Shown: one piece after another, positions 1 to 64,000 of the stretch
How positions within the stretch are numbered: the stretch's first letter is position 1
Layout: each line of letters opens with the position of its first letter
Assembly (NCBI GenBank): GCA_028824015.1
Contig: JAPPFC010000017.1
Span: 1 to 64,000, forward strand
Source: a bacterium
GTDB lineage: Bacteria > Actinomycetota > Acidimicrobiia > Spongiisociales > ZC4RG35
DNA length: 64,000 nt
Reading direction: 5' to 3'
Notes under the pieces: model-generated
Database searches by the model: none
The model's input: the letters and a program-made list of their open reading frames with translations, nothing else
What the model was told of the DNA's origin: nothing
Position numbers and translations under genes: made by a program

Positions 1-55
1 ATCTCACCCGACGGAGTAGCCTCCTCACCACCCGGCCCCTGAGTAACCGGCGCCA
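1..55. repeat. 55-base direct repeat, copy A
   Basis: Bases 1-55 are identical to 1012-1066, and the copies diverge at the next base. The spacing of 1011 bases is exactly 337 codons, so both copies encode the same linker in the same frame of the binding-protein gene. Confidence 0.95.
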
Positions 56-1256
56 TCGGCGCGGACTCACCGAGTGCTTCCATGACTTCTGCGGGTGGGT
101 CGGTGGCGAGTGACCGCCGGTAGGCGTCCACGATGTTGTCGGCGGTGACCTTGATAGCCGGCACCACCGTGAACGCAGGCGCGTCCTTGCCCAACAGCCC
201 GTAAGCGCCTTCCAGCGCCATGGTCCGTCCCAGCTCGTAGGCCTCATCCGCCGCGATACCCACGACGTTCCCGCCTTCCACCAGGTCCAGCGAGACATTG
301 GTGTCCAGATCCAGGGTCACCACCGCCACATCCGAAGCGCCCGCCGCCCGCAAGGCAGCCAACACCCCGTCAGCCGGACCAGCCGACCACGGCGCATAGA
401 TCCCATCCAGATCAGGATTCCGGGTCAACAACGCCGAAGCGATCTCCTCAGCAGCAGCCGGATCAGCCAACCCCTGCTCAGAGACAATCTCAATACCCGG
501 ATAACGCTCCGCTATCCAAGTCTTGAACGCCTGATCACGCTGGTTCGTCACGTAATAGGCAGCGTCATGGAAGATGAAACCCACCTTCCCCGAGCCACCC
601 AACGCATCAGCCAACAGATCAGCAGCCGCCATACCCATCGCAGCCAGATCATCGGTCACCACCCCCACATAGTCAACACCATGCACATAACCCTCGGGCA
701 CATTGCTCAAGAACACCAACTGCACACCGGCATCAACCGCAGGACGGAACGCCTCCGCGCCCGACACCGGATCGATCACCAAACTGACAATGATGTCAGG
801 ATCCTGCGCCAACACAGTCTCCACATCATTGGCCTGCTGAGCAGCATCGAACTGCGCATTGGTCTCAGCGATCACCTCAACACCCAACTCCGCGAAAGCA
901 TCCCGAGCGCCCTGGCTCACCGCATCAGTGAACGCACCCGCCGTATGCCACAACAAAGCCGCCGTGTACCCCCCAGACTGCACCTCCGCAATCTCATCAC
1001 CACTCAAACCAATCTCACCCGACGGAGTAGCCTCCTCACCACCCGGCCCCTGAGTAACCGGCGCCACGGGTTCAGTTGGAGCTTGTGTCGTAGCAGGCGC
1101 CTGGGTAGTGGTGGCTGCGGCTGATGCCTGGGTAGTGGTGGTTTCCTCCTCGGCGTCGCCGCAAGCCGCCGCAACCAGGCTGAGCACTGCCACCAGACCG
1201 GTGACGAGCCACAGGGCGGACGTATTGCGTCTGAGGTTCATGGTTCTTTTTTTCAT
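1..1256 (-). CDS. ribose-type ABC transporter substrate-binding lipoprotein, 3' end outside the window
   Basis: This is a surface-anchored binding protein of the periplasmic-binding-protein 4 (RbsB-like) family and probably delivers a sugar or similar ligand to an ABC importer whose other genes would lie beyond the left edge. The start at 1256 has a strong AGGAGG ribosome site and overlaps the M20 peptidase stop by four bases. The N-terminus is MKKRTMNL, a hydrophobic stretch, then a lipobox ending LVAAAC, followed by a Thr/Ala/Pro linker. One full binding domain follows and ends near VTADNIVDAYRRSL. The linker text APVTQGPGGEEATPSGEI then appears a second time and the frame stays open to base 1, so a second domain may follow. 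T- and G-ending codons (GAT, GGT, TTG) dominate between about 400 and 1066, unlike the rest of the gene. The ligand is unknown. Confidence 0.85.
   Translation of the reverse strand, partial: MKKRTMNLRRNTSALWLVTGLVAVLSLVAAACGDAEEETTTTQASAAATTTQAPATTQAPTEPVAPVTQGPGGEEATPSGEIGLSGDEIAEVQSGGYTAALLWHTAGAFTDAVSQGARDAFAELGVEVIAETNAQFDAAQQANDVETVLAQDPDIIVSLVIDPVSGAEAFRPAVDAGVQLVFLSNVPEGYVHGVDYVGVVTDDLAAMGMAAADLLADALGGSGKVGFIFHDAAYYVTNQRDQAFKTWIAERYPGIEIVSEQGLADPAAAEEIASALLTRNPDLDGIYAPWSAGPADGVLAALRAAGASDVAVVTLDLDTNVSLDLVEGGNVVGIAADEAYELGRTMALEGAYGLLGKDAPAFTVVPAIKVTADNIVDAYRRSLATDPPAEVMEALGESAPMAPVTQGPGGEEATPSGE
1012..1066. repeat. 55-base direct repeat, copy B
   Basis: Second exact copy of the 55-base repeat, encoding the linker just after the lipoprotein signal. 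The repeat length equals a common de Bruijn assembly k-mer, so it may mark either a true tandem domain duplication or a graph-resolved contig end. Confidence 0.95.
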
Positions 1257-2518
1257 GGTTCCTCCTTTTCTGTTGGTTCCTCGATCCCGCACCACGCCGC
1301 AATGAAGTACGCCAGGGTCCGGGTTACAGAGACGAATTGGTCGATCGGCAGTCGTTCGAAAGGCGTATGGCAGGTGGCGATGTCGCCTGCCGCGAAGTAG
1401 ACGCCCGGAATGCCGGCTGCACGGAGAAGCGGCTTCTCCGACCAGTAGGGAGCCCCTTCGATCCGGGGAGGGCGGCCGGTGATCCGCCGGACGGCGCTCG
1501 CCAACTCGGACACCGCCGGATGATCGGCTGGGATCTCGTCCGGCGTGCCTCCCACGGGATGGTCCCTCGACGCGGAGAAGACCACCTCGCGCTTGACCCC
1601 GAACTGCTCGGAGACCCGCTCTGTGATGTCGCCGAGAGCCGCAGTGTCAAGGTCGTCGCCGGGCAGAAGCTTCTGGATGAGCGACAGCCGGATTTGGCCG
1701 GGCACCGCGATGTTGCCGCCCGACTCCACACCGGTGACCAGGAGAAACCGCTCCCCCAGCAGTGGATGGGGCTCTCCCGCCCGCAGCGTCCGGTCGTGAT
1801 CCCACAAGTCGCTCAACAAGGCGTGTCCGGCCCTGAGCGCGTCCACCCCCAGTTCCGGAGTGCCGAAATAGGCCGACTTTCCCACCAGGGTGAGATCGGC
1901 GATCAAAAAACCCATCTGTGCCGTGTAGATCGCGCCGGTTGTGGGCTCGGTGTAGATCGCAAAGTCAGGCGCTCTCCGGTTCGCTTCCGACAACTCCTTC
2001 ACCGCTGCCCGCATCCCTAGGGACAGTCCGCTCCCGGGCTGGCCGGACTCCTCGTCGCAGACGAACAATCCGGTCACCGACCCCGCCAGCCGGTATCCCG
2101 CTCGCTGGACCGCGCGGAGCGCTTCGATGGCCGAACAGATCCCTCCCTTCTGGTCGGTCACTCCCCGGCCCCATATCTCCCCGTCGATGACGTGCGCCCC
2201 GAACGGATCGGCCCGGTCGGTGCCTGCCCACTCCTGGGTCCAGTCATCCGCATGGACCGTGTCGAGGTGCCCCGCCACCACCAACGACCGGCCTCCACCG
2301 TCGGGATTTCCGGCGCGGGCATGGACATTGGGCCGTCCAGGCTCCACCTCTACCAGGCTGACTTCGTTCCATCCGCCTTCTTCCAGCCGGTCCCTCACCC
2401 ACTCTGCGATGGCCGCCTCGCCGGGCGTGATGCTGGGAATCCTCACCGCCTCCCTGACCAGGCTCACCAGGGCGTTCTCGTCGACCGCCGCAGCCACGGA
2501 GGCGGCATGTTCTGTCAT
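1253..2518 (-). CDS. M20-family metallopeptidase / deacylase
   Basis: A zinc-dependent hydrolase of the ArgE/DapE/CPG2 group that cleaves an amide bond in a small peptide or N-acyl amino acid; the substrate cannot be told. Family landmarks are visible: GHLDTVHADDW near residue 90 (metal His-Asp), WGRGVTDQKGG with the bridging Asp, CDEESGQPGSG with the catalytic Glu pair, and a late His in ATCHTPFE. Length is about 421 residues, normal for the family. The start at 2518 is chosen because it forms an ATGA overlap with the upstream ROK gene. The reading frame stays open upstream but that part lies inside the ROK gene. It overlaps the binding-protein start downstream in the same way, so the three genes form one coupled unit, probably for uptake and breakdown of the regulator's inducer. 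Confidence 0.88.
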   Translation of the reverse strand: MTEHAASVAAAVDENALVSLVREAVRIPSITPGEAAIAEWVRDRLEEGGWNEVSLVEVEPGRPNVHARAGNPDGGGRSLVVAGHLDTVHADDWTQEWAGTDRADPFGAHVIDGEIWGRGVTDQKGGICSAIEALRAVQRAGYRLAGSVTGLFVCDEESGQPGSGLSLGMRAAVKELSEANRRAPDFAIYTEPTTGAIYTAQMGFLIADLTLVGKSAYFGTPELGVDALRAGHALLSDLWDHDRTLRAGEPHPLLGERFLLVTGVESGGNIAVPGQIRLSLIQKLLPGDDLDTAALGDITERVSEQFGVKREVVFSASRDHPVGGTPDEIPADHPAVSELASAVRRITGRPPRIEGAPYWSEKPLLRAAGIPGVYFAAGDIATCHTPFERLPIDQFVSVTRTLAYFIAAWCGIEEPTEKEEP

Positions 2519-3720
2519 CGTTCGCTCCGCCGTCCCAGCCGCTTCACAACCAGCGAACTGCGCACCTTGGCGAGCGCGGTGGAGATAGCGCCCAGAAACG
2601 CGGCCCGGCCCCCCAAGGTGGAGGGCGCCATCTCGGGTATGACGGTCAGGTAGCGGCCGATCCGGGCGCGCACCGCATCGACGAATATGGGATTCGATCC
2701 CACCCCTCCGCCGAACACCACCAGGGTTGGATCGTTCACCCAGCAGAAATAGGAGGTGGCGAAGGCAACGGCGTCGGCCGCGATGTCGAGGGCCGCGGTG
2801 GCCGCCTCGTCCCCTCGGGCCGCGGCGGAGAATATGGCCGGAACGTCGGCGTCTCCTTCCAGGCCGGTACGCCACCCCGCCTCCACCGAACGGTGAAACA
2901 GCTTTCTGATGGCAGGCGCCGAAGCGACGTCCTCCAGGGTGAGGGCGTGAAACACCTCGCCGCCCACCCGAGGCAGCTTGACCGATCCGATCTCGCCCGC
3001 CGCTCCGTGGGCGCCCCGGTACAGCGCGCCTTCCATCACCATCCCCATACCGATTCCCGTGCCGATGGAGATGGCCGCGAAATCCTTTGTTCCTTTACCG
3101 GCCATCTCGTTGGCCTCCCCGACCGTGGCCAGGTTCACGTCGTTCTCTATGGTCACCTCTACCCCGAGCCGGTCCGACAGTTCCGCCCTGATCGGCAGGT
3201 CGACGAACCCGGGGAGGTTGGGGGCCATTTCCACCCGGTCGTGGGTGGGTCGATAGACGCCGGGAACTCCCATGCAGGCTGCTTCCAGCCTCGATCCCCG
3301 CTCGCCCAAGCTTTCCAGCAGACCCCGGGTGGCGTTCACCACTGCGTTCACCGCCGCCACCGCGTCAGCCGGAGTCCGGATCTGCTCGGCGGCTATCACC
3401 TCCCCCAGCAGGTCGGCGACCCCGATGATCGTCTTGGTAGCGCCCATATCGACTCCCACCACGAGCGCTGCATCGGCCACCAGTTCGTAGGAAGCAGCCG
3501 GCCGGCCGATCCGACCCTGGGGCTGGGCCGAGGGATTGCACCTGACCACCCCGGCATCTTCGAGGTCCAGCACCAACGTGTTCACCGTGGGTTTGGACAA
3601 CCCGGTGAGGCGGGCGATCTCTGCGCGGGAGATGGGTTTGGTCCCGGCTTCCACGAACCGGTCGAACACCACTTGGCCGTTACGCAGCCGGAGCATCCCG
3701 GATCCCGACTCCTCAAGCAT
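2515..3720 (-). CDS. ROK-family transcriptional regulator
   Basis: A NagC/XylR-type repressor or ROK kinase-like regulator. An N-terminal winged helix-turn-helix (about residues 20-60, with PISRAEIARLTGLSKPTVN) is followed by the ROK fold with GVDMGATKTIIGVAD and SIGTGIGMGMV. The usual ROK zinc cluster (CxCGxxGC after HGAAGEIG) is absent: that stretch reads VGGEVFHALTLEDV with no cysteines. The start at 3720 follows AAGGAG ten bases upstream; the open frame extends 17 codons further but with a worse context. It is first in an operon with an M20 hydrolase and an ABC binding protein, so control of that operon by its substrate is the likely role. Autoregulation is suggested by a repeated AT-rich site just upstream. 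Confidence 0.88.
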   Translation of the reverse strand: MLEESGSGMLRLRNGQVVFDRFVEAGTKPISRAEIARLTGLSKPTVNTLVLDLEDAGVVRCNPSAQPQGRIGRPAASYELVADAALVVGVDMGATKTIIGVADLLGEVIAAEQIRTPADAVAAVNAVVNATRGLLESLGERGSRLEAACMGVPGVYRPTHDRVEMAPNLPGFVDLPIRAELSDRLGVEVTIENDVNLATVGEANEMAGKGTKDFAAISIGTGIGMGMVMEGALYRGAHGAAGEIGSVKLPRVGGEVFHALTLEDVASAPAIRKLFHRSVEAGWRTGLEGDADVPAIFSAAARGDEAATAALDIAADAVAFATSYFCWVNDPTLVVFGGGVGSNPIFVDAVRARIGRYLTVIPEMAPSTLGGRAAFLGAISTALAKVRSSLVVKRLGRRSER

Positions 3721-3796
3721 CTGCGGATGTCTCCTTCGTTTCCATTCGCCGGTTCCCTGCACTCGCTGCAACTGGCTCCCGCCTGGTCTGGAAAGG

Positions 3797-3847
3797 AGTG
3801 TATGTGCGCTAGCCCCTATTTGTCAAACACTTTTACTAAATACTTTT
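3797..3847 (-). promoter_or_regulatory. predicted promoter and operator of the ROK operon
   Basis: On the minus strand TTGACA (3826-3821) is followed after 18 bases by TACACT (3802-3797). Just upstream, two near-identical 10-mers, AAACACTTTT (3825-3834) and AAATACTTTT (3838-3847, plus-strand reading), repeat with a 13-base period in otherwise GC-rich DNA and overlap the -35 box. The position suits a repressor operator, plausibly for the ROK protein itself (inference). Confidence 0.6.
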
Positions 3848-3995
3848 GCCACTCTTTCATTCGCCAAATGGGACACCGACTCACCCCGGCAGGAGCGCAG
3901 TCGGGGGCCACCGGGAGCCGGGGCGTTCATCGTGCGGTCGGTCCCGGAGTGCGCCTAGAATTTGCCCTACGGATCCAAGACCCAAGGAGAAAATC

Positions 3996-4691
3996 ATGAC
4001 GACATCCGGACGCGGCGGGCGGGTTCTGGTCGGGCTGGCTCTGGTGATCATCGGAGGGGCCTTCCTGGTCGGAAACCTCACCGACTGGGAGATCCCCTGG
4101 GCAAGCTGGTGGCCGGTGTTCATCATCGCCGCGGGCATCTGGAACTTGAGGCCGAAATCCTGGCTTTCGGGACTGTTCATAACCGCCCTGGGGGTGTTCT
4201 TCCTTCTGAGCACATTGGACGTCTGGGATTACTCCATCGGGGACATCTGGAGGTTCTGGCCGGTCATCCTGATCCTGGTCGGAGCGCGAATCCTCTTCTG
4301 GCGCAGGAAGAAGCGCTCCCGGCGTGATCCACAATACGTCAGCGACGAATCCGTCCCCGGAGAAGTGAACGTCACCTCCGTTTTCGGATCGGCCAGCCGT
4401 AAAGTGACCGATCGGAACGTGTCGGGGGGTCAGATAGTCTCGATATTCGGCTCCACAAAGATCAATCTGGCCGACGCAGGCCTGGCGGATGGCGGGGCCA
4501 CCCTGGACGTGTCAGCGGTGTTCGGCGGCGCCGAGTTCCGCGTCCCTCCCAACTGGGACGTCGCCATACAGACCACGAACTTCCTGGGCGGGGTGGAGGA
4601 CAAGCGGTCCAGGCCTCCGGCCGGCGCTTCCGGCGATCGCCTGACGCTTACCGGGGTGTGCCTGTTCGGCGGTATCGAGGTGGAGTCCTGA
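3996..4691 (+). CDS. LiaF-like membrane protein (DUF5668 plus LiaF C-terminal domain)
   Basis: A 231-residue integral membrane protein. Roughly residues 8-100 hold four hydrophobic segments typical of the LiaI/LiaF N-terminal membrane domain (for example LVGLALVIIGGAFLVGNL), then a basic stop-transfer stretch WRRKKRSRR. The C-terminal half carries repeated VxSVFGS / VSAVFGG strands of the cell-wall-active antibiotics response (LiaF-C) domain. In Firmicutes LiaF tunes a cell-envelope stress two-component system; no such system is visible here, so only a membrane-associated envelope role can be suggested. The start at 3996 is preceded by AAGGAG. An open frame extends upstream to 3846 but without a ribosome site and into the ROK promoter. 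Confidence 0.8.
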   Translation: MTTSGRGGRVLVGLALVIIGGAFLVGNLTDWEIPWASWWPVFIIAAGIWNLRPKSWLSGLFITALGVFFLLSTLDVWDYSIGDIWRFWPVILILVGARILFWRRKKRSRRDPQYVSDESVPGEVNVTSVFGSASRKVTDRNVSGGQIVSIFGSTKINLADAGLADGGATLDVSAVFGGAEFRVPPNWDVAIQTTNFLGGVEDKRSRPPAGASGDRLTLTGVCLFGGIEVES

Positions 4692-4694
4692 GCC

Positions 4695-6671
4695 TCAGGC
4701 TCTCCCGATCCCCAGCTTGTTGAGGAAGGCGCTGTTGTCGGGCTCTCGGCCCAAGAAAGCGCGGAGCGTCTCGATGGCGTCGCGGGAGCCGCCCACCTCG
4801 AGCACCTCGCGGCGGTAGTCCATTCCCACCTCCGGGTTGGCGATGCCTTCTTCCTCGAAACGCCGCCACATGTCGTCGCCGAAGACCTCCGACCACAGGT
4901 ACCCGTAATAGCCCGCGTCGTACCCGGCCATGAGGTGGCCGAAACTGGCCGGCGAGAAGGTCCCCTCCTGCAGGGGGAATAGGGAGACCTCATTGGAACG
5001 CGCCAGTATCTCGTCGATGTCCTTTTCGGGTTCGGGACCATGCAGAGCCATGTCCAGCAAACCGAAGCTGGCCTGGCGAAGCTTGGAGATGGCGATGTTC
5101 AGCAGCTTGGCGCCCGTCAGTTTCTCCAACAGGTCGGCGGGGAGGGGCTCTCCACTCTGGTGATGGAACGCGAACCGGGCCAGGATCTCGGGTTGCCAGG
5201 TCCAGTTCTCCATGATCTGGCTCGCTGCCTCCACGAAATCCCACTCCGTGGTCGATCCGGAGAAGCGGCCGGATTCGGCGCGGGTGAGGACCTGGTGGAG
5301 TATGTGGCCGAACTCATGAAAGAGGGTCAGCACCTCCGAATGCTGCAGAAGGGCGGGGTTTCCCTCCGACGGCGGCGTGAAGTTGGCCACTATCGCCGAA
5401 CGGGGTCTCTGATAGGAGCCGTCGGGTCGGCGGCGGCCCTTCACCAGGGTGAAGGCGGCGGCATGGCTGAACTTCCCCTCCCTGGGGAACAGGTCCATGT
5501 GGAAGTTGGACATGTGCTCTCCGGACGCCTTGTCGAAGACCGCGTAGGTGATCACGTCCTCGTGCCACACGGGCGCCTCCACCCGTTGGTACTCGACGCC
5601 GAACATCTCTCCGGTCAGATCCAGCATCCCCTCTAACACCCGGTCGAGCGGGAAGTACCCGGCCACTTCCATCTGGTCGACCCCGTACTCGGTCCGGCGA
5701 ATCCGATTGTCGTAGTACCTCCAGTCCCAAGACTGCACGGGACCCTGCTCGCCATCCGACTCCAGCATCTCCGCTATGCGGGCCACTTCTCGGCGCCCCG
5801 CCTCCTGGAGCGGTTCCAGTAGCAGGTCATAGAAGCCCTCCACCGTCTCGGGAGTCTTGGCCATCCGCTCGGAGAGTCGGTGATGGGCCCAGGAGGGCTC
5901 GCCGAACAGCGTGGCGATCTCCATCCGGATGGCCACCGCCTCCTCGAGGATCGGTCGATTGCTCTCCACCGCCCGATTGCTGAATTTCTTCGCCAAGCAT
6001 TGCCGCAGGTCTCTTCGACTGGCGTTCTCCATGAACGGGACCACATGGGGATAGGCCATCGTCACCCGGAGCCTTCCCTCCTCATCGGCGGGGGGCAACG
6101 AGTCGATGTAGATGTCAGGCAGGCCCTCCAGGTCCTCACGGGTGACCTCCAGGGCGTCTTCGTACTCGGCGATGTTCCGGGCGAAGGCCACTCCCAGCTC
6201 GATCATTCGGGCGGACAACTCCTTTACGCGAGCCTGTGAGTCGGCAGGTAGGTGGTGTCCCGCCTTCTTGAGATCGCGGCGCACGAAGTCGAGATAGCGG
6301 GCGTGCTCGCCGGTGAGCTTCCCGGCCTGCTCGGTGGACCGAAACGCCTCCACCGCCTGATGCAGCCCGGGGTCGAAGGCCAGGTCGGTGTGCCACTTGG
6401 AGATTCTCTCCGAACAGGCGTGCCCCGCTGCCCTGACTTCGGGGTCGGTGTGCACGTACCCCATGAAACCGGCTTCGCCAAAGGCCCGGGAGAGCACCTC
6501 CTCCACCTCTTCCAGGGGAGCCAGGGTGTTGCCGTAGGTCCGGGGAGAGCCGGCATTCAACACCTCCGACCGCAACCGTTCCGCTTCGTCGATGGCGCGC
6601 GACGCGGTCTCCTCTATGACCGGAACGGTGATCGCCGTGTAGTCGAATATCTCTTCTGCGTGATTACCCAT
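4695..6671 (-). CDS. M3-family oligoendopeptidase / dipeptidyl carboxypeptidase
   Basis: A cytosolic zinc peptidase of the thimet oligopeptidase/Dcp/PrlC family that trims short peptides. The HEFGHILH zinc motif is at residues 452-459, and the downstream Glu ligand lies in the expected WDFVEAASQ stretch. The C-terminal GYDAGYYGYLWSEVF segment supplies the conserved tyrosines. At 658 residues it is full length. The start is preceded by GGAGAAG. It is transcribed with or just after the inositol-monophosphatase-family gene (18-base gap) and converges with the LiaF-like gene, with only three bases between their ends. Confidence 0.93.
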   Translation of the reverse strand: MGNHAEEIFDYTAITVPVIEETASRAIDEAERLRSEVLNAGSPRTYGNTLAPLEEVEEVLSRAFGEAGFMGYVHTDPEVRAAGHACSERISKWHTDLAFDPGLHQAVEAFRSTEQAGKLTGEHARYLDFVRRDLKKAGHHLPADSQARVKELSARMIELGVAFARNIAEYEDALEVTREDLEGLPDIYIDSLPPADEEGRLRVTMAYPHVVPFMENASRRDLRQCLAKKFSNRAVESNRPILEEAVAIRMEIATLFGEPSWAHHRLSERMAKTPETVEGFYDLLLEPLQEAGRREVARIAEMLESDGEQGPVQSWDWRYYDNRIRRTEYGVDQMEVAGYFPLDRVLEGMLDLTGEMFGVEYQRVEAPVWHEDVITYAVFDKASGEHMSNFHMDLFPREGKFSHAAAFTLVKGRRRPDGSYQRPRSAIVANFTPPSEGNPALLQHSEVLTLFHEFGHILHQVLTRAESGRFSGSTTEWDFVEAASQIMENWTWQPEILARFAFHHQSGEPLPADLLEKLTGAKLLNIAISKLRQASFGLLDMALHGPEPEKDIDEILARSNEVSLFPLQEGTFSPASFGHLMAGYDAGYYGYLWSEVFGDDMWRRFEEEGIANPEVGMDYRREVLEVGGSRDAIETLRAFLGREPDNSAFLNKLGIGRA

Positions 6672-6689
6672 AACTTCTCCAAGAGTCGT

Positions 6690-7487
6690 TCAGCCGACCG
6701 CTCCGGCCAGCACCTTGCCAAACTGTTCATGAACCGACCCGTTGGTGGCTATCACCAGGGATCCGTCCAAGGGGACCCTCCCTCCGTCCAGGCCGGTTAC
6801 CTTTCCCCCCGCCTCCTCGACCATGAGAATCCCCGCAGCCATGTCCCAGACCGCCAGTCCCTGCTCCCAGAAGGCGTCGAATCGGCCCGCCGCCACGTAG
6901 CAGAAATCCAACGCCGCCGAACCCCGCCGCCGAATTCCCTGGCACTCGGCCAGCACCGCCCCCACCAACGCCGCATATTCCCCGGCGCGTTCTCGGCGGT
7001 CGTAGGGAAACCCGGTTCCCACCAGGGCCTGGGAGAGCACAGCCTGGGAGCTGACCGATATCGGCTGGGAGTTGAGCCAGGCTCCCTCCCCGCGCACCGC
7101 GGTGAACTCCTCACCGTGTACGGCTTCGATGACCACTCCCACCAGGGGGTCCCCATCCTCCCAGAGCGCCAGGGAGACGCTCACCGGCGCCAATCCGTGT
7201 ATGAAATTAACCGTCCCGTCCAGGGGATCGATTATCCACGCCCGACCTCGGGGCGGGAGGACCCCACCCTCTTCCTCTCCCACCACCTCGTCGCAGGGAC
7301 GGTGCGTCGTGAGCATCCGCCGGACTTCGGCTTCCACCCGACGATCGACTTCGGTAACCGGATCCACCTCTCCCTTGAACTCGACCTCGGCGCTCTTTCC
7401 CAAGGCTTCCCTCAACAGGGTCGCAGCGCGGCGAGCCGCGGCCATGGCCAGGTCCAGATCGCTCGAACCGCGGCCATCGTATTTCAC
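6690..7487 (-). CDS. inositol monophosphatase family phosphatase
   Basis: A Mg-dependent phosphatase of the IMPase/HisN/FBPase superfamily. The metal-binding signature IDPLDGTVNFIHG and the second signature WDMAAGILMVEEAGG are intact, as is the acidic pair in GEEEGG. Actinobacterial members hydrolyse inositol-phosphate, histidinol-phosphate or related esters; sequence alone does not choose. I take GTG 7487 as the start because an upstream extension would overlap the divergent lnt-like gene; the weak GAAGG upstream makes this start uncertain, and ATG 7445 is an alternative. About 265 residues, normal for the family. Confidence 0.85.
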   Translation of the reverse strand: MKYDGRGSSDLDLAMAAARRAATLLREALGKSAEVEFKGEVDPVTEVDRRVEAEVRRMLTTHRPCDEVVGEEEGGVLPPRGRAWIIDPLDGTVNFIHGLAPVSVSLALWEDGDPLVGVVIEAVHGEEFTAVRGEGAWLNSQPISVSSQAVLSQALVGTGFPYDRRERAGEYAALVGAVLAECQGIRRRGSAALDFCYVAAGRFDAFWEQGLAVWDMAAGILMVEEAGGKVTGLDGGRVPLDGSLVIATNGSVHEQFGKVLAGAVG

Positions 7488-7533
7488 CCGGCACAGAATA
7501 CCTTCGCCAGGTACGGGGTAGCCTCTCCGGTAG

Positions 7534-9066
7534 GTGGACCCCCTGATAAAACGCGTCGCCCCGGTTCTGCTCTCAGCTCTCGCCGGCGCGGGTCTGTCCC
7601 TGGCCTTCCCGCCTCGCGGCTGGTGGTGGATCACCGTACCCGCCATTGGCCTGTTCCTGCTGCAGACCCGGCGCTCCGCAGGCGTCTTCAGCGCTGCGAT
7701 GACCGGCTTTGTCTTCGGCCTCTCCTTCTTCGGGTTCCTGATGCCCTGGCTCTCCGAACTGGGGCTCATCGCCTTCATCCCGCCGGTGATCGTGCTCTCT
7801 GTATTCCCGGCCCTCTACGCGGTGTTGATGGTCAAAAGCGCCTCCCTTCCCCCGTCCCGCTGGTGGGTCCGGGCCGTGGGAGGATGGGCTGTCATGGAGT
7901 GGGTCAGGGTGCGATGGCCACTGGGCGGATTGGAGTGGGGGATGTCCGGGTATGCGCTGAGCGAGTGGGCGCCCCCCCGGAGCGCGGCTCGCTGGATCGG
8001 CGCCTCCGGCTGGACGGTGCTGGTGGTGGCCGCAGCCGCAGCCCTGACGCTCCTGGTGCTCCGCCAGACCCGCCTATGGCCATCCTTTCGGGTGGCGGGC
8101 GCGGTGACCCTGTTGTTGGTCCTTCTGTTGGTGGGAGGTTCGCTCTGGCCACCACACACCGAGGGGGAGGTGGTCCGGGTTGCGGTGGTGCAGGGCAACA
8201 ACCCGTGTCCGGGGGACCACTGTCCCAACGAGCGTTACCAGATCTACCAGAACCACCTTCGGCTGACCCGTACCCTGGCGCCGGGCAACGTCGACCTGGT
8301 GATCTGGCCGGAGGGCTCCACCGGTTCATGGACGGCCGATCCGATCAACGCTCCGGAGGTGGGTGAGGCCATGGGCGCCGAGGCGGCCCGCATCGGGGCG
8401 GTGCTGCTGGCAGGAGGCGATCGGCCCCTCAATGACACCCACTGGGTGAACGCCAACGTCGTGTTCGACCGGACGGGGAGGATCGTCAGCGAGTACCACA
8501 AACAGCATCCCGTTCCATACGGCGAGTACATTCCCGCCCGCTCTCTTTTCAAGTGGGTGGAGAACCTCCATGCGGACCTGCCCAGCCGCGACATGCTGCG
8601 GGGGGACGGCCCGGTCCTGTGGGACCTGGGATTCGGGCGGTTCGGGTCGGTGATCTCCTTCGAAGGGTCGTTCGCCCGCTATGGCAGGGAGAACGCTCAG
8701 GGAGGCGCCGGGTTGCTGATCCTGGCCACCAGCCAGGAGAGCTATCCATACTCGGTGGCTTCCGACCAGTTCATCGGCATCACCCGCATGCGCGCCGCGG
8801 AACTGGGCATGCCCCTGATCCACACTGCCGTGACCGGCCGTTCCACACTGATCTCGCCCACCGGGGAGACCGGTCCCCACACAGCCCTGGCGGAAGATGC
8901 TCTCCTGATCGGGGAAGTGCGAGCCCGGGCGCCCGGCCAGGGTCCCACCCTCTACGTTCGCCTGGGAGACTGGGTGCAAACCCTGGCCATTGCATCCCTG
9001 GCGTGGGAAATACTGCACGGCTTGTATCGCCGCCGCTACCCCAGCCGCCGCCGCTACTCCCGTTAG
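7534..9066 (+). CDS. lnt: apolipoprotein N-acyltransferase-like protein with Ser in place of the catalytic Cys
   Basis: A 510-residue membrane protein with about six N-terminal hydrophobic helices and a C-terminal nitrilase-type (CN-hydrolase) domain, the layout of Lnt, which adds the third acyl chain to lipoproteins outside the membrane. Of the E-K-C triad, Glu (WPEGS, E260) and Lys (YHKQHP, K323) are present, as is PYGEY. The nucleophile position, 52 residues after the Lys as in E. coli, reads VISFEGSF, encoded TCC at 8656-8658, so it is Ser375 instead of Cys. Either the enzyme uses Ser, is inactive, or has another acyl-transfer role. The start GTG 7534 has a poor ribosome site and is uncertain. 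Several lipoproteins in this window would be its substrates. Confidence 0.85.
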   Translation: MDPLIKRVAPVLLSALAGAGLSLAFPPRGWWWITVPAIGLFLLQTRRSAGVFSAAMTGFVFGLSFFGFLMPWLSELGLIAFIPPVIVLSVFPALYAVLMVKSASLPPSRWWVRAVGGWAVMEWVRVRWPLGGLEWGMSGYALSEWAPPRSAARWIGASGWTVLVVAAAAALTLLVLRQTRLWPSFRVAGAVTLLLVLLLVGGSLWPPHTEGEVVRVAVVQGNNPCPGDHCPNERYQIYQNHLRLTRTLAPGNVDLVIWPEGSTGSWTADPINAPEVGEAMGAEAARIGAVLLAGGDRPLNDTHWVNANVVFDRTGRIVSEYHKQHPVPYGEYIPARSLFKWVENLHADLPSRDMLRGDGPVLWDLGFGRFGSVISFEGSFARYGRENAQGGAGLLILATSQESYPYSVASDQFIGITRMRAAELGMPLIHTAVTGRSTLISPTGETGPHTALAEDALLIGEVRARAPGQGPTLYVRLGDWVQTLAIASLAWEILHGLYRRRYPSRRRYSR

Positions 9067-9171
9067 CGCTACCCGGGGGATCGCCCTGGTGAACCCCGCA
9101 AGGTGGGTTTGTCCGGCAAGCGCTGGGAAGGGATGGATCACCTACCATGTTCTTATCAGACTGTCACCGGC

Positions 9172-9198
9172 TTGAGGAACATCCAGCCTCCCTATATT
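9172..9198 (+). promoter_or_regulatory. predicted acsA promoter
   Basis: TTGAGG at 9172-9177 and TATATT at 9193-9198 are separated by 15 bases, giving a leader of about 30 bases before the acsA start. The spacing is short, so this is tentative. Confidence 0.4.
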
Positions 9199-9233
9199 CG
9201 GGGGCAATTCCCAGATCGACGAAGGAGCGCAGC

Positions 9234-11183
<1,950 letters not shown>

Positions 11184-11201
11184 CAGCCTGTCGAAATAGC
11201 C

Positions 11202-11234
11202 GAGGGCGGCCCCGGGTGGATCGGGGCCACCCTC
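11202..11234 (+). terminator. hairpin after acsA
   Basis: GAGGGCGGCCCCG at 11202-11214 pairs with CGGGGCCACCCTC at 11222-11234 with one mismatch and a 7-base loop. No T-run follows, so it may act as a factor-assisted terminator or 3' stabiliser. Confidence 0.55.
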
Positions 11235-11256
11235 GCGCTATCTGAGTTGGAACGGT

Positions 11257-11451
11257 TCAGGCGTTCTCGGGAAGAACCCTTCCCCGGACCCTCGGGTAAC
11301 GGATGGGGGCGTGGTTGTAGCAGTACTCGCGACGGTTGTAGCGATTCAGCTTCACATTGCACCCCTTCTGGATGCAAACCCGCCCGGTCGGATAGGCTTT
11401 GGGGGCCCGCTTCTTCCCGCGGACCATGTAACCCTTGATCGGCTCGCTCAT
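11257..11451 (-). CDS. small Cys/His protein, 64 residues
   Basis: A short basic protein with C-x4-C-x12-C-x3-H spacing in CIQKGCNVKLNRYNRREYCYNH, resembling the single zinc-knuckle found in many small actinobacterial proteins (pattern GCxxxLxxYNxxxxCxxH). The start at 11451 is chosen because GGGGAGGAG lies directly upstream; the frame stays open further but that part looks non-coding. Function is unknown; nucleic-acid or protein binding through a zinc site is a guess. It converges on acsA, sharing the hairpin region. Confidence 0.7.
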   Translation of the reverse strand: MSEPIKGYMVRGKKRAPKAYPTGRVCIQKGCNVKLNRYNRREYCYNHAPIRYPRVRGRVLPENA

Positions 11452-12046
11452 CTCCTCCCCTCTCTCGTAGTCGGCTTTCGTCTCACTCCGCCTCCTAGCT
11501 TTACAAAATGTACAGTCTACAGCGCCTGGGATCATAGCGTCTTCCGGTTTTGTCTCCCCGGCTCTGTGGGAACAGCTTTTCAAGGGTGTGATAAAAACCC
11601 CATAAAGCCCGCCCCCTCTTGCCGACACCCCGACCCGGCGTGGGAGGGGCGGTGCCGTAAGCGGGTAGAGGGGTTGACCGATTCTCAGACTGTGAAAAAA
11701 TGGGGAGTAAGAAGATTGTTTTTTGTCCCAGGGGGGTGTCATATTGTTGGGAGCCAAGCACTTGAGGCGGTTCGTTCCGGCGTCGTTCGGACCCCAACGA
11801 AGGATCAAACCCGGTCTGCTCAACAGCCCTGTTCTGGGCTGTCCGGGCTTGTTGGACCCTGGATAGGTGGTGGTGGGGGAGGGAAACCCGTAGGGGGACC
11901 TTCGTTTTCGCGAGTTCCAACCTGGGCCGCTGCATTCCCCTACGGTTCAGGCGTTGCGCCTTAGCGGAAGGGTTTAGTGTTAGTTTTACCAACTTCATGA
12001 TATGTGGGGGTGGTTTGTCACACCCCCTGGGCATACTAGTAGAGAC
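11452..12046. other. 595-base stretch without a convincing gene
   Basis: Open frames here lack ribosome sites and family signatures. It is richer in A/T than its surroundings. It contains an inverted repeat CCGTAGGGG (11888-11896) / CCCCTACGG (11937-11945) and a small palindrome TACAAAATGTA near 11512. It must hold the promoters of the 64-residue protein gene (minus) and the HNH gene (plus), but I cannot place clear -35/-10 pairs. It may be a remnant of past insertion. Confidence 0.5.
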
Positions 12047-13264
12047 ATGAACAAAGCAGATGTGAACGGACAAGCACGGAACCAAGCCGTGATCCTGGCG
12101 CCCACCGTGCCGGTATGCGACGCTACGGTGGCAGAGCTTCGGGACCGAGTGCAGTCCACTATCCGTGGGGAGAACCAACTGGCGGGGATCCGCGCCGAGG
12201 CCCTGGCCGAGTTGCAGCGTCGGGCGGGAACCGCCCTCACCGAAGTGGAACTGCGGGAGAAGGGCAAGAAACCCCGGCGGCGAGCCAGGTCGGAAGTGGA
12301 AACGGCTCGGGAACTGGAGAAGCTACCCGAGACGTCGAAGGGCCTCCGAGACGGGGACATCCCATACGACAACGCCCGTATCCTGGCCGACGCCAACCAA
12401 CGGGCCCCGATAGACGAAAAAGAACTGTTGGACGACGCCCGTACCCAGTCTCCAGATAAGTTCGCGGCGACGGTCCGCAAACACGAACAACAACGTTCCG
12501 CAGACGACGGGGTCTCGAAGTTGGAGCATCAGAAGTCGCGGCGGTACGCCAAGATCCGCACCAGCATCGAAGATGGGATGACCGTTCTGTATGGGAGGTT
12601 CGATCCGATCACAGGAGCGCGGATAGAGACCGCTCTGTCCCGCAAGATGAACGAGCTCTGGCAGGAAGAAGACCCGAACAACCGGGCCACACCGGCCCAG
12701 AGAATGGCCGACGCCCTTGCTCTGTTGCTCACCCGCCCCGGAGGCGACAAGGACGGAGCGTCCCAGGACGTGAAACTGTTGGTGATCGCCGACTATGACG
12801 TGGTGAGCCAACAGTTGCGCAATGCCCGTTTGGAGAACGGGACTCCCATCCCGGCGGGGGAACTACGCCGGTTGGCATGCGACGCGCAGATCCTCCCCGC
12901 CATCTTCGGGGGACCGTCGGTACCGATGGACATGGGCATGGCCCGGCGGAAAGCCAGTCCCACCCAACGCGCGGCTCTCATCGCCCGCGACCGGGCATGC
13001 ATAGGGTGCGGCGCCAAAGCAGCATGGTGCCAGTCGCACCATATTGTTCACTGGCAGGACGGAGGGCCCACCAACGTGGACAACATGTGCCTGCTCTGCT
13101 CCCGATGCCACCACAACGTCCACGACCGCAACTGGCAGGTCGAACGAACCCCCACCGGCGCCTACCGACTACACCCACCACCCAACCGACAGGAACACCC
13201 ACCCACAACCAACCAACACCAGCCACGCCGCAGGGCGCTCCACCCAACCAAACAAAGAAAATAG
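12047..13264 (+). CDS. DUF222 / 13E12-repeat HNH endonuclease-like protein
   Basis: A 405-residue protein of the actinobacterial 13E12 repeat family: a long helical DUF222-type region (about residues 20-300) and a C-terminal HNH nuclease motif. The HNH part has a zinc-binding CIGCG, then QSHHIVHWQDGGPTNVDNMCLLC and CHHNVHD, so both catalytic and zinc residues look intact. These genes are multicopy and mobile-looking in actinobacteria; biological role and target are not established. The start at 12047 fits MNKADVNGQ and the onset of family-like sequence; no good ribosome site precedes it, so the message may be nearly leaderless. The tail is rich in Pro/Thr/His and low-complexity. It converges on the FokI-like nuclease gene. 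Confidence 0.85.
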   Translation: MNKADVNGQARNQAVILAPTVPVCDATVAELRDRVQSTIRGENQLAGIRAEALAELQRRAGTALTEVELREKGKKPRRRARSEVETARELEKLPETSKGLRDGDIPYDNARILADANQRAPIDEKELLDDARTQSPDKFAATVRKHEQQRSADDGVSKLEHQKSRRYAKIRTSIEDGMTVLYGRFDPITGARIETALSRKMNELWQEEDPNNRATPAQRMADALALLLTRPGGDKDGASQDVKLLVIADYDVVSQQLRNARLENGTPIPAGELRRLACDAQILPAIFGGPSVPMDMGMARRKASPTQRAALIARDRACIGCGAKAAWCQSHHIVHWQDGGPTNVDNMCLLCSRCHHNVHDRNWQVERTPTGAYRLHPPPNRQEHPPTTNQHQPRRRALHPTKQRK

Positions 13265-13299
13265 GCCGTGCTCTCTCCCTCCCCTCGCTCACAAAGCAA

Positions 13300-14676
13300 C
13301 TAAGAGACAGCCTCGGGAGCAACTGAAGTGGTCAGGAGTTGTAGCCGCATGCGGGTGACGTCTGGCTTGGAGGACGGAACGTAACCGGTCTCTGCATCAC
13401 CGTCAACCGCCCGCACCAACGGATGAGCAAGCATGTCCAGCAGACCTTGTATCTCATCCTTGGAGCTTCCCTCGGCTAGCTCACCACGCTCAAGCATTAT
13501 CAGCCAAAGGTCTCGAGCTCGGAGAGGTCCCACAATCATGCACCGGTCAGAAAGAACTTTCACAATGGCAGCAGCCACGCTCCTCATCCTTGGCCCCTCG
13601 CTAGCCGCTTCGTCCAAATCCGACGTGTCGACTTTGCCGCCCCGCCGTTTCCATGTTCCATCCCCCGCCAGTGTCGCGAACAGAGAGCGATAGTCCGCTA
13701 GCCCCAGTGGCGCCTCCGCATGTTGGAGGCAGAGGCCTGCCAGCAAACTGGCGGACAACACAGCGATCTCGTTCGCTTCAGCACGCTCAATGAGACGAAC
13801 GCCTGACGGTTCGGGTCCAACCAGCACCGCATAGTCTGCCTGGTGCTTCATGCGGTGATCTTTCAAGGTCAACCAATCAACCTGATGGTCACCGAGATTC
13901 CCTGCTCCCACCGTCTTAGCGTCGACGGTCACTCTGTAGGCCAGACCCTTTCCCAAGGGTGCGTTTAGTAGGACATCCGTCTTGCCCGCACCCCCTAATT
14001 GGCGGGCGTCGAAACCGAGAAAGGCAAAACCGGCCCTAACCGCCAACTCGAAGCGTTTGGGGTTCTTGCTGTCGGTAGAGGCCTTTTCGATTTCGGCAGC
14101 CAGCCCTTCAGCATTGATGAGCGACTCCTTGGGAAAACTCTGTGGCTTCTGATGGTCAACCTTCCCTGGATTGATTGGGCCAACCCTGTAAAGTTCAAGG
14201 CTCGCTGCTAAAGCCCGTCCAGCCGTGGTGGCCACGAGACGGCCACCCTCTGTAACTTCAATCAGGCGGGATGACTGTAACCAACCCCTTCGATTGTCTA
14301 TTTGGGTATTGGTCGCCCACCTCAATCCGTATCGACCAGCAGCGGAACGCGTCTCTTCAGTTGACAAGGGCTCGGCCAATTCGGCGATCATTTCCCCGAT
14401 AAAGCGACACCGGCTGTGAATAACAGCCACAAGAGCGTCAACCCTATCATTCTCAAGCCACTGCTTTGCCTCTTGGCTGAGAATGCAAAGGCCGTCTTCC
14501 ACTCGTAACACGCCAGCGCTTCGCAGGAAGGACTCTTTGCCGCCTGCAGCCTTCTTGGTGACCCCTAAGCGTTTGCTTATCTCCTCCGTTAGTTCAGCGG
14601 AGGTCGGGTGACGATCTTCCACGACTTCACACACTTTCCGCAGAGAGTCCAGGTACCCCTCGTAACCACCTGTCAT
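13300..14676 (-). CDS. orphan restriction-endonuclease-like protein with FokI-type cleavage domain
   Basis: A 458-residue protein. Residues 1-165 look like two winged-helix DNA-binding units (TSAELTEEISKRLGV and a second unit ending VATTAGRALAA). Residues about 208-315 match the FokI nuclease domain pattern: FELAV, then LGGAGKTD, then YRVTVDAKT, then DHQVD. The PD-(D/E)xK residues are D234, D252 and K254, with spacing close to FokI D450/D467/K469 and the same LGGxxKxD text. A further helical domain of about 120 residues follows. No methyltransferase is adjacent, so a classical type IIS system is not complete here. Two sampled 60-base lines are 52-53% GC against about 62% in the next gene, suggesting transfer. 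The start at 14676 lacks a good Shine-Dalgarno; the open frame upstream overlaps the ATPase gene and is rejected. Confidence 0.75.
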   Translation of the reverse strand: MTGGYEGYLDSLRKVCEVVEDRHPTSAELTEEISKRLGVTKKAAGGKESFLRSAGVLRVEDGLCILSQEAKQWLENDRVDALVAVIHSRCRFIGEMIAELAEPLSTEETRSAAGRYGLRWATNTQIDNRRGWLQSSRLIEVTEGGRLVATTAGRALAASLELYRVGPINPGKVDHQKPQSFPKESLINAEGLAAEIEKASTDSKNPKRFELAVRAGFAFLGFDARQLGGAGKTDVLLNAPLGKGLAYRVTVDAKTVGAGNLGDHQVDWLTLKDHRMKHQADYAVLVGPEPSGVRLIERAEANEIAVLSASLLAGLCLQHAEAPLGLADYRSLFATLAGDGTWKRRGGKVDTSDLDEAASEGPRMRSVAAAIVKVLSDRCMIVGPLRARDLWLIMLERGELAEGSSKDEIQGLLDMLAHPLVRAVDGDAETGYVPSSKPDVTRMRLQLLTTSVAPEAVS

Positions 14677-14738
14677 AGGGGCTACGGCGCTGCGTCGCTC
14701 CTCCCAGGGGGCAGGGCTGGGATATTCAGAGCAGGAAT

Positions 14739-15491
14739 TCAATGACTGAGTATCTGGCTCAGGAACATCTTGGTGCGGGGATGGCGGGGGTTGGCGAAGA
14801 ATTCCGAGGGTGGGCCCTCTTCGACTATCTGCCCCTCGTCGAACAACACGATGCGGTTGGCGACTTCCCGGGCGAAGCCCATCTCGTGGGTGACGGCCAC
14901 AATGGTCATCCCGGTCCCGGCAAGCTCCTGCATTACCTCCAACACCTCTTTGATCATCTCCGGATCGAGCGCCGACGTCGGCTCGTCGAACAGCATGATC
15001 TGGGGGTCCATGGCCAGGGAACGTGCGATAGCCACCCGCTGCTGCTGGCCGCCCGACAGCTGGCCGGGATACTTGGCAGCCTGTTCCGGGATCCCCACCC
15101 GCTCCAGCAGCGCCATGGCGCGTTCTTCGGCATCCGACCTGGAACGCTTGCGAACCCACACCTGCGCCAGGGTGATGTTCTGCATAACGGTGAGGTGCGG
15201 GAACAGGTTGAACTGCTGGAAGACCATCCCGACCTCCGACCGGATCCGCTCGATGTTGCGTACATCGGAGGTGAGTTCAATTCCGGCCACCACGATCCGG
15301 CCCTCCTGGTGCTGCTCCAGGCGATTGATGCACCGTATGAATGTCGACTTGCCCGAGCCCGACGGACCGATGACCACCACCACCTCCCCTTCCGCGACGG
15401 AGGTGGTGACTCCCCGCAGGGCCTGGAAGTCCCCGAACCACTTCTTCACGTTTTCACAAACGATGATCGGATTGGCTGCTCCGTTGTCCAT
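14739..15491 (-). CDS. aapP: polar amino-acid ABC transporter ATP-binding protein
   Basis: A 250-residue cytoplasmic ATPase of the GlnQ/AapP type that powers amino-acid import. Walker A GPSGSGKST, Q-loop, signature LSGGQQQRVAIARSLA, Walker B IMLFDEP and the switch His in VTHEMGF are all present. The start follows AGGGAG. It lies 17 bases downstream of the aapM-like permease gene in a three-gene minus-strand operon without a binding-protein gene. Confidence 0.93.
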   Translation of the reverse strand: MDNGAANPIIVCENVKKWFGDFQALRGVTTSVAEGEVVVVIGPSGSGKSTFIRCINRLEQHQEGRIVVAGIELTSDVRNIERIRSEVGMVFQQFNLFPHLTVMQNITLAQVWVRKRSRSDAEERAMALLERVGIPEQAAKYPGQLSGGQQQRVAIARSLAMDPQIMLFDEPTSALDPEMIKEVLEVMQELAGTGMTIVAVTHEMGFAREVANRIVLFDEGQIVEEGPPSEFFANPRHPRTKMFLSQILSH

Positions 15492-15508
15492 CTACAACTC
15501 CCTTTCGA

Positions 15509-17248
15509 TTACCGGGTGCCCACGCCCAATCGTTTCTCCAGTCGCAGGCTGGCCCGACTGAAGCTAAAAGCAAAAATCCAATACACCAACGCCGCCAGGA
15601 GCAGGTTCTCCAGAATGCTCCCCAGCGAATCAGGCTGGTTGGGCACGATGTCGCGCGCCACCCTCAAGAAGTCCGCCAACCCGATGATGGCCACCAGTGA
15701 GGTGTCCTTGAAGAGAGCGATGGCCTGGCCGACCAGCGCTGGAATAACCACCCGCAGGGCCTGCGGGAGCGTGATGAGCATGGTCATCTGGGCCGTGGTC
15801 ATACCCAAAGCCCGGGAGGCCTCCGTTTGGCCCTTCGAGACGGCTTGGAGCCCTCCCCTGACGTTCTCGGCAAGGTAGGCCGCGGAGAATGCGGTAATCG
15901 CCAGGAGCGCCTTAGCCTCGCCTGCGAAGTCGAGTCCCGGCGGCAGGAACCGGGGAATCACCTTGTCCCCGAAGAAGAGCACGGTTATGAGGGGAACGCC
16001 CCTCACCACCTCTATGTAGACAATGGAGAGAATCCGGAAGATCGGCATGGACGAGGTGCGCCCCAGGGCCAGCATCACCCCGAGAGGGAAGGAGAGCGCC
16101 GTGCCCCCCACGGCCAGCAGGATGGTGAGGTTGATCCCGCCCAGGAAGTGCCCGCGGGTAGCCAGGTCGGTCGAGCCGATGCCCATCAGGAAGAAGTACA
16201 GCGTGCACAGCCCTCCTGCCAGCCACGTCCAATAGAAGGCTCTTCGCGCCCTGGGACTGGCCGCAAAAGTGGGGGTGGCCAGGGAAAACAGCGTCAGCAG
16301 CAGAAACAGGACCCGAATAGCCATCGGCCATTGGATGACCCAGGAATAGATCGCGACCGCACCCAGGAGGAAGTTCACGCCGGCCGCCTGTTCCCGTCCC
16401 GCCCGGCTCACCACCCAGATCACCACCGGCCCGACCGCGATCAGAAGGCCCGCCCAAGGCAACCAGGGCGTCACCTCCGCCCAGACCAAGGAGGGATTGC
16501 GCTGAATGTGAAGGTAGATAACGGGGAAGGACAGCACCCACAGAACAGTGATCACCCTCTTCATCAACTGGGCGGACAGCCACTGCCCCACCAGTTTCCC
16601 GACCCAGTGAAACGCCACCACCACCAATGCGGTGATGGTCAGGGGCCAGGTGGTGCCGGACTCGAGCGGCATGTACCACACCAAACCCACCAGCAAGGCT
16701 CCCACAATCGCCAGCACCCTCGCCACCGAGACCTCTCTTTCCTCCCGCACCAGACGCATGGCCCCCGCTCCCAACCCGAACAGAACCACCCCTCCCCACA
16801 CCAGAACCGTCTGGGTGGCGCTGCCGGCGGGAGACCACAACGAAAGCACCCCCACCACCAACGCAGTGGCGCCTATCGCTCTCACTGCCGCCACCACCTT
16901 GATCACCGACACTTGTCCCCCCATCCCCCATGAGGCGGTGGAGACTCCCGCCAACGCGGCGATGATCCACAGCGACAACCACATGTTGAACAGGTCGTCC
17001 CGCGGGTAGGCCTCCACCACGTAGTTGGCGGCGTTCGGGGGCATCACTTCCCATCGGCGATCGGGACTGAATACGAAACGCAGTACCCCCAGGATCAGCA
17101 GCAACATTCCCGCGGTCAGAATTACCGTCAGGGTGCCGTTGAACACCGAGTTGAAGAGGTTGTTGCGCGCCCAGTCCAGCCACCCGATCCGGAGAGCCTT
17201 GGGTGGAGGCTCCGGCGGCAGGGGAAGATCGAAGGATTCGGAGTTCAT
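15509..17248 (-). CDS. aapM: Aap-type amino-acid ABC permease, enlarged
   Basis: An inner-membrane permease of the general L-amino-acid/polar amino-acid family. The conserved C-terminal permease domain (from GINLTILLAVGGTALSFPLG) carries the EAA-like loop EASRALGMTTAQMTMLITLPQALR that docks the ATPase. At 579 residues it is far longer than Rhizobium AapM (about 380): the N-terminal half adds several extra hydrophobic helices. The start ATG at 17248 abuts the TAG stop of the upstream permease (TAGATG), so translation is probably coupled. Confidence 0.88.
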   Translation of the reverse strand: MNSESFDLPLPPEPPPKALRIGWLDWARNNLFNSVFNGTLTVILTAGMLLLILGVLRFVFSPDRRWEVMPPNAANYVVEAYPRDDLFNMWLSLWIIAALAGVSTASWGMGGQVSVIKVVAAVRAIGATALVVGVLSLWSPAGSATQTVLVWGGVVLFGLGAGAMRLVREEREVSVARVLAIVGALLVGLVWYMPLESGTTWPLTITALVVVAFHWVGKLVGQWLSAQLMKRVITVLWVLSFPVIYLHIQRNPSLVWAEVTPWLPWAGLLIAVGPVVIWVVSRAGREQAAGVNFLLGAVAIYSWVIQWPMAIRVLFLLLTLFSLATPTFAASPRARRAFYWTWLAGGLCTLYFFLMGIGSTDLATRGHFLGGINLTILLAVGGTALSFPLGVMLALGRTSSMPIFRILSIVYIEVVRGVPLITVLFFGDKVIPRFLPPGLDFAGEAKALLAITAFSAAYLAENVRGGLQAVSKGQTEASRALGMTTAQMTMLITLPQALRVVIPALVGQAIALFKDTSLVAIIGLADFLRVARDIVPNQPDSLGSILENLLLAALVYWIFAFSFSRASLRLEKRLGVGTR

Positions 17249-18775
17249 CTACCTCTCCACCAGTTGGGTACGCCGGTTGTAGTAGTTGATCAGCACCGAA
17301 ATCAGCAGGCTGATGCTCAGATAGAAGGCCATCCAGATCAGGATCACCTGGATGGTGTCCCCGGTCTGGTTGAACATGGTCTGTCCCACCTGGACCATCT
17401 CCGGGAAGGCCACCGCTATCCCGAGGGAGGTGTTCTTCGAGAGGTTCAGGTACTGGTTGCCCAGCGGCGGGAGTATCACCCGGAAGGCCTGGGGCAGGAT
17501 CACCATGCGCAGGAGTTGTCCCCGCCGCAGGCCCAGGGCATAACCGGCTTCGCTCTGACCCTTTGGCACCGACAGTATCCCCCCGCGCACGATCTCGGCG
17601 ATGAACGATGCGGTGTAGAGAGTCACCCCCATCCAGATCCCGAAGAAGGAGGGAGTCATGGTCAAACCGGTGCTGGCGATCTGCGGAAAACGGCCCGGCA
17701 CGTCGACCGAGGGAGTGCCTATGGCCAACGGCGCCCCGGACCGGAGGAATTCGAACTTCTGATCGCAGAACTCCAGCAAGTACTGAACCACGTTGGTCCC
17801 CACCTCGGTTGCGGCCGGAAGCAGCATCAGAACAGCCGCGCCCCCCGCGCCCAGCGCTCCGGCCAGGATCATCCGGAAGTAGTCGTCATCGGTGAGTTTG
17901 GCCAGTCCCGCCGGACTTCGCCGGGAATCGAGGAAGCGATTGATCCACCGCCATCCCAGGTATAGGGAGATCAACGCCAGGATGACCTGGTAGGCCAACA
18001 CCGGGATGGCTCCCACCGAGGCAGCCAACAACATGAACAACCATCCGATGGCCCCGGCCAGGGGATGGGCAAACCAGCCCACCACCGCCCATGCCAGGAA
18101 GGCCAACAATGCCCAGGTTCCCGGACGGGTGTCCTCTCCCAACTCCTCCGCTCGTCGCATCCGGGTGCGATAGGCCCAGCGGGCGGTCAGCAGACCGGCC
18201 ACCAGAAAGGCTCCCCACTGCCAGAAGGTCTCCTGCGGGAAGGGCCAAGCGAAGGACACTCCCTTCCGACTTACCAGGAGGACTCCGGGAATGGGCCCTG
18301 AACTGTCTTCTTCCAGGACGGGAAAGAAGGTCGAGGCGAAGAAGAACCAGAACACGACCTGCACCAGAACCGGGATGTTCCGGAAACTCTCCACGAACAC
18401 CGAGGCCAGTCTCGAAGCCAGCCAGTTGGAGGAGAGCCTGGCGATTCCCACTATTACTCCCACCACGGTGGCGGCCACGATCCCGGACAGGGCGACCCGC
18501 AGCATATTGACCGCCCCGGTGTAAAACGCCTCCAGCCCGGTGCTCGGCTTGATGAATATGCCTTCACCCAGTTGGATGCCGGGGGGATCCGTCAGGAGGT
18601 CCCAGTCAAGTGCCAGCCCCTGGGCTCTCATGTTGGCCATGGCCTCGCCGACCAACACCGACCCCAGGGCAAGCACTCCGAACAGCACTCCGATCTGCGC
18701 GGCCCACTTGAGAAAGGTGGCGTTCCGCCAGAGCGGCGGTCGGGTCGGTGAGGCAAGACTGGGTCGGTTCGCCAA
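17249..18775 (-). CDS. aapQ: Aap-type amino-acid ABC permease
   Basis: First gene of the transporter operon. The protein of 508 residues has many membrane segments, with an AapQ-like N-terminal permease piece (GIARLSSNWLASRLASVFVE, then FRNIPVLVQVVFWFFFA) separated by a large helical insert from the C-terminal half with the docking loop EAGYALGLRRGQLLRMVILPQAFR. The start is TTG at 18775, supported by AAAGGG six bases upstream. It should pair with the AapM-like protein as a heterodimer. The nearest matching binding proteins in this window are at 62.5 and 63.7 kb. Confidence 0.88.
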   Translation of the reverse strand: MANRPSLASPTRPPLWRNATFLKWAAQIGVLFGVLALGSVLVGEAMANMRAQGLALDWDLLTDPPGIQLGEGIFIKPSTGLEAFYTGAVNMLRVALSGIVAATVVGVIVGIARLSSNWLASRLASVFVESFRNIPVLVQVVFWFFFASTFFPVLEEDSSGPIPGVLLVSRKGVSFAWPFPQETFWQWGAFLVAGLLTARWAYRTRMRRAEELGEDTRPGTWALLAFLAWAVVGWFAHPLAGAIGWLFMLLAASVGAIPVLAYQVILALISLYLGWRWINRFLDSRRSPAGLAKLTDDDYFRMILAGALGAGGAAVLMLLPAATEVGTNVVQYLLEFCDQKFEFLRSGAPLAIGTPSVDVPGRFPQIASTGLTMTPSFFGIWMGVTLYTASFIAEIVRGGILSVPKGQSEAGYALGLRRGQLLRMVILPQAFRVILPPLGNQYLNLSKNTSLGIAVAFPEMVQVGQTMFNQTGDTIQVILIWMAFYLSISLLISVLINYYNRRTQLVER

Positions 18776-18823
18776 GATATCCCTTTACTCGAGTTAGGGC
18801 CAGGGTTCTATCGGGTGGCGCCG

Positions 18824-18851
18824 AGTCTAGGTTTGGAGACCCCGTGTTCAA
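18824..18851 (-). promoter_or_regulatory. predicted promoter of the aapQMP operon
   Basis: On the minus strand TTGAAC (18851-18846) and TAGACT (18829-18824) are 16 bases apart, about 50 bases before the TTG start of the first permease gene. Confidence 0.5.
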
Positions 18852-18897
18852 CGGTTTGGAGTCCCCTGGGTTTTACACCTGGATGTCTATTGGGGGT

Positions 18898-20265
18898 CTA
18901 CGACTCCCCGCCGGAGAGCTCACCGCGGAGTTCGCAAATCTGGGCGGCCACGCTTTCGGGGCTCCCTGCCCCGGGGGTGGCCCTCCGGCTGACGGAGACG
19001 GCCGGGTCCAGGAGGTCCAGGTCGGACGGCTCGAAACCGGGATGCGCCCGGGCAAGGTCGGAGAAGCTGAGGGACGAGAACTCCCGGTTGTCCGCAGCCA
19101 GCCGGGCCGCCATCGCTCCGGTGACCCGGTGCGCTTCCCGGAAGGGCACTCCTCTCCCCACCAGCGCCTCGGCCAGATCCAGAGCCGCCGTCTCCGAAGC
19201 GGGCGCCGGCGGGTGAAACCGGGCGGTAGCCAGCAACCCGGCCAGGGCGGATGTGCCGCCGGCCAGGTCGTCGTCAACCCGGAAGAGGTGTTCCTTGTCC
19301 TCCTGCAAATCCCGGTTGTACGACATGGGCAGGCCCTTTTCCAGGGCCAGCATCGCCGTGAGGGCTCCGATCGCGCCGGCCGCCTTGCCCCGCACCAACT
19401 CCGCGATGTCGGGATTCTTCTTCTGCGGCAGCGCCGAGGATCCGGTGGCGAACTCATCCGCCAGGGTGACCCAGCCGAACTCCCGGGTGGACCACAGGAC
19501 CAGGTCCTCTCCCAGTCGGGAAAGGGAAACCAGGGCGCGGGCGCAGCACCAGACGTACTCGGCCGCCCGATCCCTGGAACCGACCGCTTCCAGCGAGTTG
19601 GCGAAAGCTCCGGACATGCCGAGCAGGGATGCGCTAATCCCCGGCGACAGGGGCAGCGACGACCCCGCCGCCGCTCCCGCGCCGAGCGGAGAGCAATCCA
19701 GCCGGGCGCCCAGGTCCAGGAAGCGGCGCCGGTCCCGTGCCGCCATCTGGCCGTATGCGAGGAGATGGTGTGCGAACAGGGTCGGTTGAGCCTGCTGGAG
19801 ATGGGTATAGGAGGGGACCACAACCTCGGGGCCCAACCGCTCCGCCACGTCCACCAGGACCAGGGCAAGCCTGGCCAGTCCGTCGGCGTGGCGCGCCGCT
19901 CCCCGCCGCATGTAGAGAATCAGATCCAGGGCCACCTGGTCATTGCGGGACCGGCCGGTGTGGAGCTTGCCCCCCACCGGTCCCACCAGTTCAACCAGCC
20001 GGCGCTCCACTGCCGAGTGAACGTCCTCGTCGCTGTCTTTGAAGATGAACGCGCCCGAACCGGCCTCCTCGGACAGGGTCCGCAGGCCTGCGGTGATTTC
20101 CTCGGTCTCCCGCTCGGACAGGATCCCCACTTCTCCGAGCATGGCCACATGGGCCATGGAACCCTCGATGTCATCCGCCAGGAGGCGGCGGTCGGCCGTC
20201 GAGACGGTGAAGTCCCACATTTCCGAGGCGGGAACGCCTTCCAACCTCCCTTCCCACAGGGTCAC
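18898..20265 (-). CDS. argH: argininosuccinate lyase
   Basis: Last enzyme of arginine synthesis, splitting argininosuccinate into arginine and fumarate as a cytosolic homotetramer. The fumarase/lyase superfamily signature GSSALPQKKNPD is intact, as are KLHTGRSRNDQ and the catalytic-His region SYTHLQQAQP. 455 residues, normal length. The start is GTG at 20265, four bases after the argG stop, with GGGGAGGGG upstream inside argG. It closes the argC-J-B-D-R-G-H operon. Confidence 0.96.
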   Translation of the reverse strand: MTLWEGRLEGVPASEMWDFTVSTADRRLLADDIEGSMAHVAMLGEVGILSERETEEITAGLRTLSEEAGSGAFIFKDSDEDVHSAVERRLVELVGPVGGKLHTGRSRNDQVALDLILYMRRGAARHADGLARLALVLVDVAERLGPEVVVPSYTHLQQAQPTLFAHHLLAYGQMAARDRRRFLDLGARLDCSPLGAGAAAGSSLPLSPGISASLLGMSGAFANSLEAVGSRDRAAEYVWCCARALVSLSRLGEDLVLWSTREFGWVTLADEFATGSSALPQKKNPDIAELVRGKAAGAIGALTAMLALEKGLPMSYNRDLQEDKEHLFRVDDDLAGGTSALAGLLATARFHPPAPASETAALDLAEALVGRGVPFREAHRVTGAMAARLAADNREFSSLSFSDLARAHPGFEPSDLDLLDPAVSVSRRATPGAGSPESVAAQICELRGELSGGES

Positions 20266-20269
20266 CTTC

Positions 20270-21459
<1,190 letters not shown>

Positions 21460-21463
<4 letters not shown>

Positions 21464-21936
21464 GTCATCTCTCCGATCTGTTCCAGTCGCTCCTTCACGC
21501 TCCGGCCGCCCGACGGTCGAGCGGCCACCACCAGGATGGTGTCGTCACCTGCCAAGGTTCCCAGGACATTCCCAACCTCTCCGGTCTCCAAGGAAGCGTC
21601 CAGGGCCGATGCCACCACCGAGGCGGCGCCCGGAAAGGTCCTCATGACCACCAGGTTGGCGGAGGCTTCTATCGACAGTGCGTAGGAGTTGATCATCCTT
21701 CCCAGTTTTCGCTCCGGGTCCATGGGCTCGTCCGCTTCGCTGTTGCGGGAGTTCAGCCGATAGAGGCCCTCCTGGTCTTTCACCACCCCGAGGAACCGAA
21801 GGTCCCGCGACACGGTGGATTGGCTGACCGGAAACCCCTCCTCTGCCAGGCCTCTCGCCAACTCTGCCTGCTCGGCGGCCCCTCCCCGAGCAAGCAACCC
21901 GCGCAATGCCCGCCTCCGGGCCCCGGCTGAACTCAC
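21460..21936 (-). CDS. argR: arginine repressor
   Basis: A 158-residue ArgR-type regulator. The N-terminal winged helix contains the recognition stretch [14 protein letters not shown]; the C-terminal arginine-binding/oligomerisation domain contains [13 protein letters not shown]. Arginine-bound hexamers repress arginine genes in the family. I choose GTG 21936, one base after the argD stop and preceded by GGGGGG, because a longer reading overlaps argD. Being inside the operon implies feedback on its own expression. Confidence 0.93.
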
Positions 21937-21937
21937 T

Positions 21938-23140
21938 TCAACCCCCCGCGGCGATCGAATCCGCCAGCGCCGCGCCGAACCGGGAAATCGCTTCGGCGGT
22001 CTCATCAGGAGTGATGGTGAGAGGTGGGGCGAAGCGGACCGCATCGGGTCGTACGTTGTTGACCACCAGCCCGAGTTCCAATGCCCGCCGGGTGGCACCC
22101 GCCGCCCAATCTCCTTCCAGCACGGCCGCCAGCAGCAAACCCCGCCCCCGTACTTCCATCACGCCATCCAGGGCTCCCAGGCCCTCCGAGAACTGGCGGG
22201 AGCGCGCCCGGCAGTTGGCCAGCAGGTCGCGCTCGGCGATCTCGTCGAGGACCGCCAAGGCCGCCGCGCAGGGAACCGGGCCCCCGCCGAAGGTGGTGCC
22301 ATGGTCGCCGGGACCGAAGGCGGTGGCCACCTCCTCCCGGGCCATGCAGGCGCCGATCGCCAGACCGTTGGCCAGGGCCTTGGCAACCGTGGCGATGTCC
22401 GGCTCGAAACCCAGGCCCTGCCAGGAGAACATGTGCCCGGTGCGCCCCATGCCTGCCTGGACGTCGTCGATGATCAACAGGACTCCTCTCCGGTTGCACA
22501 TCTCCCGGACCTCTTGAAGGAAGTCGGCGGCCAGCGGAATCACTCCCCCTTCGCCCTGGGTGGTCTCGATCATCACCGCCGCGGTGCGATCCGACACCGC
22601 GCGTTCCAGCGCGGCGATGTCTCCGGGAGGCACCTGGAAGAAACCGGGTGGGAGGGGCTCGAAGGTCTCCTGTTTGGCGGGTTGGCCGGTGGCGGCCAGG
22701 GTGGCCAGGGTGCGCCCGTGGAAGGAGTCCAGGAGGGAGATCACTTCGTAGCGGTGCGCGCCGTGCCGTTTCTGGGCGTACCTCCGCGCCAGCTTGATGG
22801 CTGTCTCATTGACGGTGGCCCCGCAGTTGGCGAAGAACACCCGGTCCAGCCCGGATAGATCCGACAGTCGTCCGGCCAGGCTCACCATCGGCTCGGTGTA
22901 GAAGATGTTCGAGACGTGGACCAGTTCCGACAACTGGTTGCGGGCGGCCTCCGCCACCCGCGGGTTGGCGTGTCCGACGGCCACCACCGCCAGGCCGGTC
23001 AGACAGTCCAGGTAGGACCGACCCTCCCGGTCGAACAGCCAGACGCCCTGGCCCCGGGTGAACACCACCGGCGTCCGACCGTAGGCCGGGATGAGCTTGC
23101 TTTCGGCCCTTTCGATCCAAGCCGTGACTTCTGAGTTCAC
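21938..23140 (-). CDS. argD: acetylornithine aminotransferase
   Basis: A PLP-dependent class III aminotransferase converting N-acetylglutamate semialdehyde to N-acetylornithine. IIDDVQAGMGRTG and the PLP lysine in TVAKALANG are present; 400 residues. The start GTG at 23140 forms a GTGA overlap with the argB stop. In many actinobacteria argF follows argD, but here argR follows after one base, leaving no room for it. Confidence 0.95.
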   Translation of the reverse strand: MNSEVTAWIERAESKLIPAYGRTPVVFTRGQGVWLFDREGRSYLDCLTGLAVVAVGHANPRVAEAARNQLSELVHVSNIFYTEPMVSLAGRLSDLSGLDRVFFANCGATVNETAIKLARRYAQKRHGAHRYEVISLLDSFHGRTLATLAATGQPAKQETFEPLPPGFFQVPPGDIAALERAVSDRTAAVMIETTQGEGGVIPLAADFLQEVREMCNRRGVLLIIDDVQAGMGRTGHMFSWQGLGFEPDIATVAKALANGLAIGACMAREEVATAFGPGDHGTTFGGGPVPCAAALAVLDEIAERDLLANCRARSRQFSEGLGALDGVMEVRGRGLLLAAVLEGDWAAGATRRALELGLVVNNVRPDAVRFAPPLTITPDETAEAISRFGAALADSIAAGG

Positions 23141-24042
23141 TGTTCCTCTCCTTCGTGATGGATGACCATGGTCCCTATCCCCTCGGGGGTAAACATTTCC
23201 AGCAGCAGAGCGTGTTGGATCCGACCGTCCAGAACATGCGCCTGCGAGACGCCGCCTTTCATGGCTTCCACCACCGCCCGCAACTTGGGAAGCATCCCTC
23301 CCCGGAACCGATCGACCACCATCACCAACTCGGGCAGGGTCATCTTGGAGATGAGCGTGGAGGCGTCGTTGGGATTGCGATAAACCCCCTCCACATTGGT
23401 GAGGAACACCAGCTTCTGCGCTCCCAGAGCGGCGGCCAGGGCGCCCGCTACGGTGTCGGCGTTCAGGTTGTAGACCTCGCCGTCCAAGCCCAGTCCCAAC
23501 GGCGCCACCACCGGGGTCATCCCCCCCTCCAGGAGGAATTCGATCAGAGCCGGATTCACATCGACCAGATCACCCACCCTCCCCAGGCGGTCATCCAGCC
23601 GGCGACAGCGGAACAGGCCCGCGTCCACGCCGTTCAAGCCCACAGCCTTCGCTCCGCTGGTCTCCAGAAGGCGGGCTATCTCCCCGTTGACCTCTCCTCC
23701 CAACACCCTCCGGACCAAATCCATGGTGCGGGTATTCGTGACTCTCAACCCGTCCACCCAGGTGGGGGCGATTCCCTCCCTCTTCATGGCTGCGGTGATC
23801 TGCGGCCCGCCCCCGTGAACCACCACCATCTTTATCCCTACCTGGGAGAGAAGAGCCACGTCCCGGGCGAAGGACTGCGCGAAAGTCGGGTCATCCATCG
23901 CCGAGCCGCCGTACTTCACCACCACGACGGTCCCGGAGAATCGCCGGATGTAAGGCAATGCCTCCATGAGGATGGCCGCCTTACCCATCGAAGAGGCGAT
24001 GCGGGGCTTGAGGCGGGTGGGCGGGCTGTGGCCGGTGGTCAT
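23137..24042 (-). CDS. argB: acetylglutamate kinase
   Basis: Phosphorylates N-acetylglutamate, the second step when ArgJ recycles acetyl groups. Amino-acid-kinase motifs are clear: VVVKYGGSAMDD, VVHGGGPQI and the later VFLTNVEGVY. About 301 residues, normal. ATG 24042 overlaps the argJ stop. The family enzyme is the usual arginine-feedback point in actinobacteria. Confidence 0.96.
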   Translation of the reverse strand: MTTGHSPPTRLKPRIASSMGKAAILMEALPYIRRFSGTVVVVKYGGSAMDDPTFAQSFARDVALLSQVGIKMVVVHGGGPQITAAMKREGIAPTWVDGLRVTNTRTMDLVRRVLGGEVNGEIARLLETSGAKAVGLNGVDAGLFRCRRLDDRLGRVGDLVDVNPALIEFLLEGGMTPVVAPLGLGLDGEVYNLNADTVAGALAAALGAQKLVFLTNVEGVYRNPNDASTLISKMTLPELVMVVDRFRGGMLPKLRAVVEAMKGGVSQAHVLDGRIQHALLLEMFTPEGIGTMVIHHEGEEQ

Positions 24043-25205
24043 GACGGCTCCCCGTTGAAGATGACGTATCCGGGAGTGAGGTCGCTGGTGAGGATCCGGG
24101 CGGTGCCCGGCCCTTCCCCCACCGCCACCTCGACCTGGAAGTCTCCCGCCAACAGCGGCTCGACCGCCGACAGGTCCACACCGGTGTGGGTCCCTCCCCT
24201 TGCCACCGGTGTTCCCTGGTAGGTGATGTCTATGCGGGAGGCGTCCAGCGGCTCGCCACAGGCGCCGAGGGCGGCCACCAGCCTGCCCCAGTTGGGGTCT
24301 CCTCCGTAAAAGGAACAGCGCACCAGGTCCGAGTCGGCTATCGCCATCCCCATCCGATGAGCTGAAGCGTCGTCCCGGGCGCCGCTCACCCGGATGGTCA
24401 CCACCCGGGTGCAGTCCTCTGCGTCCGCCACGATGTCATGGGCCAGCCGGGCGCACACCGTTCGCACCCCCTTGGTCAACTCCTCCGGTGACGGTTCGAT
24501 CCCCGATCGGCCCGAAGCCATGAGGATCACCGTGTCGTTGGTGGACTCGCATCCGTCGATGTTGATGCTGTTGAAGGTCTCTTCCACCGCTTCGGCCAGC
24601 ACCCCCCGCAGCCGGCGGGCCGAGGCGACGGCGTCGGTGGTGATGACAGCCAGCATGGTGGCCATGCTGGGGCGGATCATCGCCGCCCCCTTGGCCATCC
24701 CTCCCACCCGGAACCCCCCGGTGCCGGAGACCGCCGCCTCCTTTATGAAGGTGTCGGTAGTCATGAGCCCGGCCGCGGCTTCCCGTCCCGCCGACGGGCT
24801 CGAAGCCGCCCGGGCCACGAGAAGCTGCATGGCGGGAAGGATCTTCTCCATGGGTAACTGCGGGCCGATCGGCCCGGTGGAGCAGACCAGCACCTCGGTG
24901 ACCTGGCCCCCCACCTCGCCGGCGACCGCGGCGGCCATGTCGTAGGCGGCCCGGTCGCCGGGTTCGCCCGTGGCTGCGTTGGCGCAACCGGAGTTGAGCG
25001 TTACCCCTCGGATCGCTCCTCCCGAGACCTCCATGTGACGGCGGGAGAGTCGCACCGGTGCGGCGGCCGCACCGTTCCGGGTGAACACCGCCGCGGCCGG
25101 AACCGGCTCTTCGGCGATCACCACACTCAGGTCGAGAGCGCCGGAGGGCTTGATCCCCGCCGCCAGGCCCGACGCCCGAAATCCCCTGGGAAATGTGACG
25201 CTCAC
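24039..25205 (-). CDS. argJ: bifunctional ornithine acetyltransferase / N-acetylglutamate synthase
   Basis: Transfers acetyl from N-acetylornithine to glutamate, closing the acetyl cycle. The self-cleavage region is present as KGAAMIRPSMATMLAV, where the chain is cut before the Thr in MATML. 388 residues. I place the start at GTG 25205, which overlaps the argC stop as GTGA; the longer open reading frame upstream runs into argC and is rejected. Confidence 0.95.
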   Translation of the reverse strand: MSVTFPRGFRASGLAAGIKPSGALDLSVVIAEEPVPAAAVFTRNGAAAAPVRLSRRHMEVSGGAIRGVTLNSGCANAATGEPGDRAAYDMAAAVAGEVGGQVTEVLVCSTGPIGPQLPMEKILPAMQLLVARAASSPSAGREAAAGLMTTDTFIKEAAVSGTGGFRVGGMAKGAAMIRPSMATMLAVITTDAVASARRLRGVLAEAVEETFNSINIDGCESTNDTVILMASGRSGIEPSPEELTKGVRTVCARLAHDIVADAEDCTRVVTIRVSGARDDASAHRMGMAIADSDLVRCSFYGGDPNWGRLVAALGACGEPLDASRIDITYQGTPVARGGTHTGVDLSAVEPLLAGDFQVEVAVGEGPGTARILTSDLTPGYVIFNGEPS

Positions 25206-26224
25206 GGCATCCACCCGGTGGTGTCCAGGCCGGTTGCTTCCTCCAGGCCGAACACCAGGTTGGCGGCCTGGACGGCCTGGCCGGCCGCGCCCTTCAGGAG
25301 ATTGTCCAGGGCGGCCTGGGCGATCACCGTCCGAGTGTGGGAATCGAAGAACGCCGTGACCAGCGCACGGTTGGATCCCGCCACCCATCGGGTTTGGGGG
25401 GGACGATCAATGACATCCACCAGCGGACGACCCTCGTACGCCTTTCCGAGGACTCCGAGAAGGTCCTCCCGGTCTCCCGGAGGATCGGCGGCGGGCATGG
25501 TCACCGTGGCCAGCAGGCCTCGCTGGATGGGAAGCAGATGGGGGGTGAAAGTAACCCGGGCGGGAACCCCGGCCATCTCCATGCCCATCTCGATCTCGGG
25601 CCGATGCCGGTGGGTCGCCACCGCGTAGGCCTGTGCTCCTTCCGCAACCTGTCCGAACATCAGGTCCGGTCGGAGTGACCTACCCGCGCCCGAGACACCC
25701 GACAGGCAGTCGGCGACCACCGGGCCCGAGGTCAACCCGCCGGCCAGCAGCGGGACGGATGCAAGCAGCACGGCGGTCGGGTAGCAACCCGGCAGGGCGA
25801 CCCGCCGAGCCCCTTCCAAGCTGAACAATTCCGGCAGGCCGTATCGCCATTCGCCGAGCCGCTCGGGGGCCGGATGGGGAGCGCCATAGGCGGTCTCATA
25901 GCGCTCCCGGGCGTCAAACCGGTAGTCGGACCCCAGGTCGAACACCGCTGTGCCTCGCTCCGCCAACTCGTGCCCCAACTCATAGGATGCCCCGTGGGGC
26001 AGGGCCAGGAACGCTGCATCCACCGAGGGAATCTCCCCGGCGGTCGTGGACGACAGCCGCCGATCGCCCTCGGAGAGGTGAGGATGCACCTCCCCCAGCG
26101 CCGCGCCGGCCCGGCTATGGGCACCGAGCCACACCGGGTCGAAGACCGGGTGAGCATCCAGCAGGCGGATCAACTCCCCACCGGCATACCCGGACGCGCC
26201 GATCACGGCGGTAGATAGTTTCAC
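25202..26224 (-). CDS. argC: N-acetyl-gamma-glutamyl-phosphate reductase
   Basis: NADPH-dependent reductase and first gene of the arginine operon. The Rossmann motif VIGASGYAGGEL and catalytic Cys in VALPGCYPTA are intact; 340 residues. The start is GTG at 26224 with only a weak ribosome site, about 25 bases from the predicted transcription start. Confidence 0.95.
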   Translation of the reverse strand: MKLSTAVIGASGYAGGELIRLLDAHPVFDPVWLGAHSRAGAALGEVHPHLSEGDRRLSSTTAGEIPSVDAAFLALPHGASYELGHELAERGTAVFDLGSDYRFDARERYETAYGAPHPAPERLGEWRYGLPELFSLEGARRVALPGCYPTAVLLASVPLLAGGLTSGPVVADCLSGVSGAGRSLRPDLMFGQVAEGAQAYAVATHRHRPEIEMGMEMAGVPARVTFTPHLLPIQRGLLATVTMPAADPPGDREDLLGVLGKAYEGRPLVDVIDRPPQTRWVAGSNRALVTAFFDSHTRTVIAQAALDNLLKGAAGQAVQAANLVFGLEEATGLDTTGWMP

Positions 26225-26251
26225 TTGAAGTCAGTCCCTTGCATCAGGACA

Positions 26252-26280
26252 ACTATATACGAATATGCGCATAGCGCCAA
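26252..26280 (-). promoter_or_regulatory. arginine operon promoter with possible ARG box
   Basis: Minus-strand TTGGCG (26280-26275) and TATAGT (26257-26252) are exactly 17 bases apart. The spacer, ATGCGCATATTCGTAT, is AT-rich and partly palindromic, as expected for an ArgR operator overlapping the promoter. Promoter call is good; the operator is inference. Confidence 0.65.
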
Positions 26281-26286
26281 AGCCGG

Positions 26287-28024
26287 TTACCGGCTCGGGG
26301 AATTCTCCTCATGCCCGAGTGGAAACAGGTCCCGTCCAGGCATGGGAGGCGGCAGCGGATCGTAGAGCCAGGATTCCACCAGTTCCCGCGCCGGGGTTCC
26401 CCCGGTTTCCTCCACCAGCGACAGAAAGCCGGAGGTCGTTGCGTTCCCGTAGCGATGGGTTTCGTGCCAGGTCCTGAGCATCGCGAAGAAGGACGAGTCT
26501 CCCAGGTAGTCGCGGAGCGCAACCAGGGTTAGCGCTCCCCGTCCATAGACGGAATAGTTGAAGAGATCATCGGCGGGAGGCAGTCCGGGGGGATAGAACT
26601 CGCGGAGGGCTATGGCGGTCGCTCTTTCGATGGCGGCCGTCGTGTCGCCCGACAGGAAGAACTCCCCGGAGAACAGCCGGTAATTGTTGGCCACCTCCCG
26701 GTCGTAGTCGGTCACCCCCAGGATTTCCTCCGTCCAGAGCCACTCCGACAGGGTGGCGGGGCCCTCGTTGAGCCAGATGTCGCTCCAATCCGCCACCGAC
26801 ACCGAGTTGCCGAACCACTGGTGAGCGAGTTCGTGTACTACAACTGTCTCAAGCACAGCCGAAAGGTCGTAGGTGGGGAGAGTCTGGTGCTCCAGGGCCA
26901 GCCCCACTCCGGCGTCGACCACCATGGCGCCCAGGGTCTCGAACGGATAGGGCCCGAAGAGCCCCGACAGGAAGCGCACCATCTGATGCTGGTCGGTGAA
27001 GGGATCGAGCAACTCGGGGTCCAGGTCCTCGGGATACCAGGTGGTGATCTCCAGGCCCAGGGGATCGGGCTCGGAACGAGATGCAAACTGCCCGATGCCG
27101 AGGGGGATCAGATAGGGGGCCACGGGGTGTTGCATGGACCACCGGAAGACCGTGGTCTGCTCCTCCTCCCGCACCTCCTCCAGAACTCCACCCGACACAA
27201 CCGTCCACCCCTCTGGGACCTCGACCTCCACGGTCACCGACGCCTTGTCCAGGGGGTGGTCGTTGAAGGGCGCCAAGGCGGCGGACCCGTCCGGCTCGTT
27301 CATCATGAAAAAGATGTCCTCGTCTGTGGTCCAACGGCCGCCGGAGGTGAAGCCCCGAATCGCTCGGGCCGGCCGGGGCCACCACCCCCTGGTAGGTGAC
27401 TACCACTGTCATCGGCTCTCCGTCTCCGAGCCCTTCCGAAGGTACGATGATCAACTCTTCGGAGACCTGCTCGTAGTCGGCCGCCGCGCCGTTGACCGTC
27501 ACCGCCTCGGTCTCCATTCCGAAGAAGTCCAGGCTGAACAACTCGAGATCGGCGGTAGCCACGGCCGCGATGGTGGAGGACCCCGAAAGCCGGCCCGTCT
27601 CGGGATCGAAGCTGAACTCGATCAGATAACTGTCCACGTCGTACCCGGAGGCGCCCAGGGTCGGATAGAGCGTGTCGCCGATTCCCTCCCGTCCCAATGC
27701 CTGCAGGCGCTCCCACAGAGTGGGCTCCGGCGGAATGGTGGTCGTGGTGCTGGTGGTCGGTGGAGAGGCGGTGGTGGTGGTGGTGACGGGCGGGGACGAT
27801 GTGGTGGTGGTTGTCGGGCCGGCCGCGGTGGCAGGAGCCGCGGTGGTGGTGGACCGGGTCGTGGTGGTGGCGGCGCGAGTTGTCGACGTGGTGGTAACGG
27901 GCGACTCCCCATCGACCCGGGTCTCGGTTGTGGTGTCCGGAGGGGCGACGGCAGGGCCCTCACCGCAGGAGCCGACCGCCAGCAGGCCTGCCAGCAGTGC
28001 TCCGACCGCGATCCGTCTCCTCAT
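26287..28024 (-). pseudogene. M1-family aminopeptidase lipoprotein, interrupted by a frameshift
   Basis: The first frame starts at 28024 (ATGA overlap with the CCA-enzyme stop) with a lipoprotein signal ending AVGSC, a long Thr/Pro/Ser spacer, then the beta-rich N-domain of an M1 peptidase. After a run of four C (plus-strand 27353-27356) similarity moves to another frame, beginning GFTSGGRWTTDEDIFF and continuing through ALEHQT, the zinc motif HELAHQWFGN and LNEGPA to the stop at 26287. Dropping one base of the run would join the frames cleanly, so either the gene is a recent pseudogene or the base is a sequencing error. Intact, it would be a surface-anchored zinc aminopeptidase of about 575 residues. 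Confidence 0.85.
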
Positions 28025-29439
28025 GCCGGAGGAGGGGGGCCAGGGTCTTCCCAGCCCTCGGCTATCGCCCATTCACGGGCGATAGCCAGCGCCTCGTGCT
28101 CCGAATAGGGGCCCTCCTCTATGCGCTTGTCCAGGAGGATTCCCATGATCTCGCCCACCTTCGGACCCGGAGATATCCCCAGATAGGACATGATCCGGTA
28201 ACCGTTGACCGGCGGGCGAAGACGCTCCAGGTCCTCCTTCTCCTTGAGTTCCGCGATACGCTGCTCCAGCTGATCGATCCGGTTCTGAATAGCAGCGGCT
28301 CGTCGCTGGTTGACGGTGGTCACATCGCAGCGAACCAGTTCGTTCAAGTCCTCCAAGAGCGGTCCGGCATCCCGTACGTAACGACGCACCGCCGAGTCCG
28401 ACCAACCCATCCTGAGCGTGTGAGGACGTAGATGCAATTCCACGAGGCGGGTTACCTTATCTATCACTGCCCGGGGATATCTCAGCTCCTCCAATCGACG
28501 GCGGGCCAACCGGGCGCCTACCACCTCGTGATGGTGGAAGCTGGCGCCCTTGGATCCGTAGGTGCGGGTGTCGGGCTTGCCGATGTCGTGGAGCAGGCAG
28601 GCCAGCCGCAACACCAGTCGCGGAGAGGACTTCTCCACCACCGCCAAGCTGTGGGCCAAGACGTCCTTGTGGCGATGGCGGGGATCCTGTTCCATCTCCA
28701 GGGAGGAGAGTTCGGGCAGGAAGTGCTCGGCCAACCCCGATCTCACCAGGCCCAACAAGGCATCGGAAGGATGGGGGGCGGTGAGCAGCTTGCTGAGTTC
28801 GTCCCTGATCCTCTCGGCCGACACTATCTGGAGACGACCCGCCATCTCGGCCACGGCCTGCAGGGTGGGCGCGGCGGGTTGGAACTCAAGCGTCGCCCAG
28901 AAGCGAAAGAGCCGGAGCATCCGCAGCGGATCGTCGGAAAAGGTCTTCTCCGGCGAGGTGGGGGTGGTGAGGACCCGCCGGGCAAGATCGGCAAGTCCCC
29001 CGAAGGGATCGACCATCTGGGCGTCGGGCACCTTGATGGCCAGGGCGTTCACCGTGAAGTCCCTCCGTTCGAGGTCATCTTCTATGGTGTTGGAGAATGA
29101 GACCTCCGGATGGCGGCTGTTGGTGCGATACACGTCTCTCCGGAAGGTGGTTATCTCGAGCGTGCTTCCCTCCTTGATGCCCGCCACTGTCCCGAAGGCC
29201 TCACCGGTGGTATAGACCTTCTCGGCCCAGCCTTCCAGGATTGCTTTGATCCGGGGCGGACGGGCGTCGGTGGCGAAGTCGTATTCACCGCCGGAGCCAG
29301 GTCTGTCCTGGGCCAGGAAGGCGTCCCGCACCGTGCCTCCCACAAGATAGAGTTGGTGCCCGAACTCGGCGAAGCGGCGGCCCAGCAGACCGGGGGTCTG
29401 CCCGGCGTCCAGCAGCCATGTCAGTCTTTCGGGTATCAC
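28021..29439 (-). CDS. cca: CCA tRNA nucleotidyltransferase / poly(A) polymerase family protein
   Basis: Adds or repairs the 3' CCA of tRNA. The nucleotidyltransferase motif LVGGTVRDAFL with the following DFATDARP metal site, the EKTFSDDPLRMLR brace and a C-terminal HD domain (LACLLHDIGKP) match the actinobacterial PcnA/CCA form. 472 residues; the start is GTG at 29439 with a weak ribosome site. In other actinobacteria this gene sits near trxB and the origin, as here. Whether it adds CCA or only A cannot be told from sequence alone; the tRNA-Ala gene in this window lacks encoded CCA, so CCA addition is needed in this cell. Confidence 0.92.
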   Translation of the reverse strand: MIPERLTWLLDAGQTPGLLGRRFAEFGHQLYLVGGTVRDAFLAQDRPGSGGEYDFATDARPPRIKAILEGWAEKVYTTGEAFGTVAGIKEGSTLEITTFRRDVYRTNSRHPEVSFSNTIEDDLERRDFTVNALAIKVPDAQMVDPFGGLADLARRVLTTPTSPEKTFSDDPLRMLRLFRFWATLEFQPAAPTLQAVAEMAGRLQIVSAERIRDELSKLLTAPHPSDALLGLVRSGLAEHFLPELSSLEMEQDPRHRHKDVLAHSLAVVEKSSPRLVLRLACLLHDIGKPDTRTYGSKGASFHHHEVVGARLARRRLEELRYPRAVIDKVTRLVELHLRPHTLRMGWSDSAVRRYVRDAGPLLEDLNELVRCDVTTVNQRRAAAIQNRIDQLEQRIAELKEKEDLERLRPPVNGYRIMSYLGISPGPKVGEIMGILLDKRIEEGPYSEHEALAIAREWAIAEGWEDPGPPPPA

Positions 29440-29474
29440 CGGCTCAATGTTGGTAGGCGTCGACCCGCATTGGC

Positions 29475-30494
29475 TCAGGGTTTTGGCCCCGACACCCGGT
29501 CGTGGATGTCCGCCAGTCTCTCCAGCGCGCGATGGCTGCCGGCAGGGGACAACTGGGTAGGAGTCGAACTCCGATAGGGCCGGCCGGCCACTCCCAGGAG
29601 CATCGCCTGGGTGGACCCGGCAATGGCGTCCAGGTCATAGCCACCTTCGAGGAAGATCAGGATCCGGCTGGAGGGAACCACTTCCAGGCACTGTTCAGCC
29701 ATGAAGTGGTAGTCGCCTTCGGCTAATCGGAGTCCTGCCAGGGGGTCCAGGTGATGAGCGTCGAATCCACAACTAACCAGAACCCAATCGGGGGCGTAAC
29801 GGCGCAGGCGTGGGATCACCATCTCCCGGAACAGCCTCCTGTACACGTCGCCACCCGTCCCGGCCGGTAGAGCCGCGTTGATCGTGTATCCCTCCCCCGG
29901 CCCCGCACCCACCCGGTCGAGAGCCCCCGTGCCCGGGTAGTAGGGCCATTGATGGGCGCTGATGTAGAACACATCGGGATCGTGTTCGAACTCCGCATCC
30001 GTTCCGTTGCCGTGATGCACATCCCAGTCGATGATTGCCACGCGGTCCCCCCGGCCCTGGAGATACCGAGCCGTTATCGCGGCGTTGTTGAACAAACAGA
30101 ACCCCATCGCCCGGTCTCGAAGAGCATGGTGACCGGGGGGGCGCACCGCCAACAGGGCCACCGAGTCCGGTTCTCCTTCGAGGATTCCGACGGCATGCGG
30201 TCCCGATCCTGCCGCGCGAACGGCCGCTTCCCACGAGTCGGGTCCCGCCGCGGTGTCAGGATCGAACCGGCCGCCTCCTGCTTCGATCACGTCACGGACA
30301 AGAGAGATATAAGCGGGAGAATGGGCCAGTTCCAAGAGGTGATCATCGGCCTCGGGCGGTTCCACCCGCTCGATCTCGAGACCTGAGGCCTCCACCCCTC
30401 GCTCGACGGCGCCCAGACGGGCCGGTCGTTCCGGGTGATGACGTCCGGCCTGGTGCCGGTAGAAAACGGGATGGGTCAAGTAAAGGACTCTCAC
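29475..30494 (-). CDS. histone deacetylase-like / acetylpolyamine amidohydrolase family protein
   Basis: A zinc hydrolase of the arginase/deacetylase fold, probably removing acetyl groups from lysines or polyamines in the cytosol. Active-site text RPPGHHA (His pair), IIDWDVHHGNGT (zinc Asp and His) and SCGFDAHHLDPL (zinc Asp) are intact. The start GTG 30494 follows GGAG by six bases; the frame stays open into the divergent gene and is rejected beyond this. 339 residues. AcuC, which can regulate acetyl-CoA synthetase by deacetylation, belongs to this family, and acsA is in this window, but a link is only a guess. Confidence 0.88.
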   Translation of the reverse strand: MRVLYLTHPVFYRHQAGRHHPERPARLGAVERGVEASGLEIERVEPPEADDHLLELAHSPAYISLVRDVIEAGGGRFDPDTAAGPDSWEAAVRAAGSGPHAVGILEGEPDSVALLAVRPPGHHALRDRAMGFCLFNNAAITARYLQGRGDRVAIIDWDVHHGNGTDAEFEHDPDVFYISAHQWPYYPGTGALDRVGAGPGEGYTINAALPAGTGGDVYRRLFREMVIPRLRRYAPDWVLVSCGFDAHHLDPLAGLRLAEGDYHFMAEQCLEVVPSSRILIFLEGGYDLDAIAGSTQAMLLGVAGRPYRSSTPTQLSPAGSHRALERLADIHDRVSGPKP

Positions 30495-30568
30495 GGTCGC
30501 TCCAGATAGTCTGGCGCGGCGCCCCTCCCCTTTGGAACCTTCGGGTCGATAATCTTCGAGTAGAACCG

Positions 30569-31924
30569 ATGCCACCCCCCCTACCCGATCGTTATCGCCT
30601 TGAGGTTCGCCTGGGCAGAATCGAGGGCGTCGAAGAGTGGCTGGCCACCGACACCGTGTTGGACCGGCCCGTGCAACTGCGGGTGCTCGGGCCCGAGACG
30701 GCCCCCGGTCTGCGGGAGGAGTACCTGCAAGCGGTGCGCCTCTCGACGGGGGCGGCTCACCCCAACCTGCTTTCCGTCTACGATGCGGGATCCGTCCCGG
30801 GGGGAGTGTTCGCCGCCTACGAGTGGACCGGGGGGGCGGCCCTGTCACACCGACTGTCGGCCGGCGCCAAGCCCAGCCCTTCCGAGTTCCAACCGAACGC
30901 CGCCGGCCTGGCGGGGGCTCTTGCAACCCTGCACGAGGCCGGGATCGTTCACGCCCGCATCAGTCCCAACACGATCTATTACTCGGTGGATCATCCGGCC
31001 AAGCTGGGAGGAGTGGGGCCGCCCAACGAGGAAAGCACCTTCACCACCGATGTAGCGCAACTGGTCGACACGCTGGAGCATTGGGCAATCGGCAAGAGCC
31101 CGCGCGGATTGCCTCTCTCCGAGTTGGTGGACGGCATTGCCCCCGCCATTGACGACATACTCTCCGACGCCGCCGCCGGACAGCTCACCTCTTCGGAGTT
31201 GGCCGCCCTCCTGGCGGCGGCGCCTGCCACCACCGCCGCCTCCTCCGAGGCTCCCGGCGCTTCCCGGGTCGGGGTGTGGCTGACCACTGCACTGATAGTG
31301 ACTGCGGTAGGGCTGGTTGGCATGGGCACCCTCCTGTCGGGCGATTCTGTTTCGCCTCCTCCTCCCCAGGAGTCAACCACCTCCCTGACAACCACCCCGC
31401 AAACGCCCACCGTAACCGCCGCAGCCCCTCCCTCGACCGTCCCCTCTCCCGAGCCGGTTACTCCTCCCGCCCCGGTACTCTCCGCACCGCCGCCCACCCT
31501 GCTGGACGTCCCGGTGGTGTTCACCCTCGACCCCTATGGGGGCGGCGGGGAAATGGACCACCGCCTGGGGTTCCTGGTGGATGGTGATCGTGACACCACC
31601 TGGCGAACCGAGCGTTACTACGATCCCCTTTCCCTGATCAAGGCGGGCGTCGGACTGGTGATGACGCCTCCTGCCGGAGCTCGACAGCTCGAGCTGTGGG
31701 GCATCACCCCGGGAACCGTCTACACCCTGTCCTGGGCGGAGTCCGCCAATGCCCCGCTGGGCGAATGGAGTCCGGTGGCCACCGGACAAACCACCTCGGG
31801 CGCCTTCTTTCTCACCTTGCCCCATCAGCCGGACGGCTCCTGGTTGTTGTGGTTCACAGAGCTGCCTTATGTGGGTCCCGAGAACTATTCCACTTCGATT
31901 GCTGAAGTCCGGTTCTGGGGATGA
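30569..31924 (+). CDS. membrane pseudokinase with extracytoplasmic discoidin-like domain (MviN/Rv3910 tail-like)
   Basis: Residues 1-220 read as a Ser/Thr-kinase fold lacking catalysis: the VALK lysine is Arg (VQLRVL), HRD is HAR (IVHARISPNTI), and DFG is missing (KLGGVG). One membrane helix follows (VWLTTALIVTAVGLVGMGTLL), then a Pro/Thr-rich spacer, then about 140 residues outside the cell resembling a galactose-binding/discoidin-like fold (FLVDGDRDTTWRTERY to the C-terminal IAEVRFWG). In mycobacteria the same order forms the C-terminal part of the lipid II flippase MviN, whose pseudokinase is phosphorylated by PknB and binds FhaA. Here no MurJ membrane part is attached or adjacent. It is followed by trxB as in the mviN-sigM-trxB neighbourhood of other actinobacteria. 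Confidence 0.75.
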   Translation: MPPPLPDRYRLEVRLGRIEGVEEWLATDTVLDRPVQLRVLGPETAPGLREEYLQAVRLSTGAAHPNLLSVYDAGSVPGGVFAAYEWTGGAALSHRLSAGAKPSPSEFQPNAAGLAGALATLHEAGIVHARISPNTIYYSVDHPAKLGGVGPPNEESTFTTDVAQLVDTLEHWAIGKSPRGLPLSELVDGIAPAIDDILSDAAAGQLTSSELAALLAAAPATTAASSEAPGASRVGVWLTTALIVTAVGLVGMGTLLSGDSVSPPPPQESTTSLTTTPQTPTVTAAAPPSTVPSPEPVTPPAPVLSAPPPTLLDVPVVFTLDPYGGGGEMDHRLGFLVDGDRDTTWRTERYYDPLSLIKAGVGLVMTPPAGARQLELWGITPGTVYTLSWAESANAPLGEWSPVATGQTTSGAFFLTLPHQPDGSWLLWFTELPYVGPENYSTSIAEVRFWG

Positions 31925-32006
31925 TAAGCTATGGTACCGATGGTTAACATAGGTCGGCATTGGTTAGGATGGGCCTCCGCCGGCTTGGTGTCCGCATGCG
32001 ACTGCG

Positions 32007-32327
32007 GTGAAGCCCGCTAGCCTCTTTCTCGCTGTGCAATTGGAAGATCTGCCCACTCGATTCGCCGATGCCCTCGAGTCGGCGGCCAGCCGGGTACGGG
32101 CCATGACCGCCGATCGGATGGAAGGCTGGATCCGGACCGCCATGTTCCTCGGGGTAGCGGCCGTGATCGGTGCGACCGGCCTGGTCTTCCTTCTGATCAC
32201 CGCTCACCGGGCGCTGGCGATCGGCCTGGGAACGGCAGGCTCCCTGGCCACCCTGGGGGGACTATTTCTGGTCGCCGGACTGTTGATATGGAACAGGGGA
32301 TCATCCCATACACGAGGTCGAGAATGA
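32007..32327 (+). CDS. small membrane protein with two transmembrane segments
   Basis: A 106-residue hypothetical protein with a soluble N-terminal helix (LPTRFADALESAASRVRAM) and two hydrophobic segments (AMFLGVAAVIGATGLVFLLI; LGGLFLVAGLLIW), similar in layout to holin-like or ATP-synthase-accessory small proteins. No function can be assigned. The stop overlaps the trxB ATG (ATGA), which supports real translation. The GTG start at 32007 has no clear ribosome site; GTG 32034 is an alternative. Confidence 0.6.
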   Translation: MKPASLFLAVQLEDLPTRFADALESAASRVRAMTADRMEGWIRTAMFLGVAAVIGATGLVFLLITAHRALAIGLGTAGSLATLGGLFLVAGLLIWNRGSSHTRGRE

Positions 32328-33259
32328 ACGACGTTCACAAAGTGCTGATTATCGGAGGCGGTCCGGCCGGCTACACCGCCGCGCTGTACGCGGCCCGAGC
32401 CGAGTTGGCGCCGATGGTGCTGGAAGGCAGCACACCCGGCGGCCAACTGATGATCACCACCGACGTGGAGAACTACCCCGGCTTTCCCGAGGGAGTGCTT
32501 GGTCCCGAGATCATGGAGAAGTTCAGGGCGCAGGCTGAACGGTTCGGCGCCCAGTTGCTCACCGAGGACGCCACCGCCGTCGACTTCTCGTCCACGCCTC
32601 TGAAAGTCGTCACCAATGGCAAGACCCACCTTTCCCACACCGTGATAATCGCTACCGGAGCCAGCGCCAAGTGGCTGGGCGTGCCAGGCGAGGAGCGGCT
32701 CACGGGACGGGGAGTCTCTGCCTGTGCAACCTGTGACGGGTTCTTCTTCAAGGACAAAGAGCTGTTGGTGGTGGGTGGAGGCGACTCCGCAATGGAGGAA
32801 TCCCTGTTCCTCACCAAGTTCGCCTCCTCCGTCACGATCGCCCACCGCCGAGACGAATTCCGCGCGTCCGCCATAATGGCGCGCCGCGCTCTGGCAAACC
32901 CCAAGATCAGGGTGACGTGGAACACCGTCGTCGAGGAGATCCACGGCGAGGACCAGGTGAACGGCGTCACCCTGGTCGACACTCTCAGTGGGGAAACCAG
33001 ACAGCAGCCGATCAATGGAGTTTTCGTAGCGATCGGCCATAGGCCCAACACCGAATTGTTCAGGGATTGGGTAGCATTGGACGAGCGCGGCTACATCACT
33101 CTCGCTGATGCAGGAGGCACGGCCACCTCCGTGCCGGGAGTATTCGCCGCGGGGGATGTGGCTGATCCGGTATACCGTCAAGCCGTCACCGCGGCTGGGA
33201 CCGGGTGCCAGGCCGCTCTTGACGCCGATCATTATCTTCAAAACACCCTCGGGCTGTAG
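32324..33259 (+). CDS. trxB: thioredoxin reductase
   Basis: FAD/NADPH enzyme that reduces thioredoxin. FAD site IIGGGPAGYTAALYAARA, redox disulfide CATC at residues 134-137, NADPH site VVGGGDSAMEE, and the C-terminal FAD motif GVFAAGDVAD are all intact. 311 residues. The start is ATG 32324; the frame is open to 32288 but the ATGA overlap and conserved MNDVHKVLIIGG favour this one. It forms an operon with trxA 31 bases later. Confidence 0.96.
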   Translation: MNDVHKVLIIGGGPAGYTAALYAARAELAPMVLEGSTPGGQLMITTDVENYPGFPEGVLGPEIMEKFRAQAERFGAQLLTEDATAVDFSSTPLKVVTNGKTHLSHTVIIATGASAKWLGVPGEERLTGRGVSACATCDGFFFKDKELLVVGGGDSAMEESLFLTKFASSVTIAHRRDEFRASAIMARRALANPKIRVTWNTVVEEIHGEDQVNGVTLVDTLSGETRQQPINGVFVAIGHRPNTELFRDWVALDERGYITLADAGGTATSVPGVFAAGDVADPVYRQAVTAAGTGCQAALDADHYLQNTLGL

Positions 33260-33290
33260 TCGGCCCGGTCAAGAAAGGAATCAACAACCG

Positions 33291-33614
33291 ATGGCGGACA
33301 ACCTTCTCACTATCACCGACCAGAATTTCCAGGACGTCATCTCGGGCGACCGGCCTGTGCTGGTCGACTTCTGGGCCGAATGGTGCGGCCCCTGCCGATT
33401 GATCGCTCCCCACCTCGAGGCGCTCGCCACAGAACATCCCGACCGGTTGGCTGTCGCCAAGCTGAACATAGACGAGAACCCTCAATCGCCCGCCAGCTAT
33501 GGCGTCATGAGTATCCCCACCCTCATCTTGTTCAAGAACGGGGCAGAAGCGCAGCGCATAGTGGGCGCGCGTCCCAAAGAGTGGCTCTATAAGAACATAA
33601 AAGAGCATCTCTGA
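33291..33614 (+). CDS. trxA: thioredoxin
   Basis: A 107-residue thioredoxin, the cytosolic disulfide reductant fed by TrxB. Active site WCGPC with Cys32 and Cys35, and cis-Pro in SIPTLILF. The start ATG 33291 is preceded by AAAGGA; an upstream in-frame stretch overlaps trxB and is not coding for this protein. Confidence 0.96.
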   Translation: MADNLLTITDQNFQDVISGDRPVLVDFWAEWCGPCRLIAPHLEALATEHPDRLAVAKLNIDENPQSPASYGVMSIPTLILFKNGAEAQRIVGARPKEWLYKNIKEHL

Positions 33615-33651
33615 GCCGCATCTGGGGGCCTGCCGCCGACCCGAGCGGCTC
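33613..33651 (+). terminator. possible stem-loop after trxA
   Basis: GAGCCGC (33613-33619) pairs with GCGGCTC (33645-33651) around an inner GGG/CCC pairing. No T-run follows, so termination is doubtful; it may only separate trxBA from cwlM expression. Confidence 0.3.
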
Positions 33652-33701
33652 CGCTCTATCCTGATGAGGCAGGGCAGTATTCTGCGATCACCAGGTAACT
33701 G

Positions 33702-34664
33702 ATGCGCCGCTATCAGCTAGGCAACTCCGGGGAGGGCGTCAGGGAGATACAGGAACGCCTCTCAGCTCTTGGTCACAATTGCGACCTGGACAGGCCGGGA
33801 GAGTTCGGAGAGGCCACCCTGGAAGCGGTGAAGGCCTTCCAGCTGACCCGAGGCCTGCCCACCACGGGAGTGGTGGGCCAGGAGTCCTGGAGGGCGCTTT
33901 ATGAAGCCGGTTACCGGCTGGGCGACCGTCTGCTCTTCCTGCGGCGGCCCATGCTGCGCGGGGACGACGTGGCTGAACTCCAGAGCCGGTTGGATGCGTT
34001 GGGGTTCGACACCGGCAAACCCGACGGCATTTTCGGTCCCCAGACGGAGCGGGGTCTGCGGGACTTCCAGTTCAACCGGGGCCTGGCGATCGATGGAATC
34101 TCCGGACCGGAGGTTATAACCGAATTGCGGTTGGTGGCGCGCGGGGAGATGCGAGCGGGTCGAGTGACCCTCCGGGAGCGGGAATGGCTCCGCTCGCGGC
34201 CATCCACCCTGGTCGGCGCCCGAATCTACTTCGACCCGGCCTGTCGGACCCAACAGGAAGCCTCGGTGAGCTGGGAGGCGGCCACCGCTGCATCGATCGC
34301 GCTTCAGCAGGGAGGCGGCACCCCCATCCTCTCCCGGGGGGTGGACAGCACCTTCCCGGAGCGGGTGCGGGCACGGCGAGCCAACCGCATGGGGGCGGAC
34401 CTGATCATCTCCTTCCAACTCTCGGGGCGCCCAACCGGCGTGATCAGCTACTTCGCCACCTCGCGGAGCCACAGCGTCGCCGGCAAATTGATCGCCTCCT
34501 GCCTGGCCAGGGCCATGGAGTTGGAAGTGGCGGGCCAGGCCACGGCCATCCTCAAGGACACGCGATCGCCGGCCGTGGTGATAGCCGTTCCCGACCTGGG
34601 CGCCGCCACCGGGGCGGCCGCGGTGGTGGGCCTCAAGCTCTTCTTCGAGACCTCGATCTCCTAA
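33702..34664 (+). CDS. cwlM: CwlM-like peptidoglycan-binding / amidase-fold protein
   Basis: 320 residues: two peptidoglycan_binding_1 repeats (ending FQLTRGLPTTG and FQFNRGLAIDG) followed by an N-acetylmuramoyl-L-alanine amidase (amidase_3) fold, with no signal peptide, as in mycobacterial CwlM beside trxBC and parB. In mycobacteria CwlM is a regulator that activates MurA when phosphorylated, not a hydrolase. In this protein the zinc-ligand regions look degenerate (IYFDPACR where a metal His would be expected, and IISFQLSG for the second site), which agrees with a regulatory role. The start ATG 33702 has a weak ribosome site. Confidence 0.85.
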   Translation: MRRYQLGNSGEGVREIQERLSALGHNCDLDRPGEFGEATLEAVKAFQLTRGLPTTGVVGQESWRALYEAGYRLGDRLLFLRRPMLRGDDVAELQSRLDALGFDTGKPDGIFGPQTERGLRDFQFNRGLAIDGISGPEVITELRLVARGEMRAGRVTLREREWLRSRPSTLVGARIYFDPACRTQQEASVSWEAATAASIALQQGGGTPILSRGVDSTFPERVRARRANRMGADLIISFQLSGRPTGVISYFATSRSHSVAGKLIASCLARAMELEVAGQATAILKDTRSPAVVIAVPDLGAATGAAAVVGLKLFFETSIS

Positions 34665-34747
34665 ATCCCCCTCGCTTCGGCCGTGTCGTTTGCGGCGGCT
34701 AAATTACAACGGTGTTATTCTATGGCTTCCCTTTCCTACCGCCGTTT

Positions 34748-34763
34748 TGTTTCACGTGAAACA
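34748..34763. other. parS: parS centromere site 1
   Basis: TGTTTCACGTGAAACA, a perfect 16-base palindrome matching the bacterial parS consensus bound by ParB. It lies just upstream of rsmG-parA-parB. Confidence 0.95.
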
Positions 34764-34810
34764 TCCGCTGAGATGGCTCCCCGGGAACCGCGCCCTGCCT
34801 CTTCCGGGAA

Positions 34811-34826
34811 TGTTCCACGTGAAACC
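34811..34826. other. parS: parS centromere site 2
   Basis: TGTTCCACGTGAAACC, one base off the perfect site, 63 bases from site 1 (start to start) and directly before the rsmG start, so ParB binding here could influence rsmG-parAB expression. Confidence 0.88.
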
Positions 34827-34834
34827 GTGACCCA

Positions 34835-35455
34835 GTGACCGACAATCCCGGGATCGCGACTGTCAGGAGAGCTGCCCGCTGGGCAGGGCTCGCCCTGGAA
34901 GCCCGCCAACTGGATCTCCTGGAAGAACTTGCGGATTGGCTCGTCGCAGAGGCGATCCCAGCGGGTGGCCTGGGGCCGGCGGAAGGGTCGATCGTGTTTT
35001 CCCGACACCTCGCCGACTCTCTTCTATTCGCCGCTCCCTGGCCCTCCGAGCAGGGGTTCCCGTCCACCATCCTTGACATAGGCGCCGGCGTGGGCCTTCC
35101 TGGCCTGCCTCTGGCCATTTCATGGCCCTCCAGCCGCGTGACCCTGCTGGAAAGGTCGCTTCGGCGAACGGACCTGGCCCGCAGGGCAGTTCGCATCCTT
35201 GGTTTGGACAACGTCGAGGTGGCCGCGACCCAACTGGGTGACTGGAAAACTCCAGCTGACCTATTGGTCTGCCGAGGGGTGACCACTCCCGACCGACTGA
35301 GGGGGGACCTGCAACGGCTCCTCTCCCCCGCAGGAGTGGCCGTGGTCGGCGGATCGCATAGCTCCGCCCCCACCTATCAGGGGTTCTCAACCCGCCAGGT
35401 CCCATCCAATATCCTTGGAAAGCCGGTTTGGCTCCTTATCATGGACAAATTATGA
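34835..35455 (+). CDS. rsmG: 16S rRNA (guanine-527-N7) methyltransferase
   Basis: SAM-dependent methyltransferase modifying G527 of 16S rRNA; loss gives low-level streptomycin resistance in other bacteria. SAM motif ILDIGAGVGLPGLPLA is clear; 206 residues. The start is GTG 34835 right after the second parS, with no strong ribosome site. The stop overlaps the parA start (ATGA). In Mycobacterium this gene follows jag; here it lies on the other side of parAB. Confidence 0.93.
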   Translation: MTDNPGIATVRRAARWAGLALEARQLDLLEELADWLVAEAIPAGGLGPAEGSIVFSRHLADSLLFAAPWPSEQGFPSTILDIGAGVGLPGLPLAISWPSSRVTLLERSLRRTDLARRAVRILGLDNVEVAATQLGDWKTPADLLVCRGVTTPDRLRGDLQRLLSPAGVAVVGGSHSSAPTYQGFSTRQVPSNILGKPVWLLIMDKL

Positions 35456-36240
35456 CCTCTGCCTTGATCGCCATCACCAACCAAAAGGGCGGCGTAGGCA
35501 AGACCACTACGTCAGTAAACCTCGGCGCCGCTTTGGCCGGCCTGGGCGAACCCGTTCTGGTACTGGATCTGGACCCCCAATCCAACGCCACCTCCGGACT
35601 GGGCATCAACCACGAAGAGGTAGCCGTCTCCATTTACGACGTGCTGCTCAAGGACACGCCTGTCGAGGACGCTATCGAACCGACCGCGGTGAGAAACCTC
35701 TATCTCTTGCCTTCTACCCGTCATCTTGTGGACGCCAACATAGAACTGGTGCCCATGATGGCCAGAGAGCAAAGGTTGCGCAATTGCCTGAGAGAAGTCG
35801 ACGGTCAGTATTCCTATGTCTTGATCGACTGTCCCCCTTCCCTGGGCCTTCTAACGGTGAATGCCCTCACTGCCGCTCGATACGTGATGATCCCCATGCA
35901 GTGCGAGCAATATGCCCTGGACGGCCTGGTGGAGTTGAGTCGCACCATCGAGATGGTCCGCTCGGCTCTCAATCCCTCCCTGGAACTCCTCGGTGTCCTC
36001 CTGACCATGATGGATGGCAGGACACGCCTCTCCAGGGAGGTATCCCAGCAGGTAAAGGACCACTTCGGCGACCGGGTCTTCCGCAGTTATATTCCTCGTA
36101 GGGTTCGACTGGCCGAGGCGGCATCCTATGGGGAGCCCATCGATGTCTTCGATCACATGAACCGGGGCGCCATCGCCTACAGGAGACTGGCCGAGGAACT
36201 CCGGGACCGTCTCAAAGCAAAGGGGGCACTGTCACAATGA
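35452..36240 (+). CDS. parA: chromosome-partitioning ATPase
   Basis: Walker-type ParA ATPase that moves ParB-parS complexes. Deviant Walker A KGGVGKTTTSVN, LDLDPQSNATSGLG and DCPPSLGLLTVNAL are intact. I choose ATG 35452, overlapping the rsmG stop, over 35428, because the conserved text starts MTSALIAITNQKGG. About 262 residues. Translationally coupled to parB. Confidence 0.96.
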   Translation: MTSALIAITNQKGGVGKTTTSVNLGAALAGLGEPVLVLDLDPQSNATSGLGINHEEVAVSIYDVLLKDTPVEDAIEPTAVRNLYLLPSTRHLVDANIELVPMMAREQRLRNCLREVDGQYSYVLIDCPPSLGLLTVNALTAARYVMIPMQCEQYALDGLVELSRTIEMVRSALNPSLELLGVLLTMMDGRTRLSREVSQQVKDHFGDRVFRSYIPRRVRLAEAASYGEPIDVFDHMNRGAIAYRRLAEELRDRLKAKGALSQ

Positions 36241-37088
36241 CCAGCCGTCGAGGAGGCCTTGGACGGGGTTTGAGCGCCTTGATTCCAACCGGCGAGCCCG
36301 CCTCCGCGTCACCCTACCGTGAAATCCCCATCAACCAGATCCGTCCCAACCCTTCTCAGCCCCGCTCGCGTCATGACGAGGAGACGCTCCGGGGCCTGGC
36401 TCGCTCCATCATTGAGGTCGGCCTGCTGCAACCCGTAGTGGTCCAGGAGACCGCCGGCGGCTACACCCTCATCTCCGGAGAACGTCGCTGGCGGGCGGCT
36501 CAACTGGCAGGCCTCCAGAGTATCCCCGCCATACTTCGCCAGGCTGACGAGACAGGCGCCCTCACGCAGGCGCTAATCGAGAATCTCCAACGAGAGGACT
36601 TGACGCCGTTGGAGGAGGCCTCTGCCTACCGGAACCTCATCGACCAACACGGTCTCACTCAGCAGGAGGTAGCCCACCGGGTTGGGAAAGGACGGGCAAC
36701 GGTGGCCAATAGCATCCGGCTCCTGCGCCTGCCGCCGCCCATTCTCGAGTTGCTGGAAACCGGGCAACTCACCGCCGGGCATGCGCGGGCTCTCCTCTCG
36801 GTGTCGGACCCGAAATACGCCACCCACATCGCGAAACGGGCGGTGGCGGAGGGATGGACGGTCCGCCAGGTTGAAGAGGCGGTCCATGCGCGGTCCCCGC
36901 GCAAACGAACCTCCCGCGCCGCCAGGGCCCCCCGGCCCGCTCAGATCGTCGAGTTGGAGACCAGGCTCGCCGACCAGTTGGGTCTCCCCGTCTCCATCAG
37001 CTACGGGAACCAGAAGGGGAGCGTTAAGGTCGGGTACAACTCGATTGACGACTTGCAACGGGTCTTCGCCAAGCTGATCGCCCCCTGA
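36237..37088 (+). CDS. parB: chromosome-partitioning protein ParB
   Basis: DNA-binding CTPase that loads at parS and spreads. N-terminal domain with GERRWRAAQLAG and the arginine-rich ENLQREDLTPLEEA, then helix-turn-helix (LTQQEVAHRVGKGRATVANSI) and C-terminal dimer domain. 283 residues; starts with an ATGA overlap on parA. Converges with jag. Confidence 0.96.
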   Translation: MTSRRGGLGRGLSALIPTGEPASASPYREIPINQIRPNPSQPRSRHDEETLRGLARSIIEVGLLQPVVVQETAGGYTLISGERRWRAAQLAGLQSIPAILRQADETGALTQALIENLQREDLTPLEEASAYRNLIDQHGLTQQEVAHRVGKGRATVANSIRLLRLPPPILELLETGQLTAGHARALLSVSDPKYATHIAKRAVAEGWTVRQVEEAVHARSPRKRTSRAARAPRPAQIVELETRLADQLGLPVSISYGNQKGSVKVGYNSIDDLQRVFAKLIAP

Positions 37089-37132
37089 TCTCGGGAGAGA
37101 AGCCGCCGCCTTCAATCGCAACGCTGGTTGGT

Positions 37133-37945
37133 CTAGCCCGCGTTATCCTCTACATAGGCTATTACCACATAACGTTGCGGCGCTTCACCCTCTGAAAACG
37201 AGCGTACATTATCGTGTTTGCCCACGGTGTCGTGAATGACCTTGCGGTCAGCGGCATTCATCGGCTCGAGCATCAGTTCCCCACCCTCGGCGTTTACCTG
37301 CTCTATGAGGCCTGCCGCGTAGATCGCCAGAGCCTCTCGCCGACGCGTCCCGTAGCCGGCAATGTCCACGCGGAGTCGGGCCGATCCGCTGGTCTTGCGC
37401 TTCATGACCGACTTGGCCACGGTGTGAAGAGCCTCGATTCCGCTGCCTCGCGGGCCCACCAAGGGCTCGGTCTCCTCACCCCTGACCTCCAAGGTGATCA
37501 GGTCGTCATCCTTTCTGGTCTTCACCTCCCCATCCATCTCCACCGCCTCCAATAGGCCCGACACGAAGCTCTTGGCCACTTCAGCCTGCTCGTCCAAGGA
37601 GGCAGCAGCCTTCTTCCTGGCGGGTTGGCTGCGTCCTCCGGCCGCCTTCTTGGCCTGCCTGCTCTTAGAACCTCGCGCCGGAGCCTGCTTCTGCCGCTTC
37701 TGCCGCCGGTCCGGTTCGCGCCCCGACTTGGGCTTCTCGCTCCGTCCTCCTCGTCCCCGTCGTCGCTTGGCCGGCTTGCGCTTGGCGCGCACGATGGCGT
37801 CCTGGCGGCCGACTCCCAGGAATCCCCGGGCAGGCTCCTGCAGTATCTCCCATTCCACACGGTTCCGGTCCTTGAGGCCCAACTCTTCCAAGGCAGCCTG
37901 TTCGGCCAACTCCACTGTTCGGGCTCGTACTTCTATCAGTTCCAT
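37133..37945 (-). CDS. jag: Jag/KhpB RNA-binding protein
   Basis: SpoIIIJ-associated-type RNA binder: N-terminal Jag_N domain (MELIEVRARTVELAEQAALE), a long Lys/Arg/Ala-rich linker (about residues 50-130), then KH (VGPRGSGIEALHTVAKSV) and R3H domains. 270 residues. It follows yidC by two bases and is the last gene of the rpmH-rnpA-yidD-yidC-jag unit. Confidence 0.92.
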   Translation of the reverse strand: MELIEVRARTVELAEQAALEELGLKDRNRVEWEILQEPARGFLGVGRQDAIVRAKRKPAKRRRGRGGRSEKPKSGREPDRRQKRQKQAPARGSKSRQAKKAAGGRSQPARKKAAASLDEQAEVAKSFVSGLLEAVEMDGEVKTRKDDDLITLEVRGEETEPLVGPRGSGIEALHTVAKSVMKRKTSGSARLRVDIAGYGTRRREALAIYAAGLIEQVNAEGGELMLEPMNAADRKVIHDTVGKHDNVRSFSEGEAPQRYVVIAYVEDNAG

Positions 37946-37947
37946 TT

Positions 37948-38814
37948 TCAGTTCCTCCTCTTCCTCCTCCTCGATTTCCTGGCCGAATGCGAGTGTGGCT
38001 GGGGAGAGGACGGGGGATCTCCCTCATCCGGCTTCTCCTCCGCACCCAGCCCCGGTGGGGGCTCCGGCCGTCCGTCCATCCAGTTGATAGCGATCTGCTG
38101 GCTCAAGCGAACCAGGTTGGAGGTTGTCCAGTAAAGCAACAGTCCCGCCGGGAAGTTCCATGAGATGAAGCCCAGGAAGAGCGGCATGATGCGGGTGAAC
38201 ATCTGCATTTGCCGCCTCTGCCGGTCCCCAGCCACAGAGACCTGGTCTCGCTGGGTGTACCACTGCTGGATGTACTGGATGGTGATCATCAGGACCATGG
38301 TTGCCAGGTAGGGGAGCGCCGCCACCAGACCTGTGGTGGTGGCCTGGGCGGGGCTCAACGCCAGGTCCATACCCACGAAGATCGCATCCTCTGCCCGGAT
38401 GGCCTCCCACAAGGCGCTCCCGGGAGGGACGGGGGAGAAATCGGTGTGCAGACCGGTGGGATCGTTCAATACCCGAAAGATGGCAAACAAGATCGGGGAC
38501 TGGACCAGCAGCGGACCCAAACACCCGAGCGGTGAAGCTCCGTGCTCGCGTTGCAACTCGGTCATGCGACGCTGCATCTCTTCGCGTTGGTCCCGATAGT
38601 CCCGGCGAATGCGCTGCAACTCGGGCTGGATCTGCATCATCGCCCGGCTCGACCGGGTCTGCTTCAAGGTGAGGGGAAACAGCAGGGTGTTGATGACCAC
38701 CGTTACCAGGATGATCGCTATGCCGAAGCTGGGAATGAAGTCGTATGAGATGGCAAAAGACCAACCCAACCCCTCCTTGATCCAATCCCACAGAGTCCAC
38801 CAGGGATCTAGCAC
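37948..38814 (-). CDS. yidC: membrane protein insertase YidC
   Basis: Oxa1-family insertase, 288 residues, five or so membrane segments. The first (SFGIAIILVTVVINTLLFPL) is followed by the LKQTRSSRAMMQIQPEL cytoplasmic loop holding the groove Arg region, and the C-terminus is basic for ribosome contact (SARKSRRRKRRN). The start is GTG 38814, overlapping the yidD stop (GTGCTAG). Confidence 0.94.
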   Translation of the reverse strand: MLDPWWTLWDWIKEGLGWSFAISYDFIPSFGIAIILVTVVINTLLFPLTLKQTRSSRAMMQIQPELQRIRRDYRDQREEMQRRMTELQREHGASPLGCLGPLLVQSPILFAIFRVLNDPTGLHTDFSPVPPGSALWEAIRAEDAIFVGMDLALSPAQATTTGLVAALPYLATMVLMITIQYIQQWYTQRDQVSVAGDRQRRQMQMFTRIMPLFLGFISWNFPAGLLLYWTTSNLVRLSQQIAINWMDGRPEPPPGLGAEEKPDEGDPPSSPQPHSHSARKSRRRKRRN

Positions 38815-39083
38815 GGTTCCGCCCTTCCGGCCGGAGCCGGCACCGGGTCGAATCCGCTCGACCCGAAGGGTTGACAGCGCAACAACCGACGCCCCGTCAG
38901 GAGCACGCCCTTCCCTACGCCATATCTCTCAATGGCTGTTCTGGCGTAAGCCGAACAGGTGGGGAGGTACCGGCAGCGGCGCCCCAAAGCCGGGCTTATG
39001 CGCTCCTGATAGAGCCTCAGGGTCCCCAACAAGACCCTTGCGGCCCGACCGCCTGCCTTTTGCTCAGATTGTGCTCTCATCAT
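38808..39083 (-). CDS. yidD: membrane protein insertion efficiency factor YidD
   Basis: A 91-residue membrane-associated protein with the family text LYQERISPALGRRCRYLPTC and SAYARTAIERYG. It lies three bases after rnpA and overlaps yidC, the standard order. The two adjacent ATGs leave the exact start open. Confidence 0.92.
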   Translation of the reverse strand: MMRAQSEQKAGGRAARVLLGTLRLYQERISPALGRRCRYLPTCSAYARTAIERYGVGKGVLLTGRRLLRCQPFGSSGFDPVPAPAGRAEPC

Positions 39084-39086
39084 CCA

Positions 39087-39410
39087 TCACCGTTCCAGTG
39101 CGTCTCTCAGCCACTCCACCAATGTTCGGAAGGGGACCTCCGCCACTTGCCGGGTGGCCACGATTACATAATCACGGCCCGGCGGCGCACCGACTTCCGC
39201 CAAAGCGGCGCGTAGGCGTCGCTTCGCGCGATTGCGGACAACGGCCGTTCCAACCCGGCGACCGGCTACCAGGCCAATCCCTGTCCGATCTGTGGCATTC
39301 GGCGCCGAGACTACGGTTAGGCCGCCCACCCGGCATCGCTTACCTCGCGAGAATACCAAGCGAAAATGCCTGGAAGTCCGCAGCGGCTGGTAACGCGGGC
39401 CTGTCTTCAG
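39087..39410 (-). CDS. rnpA: ribonuclease P protein component, apparent CTG start
   Basis: About 107 residues; pairs with the catalytic RNA to trim tRNA 5' ends. The RNR-x-KR motif is present as [14 protein letters not shown], and the N-terminal helix reads [11 protein letters not shown]. Between the rpmH stop and this conserved helix there is no in-frame ATG, GTG or TTG; the first plausible start is CTG 39410-39408, which overlaps the rpmH TGA as CTGA. The alternative is a far upstream start embracing rpmH, as known in Thermus. Confidence 0.88.
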
Positions 39411-39541
39411 GCGGCCAGCCGCCTGCGGCCCTTGTGTCTCCGGGCTCGAATTACAGCCCGACCCCCGCGGGTGCGCATCCGATGACGAAATCCGTGCCGC
39501 CGCTTGCGACGGCGAACCTTTGGTTGATAGGTCCTTTTCAT
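39407..39541 (-). CDS. rpmH: ribosomal protein bL34
   Basis: A 44-residue, highly basic large-subunit protein: it starts [19 protein letters not shown] and ends KGRRRLAA, the standard L34 text. ATG at 39541; the stop overlaps the rnpA start. Too short for most ORF cut-offs but unmistakable. Confidence 0.97.
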
Positions 39542-39576
39542 TTACCGAACCTTGCAGAGTGTCGACAGCCCTGACA

Positions 39577-39605
39577 AGGCTATCGCACCAGCCCTCGGAA
39601 GTCAA
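39577..39605 (-). promoter_or_regulatory. predicted rpmH operon promoter
   Basis: Minus-strand TTGACT (39605-39600) and TAGCCT (39582-39577) are exactly 17 bases apart, giving a leader of about 30 bases before rpmH. Confidence 0.6.
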
Positions 39606-39694
39606 AGACGATACGGGTCGGCCCAGCATCACAGGGCAAGGAACATGACCTATTTCGGCGGGACTGGGGCCAACATCCCGCGCCCATCGCGTAA

Positions 39695-39708
39695 TTACAT
39701 CGATGTAA
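39695..39708. promoter_or_regulatory. 14-base perfect palindrome upstream of cobT and rpmH
   Basis: TTACATCGATGTAA stands out in a GC-rich divergent region between the rpmH operon and cobT. It looks like a dimeric regulator site; no known consensus is matched with confidence. Confidence 0.4.
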
Positions 39709-39813
39709 CTTTTTTGAGGGCCCAACCCCCAACTCCGTGACAGACCGGCTTGCTCCTAGTCTGACGATGACCAGGTCGAACATCTCCCCAAAGCTCGAAA
39801 AGGCGACCCTACC

Positions 39814-40899
39814 GTGACGAGACACCTCACGCTGGCGGAGGCCAGCAGACGGATCCGGCCCGCTGACCGAGGCGCCATGCTGCGAGCCCGATCGCGCCAG
39901 TCGACTCTCACCAAGCCGGAGGGATCCCTCGGCCGTCTGGAGGACATCTCCATCCGGCTGGCCGGCATGTTCGGCACCGAACGGCCCTCGATCCGCGGGA
40001 AGACGGTGATTGTGGCTGCCGGCGATCACGGTGTGACTGCCCAGGGCGTCACCGGGTATCCGCAGGCGGTGACTGCCCAGATGGCTCACAATTTCCTCTC
40101 GGGAGGAGCTGCCGTAAGCGTCATGGCCAACCTGTTGGGAGTGCGCCAGATTGTGGTGGACGCCGGGATCGCCGGCCCTGCGTTACCGCGCCACCCGGAC
40201 TTGCGCTCTGTTCGGGTAGGAAGAGGCACCGGGGACATGAGTCTCGGACCTGCCATGTCCCGTGACCAAGGAATCCGCTGCGTGGAAGCGGGCATGGCCC
40301 TGGCGGTCGAAGCGGCCGCCCGGGAGGGCTCCCACCTGATAGCAACCGGCGATATGGGGATCGGGAACACCACCTCCTCGAGTGCGGTGACCGCCGCCAT
40401 CACCGGCCGTCCACCGGAGGAGACGACCGGCGCGGGGACGGGACGGACTCCCGAGGAACTCCTCCACAAGACCGACGTGGTTCGAAGGGCTCTGCGAGTG
40501 AACGGCCCTGACCCCTCCGATCCATTGGACGTGCTTGCCAAGGTCGGTGGGTTCGAGATCGGTGTGCTGGCCGGCGTCATCCTGGGCGGCGCCGTCATGC
40601 GCTGTGCCGTGCTGTTGGATGGCTTCATCTCCGGGGCTTCCGCCCTCATAGCCCAAGGCCTGTGCGGTGCTGCGCGCGACTACATGATTGCATCCCACCG
40701 GTCGGCCGAGCAGGGACATGAAGCGGTGTTGTCTCACCTGGACCTAAAGCCCCTCCTGGAGTTCAACATGCGTCTGGGAGAGGGAACAGGGGCGGTGCTC
40801 GCCATCCCGATCGTGGAGGCGGCAGCGGCCTGTCTGGCGCGAATGGCCACTTTCGAACAGGCCGGAGTCTCCAACCTCCCGGATGGCCCGCAATCGTGA
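39814..40899 (+). CDS. cobT: nicotinate-nucleotide--dimethylbenzimidazole phosphoribosyltransferase
   Basis: Makes alpha-ribazole phosphate, the lower-ligand precursor of cobalamin. The family blocks KPEGSLGRLE, AAGDHGVTAQGV, TGDMGIGNTT and the C-terminal LGEGTGAVLA with the catalytic Glu are present. 361 residues; the start is GTG 39814 with AAGG upstream. It heads cobT-cobS-cobU. I looked for a cobalamin riboswitch in the 270 bases upstream and saw none. Confidence 0.95.
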   Translation: MTRHLTLAEASRRIRPADRGAMLRARSRQSTLTKPEGSLGRLEDISIRLAGMFGTERPSIRGKTVIVAAGDHGVTAQGVTGYPQAVTAQMAHNFLSGGAAVSVMANLLGVRQIVVDAGIAGPALPRHPDLRSVRVGRGTGDMSLGPAMSRDQGIRCVEAGMALAVEAAAREGSHLIATGDMGIGNTTSSSAVTAAITGRPPEETTGAGTGRTPEELLHKTDVVRRALRVNGPDPSDPLDVLAKVGGFEIGVLAGVILGGAVMRCAVLLDGFISGASALIAQGLCGAARDYMIASHRSAEQGHEAVLSHLDLKPLLEFNMRLGEGTGAVLAIPIVEAAAACLARMATFEQAGVSNLPDGPQS

Positions 40900-41729
40900 G
40901 AGGGTTTCTCTCTGCTTTGGGTTTCCTGACCATTCTCCCGGTCGGGTCCGCTAAGCGGGCAGACGGTCGGGGGCTGTCTTCGGCGCGTGCCTGGTTCCCT
41001 GCCGTCGGGCTGTTGCTCGGTACGGCCCTGGCGGCCATCGACCTCTTGTTGCGCCGGCTATACGCGGTGGGACCCTCCAACGGCGCCGACGTCCCGGTTG
41101 CCGCTCCGTTTCTTACCGGCGCGGTCCTGGTGGTGGCGCTGGTCGCCATGACCCGCGCGCTCCACCTGGATGGGTTCATGGATACATGTGACGCCCTCCT
41201 GGGCGGCTCCAGCCCGGAGGGACGCCGCCGGATTCTCAAGGATCCCAGGGTGGGAGCCTTCGCGGTGGCGGGGGTGGTGTGTTTGCTGCTCCTCAAGCTC
41301 GTTGCGGTCTCGGCCGTCCCGGACCAGGTCCGTCCGTGGATACTCATCGTGGTTCCATGCATATCCCGAGGCGCCATGCTGCTGGTGATGGAACTGTTTC
41401 CCTACGTCGGGGAAAATGGCCTGGGGAAGGCATTCCTCGAGCGGACCGGCAGGGGACAGTTGATCTCCGGAACGACCCTCACGTTGCTGGCCGCCGTCGT
41501 GCTGGCGGGACCATGGAGCCTCGTCATACTTGCCCTGGCGGGCCTCTCGGCGTGGTCGATCGGAGCCATTGCCACCAGGCTGTTGGGAGGCGCAACCGGT
41601 GACGTCTACGGAGCCGTCAACGAGTCCGTGGAGGCTGTCGCCTTCCTTTGCGCCGCTCTGCTGACCCTGGGGGCGCCGAATGTTTCGATAGCGCCGTTCT
41701 TCATGGTGGTGGGTCCGTGGCACCCATGA
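40896..41729 (+). CDS. cobS: adenosylcobinamide-GDP ribazoletransferase (cobalamin synthase)
   Basis: Integral membrane enzyme joining adenosylcobinamide-GDP and alpha-ribazole. Motifs LHLDGFMDTCDALLGG and GATGDVYGAVNE are intact among several hydrophobic helices; 277 residues. GTG 40896 overlaps the cobT stop as GTGA. Confidence 0.95.
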   Translation: MRGFLSALGFLTILPVGSAKRADGRGLSSARAWFPAVGLLLGTALAAIDLLLRRLYAVGPSNGADVPVAAPFLTGAVLVVALVAMTRALHLDGFMDTCDALLGGSSPEGRRRILKDPRVGAFAVAGVVCLLLLKLVAVSAVPDQVRPWILIVVPCISRGAMLLVMELFPYVGENGLGKAFLERTGRGQLISGTTLTLLAAVVLAGPWSLVILALAGLSAWSIGAIATRLLGGATGDVYGAVNESVEAVAFLCAALLTLGAPNVSIAPFFMVVGPWHP

Positions 41730-42268
41730 AAGGGGGCGTCACCTTCATACTGGGAGGCGCTCGTTCGGGAAAGAGCACCGCCGCCGAACGGATGGCCCGC
41801 CGCGGAGACCGGGTCCTGTTCGTTGCCACTGCCGAGGCTCTGGACGAAGAGATGGACGGGCGCATCCGGGACCATCGCCGGAGCCGACCCACCGCCTGGG
41901 ACACCGTGGAGGAGCCCCGGGAGCTCGTCTCGGTCCTGCAACCGCGAATCCCCCACTACGACGTTGTTCTGGTCGATTGCATAACCATGTGGGTAAGCAA
42001 TCTGTTGTTGGCGATGGAAGGTCACAACGACGCCGAGCGCTGCGTGGCGGATGAGGCCCACCGGCTGCTCGACCTGATGCAGGACTCCCACGCCTCCTGG
42101 ATTCTGGTTAGCAACGAGGTGGGTTCGGGCATCGTCCCGGCCTCGCCCCTCGGCAGGGCATTCCGCGATGCCCTGGGACGAGTCAACCAGATCATCGCCG
42201 CCCGTTCCGACCGGGTACTCCTGATGGTGGCGGGGTTGGCGTTCGAAGCGCCGCGCTCTTCTGGATGA
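41726..42268 (+). CDS. cobU: adenosylcobinamide kinase / adenosylcobinamide-phosphate guanylyltransferase
   Basis: Bifunctional enzyme preparing adenosylcobinamide-GDP for CobS. P-loop ILGGARSGKST and the SNEVGSGIVP signature are intact; 180 residues, usual length. ATG 41726 overlaps the cobS stop as ATGA, and the longer open frame inside cobS is rejected. With CobT and CobS it completes nucleotide-loop assembly, useful for corrinoid salvage. Confidence 0.95.
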   Translation: MKGGVTFILGGARSGKSTAAERMARRGDRVLFVATAEALDEEMDGRIRDHRRSRPTAWDTVEEPRELVSVLQPRIPHYDVVLVDCITMWVSNLLLAMEGHNDAERCVADEAHRLLDLMQDSHASWILVSNEVGSGIVPASPLGRAFRDALGRVNQIIAARSDRVLLMVAGLAFEAPRSSG

Positions 42269-42741
42269 CGAACCGGGCCGACGCGCCTGCTCAGGGCGGT
42301 CGATGCCAGGGCACTGCATCCCGCCCCTCTCGAGACAGGTTCGCGACCACCGTGCAACCGCGCTATGAGAAGTAGTGAAAAATTGCCTGTTTTGTGGCAA
42401 AAAAGAACCCGGAAATCGCGAATAAAACTACCGATAATCCCACCGATGTCGTTCGGGCAGGTAAACCCACATGTCCAGGAAGGCGGAATCCGGGATGCCT
42501 GGAAGCGTTTCCCCAGGTCAACATAGGTATTTGACCTCAATTTGACCGAAGCGTGACATCTCGCGGACCGGGCGGCTCTCCAGTCTTACACTTGCCATAC
42601 CGGTGGGATATTCTCCTCCCGGCCGCCCCCGCAAGCCCTCTACGCCGCCCCCAGCCCCCCGCAACCAAAAGCCTGCGGCTCGATGATCGGTACTGCCCAC
42701 AGTTTCGTCCCGATTCCGCAGGCGCCGGAGACTCGCCTGCC
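42269..42741. promoter_or_regulatory. cobU-dnaA intergenic region
   Basis: About 470 bases if dnaA starts at 42742. It includes an A/T-rich stretch (about 42365-42445) and, before the GTG at 42553, an inverted repeat GGTCAA (42516-42521) / TTGACC (42531-42536) followed by another TTGACC (42542-42547), which may be promoter or regulator sites. No clear DnaA box is seen. It probably carries the dnaA promoter and possibly part of the origin. Confidence 0.5.
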
Positions 42742-44094
42742 TTGAACCTGCCCTCCACCCGTTTCGATCACAACGTCTTCCGTAAAGTCCTAACCGCCAG
42801 TACATCAATCGACAGCTGGTCCCGCTGGTTCAAGGACCTGCTGGTGTCCCCGAACACCTCGGAGATTGTCGTGGAAGCTCCCAGCCGATTCGTGGCCAAC
42901 CAGGTTAAGACCCGGTTCCTTCGGGAGGTGGAGGAGGCTGCCCGCAGCGCAGGCGCCGGGACATCTCCTCTCGGCGTGCGCGTCACCGTCAACAAGACCG
43001 ACGCCGCGCGGCCCTCCAACGGCCGGGCCTCCACCGCCCCGGTGGAGTCGGTGAAAAAGCCCCAGGAGTCTCCGGCCAAGCGGCATCCTTCCAACTTCCA
43101 CCGCTTCGACACCTTTGAAGTCGGTCCGTCCAACCGGTTCGCCCACGCGGCTGCTTGGACCGTGGCCGAGGACCCTGGCGTCTACAACCCCTTGTTCATC
43201 TACGGCGCGTCGGGCGTCGGCAAGAGTCACCTGCTGTATGCCATTGCGAATCATGCCAGAAGACGTCATCCATCCCTAGTGGTCCGCTACTGCACCTCCG
43301 AAGCCTTCGTGCAGAGTTTCATCCAGTGCGTCGGCAGGAGGCAAATGGACGACTTCCGCCGTCGCTTCCGCCAAGTGGACATGCTTCTTTTGGACGACTT
43401 CCAGTTCCTGGAGGGAAAAGAGCAGACCTTGGAAGAGTTCTTCTGGACCTTCAACAGCCTCCATCAGGACGGTAAGCAGATTGTGCTCGGTTGCGACCGC
43501 CCACCCCGAGACCTGACAGCCATGGAGGAGCGGATAAGGAGCCGGGTAACCGGAGGCCTGCTGGCGGATGTAGCTCTACCTTGCCTCGAAACCCGGCTGG
43601 CCATCCTTCGCCGCCTGAACGCCGACTACCCCCAATCTCTTCCTCCTGAAGTCCTCTCGATCGTCGCGGAGCGTATCACCGACAACATCCGGGATCTGCA
43701 GAGTGCGTTGCACCGGCTTTCCGCTTACTCCAAGCTGGTCAACCAGCCCCTGACCCCCCAGCGCGCCTCCGAACTGCTCGCCCCTCTCACGGGATTCTCG
43801 CGGTCCGCTCCCACGCCCGAGCGGATCATCGCCTCTTGCGCAAAGGCCTTCGACACCTCGGTTGCCGAGATCCTCGACCGCAATCGCCGCCCGATCCCCT
43901 CCGCTGCGCGCCGGGTAGCCATGTACCTGACCCGCGAACTCACCGATCTCTCCTACCCGCGCATCGGCAAGGCCTTCGGCCGCGATCATTCCACCGTCAT
44001 CTCCGCGTACCGGGGCACCCTCTCCCAGATGTCCACCAACAAGGGATTCGCCGACCGGGTGTCAGCTATCCACAGCTCACTCCACACCTATTAG
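42742..44094 (+). CDS. dnaA: chromosomal replication initiator DnaA
   Basis: AAA+ initiator that binds DnaA boxes and opens oriC. Domain I-like text begins FDHNVFRKVLTAS, domain II is short, the AAA+ Walker A is FIYGASGVGKSHLL (about residues 152-165) with Walker B LLLDDFQFL, and domain IV ends with the signature region GRDHSTVISAYRG. The frame is open from GTG 42553, but that adds about 63 residues without family character. TTG 42742, with GGAG 12 bases upstream, gives 450 residues and a sensible domain I, so I prefer it with moderate confidence. The P-loop Ser replacing the usual Thr and the loss of the common domain I Trp make this a divergent DnaA. Confidence 0.93.
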   Translation: MNLPSTRFDHNVFRKVLTASTSIDSWSRWFKDLLVSPNTSEIVVEAPSRFVANQVKTRFLREVEEAARSAGAGTSPLGVRVTVNKTDAARPSNGRASTAPVESVKKPQESPAKRHPSNFHRFDTFEVGPSNRFAHAAAWTVAEDPGVYNPLFIYGASGVGKSHLLYAIANHARRRHPSLVVRYCTSEAFVQSFIQCVGRRQMDDFRRRFRQVDMLLLDDFQFLEGKEQTLEEFFWTFNSLHQDGKQIVLGCDRPPRDLTAMEERIRSRVTGGLLADVALPCLETRLAILRRLNADYPQSLPPEVLSIVAERITDNIRDLQSALHRLSAYSKLVNQPLTPQRASELLAPLTGFSRSAPTPERIIASCAKAFDTSVAEILDRNRRPIPSAARRVAMYLTRELTDLSYPRIGKAFGRDHSTVISAYRGTLSQMSTNKGFADRVSAIHSSLHTY

Positions 44095-44278
44095 ATGTTT
44101 CTCCACCGATCCTCGGCCCGCTCCAGGCCCCGTTGGGGAGAACACCCCTCACCGGTATACAAACAGGCTTGTAATACTCCCAGGTCCGGCTTGAATTCCC
44201 GTCGTTGTCCACAGACAACATCCCTTACCGACATAACGAGTAGTTTTAAAATACAATTTCAAAGAAAGGGGAACCTCT
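44066..44278. other. oriC: probable oriC (dnaA end and dnaA-dnaN gap)
   Basis: A perfect actinobacterial-type DnaA box TTGTCCACA at 44205-44213 and a one-mismatch box CTATCCACA at 44066-44074 inside the dnaA tail. These are followed by an AT-rich stretch about 44231-44263 that could serve as the unwinding element. Position between dnaA and dnaN and parS 9 kb away fit the actinobacterial origin. The number of recognisable boxes is low for this phylum. TACAAT at 44252-44257 may also be a dnaN -10 box. Confidence 0.6.
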
Positions 44279-45367
44279 GTGAAGATCCGAGCTAACCGGG
44301 AACAGCTGGCAGACGCCTTGGGACGCGCCCAGAGGGCGGTCGGCTCACGCAGCTCTCTTCCGGTCTTGCAAGGGCTCTTGTGTGAAGCCTCCGATGGGAA
44401 GCTGGCGGTAACCGGTACCGATCTCGAGGTGACGGTACGAAGCGAGATCGAAGCCGACGTGGAGGAGTGGGGTAAGGCGGTCGTTCCGGGAAGGTTGTTC
44501 ACTCAAGCGGTGCGGCGTATGCCTCCGGGTGTCGTGACGTTGCGGGCGGGAGATCAATCCGAGTTGGAGATCTCGGGAGAGGCTCCGCAGCCGGTTTACA
44601 CGCTCAGGCAACTCTCGGAGGACTTTCCAAAGCTCGTCTCGGCAGGCAGTGGCGGGATCGAGGTGGAAGGCGAGGGTCTGACCACCGCCATCAAGCAGGT
44701 GACGCCGGCCGCTTCGACAGACCTCGGGCGAGCCGTTTTGACCGGAGTTCTGATGGAATCGACTCCCGAACGGCTACGTATGGTTGCCACCGACTCCTAT
44801 CGCCTGGCGCTCAGGGACCTACCCGCCATCGGACTGGAGGCCACGGGACTGCTTCCGGCGAGGGGATTGCGGGAGTTGCCCAACACGGTGGGCGCCAGCA
44901 AAGTGAACGTGGGGTTTACCGAACGGGAGGGGGTGTTCAACTCCACTGCCGGCACCCTGCGGTTGCGCATGATTGAGGGCAACTTCCCCAAGTATGAGAC
45001 GCTCCTTCCCAGCGAGTACCCGAACCAACTGGTATGTGACCGGGAGGCATTGTTGGAGACGATTCGACGCATGGAGTTGGTCGCCGAGGACCACTATCCC
45101 ATCAGGCTCACCATCAGCGAGGGGGGAGCGGAGGTGAACGTCATACGCCAGGACGTGGGGCGCGCCACCGACCATGTGCAAGGGGAATTCCAAGGAGAGA
45201 GCAGCAGTTTGACGGTGGCTTTCAACCCGAGGTACCTGGCTGACGGGGTAGTTGCCGCCGGTGCTGAGAAGGTGCGGTTGCGCATAATCGACGGTATGAA
45301 GCCGAGCGTGATAGACGACCCCGACCGAAAAGAGTTTCTCTACCTTTTGATGCCGGTCAACGTGTAG
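44279..45367 (+). CDS. dnaN: DNA polymerase III beta sliding clamp
   Basis: Ring-shaped processivity clamp; 362 residues with the three-domain clamp pattern (ending FLYLLMPVNV, the conserved C-terminal peptide-binding edge). The start is GTG 44279 behind AAAGGGG. recF follows with no gap (TAG then ATG). Confidence 0.97.
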   Translation: MKIRANREQLADALGRAQRAVGSRSSLPVLQGLLCEASDGKLAVTGTDLEVTVRSEIEADVEEWGKAVVPGRLFTQAVRRMPPGVVTLRAGDQSELEISGEAPQPVYTLRQLSEDFPKLVSAGSGGIEVEGEGLTTAIKQVTPAASTDLGRAVLTGVLMESTPERLRMVATDSYRLALRDLPAIGLEATGLLPARGLRELPNTVGASKVNVGFTEREGVFNSTAGTLRLRMIEGNFPKYETLLPSEYPNQLVCDREALLETIRRMELVAEDHYPIRLTISEGGAEVNVIRQDVGRATDHVQGEFQGESSSLTVAFNPRYLADGVVAAGAEKVRLRIIDGMKPSVIDDPDRKEFLYLLMPVNV

Positions 45368-46459
45368 ATGGCGCTGGCCTGGCTGGCGTTAGCGGGGTTT
45401 CGGTCCTACCGGGAGTTACAGTGGACGCCGTCGGCGGGGGTCAATCTCGTGGTCGGCGGCAACGGGGTGGGCAAGACAAACCTGCTGGAGGCGGTGGGGA
45501 TGTTGTTCACGGGCGCCTCCTTCCGGGGGGCGCCGGATCGGGCGCTGGTCGCAGTCGGCCGGGACATGGCGGCAGTCAGAGGAGGGACCGATGACGCCGC
45601 GCCGCACACGATCGAGTTGGTCGTGCACCGGACGGAGCGGCGACGCCTTCTCCTCAACGGATCACGTCCTGCCCGGTTGAGCGATTTGGCGGGGGCCGGG
45701 AGAGTGCTGGTGTTCATCCCCGAGCATCTCGATCTGGTGAAGGGCGGTCCCACGAGGCGGAGGGAGTGGCTGGACGAGACCGCCGGTTTGCTGTGGCCCT
45801 TGGCCCGAGCTGACCAGGCTGAGTACCAGAAGACCCTGCGTCACCGCAATGCCTTCTTGAAGACGGGGGATAGGGAGGATCGGGTGACACTGGAGGTTTG
45901 GGACCAGCGGCTTGCGATCTCCGGGGCGAGGGTGATGGCTGCCCGGGCCCGCGCCTTCCACCAGGTGGAGAGACCGGTGACCCGGGCGGTGTCGGATATT
46001 GCCGGGATGAACGAGCGGATGTCGATCGACTATCGGTCCGACTGGGGCGGCGGACTCGATCCGACCGTGGCCACGGCCGATTGGGAGCGGTGTTTGCAGG
46101 AGTCGTTGGAGGGGCGCCGCAACCGCGACTTTCTGGTTGGCTCAACCACTGTGGGCCTACACCGGGACGATCCCATCCTGACCCTGAACGACCACGATGC
46201 GCGCCTCTACGCCAGTCAGGGTGAACAGCGTACCTTGGCCCTGGCCCTGCGCCTGGGCGTCTTCCAGTCCGTGGAGGAGGCCGCCGGCGCCCGCCCCATC
46301 CTGGTGCTGGATGATGTGTTCAGCGAACTGGACCGGGACCGGGCGGAGGCATTGGTGGAGTGGCTGCCCGCCACCCAGACCTTCATCTCGGCCGTGGAGG
46401 AGGAGAAGACGCCGATCGCGGGGGATGTGTGGCGAGTTACCCCGGGGTCCGTCAGGTGA
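45368..46459 (+). CDS. recF: DNA repair ATPase RecF
   Basis: SMC-like ATPase loading RecA at gaps. N-terminal LAGFRSYRELQW and Walker A VGGNGVGKTNLLEA, C-terminal signature SQGEQRTLALALRL and Walker B PILVLDDVFSELD. 363 residues. Directly abuts dnaN; overlaps the DUF721 gene as GTGA. Confidence 0.96.
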   Translation: MALAWLALAGFRSYRELQWTPSAGVNLVVGGNGVGKTNLLEAVGMLFTGASFRGAPDRALVAVGRDMAAVRGGTDDAAPHTIELVVHRTERRRLLLNGSRPARLSDLAGAGRVLVFIPEHLDLVKGGPTRRREWLDETAGLLWPLARADQAEYQKTLRHRNAFLKTGDREDRVTLEVWDQRLAISGARVMAARARAFHQVERPVTRAVSDIAGMNERMSIDYRSDWGGGLDPTVATADWERCLQESLEGRRNRDFLVGSTTVGLHRDDPILTLNDHDARLYASQGEQRTLALALRLGVFQSVEEAAGARPILVLDDVFSELDRDRAEALVEWLPATQTFISAVEEEKTPIAGDVWRVTPGSVR

Positions 46460-46764
46460 ACCGTTCGTCCTCGGAACCGATCCCCGCGGGATATCAGGTG
46501 GAGGAGGCCCTGGCAATGATGGGGGTCCCCCGGGTTGCGGCCAGTCTGCGCATTCGCCGGGAGTGGAGGGACCTCGTCTCGGGAGACTGGCGCGACAAGG
46601 CCCGGCCCATGGTTTTGGAGGAGGGATGCCTGGTGGTGGAGGTCCGTTCACAGATGGACGCAGCCCTGCTCCGGTATGGAACCGCCGCCCTGGCAGAGCA
46701 GGTGAACGCCGGGCTGGGCTCGCGGGTGGTGACGAGTGTGAAAATAACTATTCCTCGTACTTGA
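46456..46764 (+). CDS. DUF721 (DciA-like) protein
   Basis: A 102-residue protein of the DUF721/DciA family in its conserved place between recF and gyrB. Text such as EEGCLVVEVRSQMDAALLRYG fits the KH-like core. In other bacteria DciA helps load the replicative helicase; that role is inferred. GTG 46456 overlaps the recF stop. Confidence 0.88.
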   Translation: MNRSSSEPIPAGYQVEEALAMMGVPRVAASLRIRREWRDLVSGDWRDKARPMVLEEGCLVVEVRSQMDAALLRYGTAALAEQVNAGLGSRVVTSVKITIPRT

Positions 46765-46841
46765 GGGAATGAAACCCCAGGTCAGAGGCGGTTTGGAGTC
46801 ATGCGAACAGGAGAGAAAATGCAAAGATTGTCACAGGGTTC

Positions 46842-46850
46842 TGCTAAAAT
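46842..46850 (+). promoter_or_regulatory. possible gyrB promoter (extended -10)
   Basis: TGCTAAAAT is an extended -10 element in the 170-base leader between DUF721 and the chosen gyrB start; the -35 region is weak. Confidence 0.4.
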
Positions 46851-46935
46851 AATGTCAGTGTTGCCAGGGGTCGCCGACCCGCCTTTTCAGGCGACCCGTC
46901 CCGCCCGTTTCGCGAGAGAAAGCATTGAGCAGACA

Positions 46936-48849
46936 GTGACCATCACAGAGCGTTACTCCGCCAAGGACATCGTTGTCCTGGAGGGACTGGAAGCGGTACG
47001 GCGCCGACCCAGCATGTACATCGGCTCGACCGGTCCGAGAGGGCTTCACCACCTGGTGTGGGAGGTGGTGGACAACGCCATCGACGAGGCGATGGCCGGG
47101 CACTGCACTCTCATTGACGTGACCCTTCAGAAGGATGGTTCGGTACGGGTCTCCGACAACGGGCGAGGTATCCCGGTGGGCCTTCACACCCAGACGAGGA
47201 TGTCGGCTCTGACCACCGTGCTCACCGTGCTGCACGCCGGTGGCAAATTCGAGAAGGGATCCTATCAAGTGTCCGGCGGCCTGCACGGGGTGGGCGTGTC
47301 GGTGGTCAACGCCCTTTCGGAGCGCCTTGACGCCGAGGTTCGGCGGGAGGGCCGGATATGGACCCAGAGTTTCGAGAAAGGCTTGCCGATGGGGAAAGTG
47401 GAGAAGGGGCGGAAGGTGGCCCGTACGGGCACCACTATCACCTTTCTTCCGGACACCGAGATCTTCCGGGAGACGCGGACCTTCTCCCGGGCCACGGTGG
47501 CCTCCCGGTTGCGGGAGTTGGCTTATCTGAACCGGAACCTCCGGATCCGGTTGACCGATGGGCGGGAGAGTCCTGCCCATACCGAGTCCTTCCAGTACAA
47601 GGGGGGGATCCGGGATTTCGTTGCTCATCTGAACCGCAAGAACGATGTCGTGAACGCCCGTCAGATCGTGGTGGAAGATCAGGACGAGGATGCCGAAATG
47701 GAGTTGGCCCTGCAGTGGACCACGGGCTACCAGGAGAACGTGCTCTCGTTCGTCAACAACATCAGGACCGCCGAGGGGGGGACCCACGAGGAGGGATTCC
47801 GTCGAGCCCTGACCAAGGTCGCCAACGAGTTCGGCAGGGCCAAGAACCTCATCAAGGAGAGGGAGTCCAACCTGACCGGGGAGGACGCCCGGGAAGGGCT
47901 GACCGCGGTCCTGTCGGTGAGGGTGAAGAACCCGCAGTTCGAGGGACAGACCAAGACCAAGCTGGGCAACACCGAGATCCGCTCCTACGTGGAGAAGGCT
48001 CTGAACAAAGCCCTCCCGGAGTGGTTGGAGAAGCACTCGCCCGAGGCCCGGGCGATAATTACCAAGGCGCTCGGAGCGGCCAAGGCCCGGGAAGCAGCCC
48101 GCAAGGCCCGGGAGTTGACTCGGCGAAAGTCACTCCTCGAGTCCACCAGCCTGCCGGGCAAACTGGTGGACTGCTCCAGCCGGGATCCCTCCGAGAGCGA
48201 GTTGTTCATCGTCGAGGGGAACTCGGCGGCCGGGCCGGCCAAGCAGGCTCGCGACTCCCGGATCCAAGCCATCCTGCCCATTCGGGGGAAGATCCTCAAC
48301 GTGGAGCGGGCCCGATTGGGGAAGGCCCTCATGAACAAAGAGGTGCGGTCGATCATCACCGCGGTGGGGACCGGCATCGGGGAGGAATTCGATATCGAGA
48401 AGTGCCGTTACCACAAGATCGTGCTGCTCACCGACGCCGACGTGGACGGCTCCCATATCCGCACCTTGCTGCTCACCCTGTTCTTCCGGAACATGCGAGG
48501 ACTGCTGGAAACCGGCTACATCTACATCGCCCAGCCTCCCCTCTACCGGGTCAAGCGGGGCGCCAAGGTGATCTACCTGAAGAACGATGCCGAGTTGGAG
48601 GCATTGCGGCAAAAGCACCCCAGGATCAACCCCACCCGCTTCAAGGGCCTGGGAGAGATGAACCCCGATGAGTTGTGGGACACCACCATGAACCCCGGGA
48701 CGCGCACCCTCCTGAAGGTGCAGACCAACAACCTGGCCGCGGTGATGGAGGAGAATGAATTGTTCCGGACCCTGATGGGCGATGACGTCCCAGCCCGGCG
48801 GGAGTACATCCGAACTCACGCCTCGGACATCCGCTTTCTCGACGTATGA
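46936..48849 (+). CDS. gyrB: DNA gyrase subunit B
   Basis: ATPase subunit of gyrase. GHKL ATPase motifs (EVVDNAIDEAMAGHC; GLHGVGVSVVNALS), TOPRIM EGNSAAGPAKQARD and DADVDGSHIRTLLL are intact. The frame is open from ATG 46801, but family proteins begin close to YSAKDIVVLEGLEAV and a promoter-like -10 lies at 46845, so GTG 46936 is my choice; it has no strong ribosome site. About 637 residues. Overlaps gyrA as ATGA. Confidence 0.95.
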   Translation: MTITERYSAKDIVVLEGLEAVRRRPSMYIGSTGPRGLHHLVWEVVDNAIDEAMAGHCTLIDVTLQKDGSVRVSDNGRGIPVGLHTQTRMSALTTVLTVLHAGGKFEKGSYQVSGGLHGVGVSVVNALSERLDAEVRREGRIWTQSFEKGLPMGKVEKGRKVARTGTTITFLPDTEIFRETRTFSRATVASRLRELAYLNRNLRIRLTDGRESPAHTESFQYKGGIRDFVAHLNRKNDVVNARQIVVEDQDEDAEMELALQWTTGYQENVLSFVNNIRTAEGGTHEEGFRRALTKVANEFGRAKNLIKERESNLTGEDAREGLTAVLSVRVKNPQFEGQTKTKLGNTEIRSYVEKALNKALPEWLEKHSPEARAIITKALGAAKAREAARKARELTRRKSLLESTSLPGKLVDCSSRDPSESELFIVEGNSAAGPAKQARDSRIQAILPIRGKILNVERARLGKALMNKEVRSIITAVGTGIGEEFDIEKCRYHKIVLLTDADVDGSHIRTLLLTLFFRNMRGLLETGYIYIAQPPLYRVKRGAKVIYLKNDAELEALRQKHPRINPTRFKGLGEMNPDELWDTTMNPGTRTLLKVQTNNLAAVMEENELFRTLMGDDVPARREYIRTHASDIRFLDV

Positions 48850-51302
48850 CCGAGGAGACGCCTCCCCTGAATCCCACCCTCTACATGGGCCCGGAGATCG
48901 GCCTGACCGAGGAGATGTCCCAGTCCTTCATGGACTACGCCATGTCGGTGATAGTCGCCCGAGCCTTGCCCGACGTGCGGGACGGGTTGAAGCCGGTGCA
49001 GCGGAGGATCATCTACTCCATGAGCCAGGCCAACCTGGTCCCGAATGGCCGGCACCGCAAGTGCGCCACGGTGGTGGGAGACGTGATGGCCCGCTTCCAT
49101 CCCCACGGCGACCAGGCGATCTACGACGCCCTGGTGCGCCTGGGCCAGGATTTCAGCCTGGGCCACCCCCTGGTGGACCCGCAGGGTAACTTCGGCAGCG
49201 TCGAGGACCCGCCGGGCCAGATGCGCTACACCGAGTGCCGGCTGTCGGAGATCGCCATGTCGATGCTGGAGGGCATCGACGAGGACACGGTGGACTTCGT
49301 GGAGAACTACGACGGTGAACATCGCGAGCCGGTGGTGCTCCCCTCGCGCTACCCCAATCTCCTGGTAAACGGAGCTCAGGGAATCGCGGTGGGGATGGCC
49401 ACCAACATCCCTCCCCACAACCTGGGCGAGGTGATAGACGCCTGCATTTATCTATTGGACAATCCGGATTGTCCGTCTGCCGACCTCCTGAAGTACGTCA
49501 GGGGGCCGGACTTCCCTTCCGGGGGAGAGATCGTGGCCGACGACGCCGTGAAGCAGGCTCTGATCACCGGCCGGGGCTCGGTCAAGGTGAGAGCGGTTGC
49601 TGAGCCCACCGAGATCCGGCCGGGGCGCACGGCCATAGTGGTAACCGAGCTTCCATACCAGGTCTCCCAGGACCGGGTGTTGAAGAAGATCGCCGACCTG
49701 GTGAACCAGAAGGAGATCGCAGGGATCGCCGATCTCCGCAACGAGTCCTCGTCGCGGGTGGGCACCCGGTTGGTCATTGAGTTGAAGAGGGGCGCCGTCC
49801 CCGAGGTGATCCAGAACCAGCTCTACAAGCGGACTCAACTCCAGAGCAACTTCGGGGTGAACATGGTGGCGCTGGTGGACGGCGTTCCCCGCACGATGGG
49901 CATCGCGGAGGCCCTCGGTCACTATCTCGACCAGCAGATGGAGGTGGTGGAGCGGAGGACCCGGTTCCGGCTCGATAAGGCCTCGGCTCGCGCCCACATC
50001 CTGGAGGGCCTGTGCATCGCGGTGGACAATATCACCGAGGTAATAGCGGTGATTCGCTCCTCGGCAAACACCCCCGAGGCGCGTTCTCGCCTGGCAGACC
50101 GGTTCGAACTCTCCGAGATCCAGGCCAACGCCATCCTGGAGATGCCGCTCAGGCGCCTCACAGCCCTGGAGTCCGAGAAGCTGGCCGCAGAACTCGCCCG
50201 GCTTCTGGAGGTGATAGCCGACCTGGAGGATATCCTGGCCAAGCCCCCCCGCCGATGGGCAATCATCCGCGACACCCTCAAGGAGGTCCGACAGAAGCAT
50301 GCCGTGACCCGCCGCAGCAGGCTGATAGATGAACTGGGCGAGATGTCGATCGAGGACCTGATCGCCGACGAGGAGTTGATCATCACCGTTTCGCGGAGCG
50401 GGTATGTGAAGTCTGTGGACGCCAAGTCCTATCGCACGCAGGGACGGGGCGGTCGGGGCGTGAAAGCCGCCGGGCTGGCCGAGGACGATGTCATCTCGCA
50501 CCTGGTGCACACCACTGCCCACTCCTACCTACTGTTTTTCACCAATCGGGGAGTGGTTCACCGGTTGCGGGCCCACGAGATACCCCGCCAATCACGAACC
50601 GGCAAGGGGGTGCTGGCCCATGCCGTGCTGCCCATCGAGCCGGAGGAGCGGATCGAAGCGATCATCGACACCCGCGACTATGAGACGGTGAAATACCTGG
50701 TGATGTTCACCCGTCAGGGGATGGTGAAAAAGACCGAACTCAAGGCCTATGAATCCCAATACAAGACTCTTCGGGCCATCAACCTCTCACCCGGTGACGA
50801 GTTGGTGGCGGTCCGCACCACCAACGGGGACAACGATCTGTTGCTCTTCACCGAGAAGGGCCAGGGACTTCGCTTTCACGAGCGGGGAATTCGCGCCACG
50901 GGCAGAGCCACTCGGGGAGTGATAGGAATGCGGCTGGTCAAAAAGAACGATCGCGTGGTGGGGGCCTGTTCCGACATGGAGGGTGACGAAGTGCTGCTGG
51001 TTACCTCTAAGGGGTTCGCCAAACGAACCAAGGTGAGCCGCTTTCCGTTGCACAACAGGAGAGGTCAGGGAGTGATCGCCATCAAGCTGTCTCAGGCAAG
51101 AGGCGTGCTGGTGGGCGCGCGGACGGTTGGTCCCGAGACCGAGGTGATGCTGATCTCGTCACAGGGCATCGCCATCCGCACCGCGGTTTCTTCGGTAAGC
51201 GTGCAAAGCCGGACGGCCACGGGTGTGAGGGTCCAACAGGTAGGAGAGGACGGGACGCTGTCGGCGTTCGAGATCGTTCCCACCGAAAACGGGGACGGCT
51301 GA
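48846..51302 (+). CDS. gyrA: DNA gyrase subunit A
   Basis: Cleavage-rejoining subunit, 818 residues, with catalytic Tyr in MRYTECRL and a C-terminal beta-pinwheel including the GyrA-box QGRGGRGV. In the quinolone-determining region residue 90 (same number as in M. tuberculosis; E. coli 83) is Gln: [10 protein letters not shown]. Asp94 is kept. Confidence 0.97.
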
Positions 51303-51342
51303 CCGGGGCGGCGGCAGGAGTAGGGGCGCCGGTAGTCTCTAG

Positions 51343-51849
51343 ATGGTGTTGGACGCGCAGCCCACCCACTCGGTCCACCGGGTCCGAAGGATTGTCCGTC
51401 GGGTGGATCCATGGACGGTGCTGAAGGTCTCTTTCATCGTTTATATGGTGGCGGCTTTCGGCTTCATGCTGGCCTCGGTGATGTTCTGGGAGGTCGTGGA
51501 GAGATCGGGCATTCCCCAGAAGATCACCGACTTCCTGATCCAGATCACTCTTCTGGATGAAGGGGAGGCGCCTTTCTCGAACACCGAGCAATTCATCCGC
51601 CTCTCGGCGATTCTGGCGGTGGCCTGGGCGGTCCTGTCCAGCGGACTCACCACTCTCGGGGCGATCATGTACAACCTGGTGGCCGACGTGGTAGGGGGGG
51701 TGGAGGTGGTGCTGTTGGAGGAGAACGTGGTTCCGGTGCTGGTGGCCGCCCCTCCCTCCGAGACGGTCCGGGTCGAGCCGTTTTCCGCTGCCGAGCAACC
51801 CGGTCCCGCCGGCGCCGATCAACCCACCATGTTGGTGGAGTCGGAGTAG
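51343..51849 (+). CDS. DUF3566 membrane protein
   Basis: A 168-residue protein with two membrane segments (VSFIVYMVAAFGFMLASVMF and an Ile/Leu/Ala-rich one) separated by an external loop, in the typical actinobacterial position after gyrA (Rv0007-like). Starts with VRRVDPWTVLKVSF, the family entry. TAGTCT lies five bases before the ATG, so the message may be leaderless. Function unknown. Confidence 0.88.
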   Translation: MVLDAQPTHSVHRVRRIVRRVDPWTVLKVSFIVYMVAAFGFMLASVMFWEVVERSGIPQKITDFLIQITLLDEGEAPFSNTEQFIRLSAILAVAWAVLSSGLTTLGAIMYNLVADVVGGVEVVLLEENVVPVLVAAPPSETVRVEPFSAAEQPGPAGADQPTMLVESE

Positions 51850-51900
51850 CTCCGACGCTGGTGGGGCGGGGCTAGGACCCCCTGATCCGGCGGGAAGAAC

Positions 51901-53367
51901 TCAAAGGAGGAGGCCGCTGGTGTCCTCGACGTCTTCCTCTCTCATCAGCACGGCCGGCAGGATGGCCAGAAGAGACAGGAATCCCGTGATCATGAAGAGG
52001 TTCTGGAACACGGTAACGCCTGCTCCTATCAAGACGGCCTCGGTCTCCTCGAAGGTCGGTCCCAGGGCCACATCGCCGGTCAGGCTGTAAAAGCGTTCGA
52101 TGCCCCAGGCGGACAGGGCCGCCAGCCCCAACGCCATCCCCACCATTCGCGATGCCGTGACCAACGAGGCCGCCGCGCCCCAATAGTGGCTCGGGGCGGC
52201 GCTCAACGCGCTGACCCCTATGGGCGGGATGACCAACCCGAATCCCAGACCTGCCATCACCAGGGGCAAGGTCAGCCGGAGTTCTTCCACCTGGGTCTCC
52301 CAGCCACTCATGATCAACAAGCCCGCTCCCATGAACACCAAGCCAACGGCGCAAACCGACTTCACTCCGGCCCAGCGGAGGATGTAGCCCCCCACCACCG
52401 CTCCCACCGGAATGGCAGCGGTCAGACGAAGCAACTGGAGGACACTGTCCAAGGCCCCCTTCTCCATGACCGTGGCGGCCATGAGCGGCACTGCCACCAG
52501 GGCGATGATCAGAGCGACTCCCACCAGGAACTGGGTGATGTTGGCAGAGAGGAATGCCCTGGATCTGTACAGGAAAGGGGCCAGCAGTGGCTGGACGGAG
52601 CGTTTTTCCACCAAGACCAATGCGATCACCAGGACCGCTCCGACGGCTACCAGGAGATACGGGATGAGGGACTCTCCCGAGAAAATGGCCCGCTGGGACA
52701 GTCCGGCGGTCAAGAAGATGAGCGATGCTCCCAGCACCAGCGCTCCGAAGTAGTCCATCTTGGCCGCGGGATTGGGGCGGTTCGGCAGGATGGCCATGAG
52801 CCCGATCAGAATGAAGCTCTGAGGTATGTCGAGCCAGAATATCCACCGCCAGCCGAGCAGTTCGATGATCGCTCCTCCATAGAGAGGGCCCAAGACCGAC
52901 CCGGCTTCGGCCGCCGCAGCCACCAGTCCGATGGCAATTCCTCTTCTCTGCGGCGATACTGCCGCCACCGCCATTGCCAGACCTATAGGTACGGTGGCGC
53001 CTCCCCCGACGGCCTGGATCACCCTGGCGGAGACTATCCACTCGAAGTTGGGCGCCAGCGCCACGAACAACGACCCTATCGAGAACACGACCAGAGAGGC
53101 TTGGAACATCCTGATGCGCCCATGGACGTCGGACAGGCGCCCACCCAATGGCATGGCCACCGTGTAGGCGACCAGGTACCCGGTGACGATCCAGGATGCC
53201 CTGTCCAGGTCGGTGAGGGGGATCTCCAAGTCCACCATGACGCCCGGCAACGCAGCCACCACCACGGTCTGATCCAAAGCAGTTGAAAATACCCCCAGGC
53301 AGATGATCGCCAGTACACCCGATTCGGAGGAGGCTATGGATGTGAAGCGCTGGCTAACGCCCTTCAC
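51901..53367 (-). CDS. MFS transporter, DHA2/P55-like
   Basis: A 488-residue membrane protein with about 14 hydrophobic segments. MFS motif A GGRLSDVHGRIRMF and the N-terminal LDQTVVVAALPGVMVDL place it among DHA2-type proton-driven exporters. It begins at GTG 53367, overlapping the stop of an LprG/LppX-like lipoprotein gene (GTGA). Mycobacterial P55 (Rv1410c) is organised the same way with LprG and exports lipids/lipoglycans, so a similar lipid or drug export role is likely but inferred. Confidence 0.87.
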   Translation of the reverse strand: MKGVSQRFTSIASSESGVLAIICLGVFSTALDQTVVVAALPGVMVDLEIPLTDLDRASWIVTGYLVAYTVAMPLGGRLSDVHGRIRMFQASLVVFSIGSLFVALAPNFEWIVSARVIQAVGGGATVPIGLAMAVAAVSPQRRGIAIGLVAAAAEAGSVLGPLYGGAIIELLGWRWIFWLDIPQSFILIGLMAILPNRPNPAAKMDYFGALVLGASLIFLTAGLSQRAIFSGESLIPYLLVAVGAVLVIALVLVEKRSVQPLLAPFLYRSRAFLSANITQFLVGVALIIALVAVPLMAATVMEKGALDSVLQLLRLTAAIPVGAVVGGYILRWAGVKSVCAVGLVFMGAGLLIMSGWETQVEELRLTLPLVMAGLGFGLVIPPIGVSALSAAPSHYWGAAASLVTASRMVGMALGLAALSAWGIERFYSLTGDVALGPTFEETEAVLIGAGVTVFQNLFMITGFLSLLAILPAVLMREEDVEDTSGLLL

Positions 53368-54107
53368 TGCCCGGATCCGAGGTCCGGGAGTTGGATGTCG
53401 ACGGGTACGTCGATGCCCTCGATGACCAGAAGACGGACGGTCTCGGGTGCGTCGTCGTCGTAGATCTGGCCGGCGATCCTTATCTGCTTCAGGGCATGGT
53501 CGGTTTCGCCGATCCACAGGTTGAGGCTCACCGGGTGGCCTGGATCGACGGACGAGATGAGGGCCGACAACTGCTCGGACGACAGGGTCCCGTCAACGCG
53601 AACGGTCTGGGCGCCATCCAGAGACTCCTTACCTGCGACAACTGCTCCGTCCTTGAGGGTGGTGAGCAGATCCCGCAACGTGAAGCCCAACCCCGCGAAA
53701 TTGAAGGGCACCTGGTCCAGGGGCAGGGGATTCCACGGCGCGTCCGCGGAGAGCTTGATGTACGCCTCCTCCCCGACCGCCATCATCTCTATCTCCACAA
53801 AGCCGAATCCGGGCGCCTCCACATCCACAACCATCCTGAAGCTGTCAGGCGCCTCTACGTCTGTTTCCATCCTCTTGAAGGTGGTCCCGAAGAATTTGGC
53901 CCCGGACTCCAGTTCGTCGACCATGCTGAACTTTGCCGTCGCCATGCCGGCCATTACCTCCCCCGCACCGGTCAGCAGGGCGTCCAAGTCGACGTCCGGG
54001 GCAGGCTCGGGCTCAGGCTCCGCTCCGCAGGCGGCCATCAAGAACAGGAGAGCCATCATCGAAACGACGATTGACAGCCTCCGGGAAAGTGTGTTGGACA
54101 GGTTCAT
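53364..54107 (-). CDS. LprG/LppX-family lipoprotein
   Basis: About 247 residues with a signal peptide ending FLMAAC and an acidic-Pro linker (GAEPEPEPAP), then an LppX/LprAFG-like lipid-carrier fold (for example MATAKFSMVDELESG, DGTLSSEQLSALIS). In mycobacteria LprG hands lipids to or from the P55 transporter encoded next to it. The ATG at 54107 directly follows AAGGAG with no spacer, which is unusual, but no better in-frame start exists before the signal peptide. Confidence 0.82.
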   Translation of the reverse strand: MNLSNTLSRRLSIVVSMMALLFLMAACGAEPEPEPAPDVDLDALLTGAGEVMAGMATAKFSMVDELESGAKFFGTTFKRMETDVEAPDSFRMVVDVEAPGFGFVEIEMMAVGEEAYIKLSADAPWNPLPLDQVPFNFAGLGFTLRDLLTTLKDGAVVAGKESLDGAQTVRVDGTLSSEQLSALISSVDPGHPVSLNLWIGETDHALKQIRIAGQIYDDDAPETVRLLVIEGIDVPVDIQLPDLGSGQ

Positions 54108-54396
54108 CTCCTTGATTCGACCATCCAGCCGCCAAACGGCAATCTCACGCGGGTGGGACCCATCGCGTGCTAGCACATCACGCGTCGGCCGTGCGGCCAA
54201 GGCCTGTTCCAGCGCACTTCTCCAGTGTAACCAGCCCACTGCCCGCGACCAGTGGCATCCCGCTCCGCACATTCCCTCGCAACCCGGGTTGACAGAACTC
54301 CAGTGGGCCGACGCCTCGGAAGTGGCCCGCCGGCGATGGATGCAGGGCCGGAATGCAGGCCTCGCGGTTTCTCGACGCGGAGTCTTCGACGATGTT

Positions 54397-54474
54397 TGGT
54401 GGGCCCACCTGGATTTGAACCAGGGACCTCATCCTTATCAGGGATGCGCTCTAACCAACCTGAGCTATGAGCCC
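54397..54474 (-). tRNA. tRNA-Ile (GAT)
   Basis: Cloverleaf: acceptor GGGCTCA/TGGGCCC, D-arm GCTC..GAGC, anticodon stem CATCC/GGATG with loop CTGATAA (anticodon GAT), T-arm CCTGG TTCAAAT CCAGG. CCA appears encoded (ACCA at the 3' end). It is on the minus strand upstream of the LprG-like gene. Confidence 0.96.
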
Positions 54475-54656
54475 GGAAAAGCTACATCCTAACCCTGTTG
54501 ATTCCGGGCAGGGACCGGTTTTGGTCGGCTCTCTCCCCCGATTGTCCCGGCACCTTGGTTCTCCCAGGCAGCCAGTTGGAGGCGAGGGGCCGCCCGCAAC
54601 TATCGTTCGGAGCGATAGGGTTCCGGGATGCTCGGACGAGAAAGCGGAAGAGTGAA

Positions 54657-56006
54657 ATGATGAGGCAGGCAGGGGCGGTTGTGGTAGGCGCCGGGATCGC
54701 GGGGGTGGCGACCTGTTATGACTTGGCGGTGGTCCGGGGGGTGGAGGGAGTGATAGTCGTTGACCCCCGTCCGCCCCTTTCCCTCACATCCGACAAGTCA
54801 TCGGAGTGTTATCGCAACTTCTTCCCCAACAAACCGATGGTCGATCTGACCAACCGCTCCATCGACATCCTCGAAACGCTGAAGGAACAGTCGGACGACT
54901 TCTTCAACATGTCACGGAGGGGATACCTCTTCGTTACCGGTGATCCGGAGCAATTGGCGTCCCTAACCAGGGCGGCTGAGGCGAGTTCGGGGTTTGGAGC
55001 GGGCCCGGTCCGCATCGCCGGGTCTGCTGCCGATGTCGAGGAGGAGACGGGCTTCGATGTCTATCAGAATCCCGAAGCCCTCCTGGACAGGTTCCCGTAT
55101 CTGAGCGACGAAGCCCTGGGCGCCCTGCACGTGCTCCGGGGTGGGTGGTTCAGCGCCCAGCAATTGGGCGCCTGGATGCTGGAGCAGGCCAGAGGACGGG
55201 GCGCCGAGGTGGTCGTCGATGAGGTAGTGGACATCAAGACCCTCCGGGGAAAGGTGGCGGGCGTGTTGTTGAAGTCAGGCGCCCGGATCTCGACACCGGT
55301 GGTCGTCAACGCGGCTGGGCCGATGTCCAAGCCGCTGGCGCGCATGGTGGGGCTTGAGTTGCCCTTGCAGGCCTCGCTTCACCACAAGGTCTCGTTCAGA
55401 GACCACCTTGGAGCGTTTCCCCGTGAGGCGCCCATGCTCCTGTGGACGGACCCGGTGAGTATCGACTGGAGCGGCACCGAGAGGTCCGATCTGGAGGCCG
55501 AAGGCTTCCACGAGTTGTTGGCGGAGATAACCACCCCGGTCTTTGGTCGGCCCGAAGGGGGCTTGGACTCGCCGTTCTTCGAGGCTCTCTGGAACTACCG
55601 GCCCCATGTTCGAGATGATCCGACCTGGCCGGCGCCCCGACCGGACTTCATGTTCCCCGAGGCGGTGTTGCGGGGGATGGCGGCCATGCTGCCTTCTCTG
55701 GCCGGCTACCGCGATCAACTGCCCTACTCGGTTGTGGATGGCGCGTACGTCATGAAGACCCCCGAGAACCTCCCCCTGATCGGCCCGGCGGGCCCCGAGG
55801 GATTCCACCTGGTGACGGGGATGTCGGGATACGGGGTGATGATCTGCGCGGCCGCCGCCGAACTGGTCGGTTCCCACTTGACGGGAAGCGACCTCCCGGG
55901 GTATGCGGACACATTCCTTCTCAGTCGCTACGAGGACCCGGAGTATCTGGCGACACTGGACCTGGTGGACACGGGCGAACTGGCCAAGCAGGGGAAGAAG
56001 CGCTGA
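54657..56006 (+). CDS. FAD-dependent oxidoreductase, DAO family
   Basis: A 449-residue flavoprotein of the D-amino-acid oxidase / sarcosine-dimethylglycine dehydrogenase group. FAD-binding VVVGAGIAGVATCYDLA at the N-terminus, VVNAAGPMSKPLARM in the middle, and NLPLIGPAGPEGFHLVTGMSGYG near the C-terminus. The substrate (an N-methyl or amino acid) cannot be told. ATG 54657, preceded by GGAAGAG, begins the protein; sequence upstream to 54498 is open but not family-like. A 31-base gap leads to an amidohydrolase gene, so the two may act in one catabolic route. Confidence 0.88.
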   Translation: MMRQAGAVVVGAGIAGVATCYDLAVVRGVEGVIVVDPRPPLSLTSDKSSECYRNFFPNKPMVDLTNRSIDILETLKEQSDDFFNMSRRGYLFVTGDPEQLASLTRAAEASSGFGAGPVRIAGSAADVEEETGFDVYQNPEALLDRFPYLSDEALGALHVLRGGWFSAQQLGAWMLEQARGRGAEVVVDEVVDIKTLRGKVAGVLLKSGARISTPVVVNAAGPMSKPLARMVGLELPLQASLHHKVSFRDHLGAFPREAPMLLWTDPVSIDWSGTERSDLEAEGFHELLAEITTPVFGRPEGGLDSPFFEALWNYRPHVRDDPTWPAPRPDFMFPEAVLRGMAAMLPSLAGYRDQLPYSVVDGAYVMKTPENLPLIGPAGPEGFHLVTGMSGYGVMICAAAAELVGSHLTGSDLPGYADTFLLSRYEDPEYLATLDLVDTGELAKQGKKR

Positions 56007-56037
56007 TGACACCCGCTTCAGGCGTTGGAAGGCCGGG

Positions 56038-57396
56038 ATGACCGACTCCAGCATCAAGATTGACCAAGCCCAGTATGTCATCACGGTGGATGATCGGAGA
56101 AGAGTCATCCGAGACGGATCGGTGGTGGTCCGGAACGGGCTCATAAGCCATGTCGGCAAGGCCGACGAACTTCGCCACATCGGCGCGGATCGGGTAATCG
56201 ACGCCACCGACATGGTGGTTACGCCCGGATTCGTGAACGGTCACATGCACATCAGCTACGCGCACTCCGTCCGGGGCGTCTTTCCCGACGATGTCCCCGA
56301 CAGATTGAGACATGTGTTTGCCATGCAGTCGGTGATGACCGAGGAGGAGGAGTACCTCACCACGCTGCTCGGCCTGGTGGAACTACTCGGGACGGGGACC
56401 ACCACCCTCGTCGACCCGGGCACGACCAGATTCCCGGAGGCGTGCCTGGCTGCCTACGACCAGGCGGGGTGCCGGGTGATGATCGGGGAACAGGTGCAGG
56501 ACCGGGAAAACGGATTGCACCTTCCCGTTTATGAAACCGCTGACGCACTGCAACGCCTGGAGGCCTCCATCAAGGCACTGGACGGGCGCCTTTCGGGACG
56601 GGTGCGGGCTTGGGCGATGCCGTTCTCGCTGGAGTTCTGCAGCCCCGAGTTGCTGATAGGCGCCAAGAGGATCGCCGACCACTACGGGACGGCCCTGACG
56701 CTCCATCACTCCGGCGGCGCTCGGACTCCGGGACCCGCGCCGACCGAACGGCTGGCGGAGCTTGGCGTACTCGGTCCCAACCTGCTGCTCTCCCATTGCA
56801 TGGACCTGACGGAGCGGGAGACAGAGCTGATCGCCGGTTCCGGCGCGGCAGTGGTGGTCTGTCCCAGCACGGTCATGAAGGCCGGCGGCGACACCGGCAG
56901 GGGCGGACGACTTCCCGAGTTGTTGGATGCCGGCGTCCCGGTTTCGCTGGGAACGGACTCGGTCAACAGCTCCAATTTCTCCGACATGGTGCGGTGCATG
57001 AACATCGCGGCAACCGTCTACAAGGACGTTCGGGGAGACAGCAGCCTCATACCGGCGGAGACGGCGCTCGAGTTGGCGACCCGGACCGGCGCCGCTGCGC
57101 TTGGGTCCGCCGATTCTCTGGGCGCCGTAGAGGTGGGAAGGAAGGGAGACCTGGTGCTGTTCGACACCCGTCGTCCGGAGTGGCGAGCCCTGGCGAACCC
57201 AGTCCGGAACCTTGTCTATTCCGCGACGGGCGACTCGGTGGAGACGGTGATCGTTGATGGCCGGGTGGTGGTCGAGGAGGGTCGGCCGCGCTTTGCGGGT
57301 GATTTGTGGGAGTTGATTCAAAAGGTCGAGAAGATCGGCGAGCGGGTCCGGGCCGTCACCGGTGTCGGGTTCCCCTCCCGGTGGCCGGTCATCTAG
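56038..57396 (+). CDS. amidohydrolase (Atz/Trz, S-adenosylhomocysteine-deaminase-like)
   Basis: A 452-residue metal-dependent hydrolase or deaminase. Metal ligands are visible as GHMH near residue 68, LHHSGG, SHCMDL and GTDSVNSSN. The C-terminus has the composite-domain strand KGDLVLFDTRRPEW. ATG 56038 follows GGAAGG and starts with the characteristic MTDSSIKIDQAQYVIT. Members deaminate purine-like or triazine substrates; the actual substrate is unknown. Probably co-transcribed with the oxidoreductase. Confidence 0.87.
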   Translation: MTDSSIKIDQAQYVITVDDRRRVIRDGSVVVRNGLISHVGKADELRHIGADRVIDATDMVVTPGFVNGHMHISYAHSVRGVFPDDVPDRLRHVFAMQSVMTEEEEYLTTLLGLVELLGTGTTTLVDPGTTRFPEACLAAYDQAGCRVMIGEQVQDRENGLHLPVYETADALQRLEASIKALDGRLSGRVRAWAMPFSLEFCSPELLIGAKRIADHYGTALTLHHSGGARTPGPAPTERLAELGVLGPNLLLSHCMDLTERETELIAGSGAAVVVCPSTVMKAGGDTGRGGRLPELLDAGVPVSLGTDSVNSSNFSDMVRCMNIAATVYKDVRGDSSLIPAETALELATRTGAAALGSADSLGAVEVGRKGDLVLFDTRRPEWRALANPVRNLVYSATGDSVETVIVDGRVVVEEGRPRFAGDLWELIQKVEKIGERVRAVTGVGFPSRWPVI

Positions 57397-57443
57397 GGGA
57401 TGCCCGGCGTCGCCGAACGGTCGGACTCGAATACTCAAAGCCC

Positions 57444-57474
57444 TTGTGCCTGGACTGGCAAAGCGCGTTATCCT
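57444..57474 (+). promoter_or_regulatory. possible tRNA-Ala promoter
   Basis: TTGTGC (57444-57449) and TATCCT (57469-57474), 19 bases apart, 12 bases before the tRNA. Spacing is long, so tentative. Confidence 0.35.
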
Positions 57475-57485
57475 CCGCCCCGTAA

Positions 57486-57559
57486 GGGGACGTAGCTCAG
57501 CCTGGAAGAGCGCCTGCTTTGCAAGCAGGAGGTCGTGGGTTCAAGTCCCATCGTCTCCA
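57486..57559 (+). tRNA. tRNA-Ala (TGC)
   Basis: Acceptor GGGGACG/CGTCTCC, D-arm GCTC..GAGC, anticodon stem CCTGC/GCAGG with loop TTTGCAA (anticodon TGC), T-arm GTGGG TTCAAGT CCCAT. CCA is not encoded, so it needs the CCA enzyme. Confidence 0.97.
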
Positions 57560-57596
57560 CGCCCCTAATGAGCAGTACCCGAGAGGAGCAGACAAG

Positions 57597-58772
57597 ATGA
57601 ACTCGGCTGTAATCGTAGATGCGGTCCGCACCCCGGCAGGCAGGCGCAAGGGAAAGCTGTCCGGGATCCACGCGGTTGATCTGGCGGCCATTCCCCTTGC
57701 TGCTCTCATGGAGCGCAACGACCTGGATCCCGGATTGGTGGAGGACGTGATCAGCGGCTGCGTCAGCCAGACCGGCGAACAGGGGATAAACATTGCCCGC
57801 AACTCCGCGTTGGCGGCCGGGTTCCCCGAAGATGTGGTGGGGGTGACCATAGACCGGCAGTGCGGATCGTCCCAGCAAGCGGCGCACTTCGCAGCCCAGG
57901 GCGTCATGGCCGGGGCCTACCGGGTGGCCATCGCCGCCGGGGTGGAGTCGATGACCCGGGTGCCGATGGGGGTCACCGCAGAGCTTGGGCCAGGGCTTCC
58001 CTTCGGACCCCTGGTGATGGAGCGCTATGCCAACGGGCTGGTCCCCCAGGGCATCTCGGCGGAGATGGTCGCCGACAAGTGGGGATTGAGCCGCGAAGAG
58101 CTCGACCAGATCTCGCTTCTCTCCCATCAGAGGGCGGCCCGGGCCACCGACGAAGGGCGTTTCCAGTCCCAGATCCAGCCGGTGAGAGTCTCGGTGGGAG
58201 GCGCCGACGAGCTGATGACGGTGGATGAGGGCATTCGCCGGACCACCAGCATGGAGGCGCTGGCAGGACTCCCCCCCGCCTTCAAGGCTGACGGGAAGAT
58301 AACCGCGGGCAACTCGTCTCAGATCTCGGACGGCTCGGCGGCGGTGCTGATCATGGACGAGGACCTGGCCTCCCGTCTCGACCTTGAGCCCATGGCGCGG
58401 TTTGTCTCGTTCGCATTGGCGGGCGTGGATCCGGTGATGATGCTCACCGGGCCGATCCCCGCCACCTCCAAGGTGCTGGAACGCGCCGGCCTGACCATCG
58501 ACGACATCGGGCTGTTCGAGATCAACGAGGCGTTCTCCTCGGTGGTGGGAGCCTGGCGGGCAGAGCACGGAGGCAGTGATGTTGACGGACTGTGGGAGCG
58601 CACCAACGTCAATGGAGGCGCCATCGCCCTCGGTCACCCGTTGGGAGCTTCCGGGGCGAAGCTCCTGACCACCCTTGTTCACGAGATGGTCAGGACCGAC
58701 ACCCGCTACGGGCTGCTGTCGATGTGCGAGGGCGGCGGGATGGCCAACGCCACCATCATCGAGAAGCTCTGA
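57597..58772 (+). CDS. thiolase-family acetyl-CoA C-acetyltransferase
   Basis: A 391-residue thiolase. Nucleophile Cys in DRQCGSSQQA, NVNGGAIALGHPLGASGA with the active-site His, and the C-terminal MCEGGGMANATI with the second Cys. It either condenses acetyl-CoA or cleaves beta-ketoacyl-CoA; direction cannot be told. The start ATG 57597 is preceded by GAGAGGAG, 38 bases after the tRNA. Confidence 0.94.
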   Translation: MNSAVIVDAVRTPAGRRKGKLSGIHAVDLAAIPLAALMERNDLDPGLVEDVISGCVSQTGEQGINIARNSALAAGFPEDVVGVTIDRQCGSSQQAAHFAAQGVMAGAYRVAIAAGVESMTRVPMGVTAELGPGLPFGPLVMERYANGLVPQGISAEMVADKWGLSREELDQISLLSHQRAARATDEGRFQSQIQPVRVSVGGADELMTVDEGIRRTTSMEALAGLPPAFKADGKITAGNSSQISDGSAAVLIMDEDLASRLDLEPMARFVSFALAGVDPVMMLTGPIPATSKVLERAGLTIDDIGLFEINEAFSSVVGAWRAEHGGSDVDGLWERTNVNGGAIALGHPLGASGAKLLTTLVHEMVRTDTRYGLLSMCEGGGMANATIIEKL

Positions 58773-58794
58773 CGGAACCGAGCATGGCTCGGCG

Positions 58795-59055
58795 TTGATC
58801 AGCCTGGTCAACCTGGGCGTCGCCCTGCTGATCGGGGTGGTGGTATGGCGGTTGTGCCTATGGTTCCTACGGGCCATGGCTGCGGCGCCCGGCCAACCGG
58901 ATCCCGAGTCGGTTGTGGAGGCGTACCAGGACTACCGGTGCACCCTGTGCGGGACTGAGCTGACCGTGAGGATGGCCAGCGTCTCGGAGACTTCCCCTCC
59001 CCGCCACTGCCGCGAGGAGATGGTCGCCGTGTGGAGGCCGGAAACCTCTGGCTAG
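58795..59055 (+). CDS. small membrane protein with zinc-ribbon-like tail
   Basis: About 86 residues: one N-terminal membrane helix (LGVALLIGVVVWRLCLWFL) and a short cytosolic domain with YRCTLCGTELTV and PPRHCREEMV, a likely C-x2-C ... H-C metal site seen in small actinobacterial proteins. The start TTG 58795 fits the helix; no strong ribosome site. Its last four bases overlap the end of the convergent crgA gene. Function unknown. Confidence 0.7.
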   Translation: MISLVNLGVALLIGVVVWRLCLWFLRAMAAAPGQPDPESVVEAYQDYRCTLCGTELTVRMASVSETSPPRHCREEMVAVWRPETSG

Positions 59056-59288
59056 CGGTAGCCGGTGGTCATGAGGAACCCGACCGCGATCAGGGCCAGG
59101 CCACCCACCAGCCACAGTTGATCGAGACCCAGCACGAAGCGCAGCAGGACCAGGATCAGGCCCGCTCCCATCAAGCCGGCCATGGTGATCACATACCAGC
59201 GGGGGGAGGGGGCGGCGGCCTTCACCGGGTTCCGGGGAGGGGTGGGCTGGCGGGATCGGGCGCCCTTGCGTTTCTTGGAGACAGGCAT
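59052..59288 (-). CDS. crgA: cell-division protein CrgA
   Basis: A 78-residue protein: basic cytosolic N-terminus (MPVSKKRKGARSRQ), WYVITMAGLMGAGLILVLL and LWLVGGLALIAVGFLMTTGYR as two membrane helices, the CrgA pattern. In actinobacteria CrgA joins the divisome and interacts with septal penicillin-binding proteins. It lies next to trpG as in mycobacteria. The start at 59288 follows AGGAGGG. Confidence 0.88.
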   Translation of the reverse strand: MPVSKKRKGARSRQPTPPRNPVKAAAPSPRWYVITMAGLMGAGLILVLLRFVLGLDQLWLVGGLALIAVGFLMTTGYR

Positions 59289-59422
59289 GGTTCCCTCCTG
59301 GAGAATAGCGGATGCGGCGGGGGCCGCGCGAGCGGATGGCGCGGCGCCGAATCCGGATGACCCGGCCCACCGAGCTACGGGGAGGGTTCGGCCGGGAGGC
59401 TCATTAAGCTAAACGAGTGGTC

Positions 59423-59992
59423 ATGCGGGTCTTGATTCTCGACAACTACGACTCGTTCACCTTCAACTTGGCTCAGTACCTGGGAGAGTTGGGCGCCGAG
59501 CCGAGGGTGGTGAGAAGCGATGTGGTCCCCGCCGCCGAGGCTGCGGCGTGGGATGTGGACAGGCTGGTGATCTCTCCCGGCCCGGGGCGTCCCGAAAACG
59601 CCGGCTTCTCGATCGACTACGTGAAGACCTTCGGTGACCGCGTTCCCACGTTGGGGGTGTGCCTGGGACACCAGGCGATAGCCGTTGCCTACGGTGGGGA
59701 AGTGGGTCCCGCGCCCGAGCCCCGCCATGGGAAGACCTCTCCCATCCGCCACGACCAGAGAGGAGTCTTCGGTGGGTGTGAGAACCCGTTTACGGCCACC
59801 CGATACCACTCGCTGGCCATCACCGCCCTCCCTCCCGAACTGGAAGCCTGCGCTTGGAGCGAGGACGGGGTCATCCAAGGAGTGCGCCACCGGTCCCTTC
59901 CCGTGACCGGCGTGCAGTTCCATCCCGAAAGCATCCTCACCGCCGAGGGGAAGAGATTGCTGGCCAACTTTCTCGGCCCGGACGGGACATGA
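59423..59992 (+). CDS. trpG: anthranilate/para-aminobenzoate synthase glutamine amidotransferase subunit
   Basis: Class I glutaminase feeding ammonia to TrpE or PabB. LILDNYDSFTFNLAQYL, the nucleophile GVCLGHQAIA, and QFHPESI with His-Glu complete the triad. 189 residues; I prefer ATG 59423 to GTG 59417. Divergent from crgA, as in actinobacteria. The pknB-pknA-pbpA-rodA genes that usually follow are absent. Confidence 0.93.
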   Translation: MRVLILDNYDSFTFNLAQYLGELGAEPRVVRSDVVPAAEAAAWDVDRLVISPGPGRPENAGFSIDYVKTFGDRVPTLGVCLGHQAIAVAYGGEVGPAPEPRHGKTSPIRHDQRGVFGGCENPFTATRYHSLAITALPPELEACAWSEDGVIQGVRHRSLPVTGVQFHPESILTAEGKRLLANFLGPDGT

Positions 59993-60005
59993 GCAACCTG
60001 GCATC

Positions 60006-60033
60006 TTGGGGCCGGGGGAGTCGGAGATATATT
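60006..60033 (+). promoter_or_regulatory. predicted aldolase promoter
   Basis: TTGGGG (60006-60011) and TATATT (60028-60033) are 16 bases apart, giving a leader of about 15-20 bases containing AGAGGAGG before the ATG. Confidence 0.5.
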
Positions 60034-60055
60034 CTGGTGCCAGAGGAGGTCCTAC

Positions 60056-61081
<1,026 letters not shown>

Positions 61082-61087
61082 CAGAAC

Positions 61088-62455
61088 ATGTTGAGAGAGC
61101 CCCTCCACGAGACCTGGATCGACTCCAACCGTTTCGTTGCCCGCCGATTCGTCCGCCCGATTCAGAGGTTCATGGAGGTGGAGGCTTCTGCCGGGGCGGC
61201 GCTGCTGCTGATGGCCGTGATAGCCATGGTGTGGGCGAATTCTGCGCTGTCGGACAGCTATTTCGATCTCTGGCACACCCATGTGGAGGTTGCGTTAGGT
61301 TCCATCCACCTGTTCTCCCACTCACTCCAGGACTTTGTCAACGATGCGCTGATGGCCATCTTCTTCTTTGTGGTGGGTCTGGAGATAAAGCGCGAGTTGG
61401 TGCTGGGACGGCTCCGTGATCCCCGGGCTGCGGCGCTCCCCGTGGTGGCCGGCGCGGGTGGAATGCTGGTCCCCGCACTGGTCTATGTGCTGATCGTGAT
61501 GGGAGAGGGAGGCCCGGCGTTGAACGGCTGGGCGGTCCCGACCGCCACCGACATCGCCTTCTCCCTGGGGGTGGTCTCACTTCTGGGGAGCAGGGTGGCG
61601 CCCGGCGCCAAGCTCTTCCTTCTGGCGCTCGCCATCGCCGATGACATCGGGGCGATCGCAATCATCGCCTTCTTCTACTCCGACAGCCTGCAGTGGGACT
61701 GGCTGACCTGGGGGATCCTCACCCTGGTGGCGGTGGCCGTGGCGGGACGAGTCGGAATCCGTGCCCACTCCTTCTACATTCCCATGGCGCTTCTGGCCTG
61801 GTTTTGCGTTTACGAATCGGGCGTCCATCCCACCCTGGTGGGGGTGGCTTTGGCCTTCCTCACGCCCCCGCGCCCCATGTATTCAGCCGAAGATCTCCAT
61901 GGCAAGGGGCGGGCGATCCTCGATTCTTCTCCCCGTCACATAGTCACGGATCAGCAACGGGAACAAGCCGACCACCAAATACTGGCGCTGGCGGACGTGG
62001 CCCGGGAGTCAGTGGCCCCTCTTGTCAGGAACGAGCACCGGTTGCTTTCATGGAGTTCCTTCCTGGTGCTTCCGATCTTTGCCCTGGCCAATGCCGGCGT
62101 GCGTCTGGAAGGGGATGTGGGCCAGTTGTTGCAACCGGTGGCGCTGGGTACCGCCCTGGGGTTGTTGTTGGGAAAGACGGTGGGGATCAGCTTGTTCACA
62201 TGGCTGGCGGTGAGGATGGGATGGGGCATCCTTCCCGAGGGTATGGGCGCCCGTGACGTGGTGGCTCTGGCGGCGGTGGCCGGAATCGGGTTCACGGTGG
62301 CCATCTTCGTCTCCGGGCTGGCCTTCGTCGACCAGGGACTCATAGATCAGGCCAAGCTCGGGATTCTGAGCGGATCGCTGCTCGCCGGGCTGCTGGGATT
62401 CTTCCTGTACAGGTTTGGCCCCGCTCCGCGGTCCCCGGAGGAGGCTTCCGGCTAG
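61088..62455 (+). CDS. nhaA: Na+/H+ antiporter NhaA
   Basis: A 455-residue membrane antiporter. The paired catalytic aspartates appear in ALAIADDIGAIAII and the assembly-helix text PTATDIAFSLGV is conserved; about 12 hydrophobic segments. Expels sodium in exchange for protons, fitting a marine or saline habitat (inference). ATG 61088. Confidence 0.94.
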   Translation: MLREPLHETWIDSNRFVARRFVRPIQRFMEVEASAGAALLLMAVIAMVWANSALSDSYFDLWHTHVEVALGSIHLFSHSLQDFVNDALMAIFFFVVGLEIKRELVLGRLRDPRAAALPVVAGAGGMLVPALVYVLIVMGEGGPALNGWAVPTATDIAFSLGVVSLLGSRVAPGAKLFLLALAIADDIGAIAIIAFFYSDSLQWDWLTWGILTLVAVAVAGRVGIRAHSFYIPMALLAWFCVYESGVHPTLVGVALAFLTPPRPMYSAEDLHGKGRAILDSSPRHIVTDQQREQADHQILALADVARESVAPLVRNEHRLLSWSSFLVLPIFALANAGVRLEGDVGQLLQPVALGTALGLLLGKTVGISLFTWLAVRMGWGILPEGMGARDVVALAAVAGIGFTVAIFVSGLAFVDQGLIDQAKLGILSGSLLAGLLGFFLYRFGPAPRSPEEASG

Positions 62456-62504
62456 TAGGGTTTCACAGTGATGGTTCGTCATTTAAACAGATAAGGAGAA
62501 CTCT

Positions 62505-63605
62505 ATGAAGAAGACGGCATTGATGCTCTTGGTGGTTGCGCTGTTGGCGACGGCCTGCGGCGATGACGCTGAAGAGATCACGACCACGGCGGCGGCCGAC
62601 CAACCGCCGGAGACGGTTGTCGTTGAAGTTGAAGTTCCTGCAGATACGGTAGACGTGCTGGATGAGGTGATTGCCCGCGGCGAGTTGAATTGCGGAGTCA
62701 ACGAGACTATTCCGGGGTTCGGCTACAAGGATGCGGAAGGGACCTTCACGGGCTTCGACGTTGACCTGTGCCGGGCCGTGGCTGCTGCGATTCTCGGAGA
62801 CTCGGAAGCGGTCAGGTTTGAGGCGCTGACCGCCGCCGCCCGCTTCGAGGCTCTGACCTCGGGCCTGATCGACCTGCTGGTGCGAAACACCACGTGGACG
62901 CAGAGCCGTGACACCGACCTGGGTCTCGACTTCGGGCCTACCACCTACTACGACGGCCAGCAGTTGATGGCCAGAGGTGAGCAGGGATTCAGTTCCGGGT
63001 CAGCCCTGGAGGAGATAGAAGGCGCCACGGTTTGCGCCATCGCCGGCACGACGACCGAGAAGAACATGACCGAAGCCGCCAATGCCGCGGGAGTCAACAT
63101 CACCCTCAGCACCTTTGAAGACTTCAATGTGGTGATAGAGGGCTTCAAGTCGGGCGCCTGTGACGTGGTGACCAGCGACGGGTCGACGTTGGTCTCCCGG
63201 AAGGCCACCGAAGGGGATGCTGGTGCGGACTGGGTGATCTTCCCGTCGGTTCCGATTTCCAAGGAGCCCCTCGGTCCCAGCTGGATCCAGAACCAGTCGC
63301 GCATGGGCGACGTGGTCAACTGGACGGTGTTCGCGATGCTGATCGCCGAGGAGAAGGGCATCACGTCGGCCAATGTGGATGACATGTTGAATGTCGACGG
63401 AGAGGCGGGCCGTCTGTTCGGCGCCACCGAGGACGAGTTGCAGACCAAGATGGGTCTCCCGGCGGATGCCTTCTATCAGGTGATCCGCCAGGTCGGCAAC
63501 TATGCCGAGGTCTATGACCGGCACCTGACGCCGCTGGGGCTCGAGCGCGGTTTGAATGCTCTCCAAGCTGATGGAGGCCTTCTCTATCCGCCTCCCGCCC
63601 GATAA
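62505..63605 (+). CDS. aapJ: AapJ-type amino-acid-binding lipoprotein
   Basis: A 366-residue binding protein of the general L-amino-acid transporter family. Lipoprotein signal ending LLATAC, then an acidic/Thr linker, then ARGELNCGVNETIPGFGYKD and FDVDLCRAVAAAILGD, the classical start of AapJ, through DLLVRNTTWTQSRD. AAGGAG lies seven bases before ATG 62505. A second copy begins after a strong terminator. It is the likely partner of the permease/ATPase genes at 14.7-18.8 kb. Confidence 0.93.
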   Translation: MKKTALMLLVVALLATACGDDAEEITTTAAADQPPETVVVEVEVPADTVDVLDEVIARGELNCGVNETIPGFGYKDAEGTFTGFDVDLCRAVAAAILGDSEAVRFEALTAAARFEALTSGLIDLLVRNTTWTQSRDTDLGLDFGPTTYYDGQQLMARGEQGFSSGSALEEIEGATVCAIAGTTTEKNMTEAANAAGVNITLSTFEDFNVVIEGFKSGACDVVTSDGSTLVSRKATEGDAGADWVIFPSVPISKEPLGPSWIQNQSRMGDVVNWTVFAMLIAEEKGITSANVDDMLNVDGEAGRLFGATEDELQTKMGLPADAFYQVIRQVGNYAEVYDRHLTPLGLERGLNALQADGGLLYPPPAR

Positions 63606-63627
63606 TCCTGTCTACGACCGACGATGC

Positions 63628-63670
63628 GATGAGGCCCGGAACCCAGGGTTCCGGGCCTCATCTTTATTTG
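63628..63670 (+). terminator. Rho-independent terminator between the two aapJ-like genes
   Basis: A 17-base perfect stem, GATGAGGCCCGGAACCC (63628-63644) with GGGTTCCGGGCCTCATC (63646-63662), followed by TTTATTTG. It should insulate the first gene from the second. Confidence 0.9.
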
Positions 63671-63682
63671 GGCGGTTGTCCC

Positions 63683-64000
63683 GTGAGACGAGCAACAGCA
63701 GTGCTCTTGGTCCTGTTGGTGGCGGTTGCCGGTTGCGGAGGAGAAGGGGCCGAGGACGTCACAACCACGGCGAGGCCCACGACTACCCAGGTTCCGGCTC
63801 CTGCTGTCCCGGCCGCGGAGGACCTTTTGGATGTGGTGATTGCCCGCGGCGAGTTGAACTGCGGGGTGAACGAGATTCTCCCCGGATTCGGCTACAAGGA
63901 CTCCGAGGGTGCCTTTATCGGCTTCGACGTGGATCTGTGCCGGGCGGTGGCGGCTGCGATTCTCGGCGACGCGGAAGCAGTCAGATACAGGTCGCTCAAC
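63683..64000 (+). CDS. aapJ: second AapJ-type binding lipoprotein, 3' end outside the window
   Basis: The first 106 codons of a paralogue of the gene at 62505. It has a lipoprotein signal (VAVAGCGGEG), a Thr-rich spacer, then IARGELNCGVNEILPGFGYKD and FDVDLCRAVAAAILGD, nearly identical to the first copy. The start is GTG 63683, with no strong ribosome site. Its promoter must lie in the short gap after the terminator, or it depends on read-through. Confidence 0.88.
   Translation, partial: MRRATAVLLVLLVAVAGCGGEGAEDVTTTARPTTTQVPAPAVPAAEDLLDVVIARGELNCGVNEILPGFGYKDSEGAFIGFDVDLCRAVAAAILGDAEAVRYRSLN

Follow-up and report, generated by a model that had tools for sequence, protein, structure and literature searches.

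The window, by which we mean the whole 64,000-nucleotide stretch of DNA analysed here, carries on its minus strand a nuclease gene whose open reading frame covers positions 13300-14676 when counted from an ATG (458 aa), with its stop codon at 13300-13302. Translation probably begins earlier, at a TTG (14742) that overlaps the stop of the ABC ATPase gene lying upstream, and this start gives a protein of 480 aa (coding sequence 13303..14742, minus strand). We prefer this start to the alternative ATG at 14676 because the segment directly upstream of the ATG, EYPSPAPWEERRSAVAPM, is kept as QEYPKPSPWPQRRSAVTPM in a relative with 76% identity (L002, the copy in the sister genome G522) and as P..W..R in the relatives that bear an EVE domain. 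The dN/dS ratio between the window nuclease and the G522 copy is 0.105, which indicates a real gene under selection, and the window protein alone has no match in Pfam, NCBIfam, PADLOC, PHROGs or the PDB sequences.

Judged by alignment with congeners that do not have the gene, the nuclease is a clean one-gene insertion. A blastn comparison of the window with the corresponding loci L034 and L032 delimits the inserted unit at 13280..14742, and the empty sites hold 44 bp in G620 and about 10 bp in G609, with slightly different end points, in place of the nuclease gene. On one side lies the gene for an amino-acid ABC transporter ATPase (14739..15491, minus strand), an ordinary host gene found with or without the nuclease, and on the other a convergent DUF222/HNH gene (12002..13264, plus strand; Pfam DUF222 2e-21, HNH 5.6e-8). 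We considered the latter as a partner and rejected it, since the empty sites carry the DUF222/HNH gene too and it is therefore unlinked to the nuclease. The immediate neighbours in the window are not defence genes. Between positions 13303-14742 of the window and 9941-11380 of L002, dS is 1.6 for the nuclease and 0.30-0.38 for the two flanking genes; a value so far above the flanks suggests that alleles of the gene have been exchanged between lineages at a fixed site.

The predicted core of the protein is a FokI-like PD-(D/E)XK nuclease domain (residues 208-356; 13675..14121, minus strand), assigned from an AF2 model, fold comparison and profile matches. Modelled alone from two sequences, the core reached a pLDDT of 74 and a pTM of 0.75, and among solved structures it is closest to FokI (2fok, Z 13.5; 1fok, Z 13.2), with 143 of its 149 residues aligned to FokI 401-573 of 2fok at an rmsd of 2.9. 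The AlwI-type nickase BspD6I comes next (Z about 11), all non-FokI entries standing at 11.4 and below, and Foldseek on the same core model likewise ranked FokI first (E 4.6e-4). RPB5, Can2 and other PD-(D/E)XK proteins in the fold list have Z below 8, which we regard as the common fold only. The initial annotation had claimed a FokI cleavage domain from short sequence segments and had asked for a structural comparison that might have favoured a non-nuclease fold; the claim is borne out by the first place of FokI, by the presence of the LGGxGKTD and VDAK segments and by the invariance of E232, D256 and K276 in 13 relatives. E232 is encoded at 14047..14049 and the putative catalytic D256, equivalent to FokI D450, at 13975..13977, and the D-x-K motif DAK (D274 and K276, equivalent to FokI D467 and K469) lies at 13915..13923, all on the minus strand, the motif aligning with VDTK in FokI and ADAK in HindIII. 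The second acid, D274, is D or E among the relatives, and one His is also conserved in the alignment. A profile of the 13 relatives that takes in the nuclease and the C-terminal domain (profile A3) aligns along the catalytic stretch with HindIII, at an E of 2.5e-4, and with FokI, at an E of 0.004, and hhalign gave a P of 1.2e-5 against the FokI cleavage domain vs 0.27 against an unrelated ABC ATPase.

The search with the FokI cleavage-domain HMM that had also been proposed turned out otherwise: PF09254 does not match the window protein, and the best relative (L017) reaches 12.9 bits against a cut-off of 25, where a typed-in FokI cleavage domain, used as a control, scores 215.9 bits. The Mrr_cat model (PF04471) has no match in the window protein either, its G522 orthologue scoring 15.0 bits, below the cut-off of 21; several relatives do rise above the Mrr_cat cut-off rather than matching FokI models, and one passes Mrr_N. 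In hhalign, a tandem-winged-helix Mrr of the sister genome (L040) is colinear with the window family through both the winged helices and the nuclease (P 2.7e-4, 259 columns). Given these Pfam scores, the colinearity with Mrr and the fold match to FokI, the nuclease stands between FokI and Mrr_cat by sequence and resembles FokI by predicted fold. The L040 protein itself (G522:C90:3088-3438 region) scores 103 bits with Mrr_cat, and the same genome encodes a 526-aa protein (L053, G522:C14:1681-2007 region) that has motifs like those of reverse transcriptases (YADD) and ends in an Mrr_cat domain.

The likeness to Mrr bears on the function of the protein, for which the initial annotation had offered either a single-gene defence system or a conditional DNA-damaging effector. 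As an effector in abortive infection or stress, the nuclease would attack host or phage DNA once its winged helices sensed a signal or partner, comparable to the activation of E. coli Mrr. The colinearity with the tandem-winged-helix Mrr and the passing of Mrr_cat by relatives would fit such a role, as would the damage that activated Mrr does to host DNA, described in PMC12707154. The protein has no sensor domains other than DNA-binding folds, however, and no partner or antitoxin gene is linked to it at the insertion, so that we hold this second option to be decidedly unlikely; it stays as a rival to the first option, defence, to which we return below.

The N-terminal part of the protein is predicted to hold two winged helices, as the initial annotation had it. 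The first (about residues 26-97 of 480; 14452..14667, minus strand) was modelled by AF2 as H-H-H-E-E-H with a pLDDT of about 70-87, and it alone was taken from the whole-protein model, which was built from two sequences and has an overall pLDDT of 41. The second (about residues 101-182; 14197..14442, minus strand) appears as a low-confidence H-H-H-E-E-H and aligns with the winged helices of relatives, and relatives match Mrr_N and HTH_45 at the winged-helix region. Foldseek found in the N-terminal region, from a low-confidence model, a weak likeness to the winged-helix domains of SelB and to the recognition domain of the type IIS enzyme BpuJI. Behind the nuclease core, where an extra helical domain had been expected, there is indeed a conserved C-terminal domain (about residues 385-470; 13333..13590, minus strand), present under all head types, but to judge from its sequence it looks like a third winged helix; it has a weak WH_MCM3_C match in L015 (E 0.061).

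The analysis took us beyond the initial annotation in three respects, namely the Mrr_cat scoring described above, a large set of unlinked host methyltransferases, and a nuclease family with exchangeable heads. The last of these is new here: one and the same nuclease is joined to an EVE domain, a YTH-like domain, a GHKL ATPase, or winged helices in sets of two or four. Two winged helices only are found in the window protein, L028 and L070, and EVE plus two winged helices in L010, L011, L012 and L029 (PF01878 above cut-off); L013, L016-L019, L071 and L072 have four winged helices, and L015, L073, L075, L077 and L081 have the GHKL head. One of the four-winged-helix proteins (L072, 7166-9457) also ends in an Lsr2 DNA-binding domain (E 1.7e-8). 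The idea that the haloarchaeal head is an EVE domain was dropped, as comparison with the EVE profile gave nothing useful; the head matches instead the YTH domain with which a McrB binds 6mA (6p0f, E 2.5e-5). One Halobacterium plasmid carries a second, weaker relative by the nuclease profile as well (L079, 944-1927; E 1e-7). EVE domains are readers of modified cytosine and YTH domains of 6mA. Binding of modified bases by both is described in PMC12707154 and PMC7641849.

The window protein itself contains no recognised modified-base reader (EVE, SRA or YTH), and a separate EVE protein acting in trans was rejected, none having been found in the host genome (G000) or in G522. Its lineage has probably lost an EVE head. 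In a tree of the nuclease part only, L029, which bears an EVE head, groups with the window clade (98/95), and the divergence of the EVE domain parallels that of the nuclease, with identities of 47% vs 53-55%; set against these, a topology that unites the EVE-headed proteins in one clade is not rejected once the winged helices are added to the alignment (p-AU 0.084), so that the loss is likely rather than proven.

The nuclease is patchily distributed through actinobacteria, Bacillota and haloarchaeal plasmids. A search of the phylum sample with the window protein as query found it in 7 of 396 genomes, and a search of the class with the profile in 6 of 296, and plasmid copies exist in Priestia, Gordonia, Staphylococcus and haloarchaea; the viral contigs and phage records searched yielded no relative. 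Several relatives have defence genes nearby: L010 is about 3-5 kb from the DISARM genes drmB/drmA, L016 adjoins ABC-3C genes, L020 Hma-like genes, and L021 a PLD-helicase and a IIG-like methyltransferase. Judged by eye, the neighbours of L012, L013, L029, L070 and L072 are ordinary. The stretch analysed around L010 ends in what may be a truncated piece of a methyltransferase. The Gordonia copy (L017) adjoins TnsA/Mu-transposase/AAA genes, and together with the patchy spread, the plasmid copies and the allele exchange suggested by dS between the two congeners, this could be taken to mean that the nuclease belongs to a selfish or mobile element outside defence, and aids its own spread or plasmid maintenance. 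We consider this very improbable, given that no recombinase or transposase gene is present at the window insertion, that EVE and YTH-like heads on FokI-fold nucleases point to restriction, and that defence genes lie beside L010, L016, L020 and L021.

The lack of a neighbouring methyltransferase, on which the initial annotation had remarked, was confirmed: PF01555, PF00145 and PF02384 have no match within the 64-kb window, and a methyltransferase motif scan of the window ORFs of at least 180 aa agrees. Extending the survey to homologues, as had been suggested, gave a similar picture, with none of the 14 winged-helix/EVE loci having a methyltransferase by motif scan within the flanks covered (these being short at L011 and on one side of L028). 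Among the GHKL loci, 3 of 5 (L015, L075 and L077) have a methyltransferase adjoining or close behind the nuclease, and the difference from the 0 of 14 has a Fisher p of about 0.01, calculated by hand. In these three (L015 7301-10980, L075 6948-10662, L077 921-5627), a GHKL (HATPase_c_3)-nuclease fusion is near a PF01555-type gene or one with methyltransferase motifs; the methyltransferase gene near GHKL-headed nucleases begins HPFPARM, and the GHKL head of L015 resembles the N-terminal part of NF050001, the model for the restriction enzymes BbrUII/HgiDII, at a score far below the cut-off (E 2.2e-17). The host genome has at least six PF01555, two PF00145 and three clear PF02384 matches above cut-off, all outside the window, one of the PF01555 matches lying at 229 kb of the contig that contains the window, and protection in trans by one of these unlinked enzymes is therefore possible.

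This possibility underlies the main rival to a type IV-like reading, namely that the protein is an orphan type IIS-like enzyme whose winged helices read a specific unmodified sequence and whose nuclease cuts close by in the FokI manner, and that the host is spared by an unlinked methyltransferase or because it has no sites. FokI and BspD6I, the top fold matches, either belong to type IIS or stem from a type IIS enzyme, the N-terminal region has its weak likeness to the BpuJI recognition domain, the host is rich in methyltransferases and a methyltransferase partner does exist in the GHKL branch. No methyltransferase has travelled along with the one-gene insertion, however, or is found in the 14 winged-helix/EVE neighbourhoods, and no class among PF01555, PF00145 and PF02384 is common to all carrier genomes checked (7 for PF01555 and PF00145, 10 for PF02384), G097 having neither PF01555 nor PF00145, G151 neither PF00145 nor PF02384, and G171 no PF01555. 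Nor is a methyltransferase annotated in the roughly 21 kb covered of the 26-kb Staphylococcus plasmid, for which the PLSDB gene table is incomplete. On balance, we think the type IIS-like explanation rather unlikely.

These observations lead us to favour a stand-alone type IV-like restriction enzyme whose target is DNA marked unlike that of the host, an explanation to which we would give about an even chance. The window nuclease has no protective partner gene and its close relatives carry modified-base readers, which makes a single-gene defence against foreign modified DNA probable; it is favoured by the relatives with EVE and YTH-like heads, by the insertion of the gene on its own and by the defence genes beside several relatives. 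Winged-helix fusion endonucleases from other studies, which are 6mA-dependent and in most cases have no methyltransferase beside them (PMC11037411), count in the same direction. On the type IV-like model, the two winged helices would dock on incoming DNA, and the FokI-like PD-(D/E)XK domain would cut nearby with the help of E232, D256, D274, K276 and a divalent metal, probably as a pair with a second copy, in the way of FokI. The target would be modified DNA, and the winged helices may have taken over recognition after the loss of EVE; a methyltransferase would not be needed because the recognised mark or DNA state would be absent from host DNA. Tandem winged helices can also read unmodified sequence, which weighs against the type IV-like model. 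It is possible, although we put it a little short of even, that the head swaps on one FokI-fold cutter reflect a type IV-like lineage aimed by base modification rather than by sequence, of which the window member has dropped its reader and now uses the winged helices alone.

Zinc-finger and TALE nucleases owe their cutting to the cleavage domain of FokI. If our interpretation is correct, a natural lineage in which a FokI-fold cutter is combined with readers of modified bases would form a bridge between type IIS and type IV restriction, could supply epigenome mapping with further enzymes whose cutting depends on modification, and would account for plasmid and chromosomal genes whose present annotation goes no further than 'restriction endonuclease' or 'hypothetical'. 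The head swaps, together with the existence of methyltransferase-paired and methyltransferase-free branches, make the sparing of the host by orphan nucleases directly testable.

Among known systems, FokI (PF09254, type IIS) shares with the window protein the predicted core fold, the D..DxK spacing and winged helices N-terminal to the nuclease, but the window protein has no PF09254 match, a different N-terminal domain, an added C-terminal domain and no linked methyltransferase. The N.BspD6I/R.BspD6I small subunit (AlwI-type nickase) has the second-best core fold, although no match was found at the sequence level; BspD6I is part of a type IIS system that contains a methyltransferase. Mrr (PF14338 Mrr_N plus PF04471 Mrr_cat, type IV) is likewise a single stand-alone gene with a colinear arrangement of winged helix and nuclease, whereas the window protein has no Mrr_cat match, has D/E where Mrr has Q in the D/E/QxK motif, and possesses the extra C-terminal domain. 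The single-gene candidate PDC-S02 of PADLOC is matched by the winged-helix region of L016 (E 1.9e-8) and not by the window protein. EVE-HNH enzymes such as VcaM4I have the EVE reader of the sister proteins, but their nuclease is HNH, and the window protein lacks EVE. YTH-like domains fused to PD-(D/E)XK nucleases have been reported, in a main text that mentions neither FokI nor winged helices (PMC7641849), and the open-licence literature, as far as it was covered by term searches, gave no description of EVE-winged helix-FokI-fold fusions. Lastly, the winged-helix fusion endonucleases (DpnI-like, wH-HNH and wH-GIY-YIG), as presented in PMC11037411, also join a winged helix to a nuclease, mostly without a methyltransferase neighbour, and 6mA dependence has been proposed or shown for them; they differ in nuclease fold or domain order from the window protein, with its tandem winged helices and FokI-like core.
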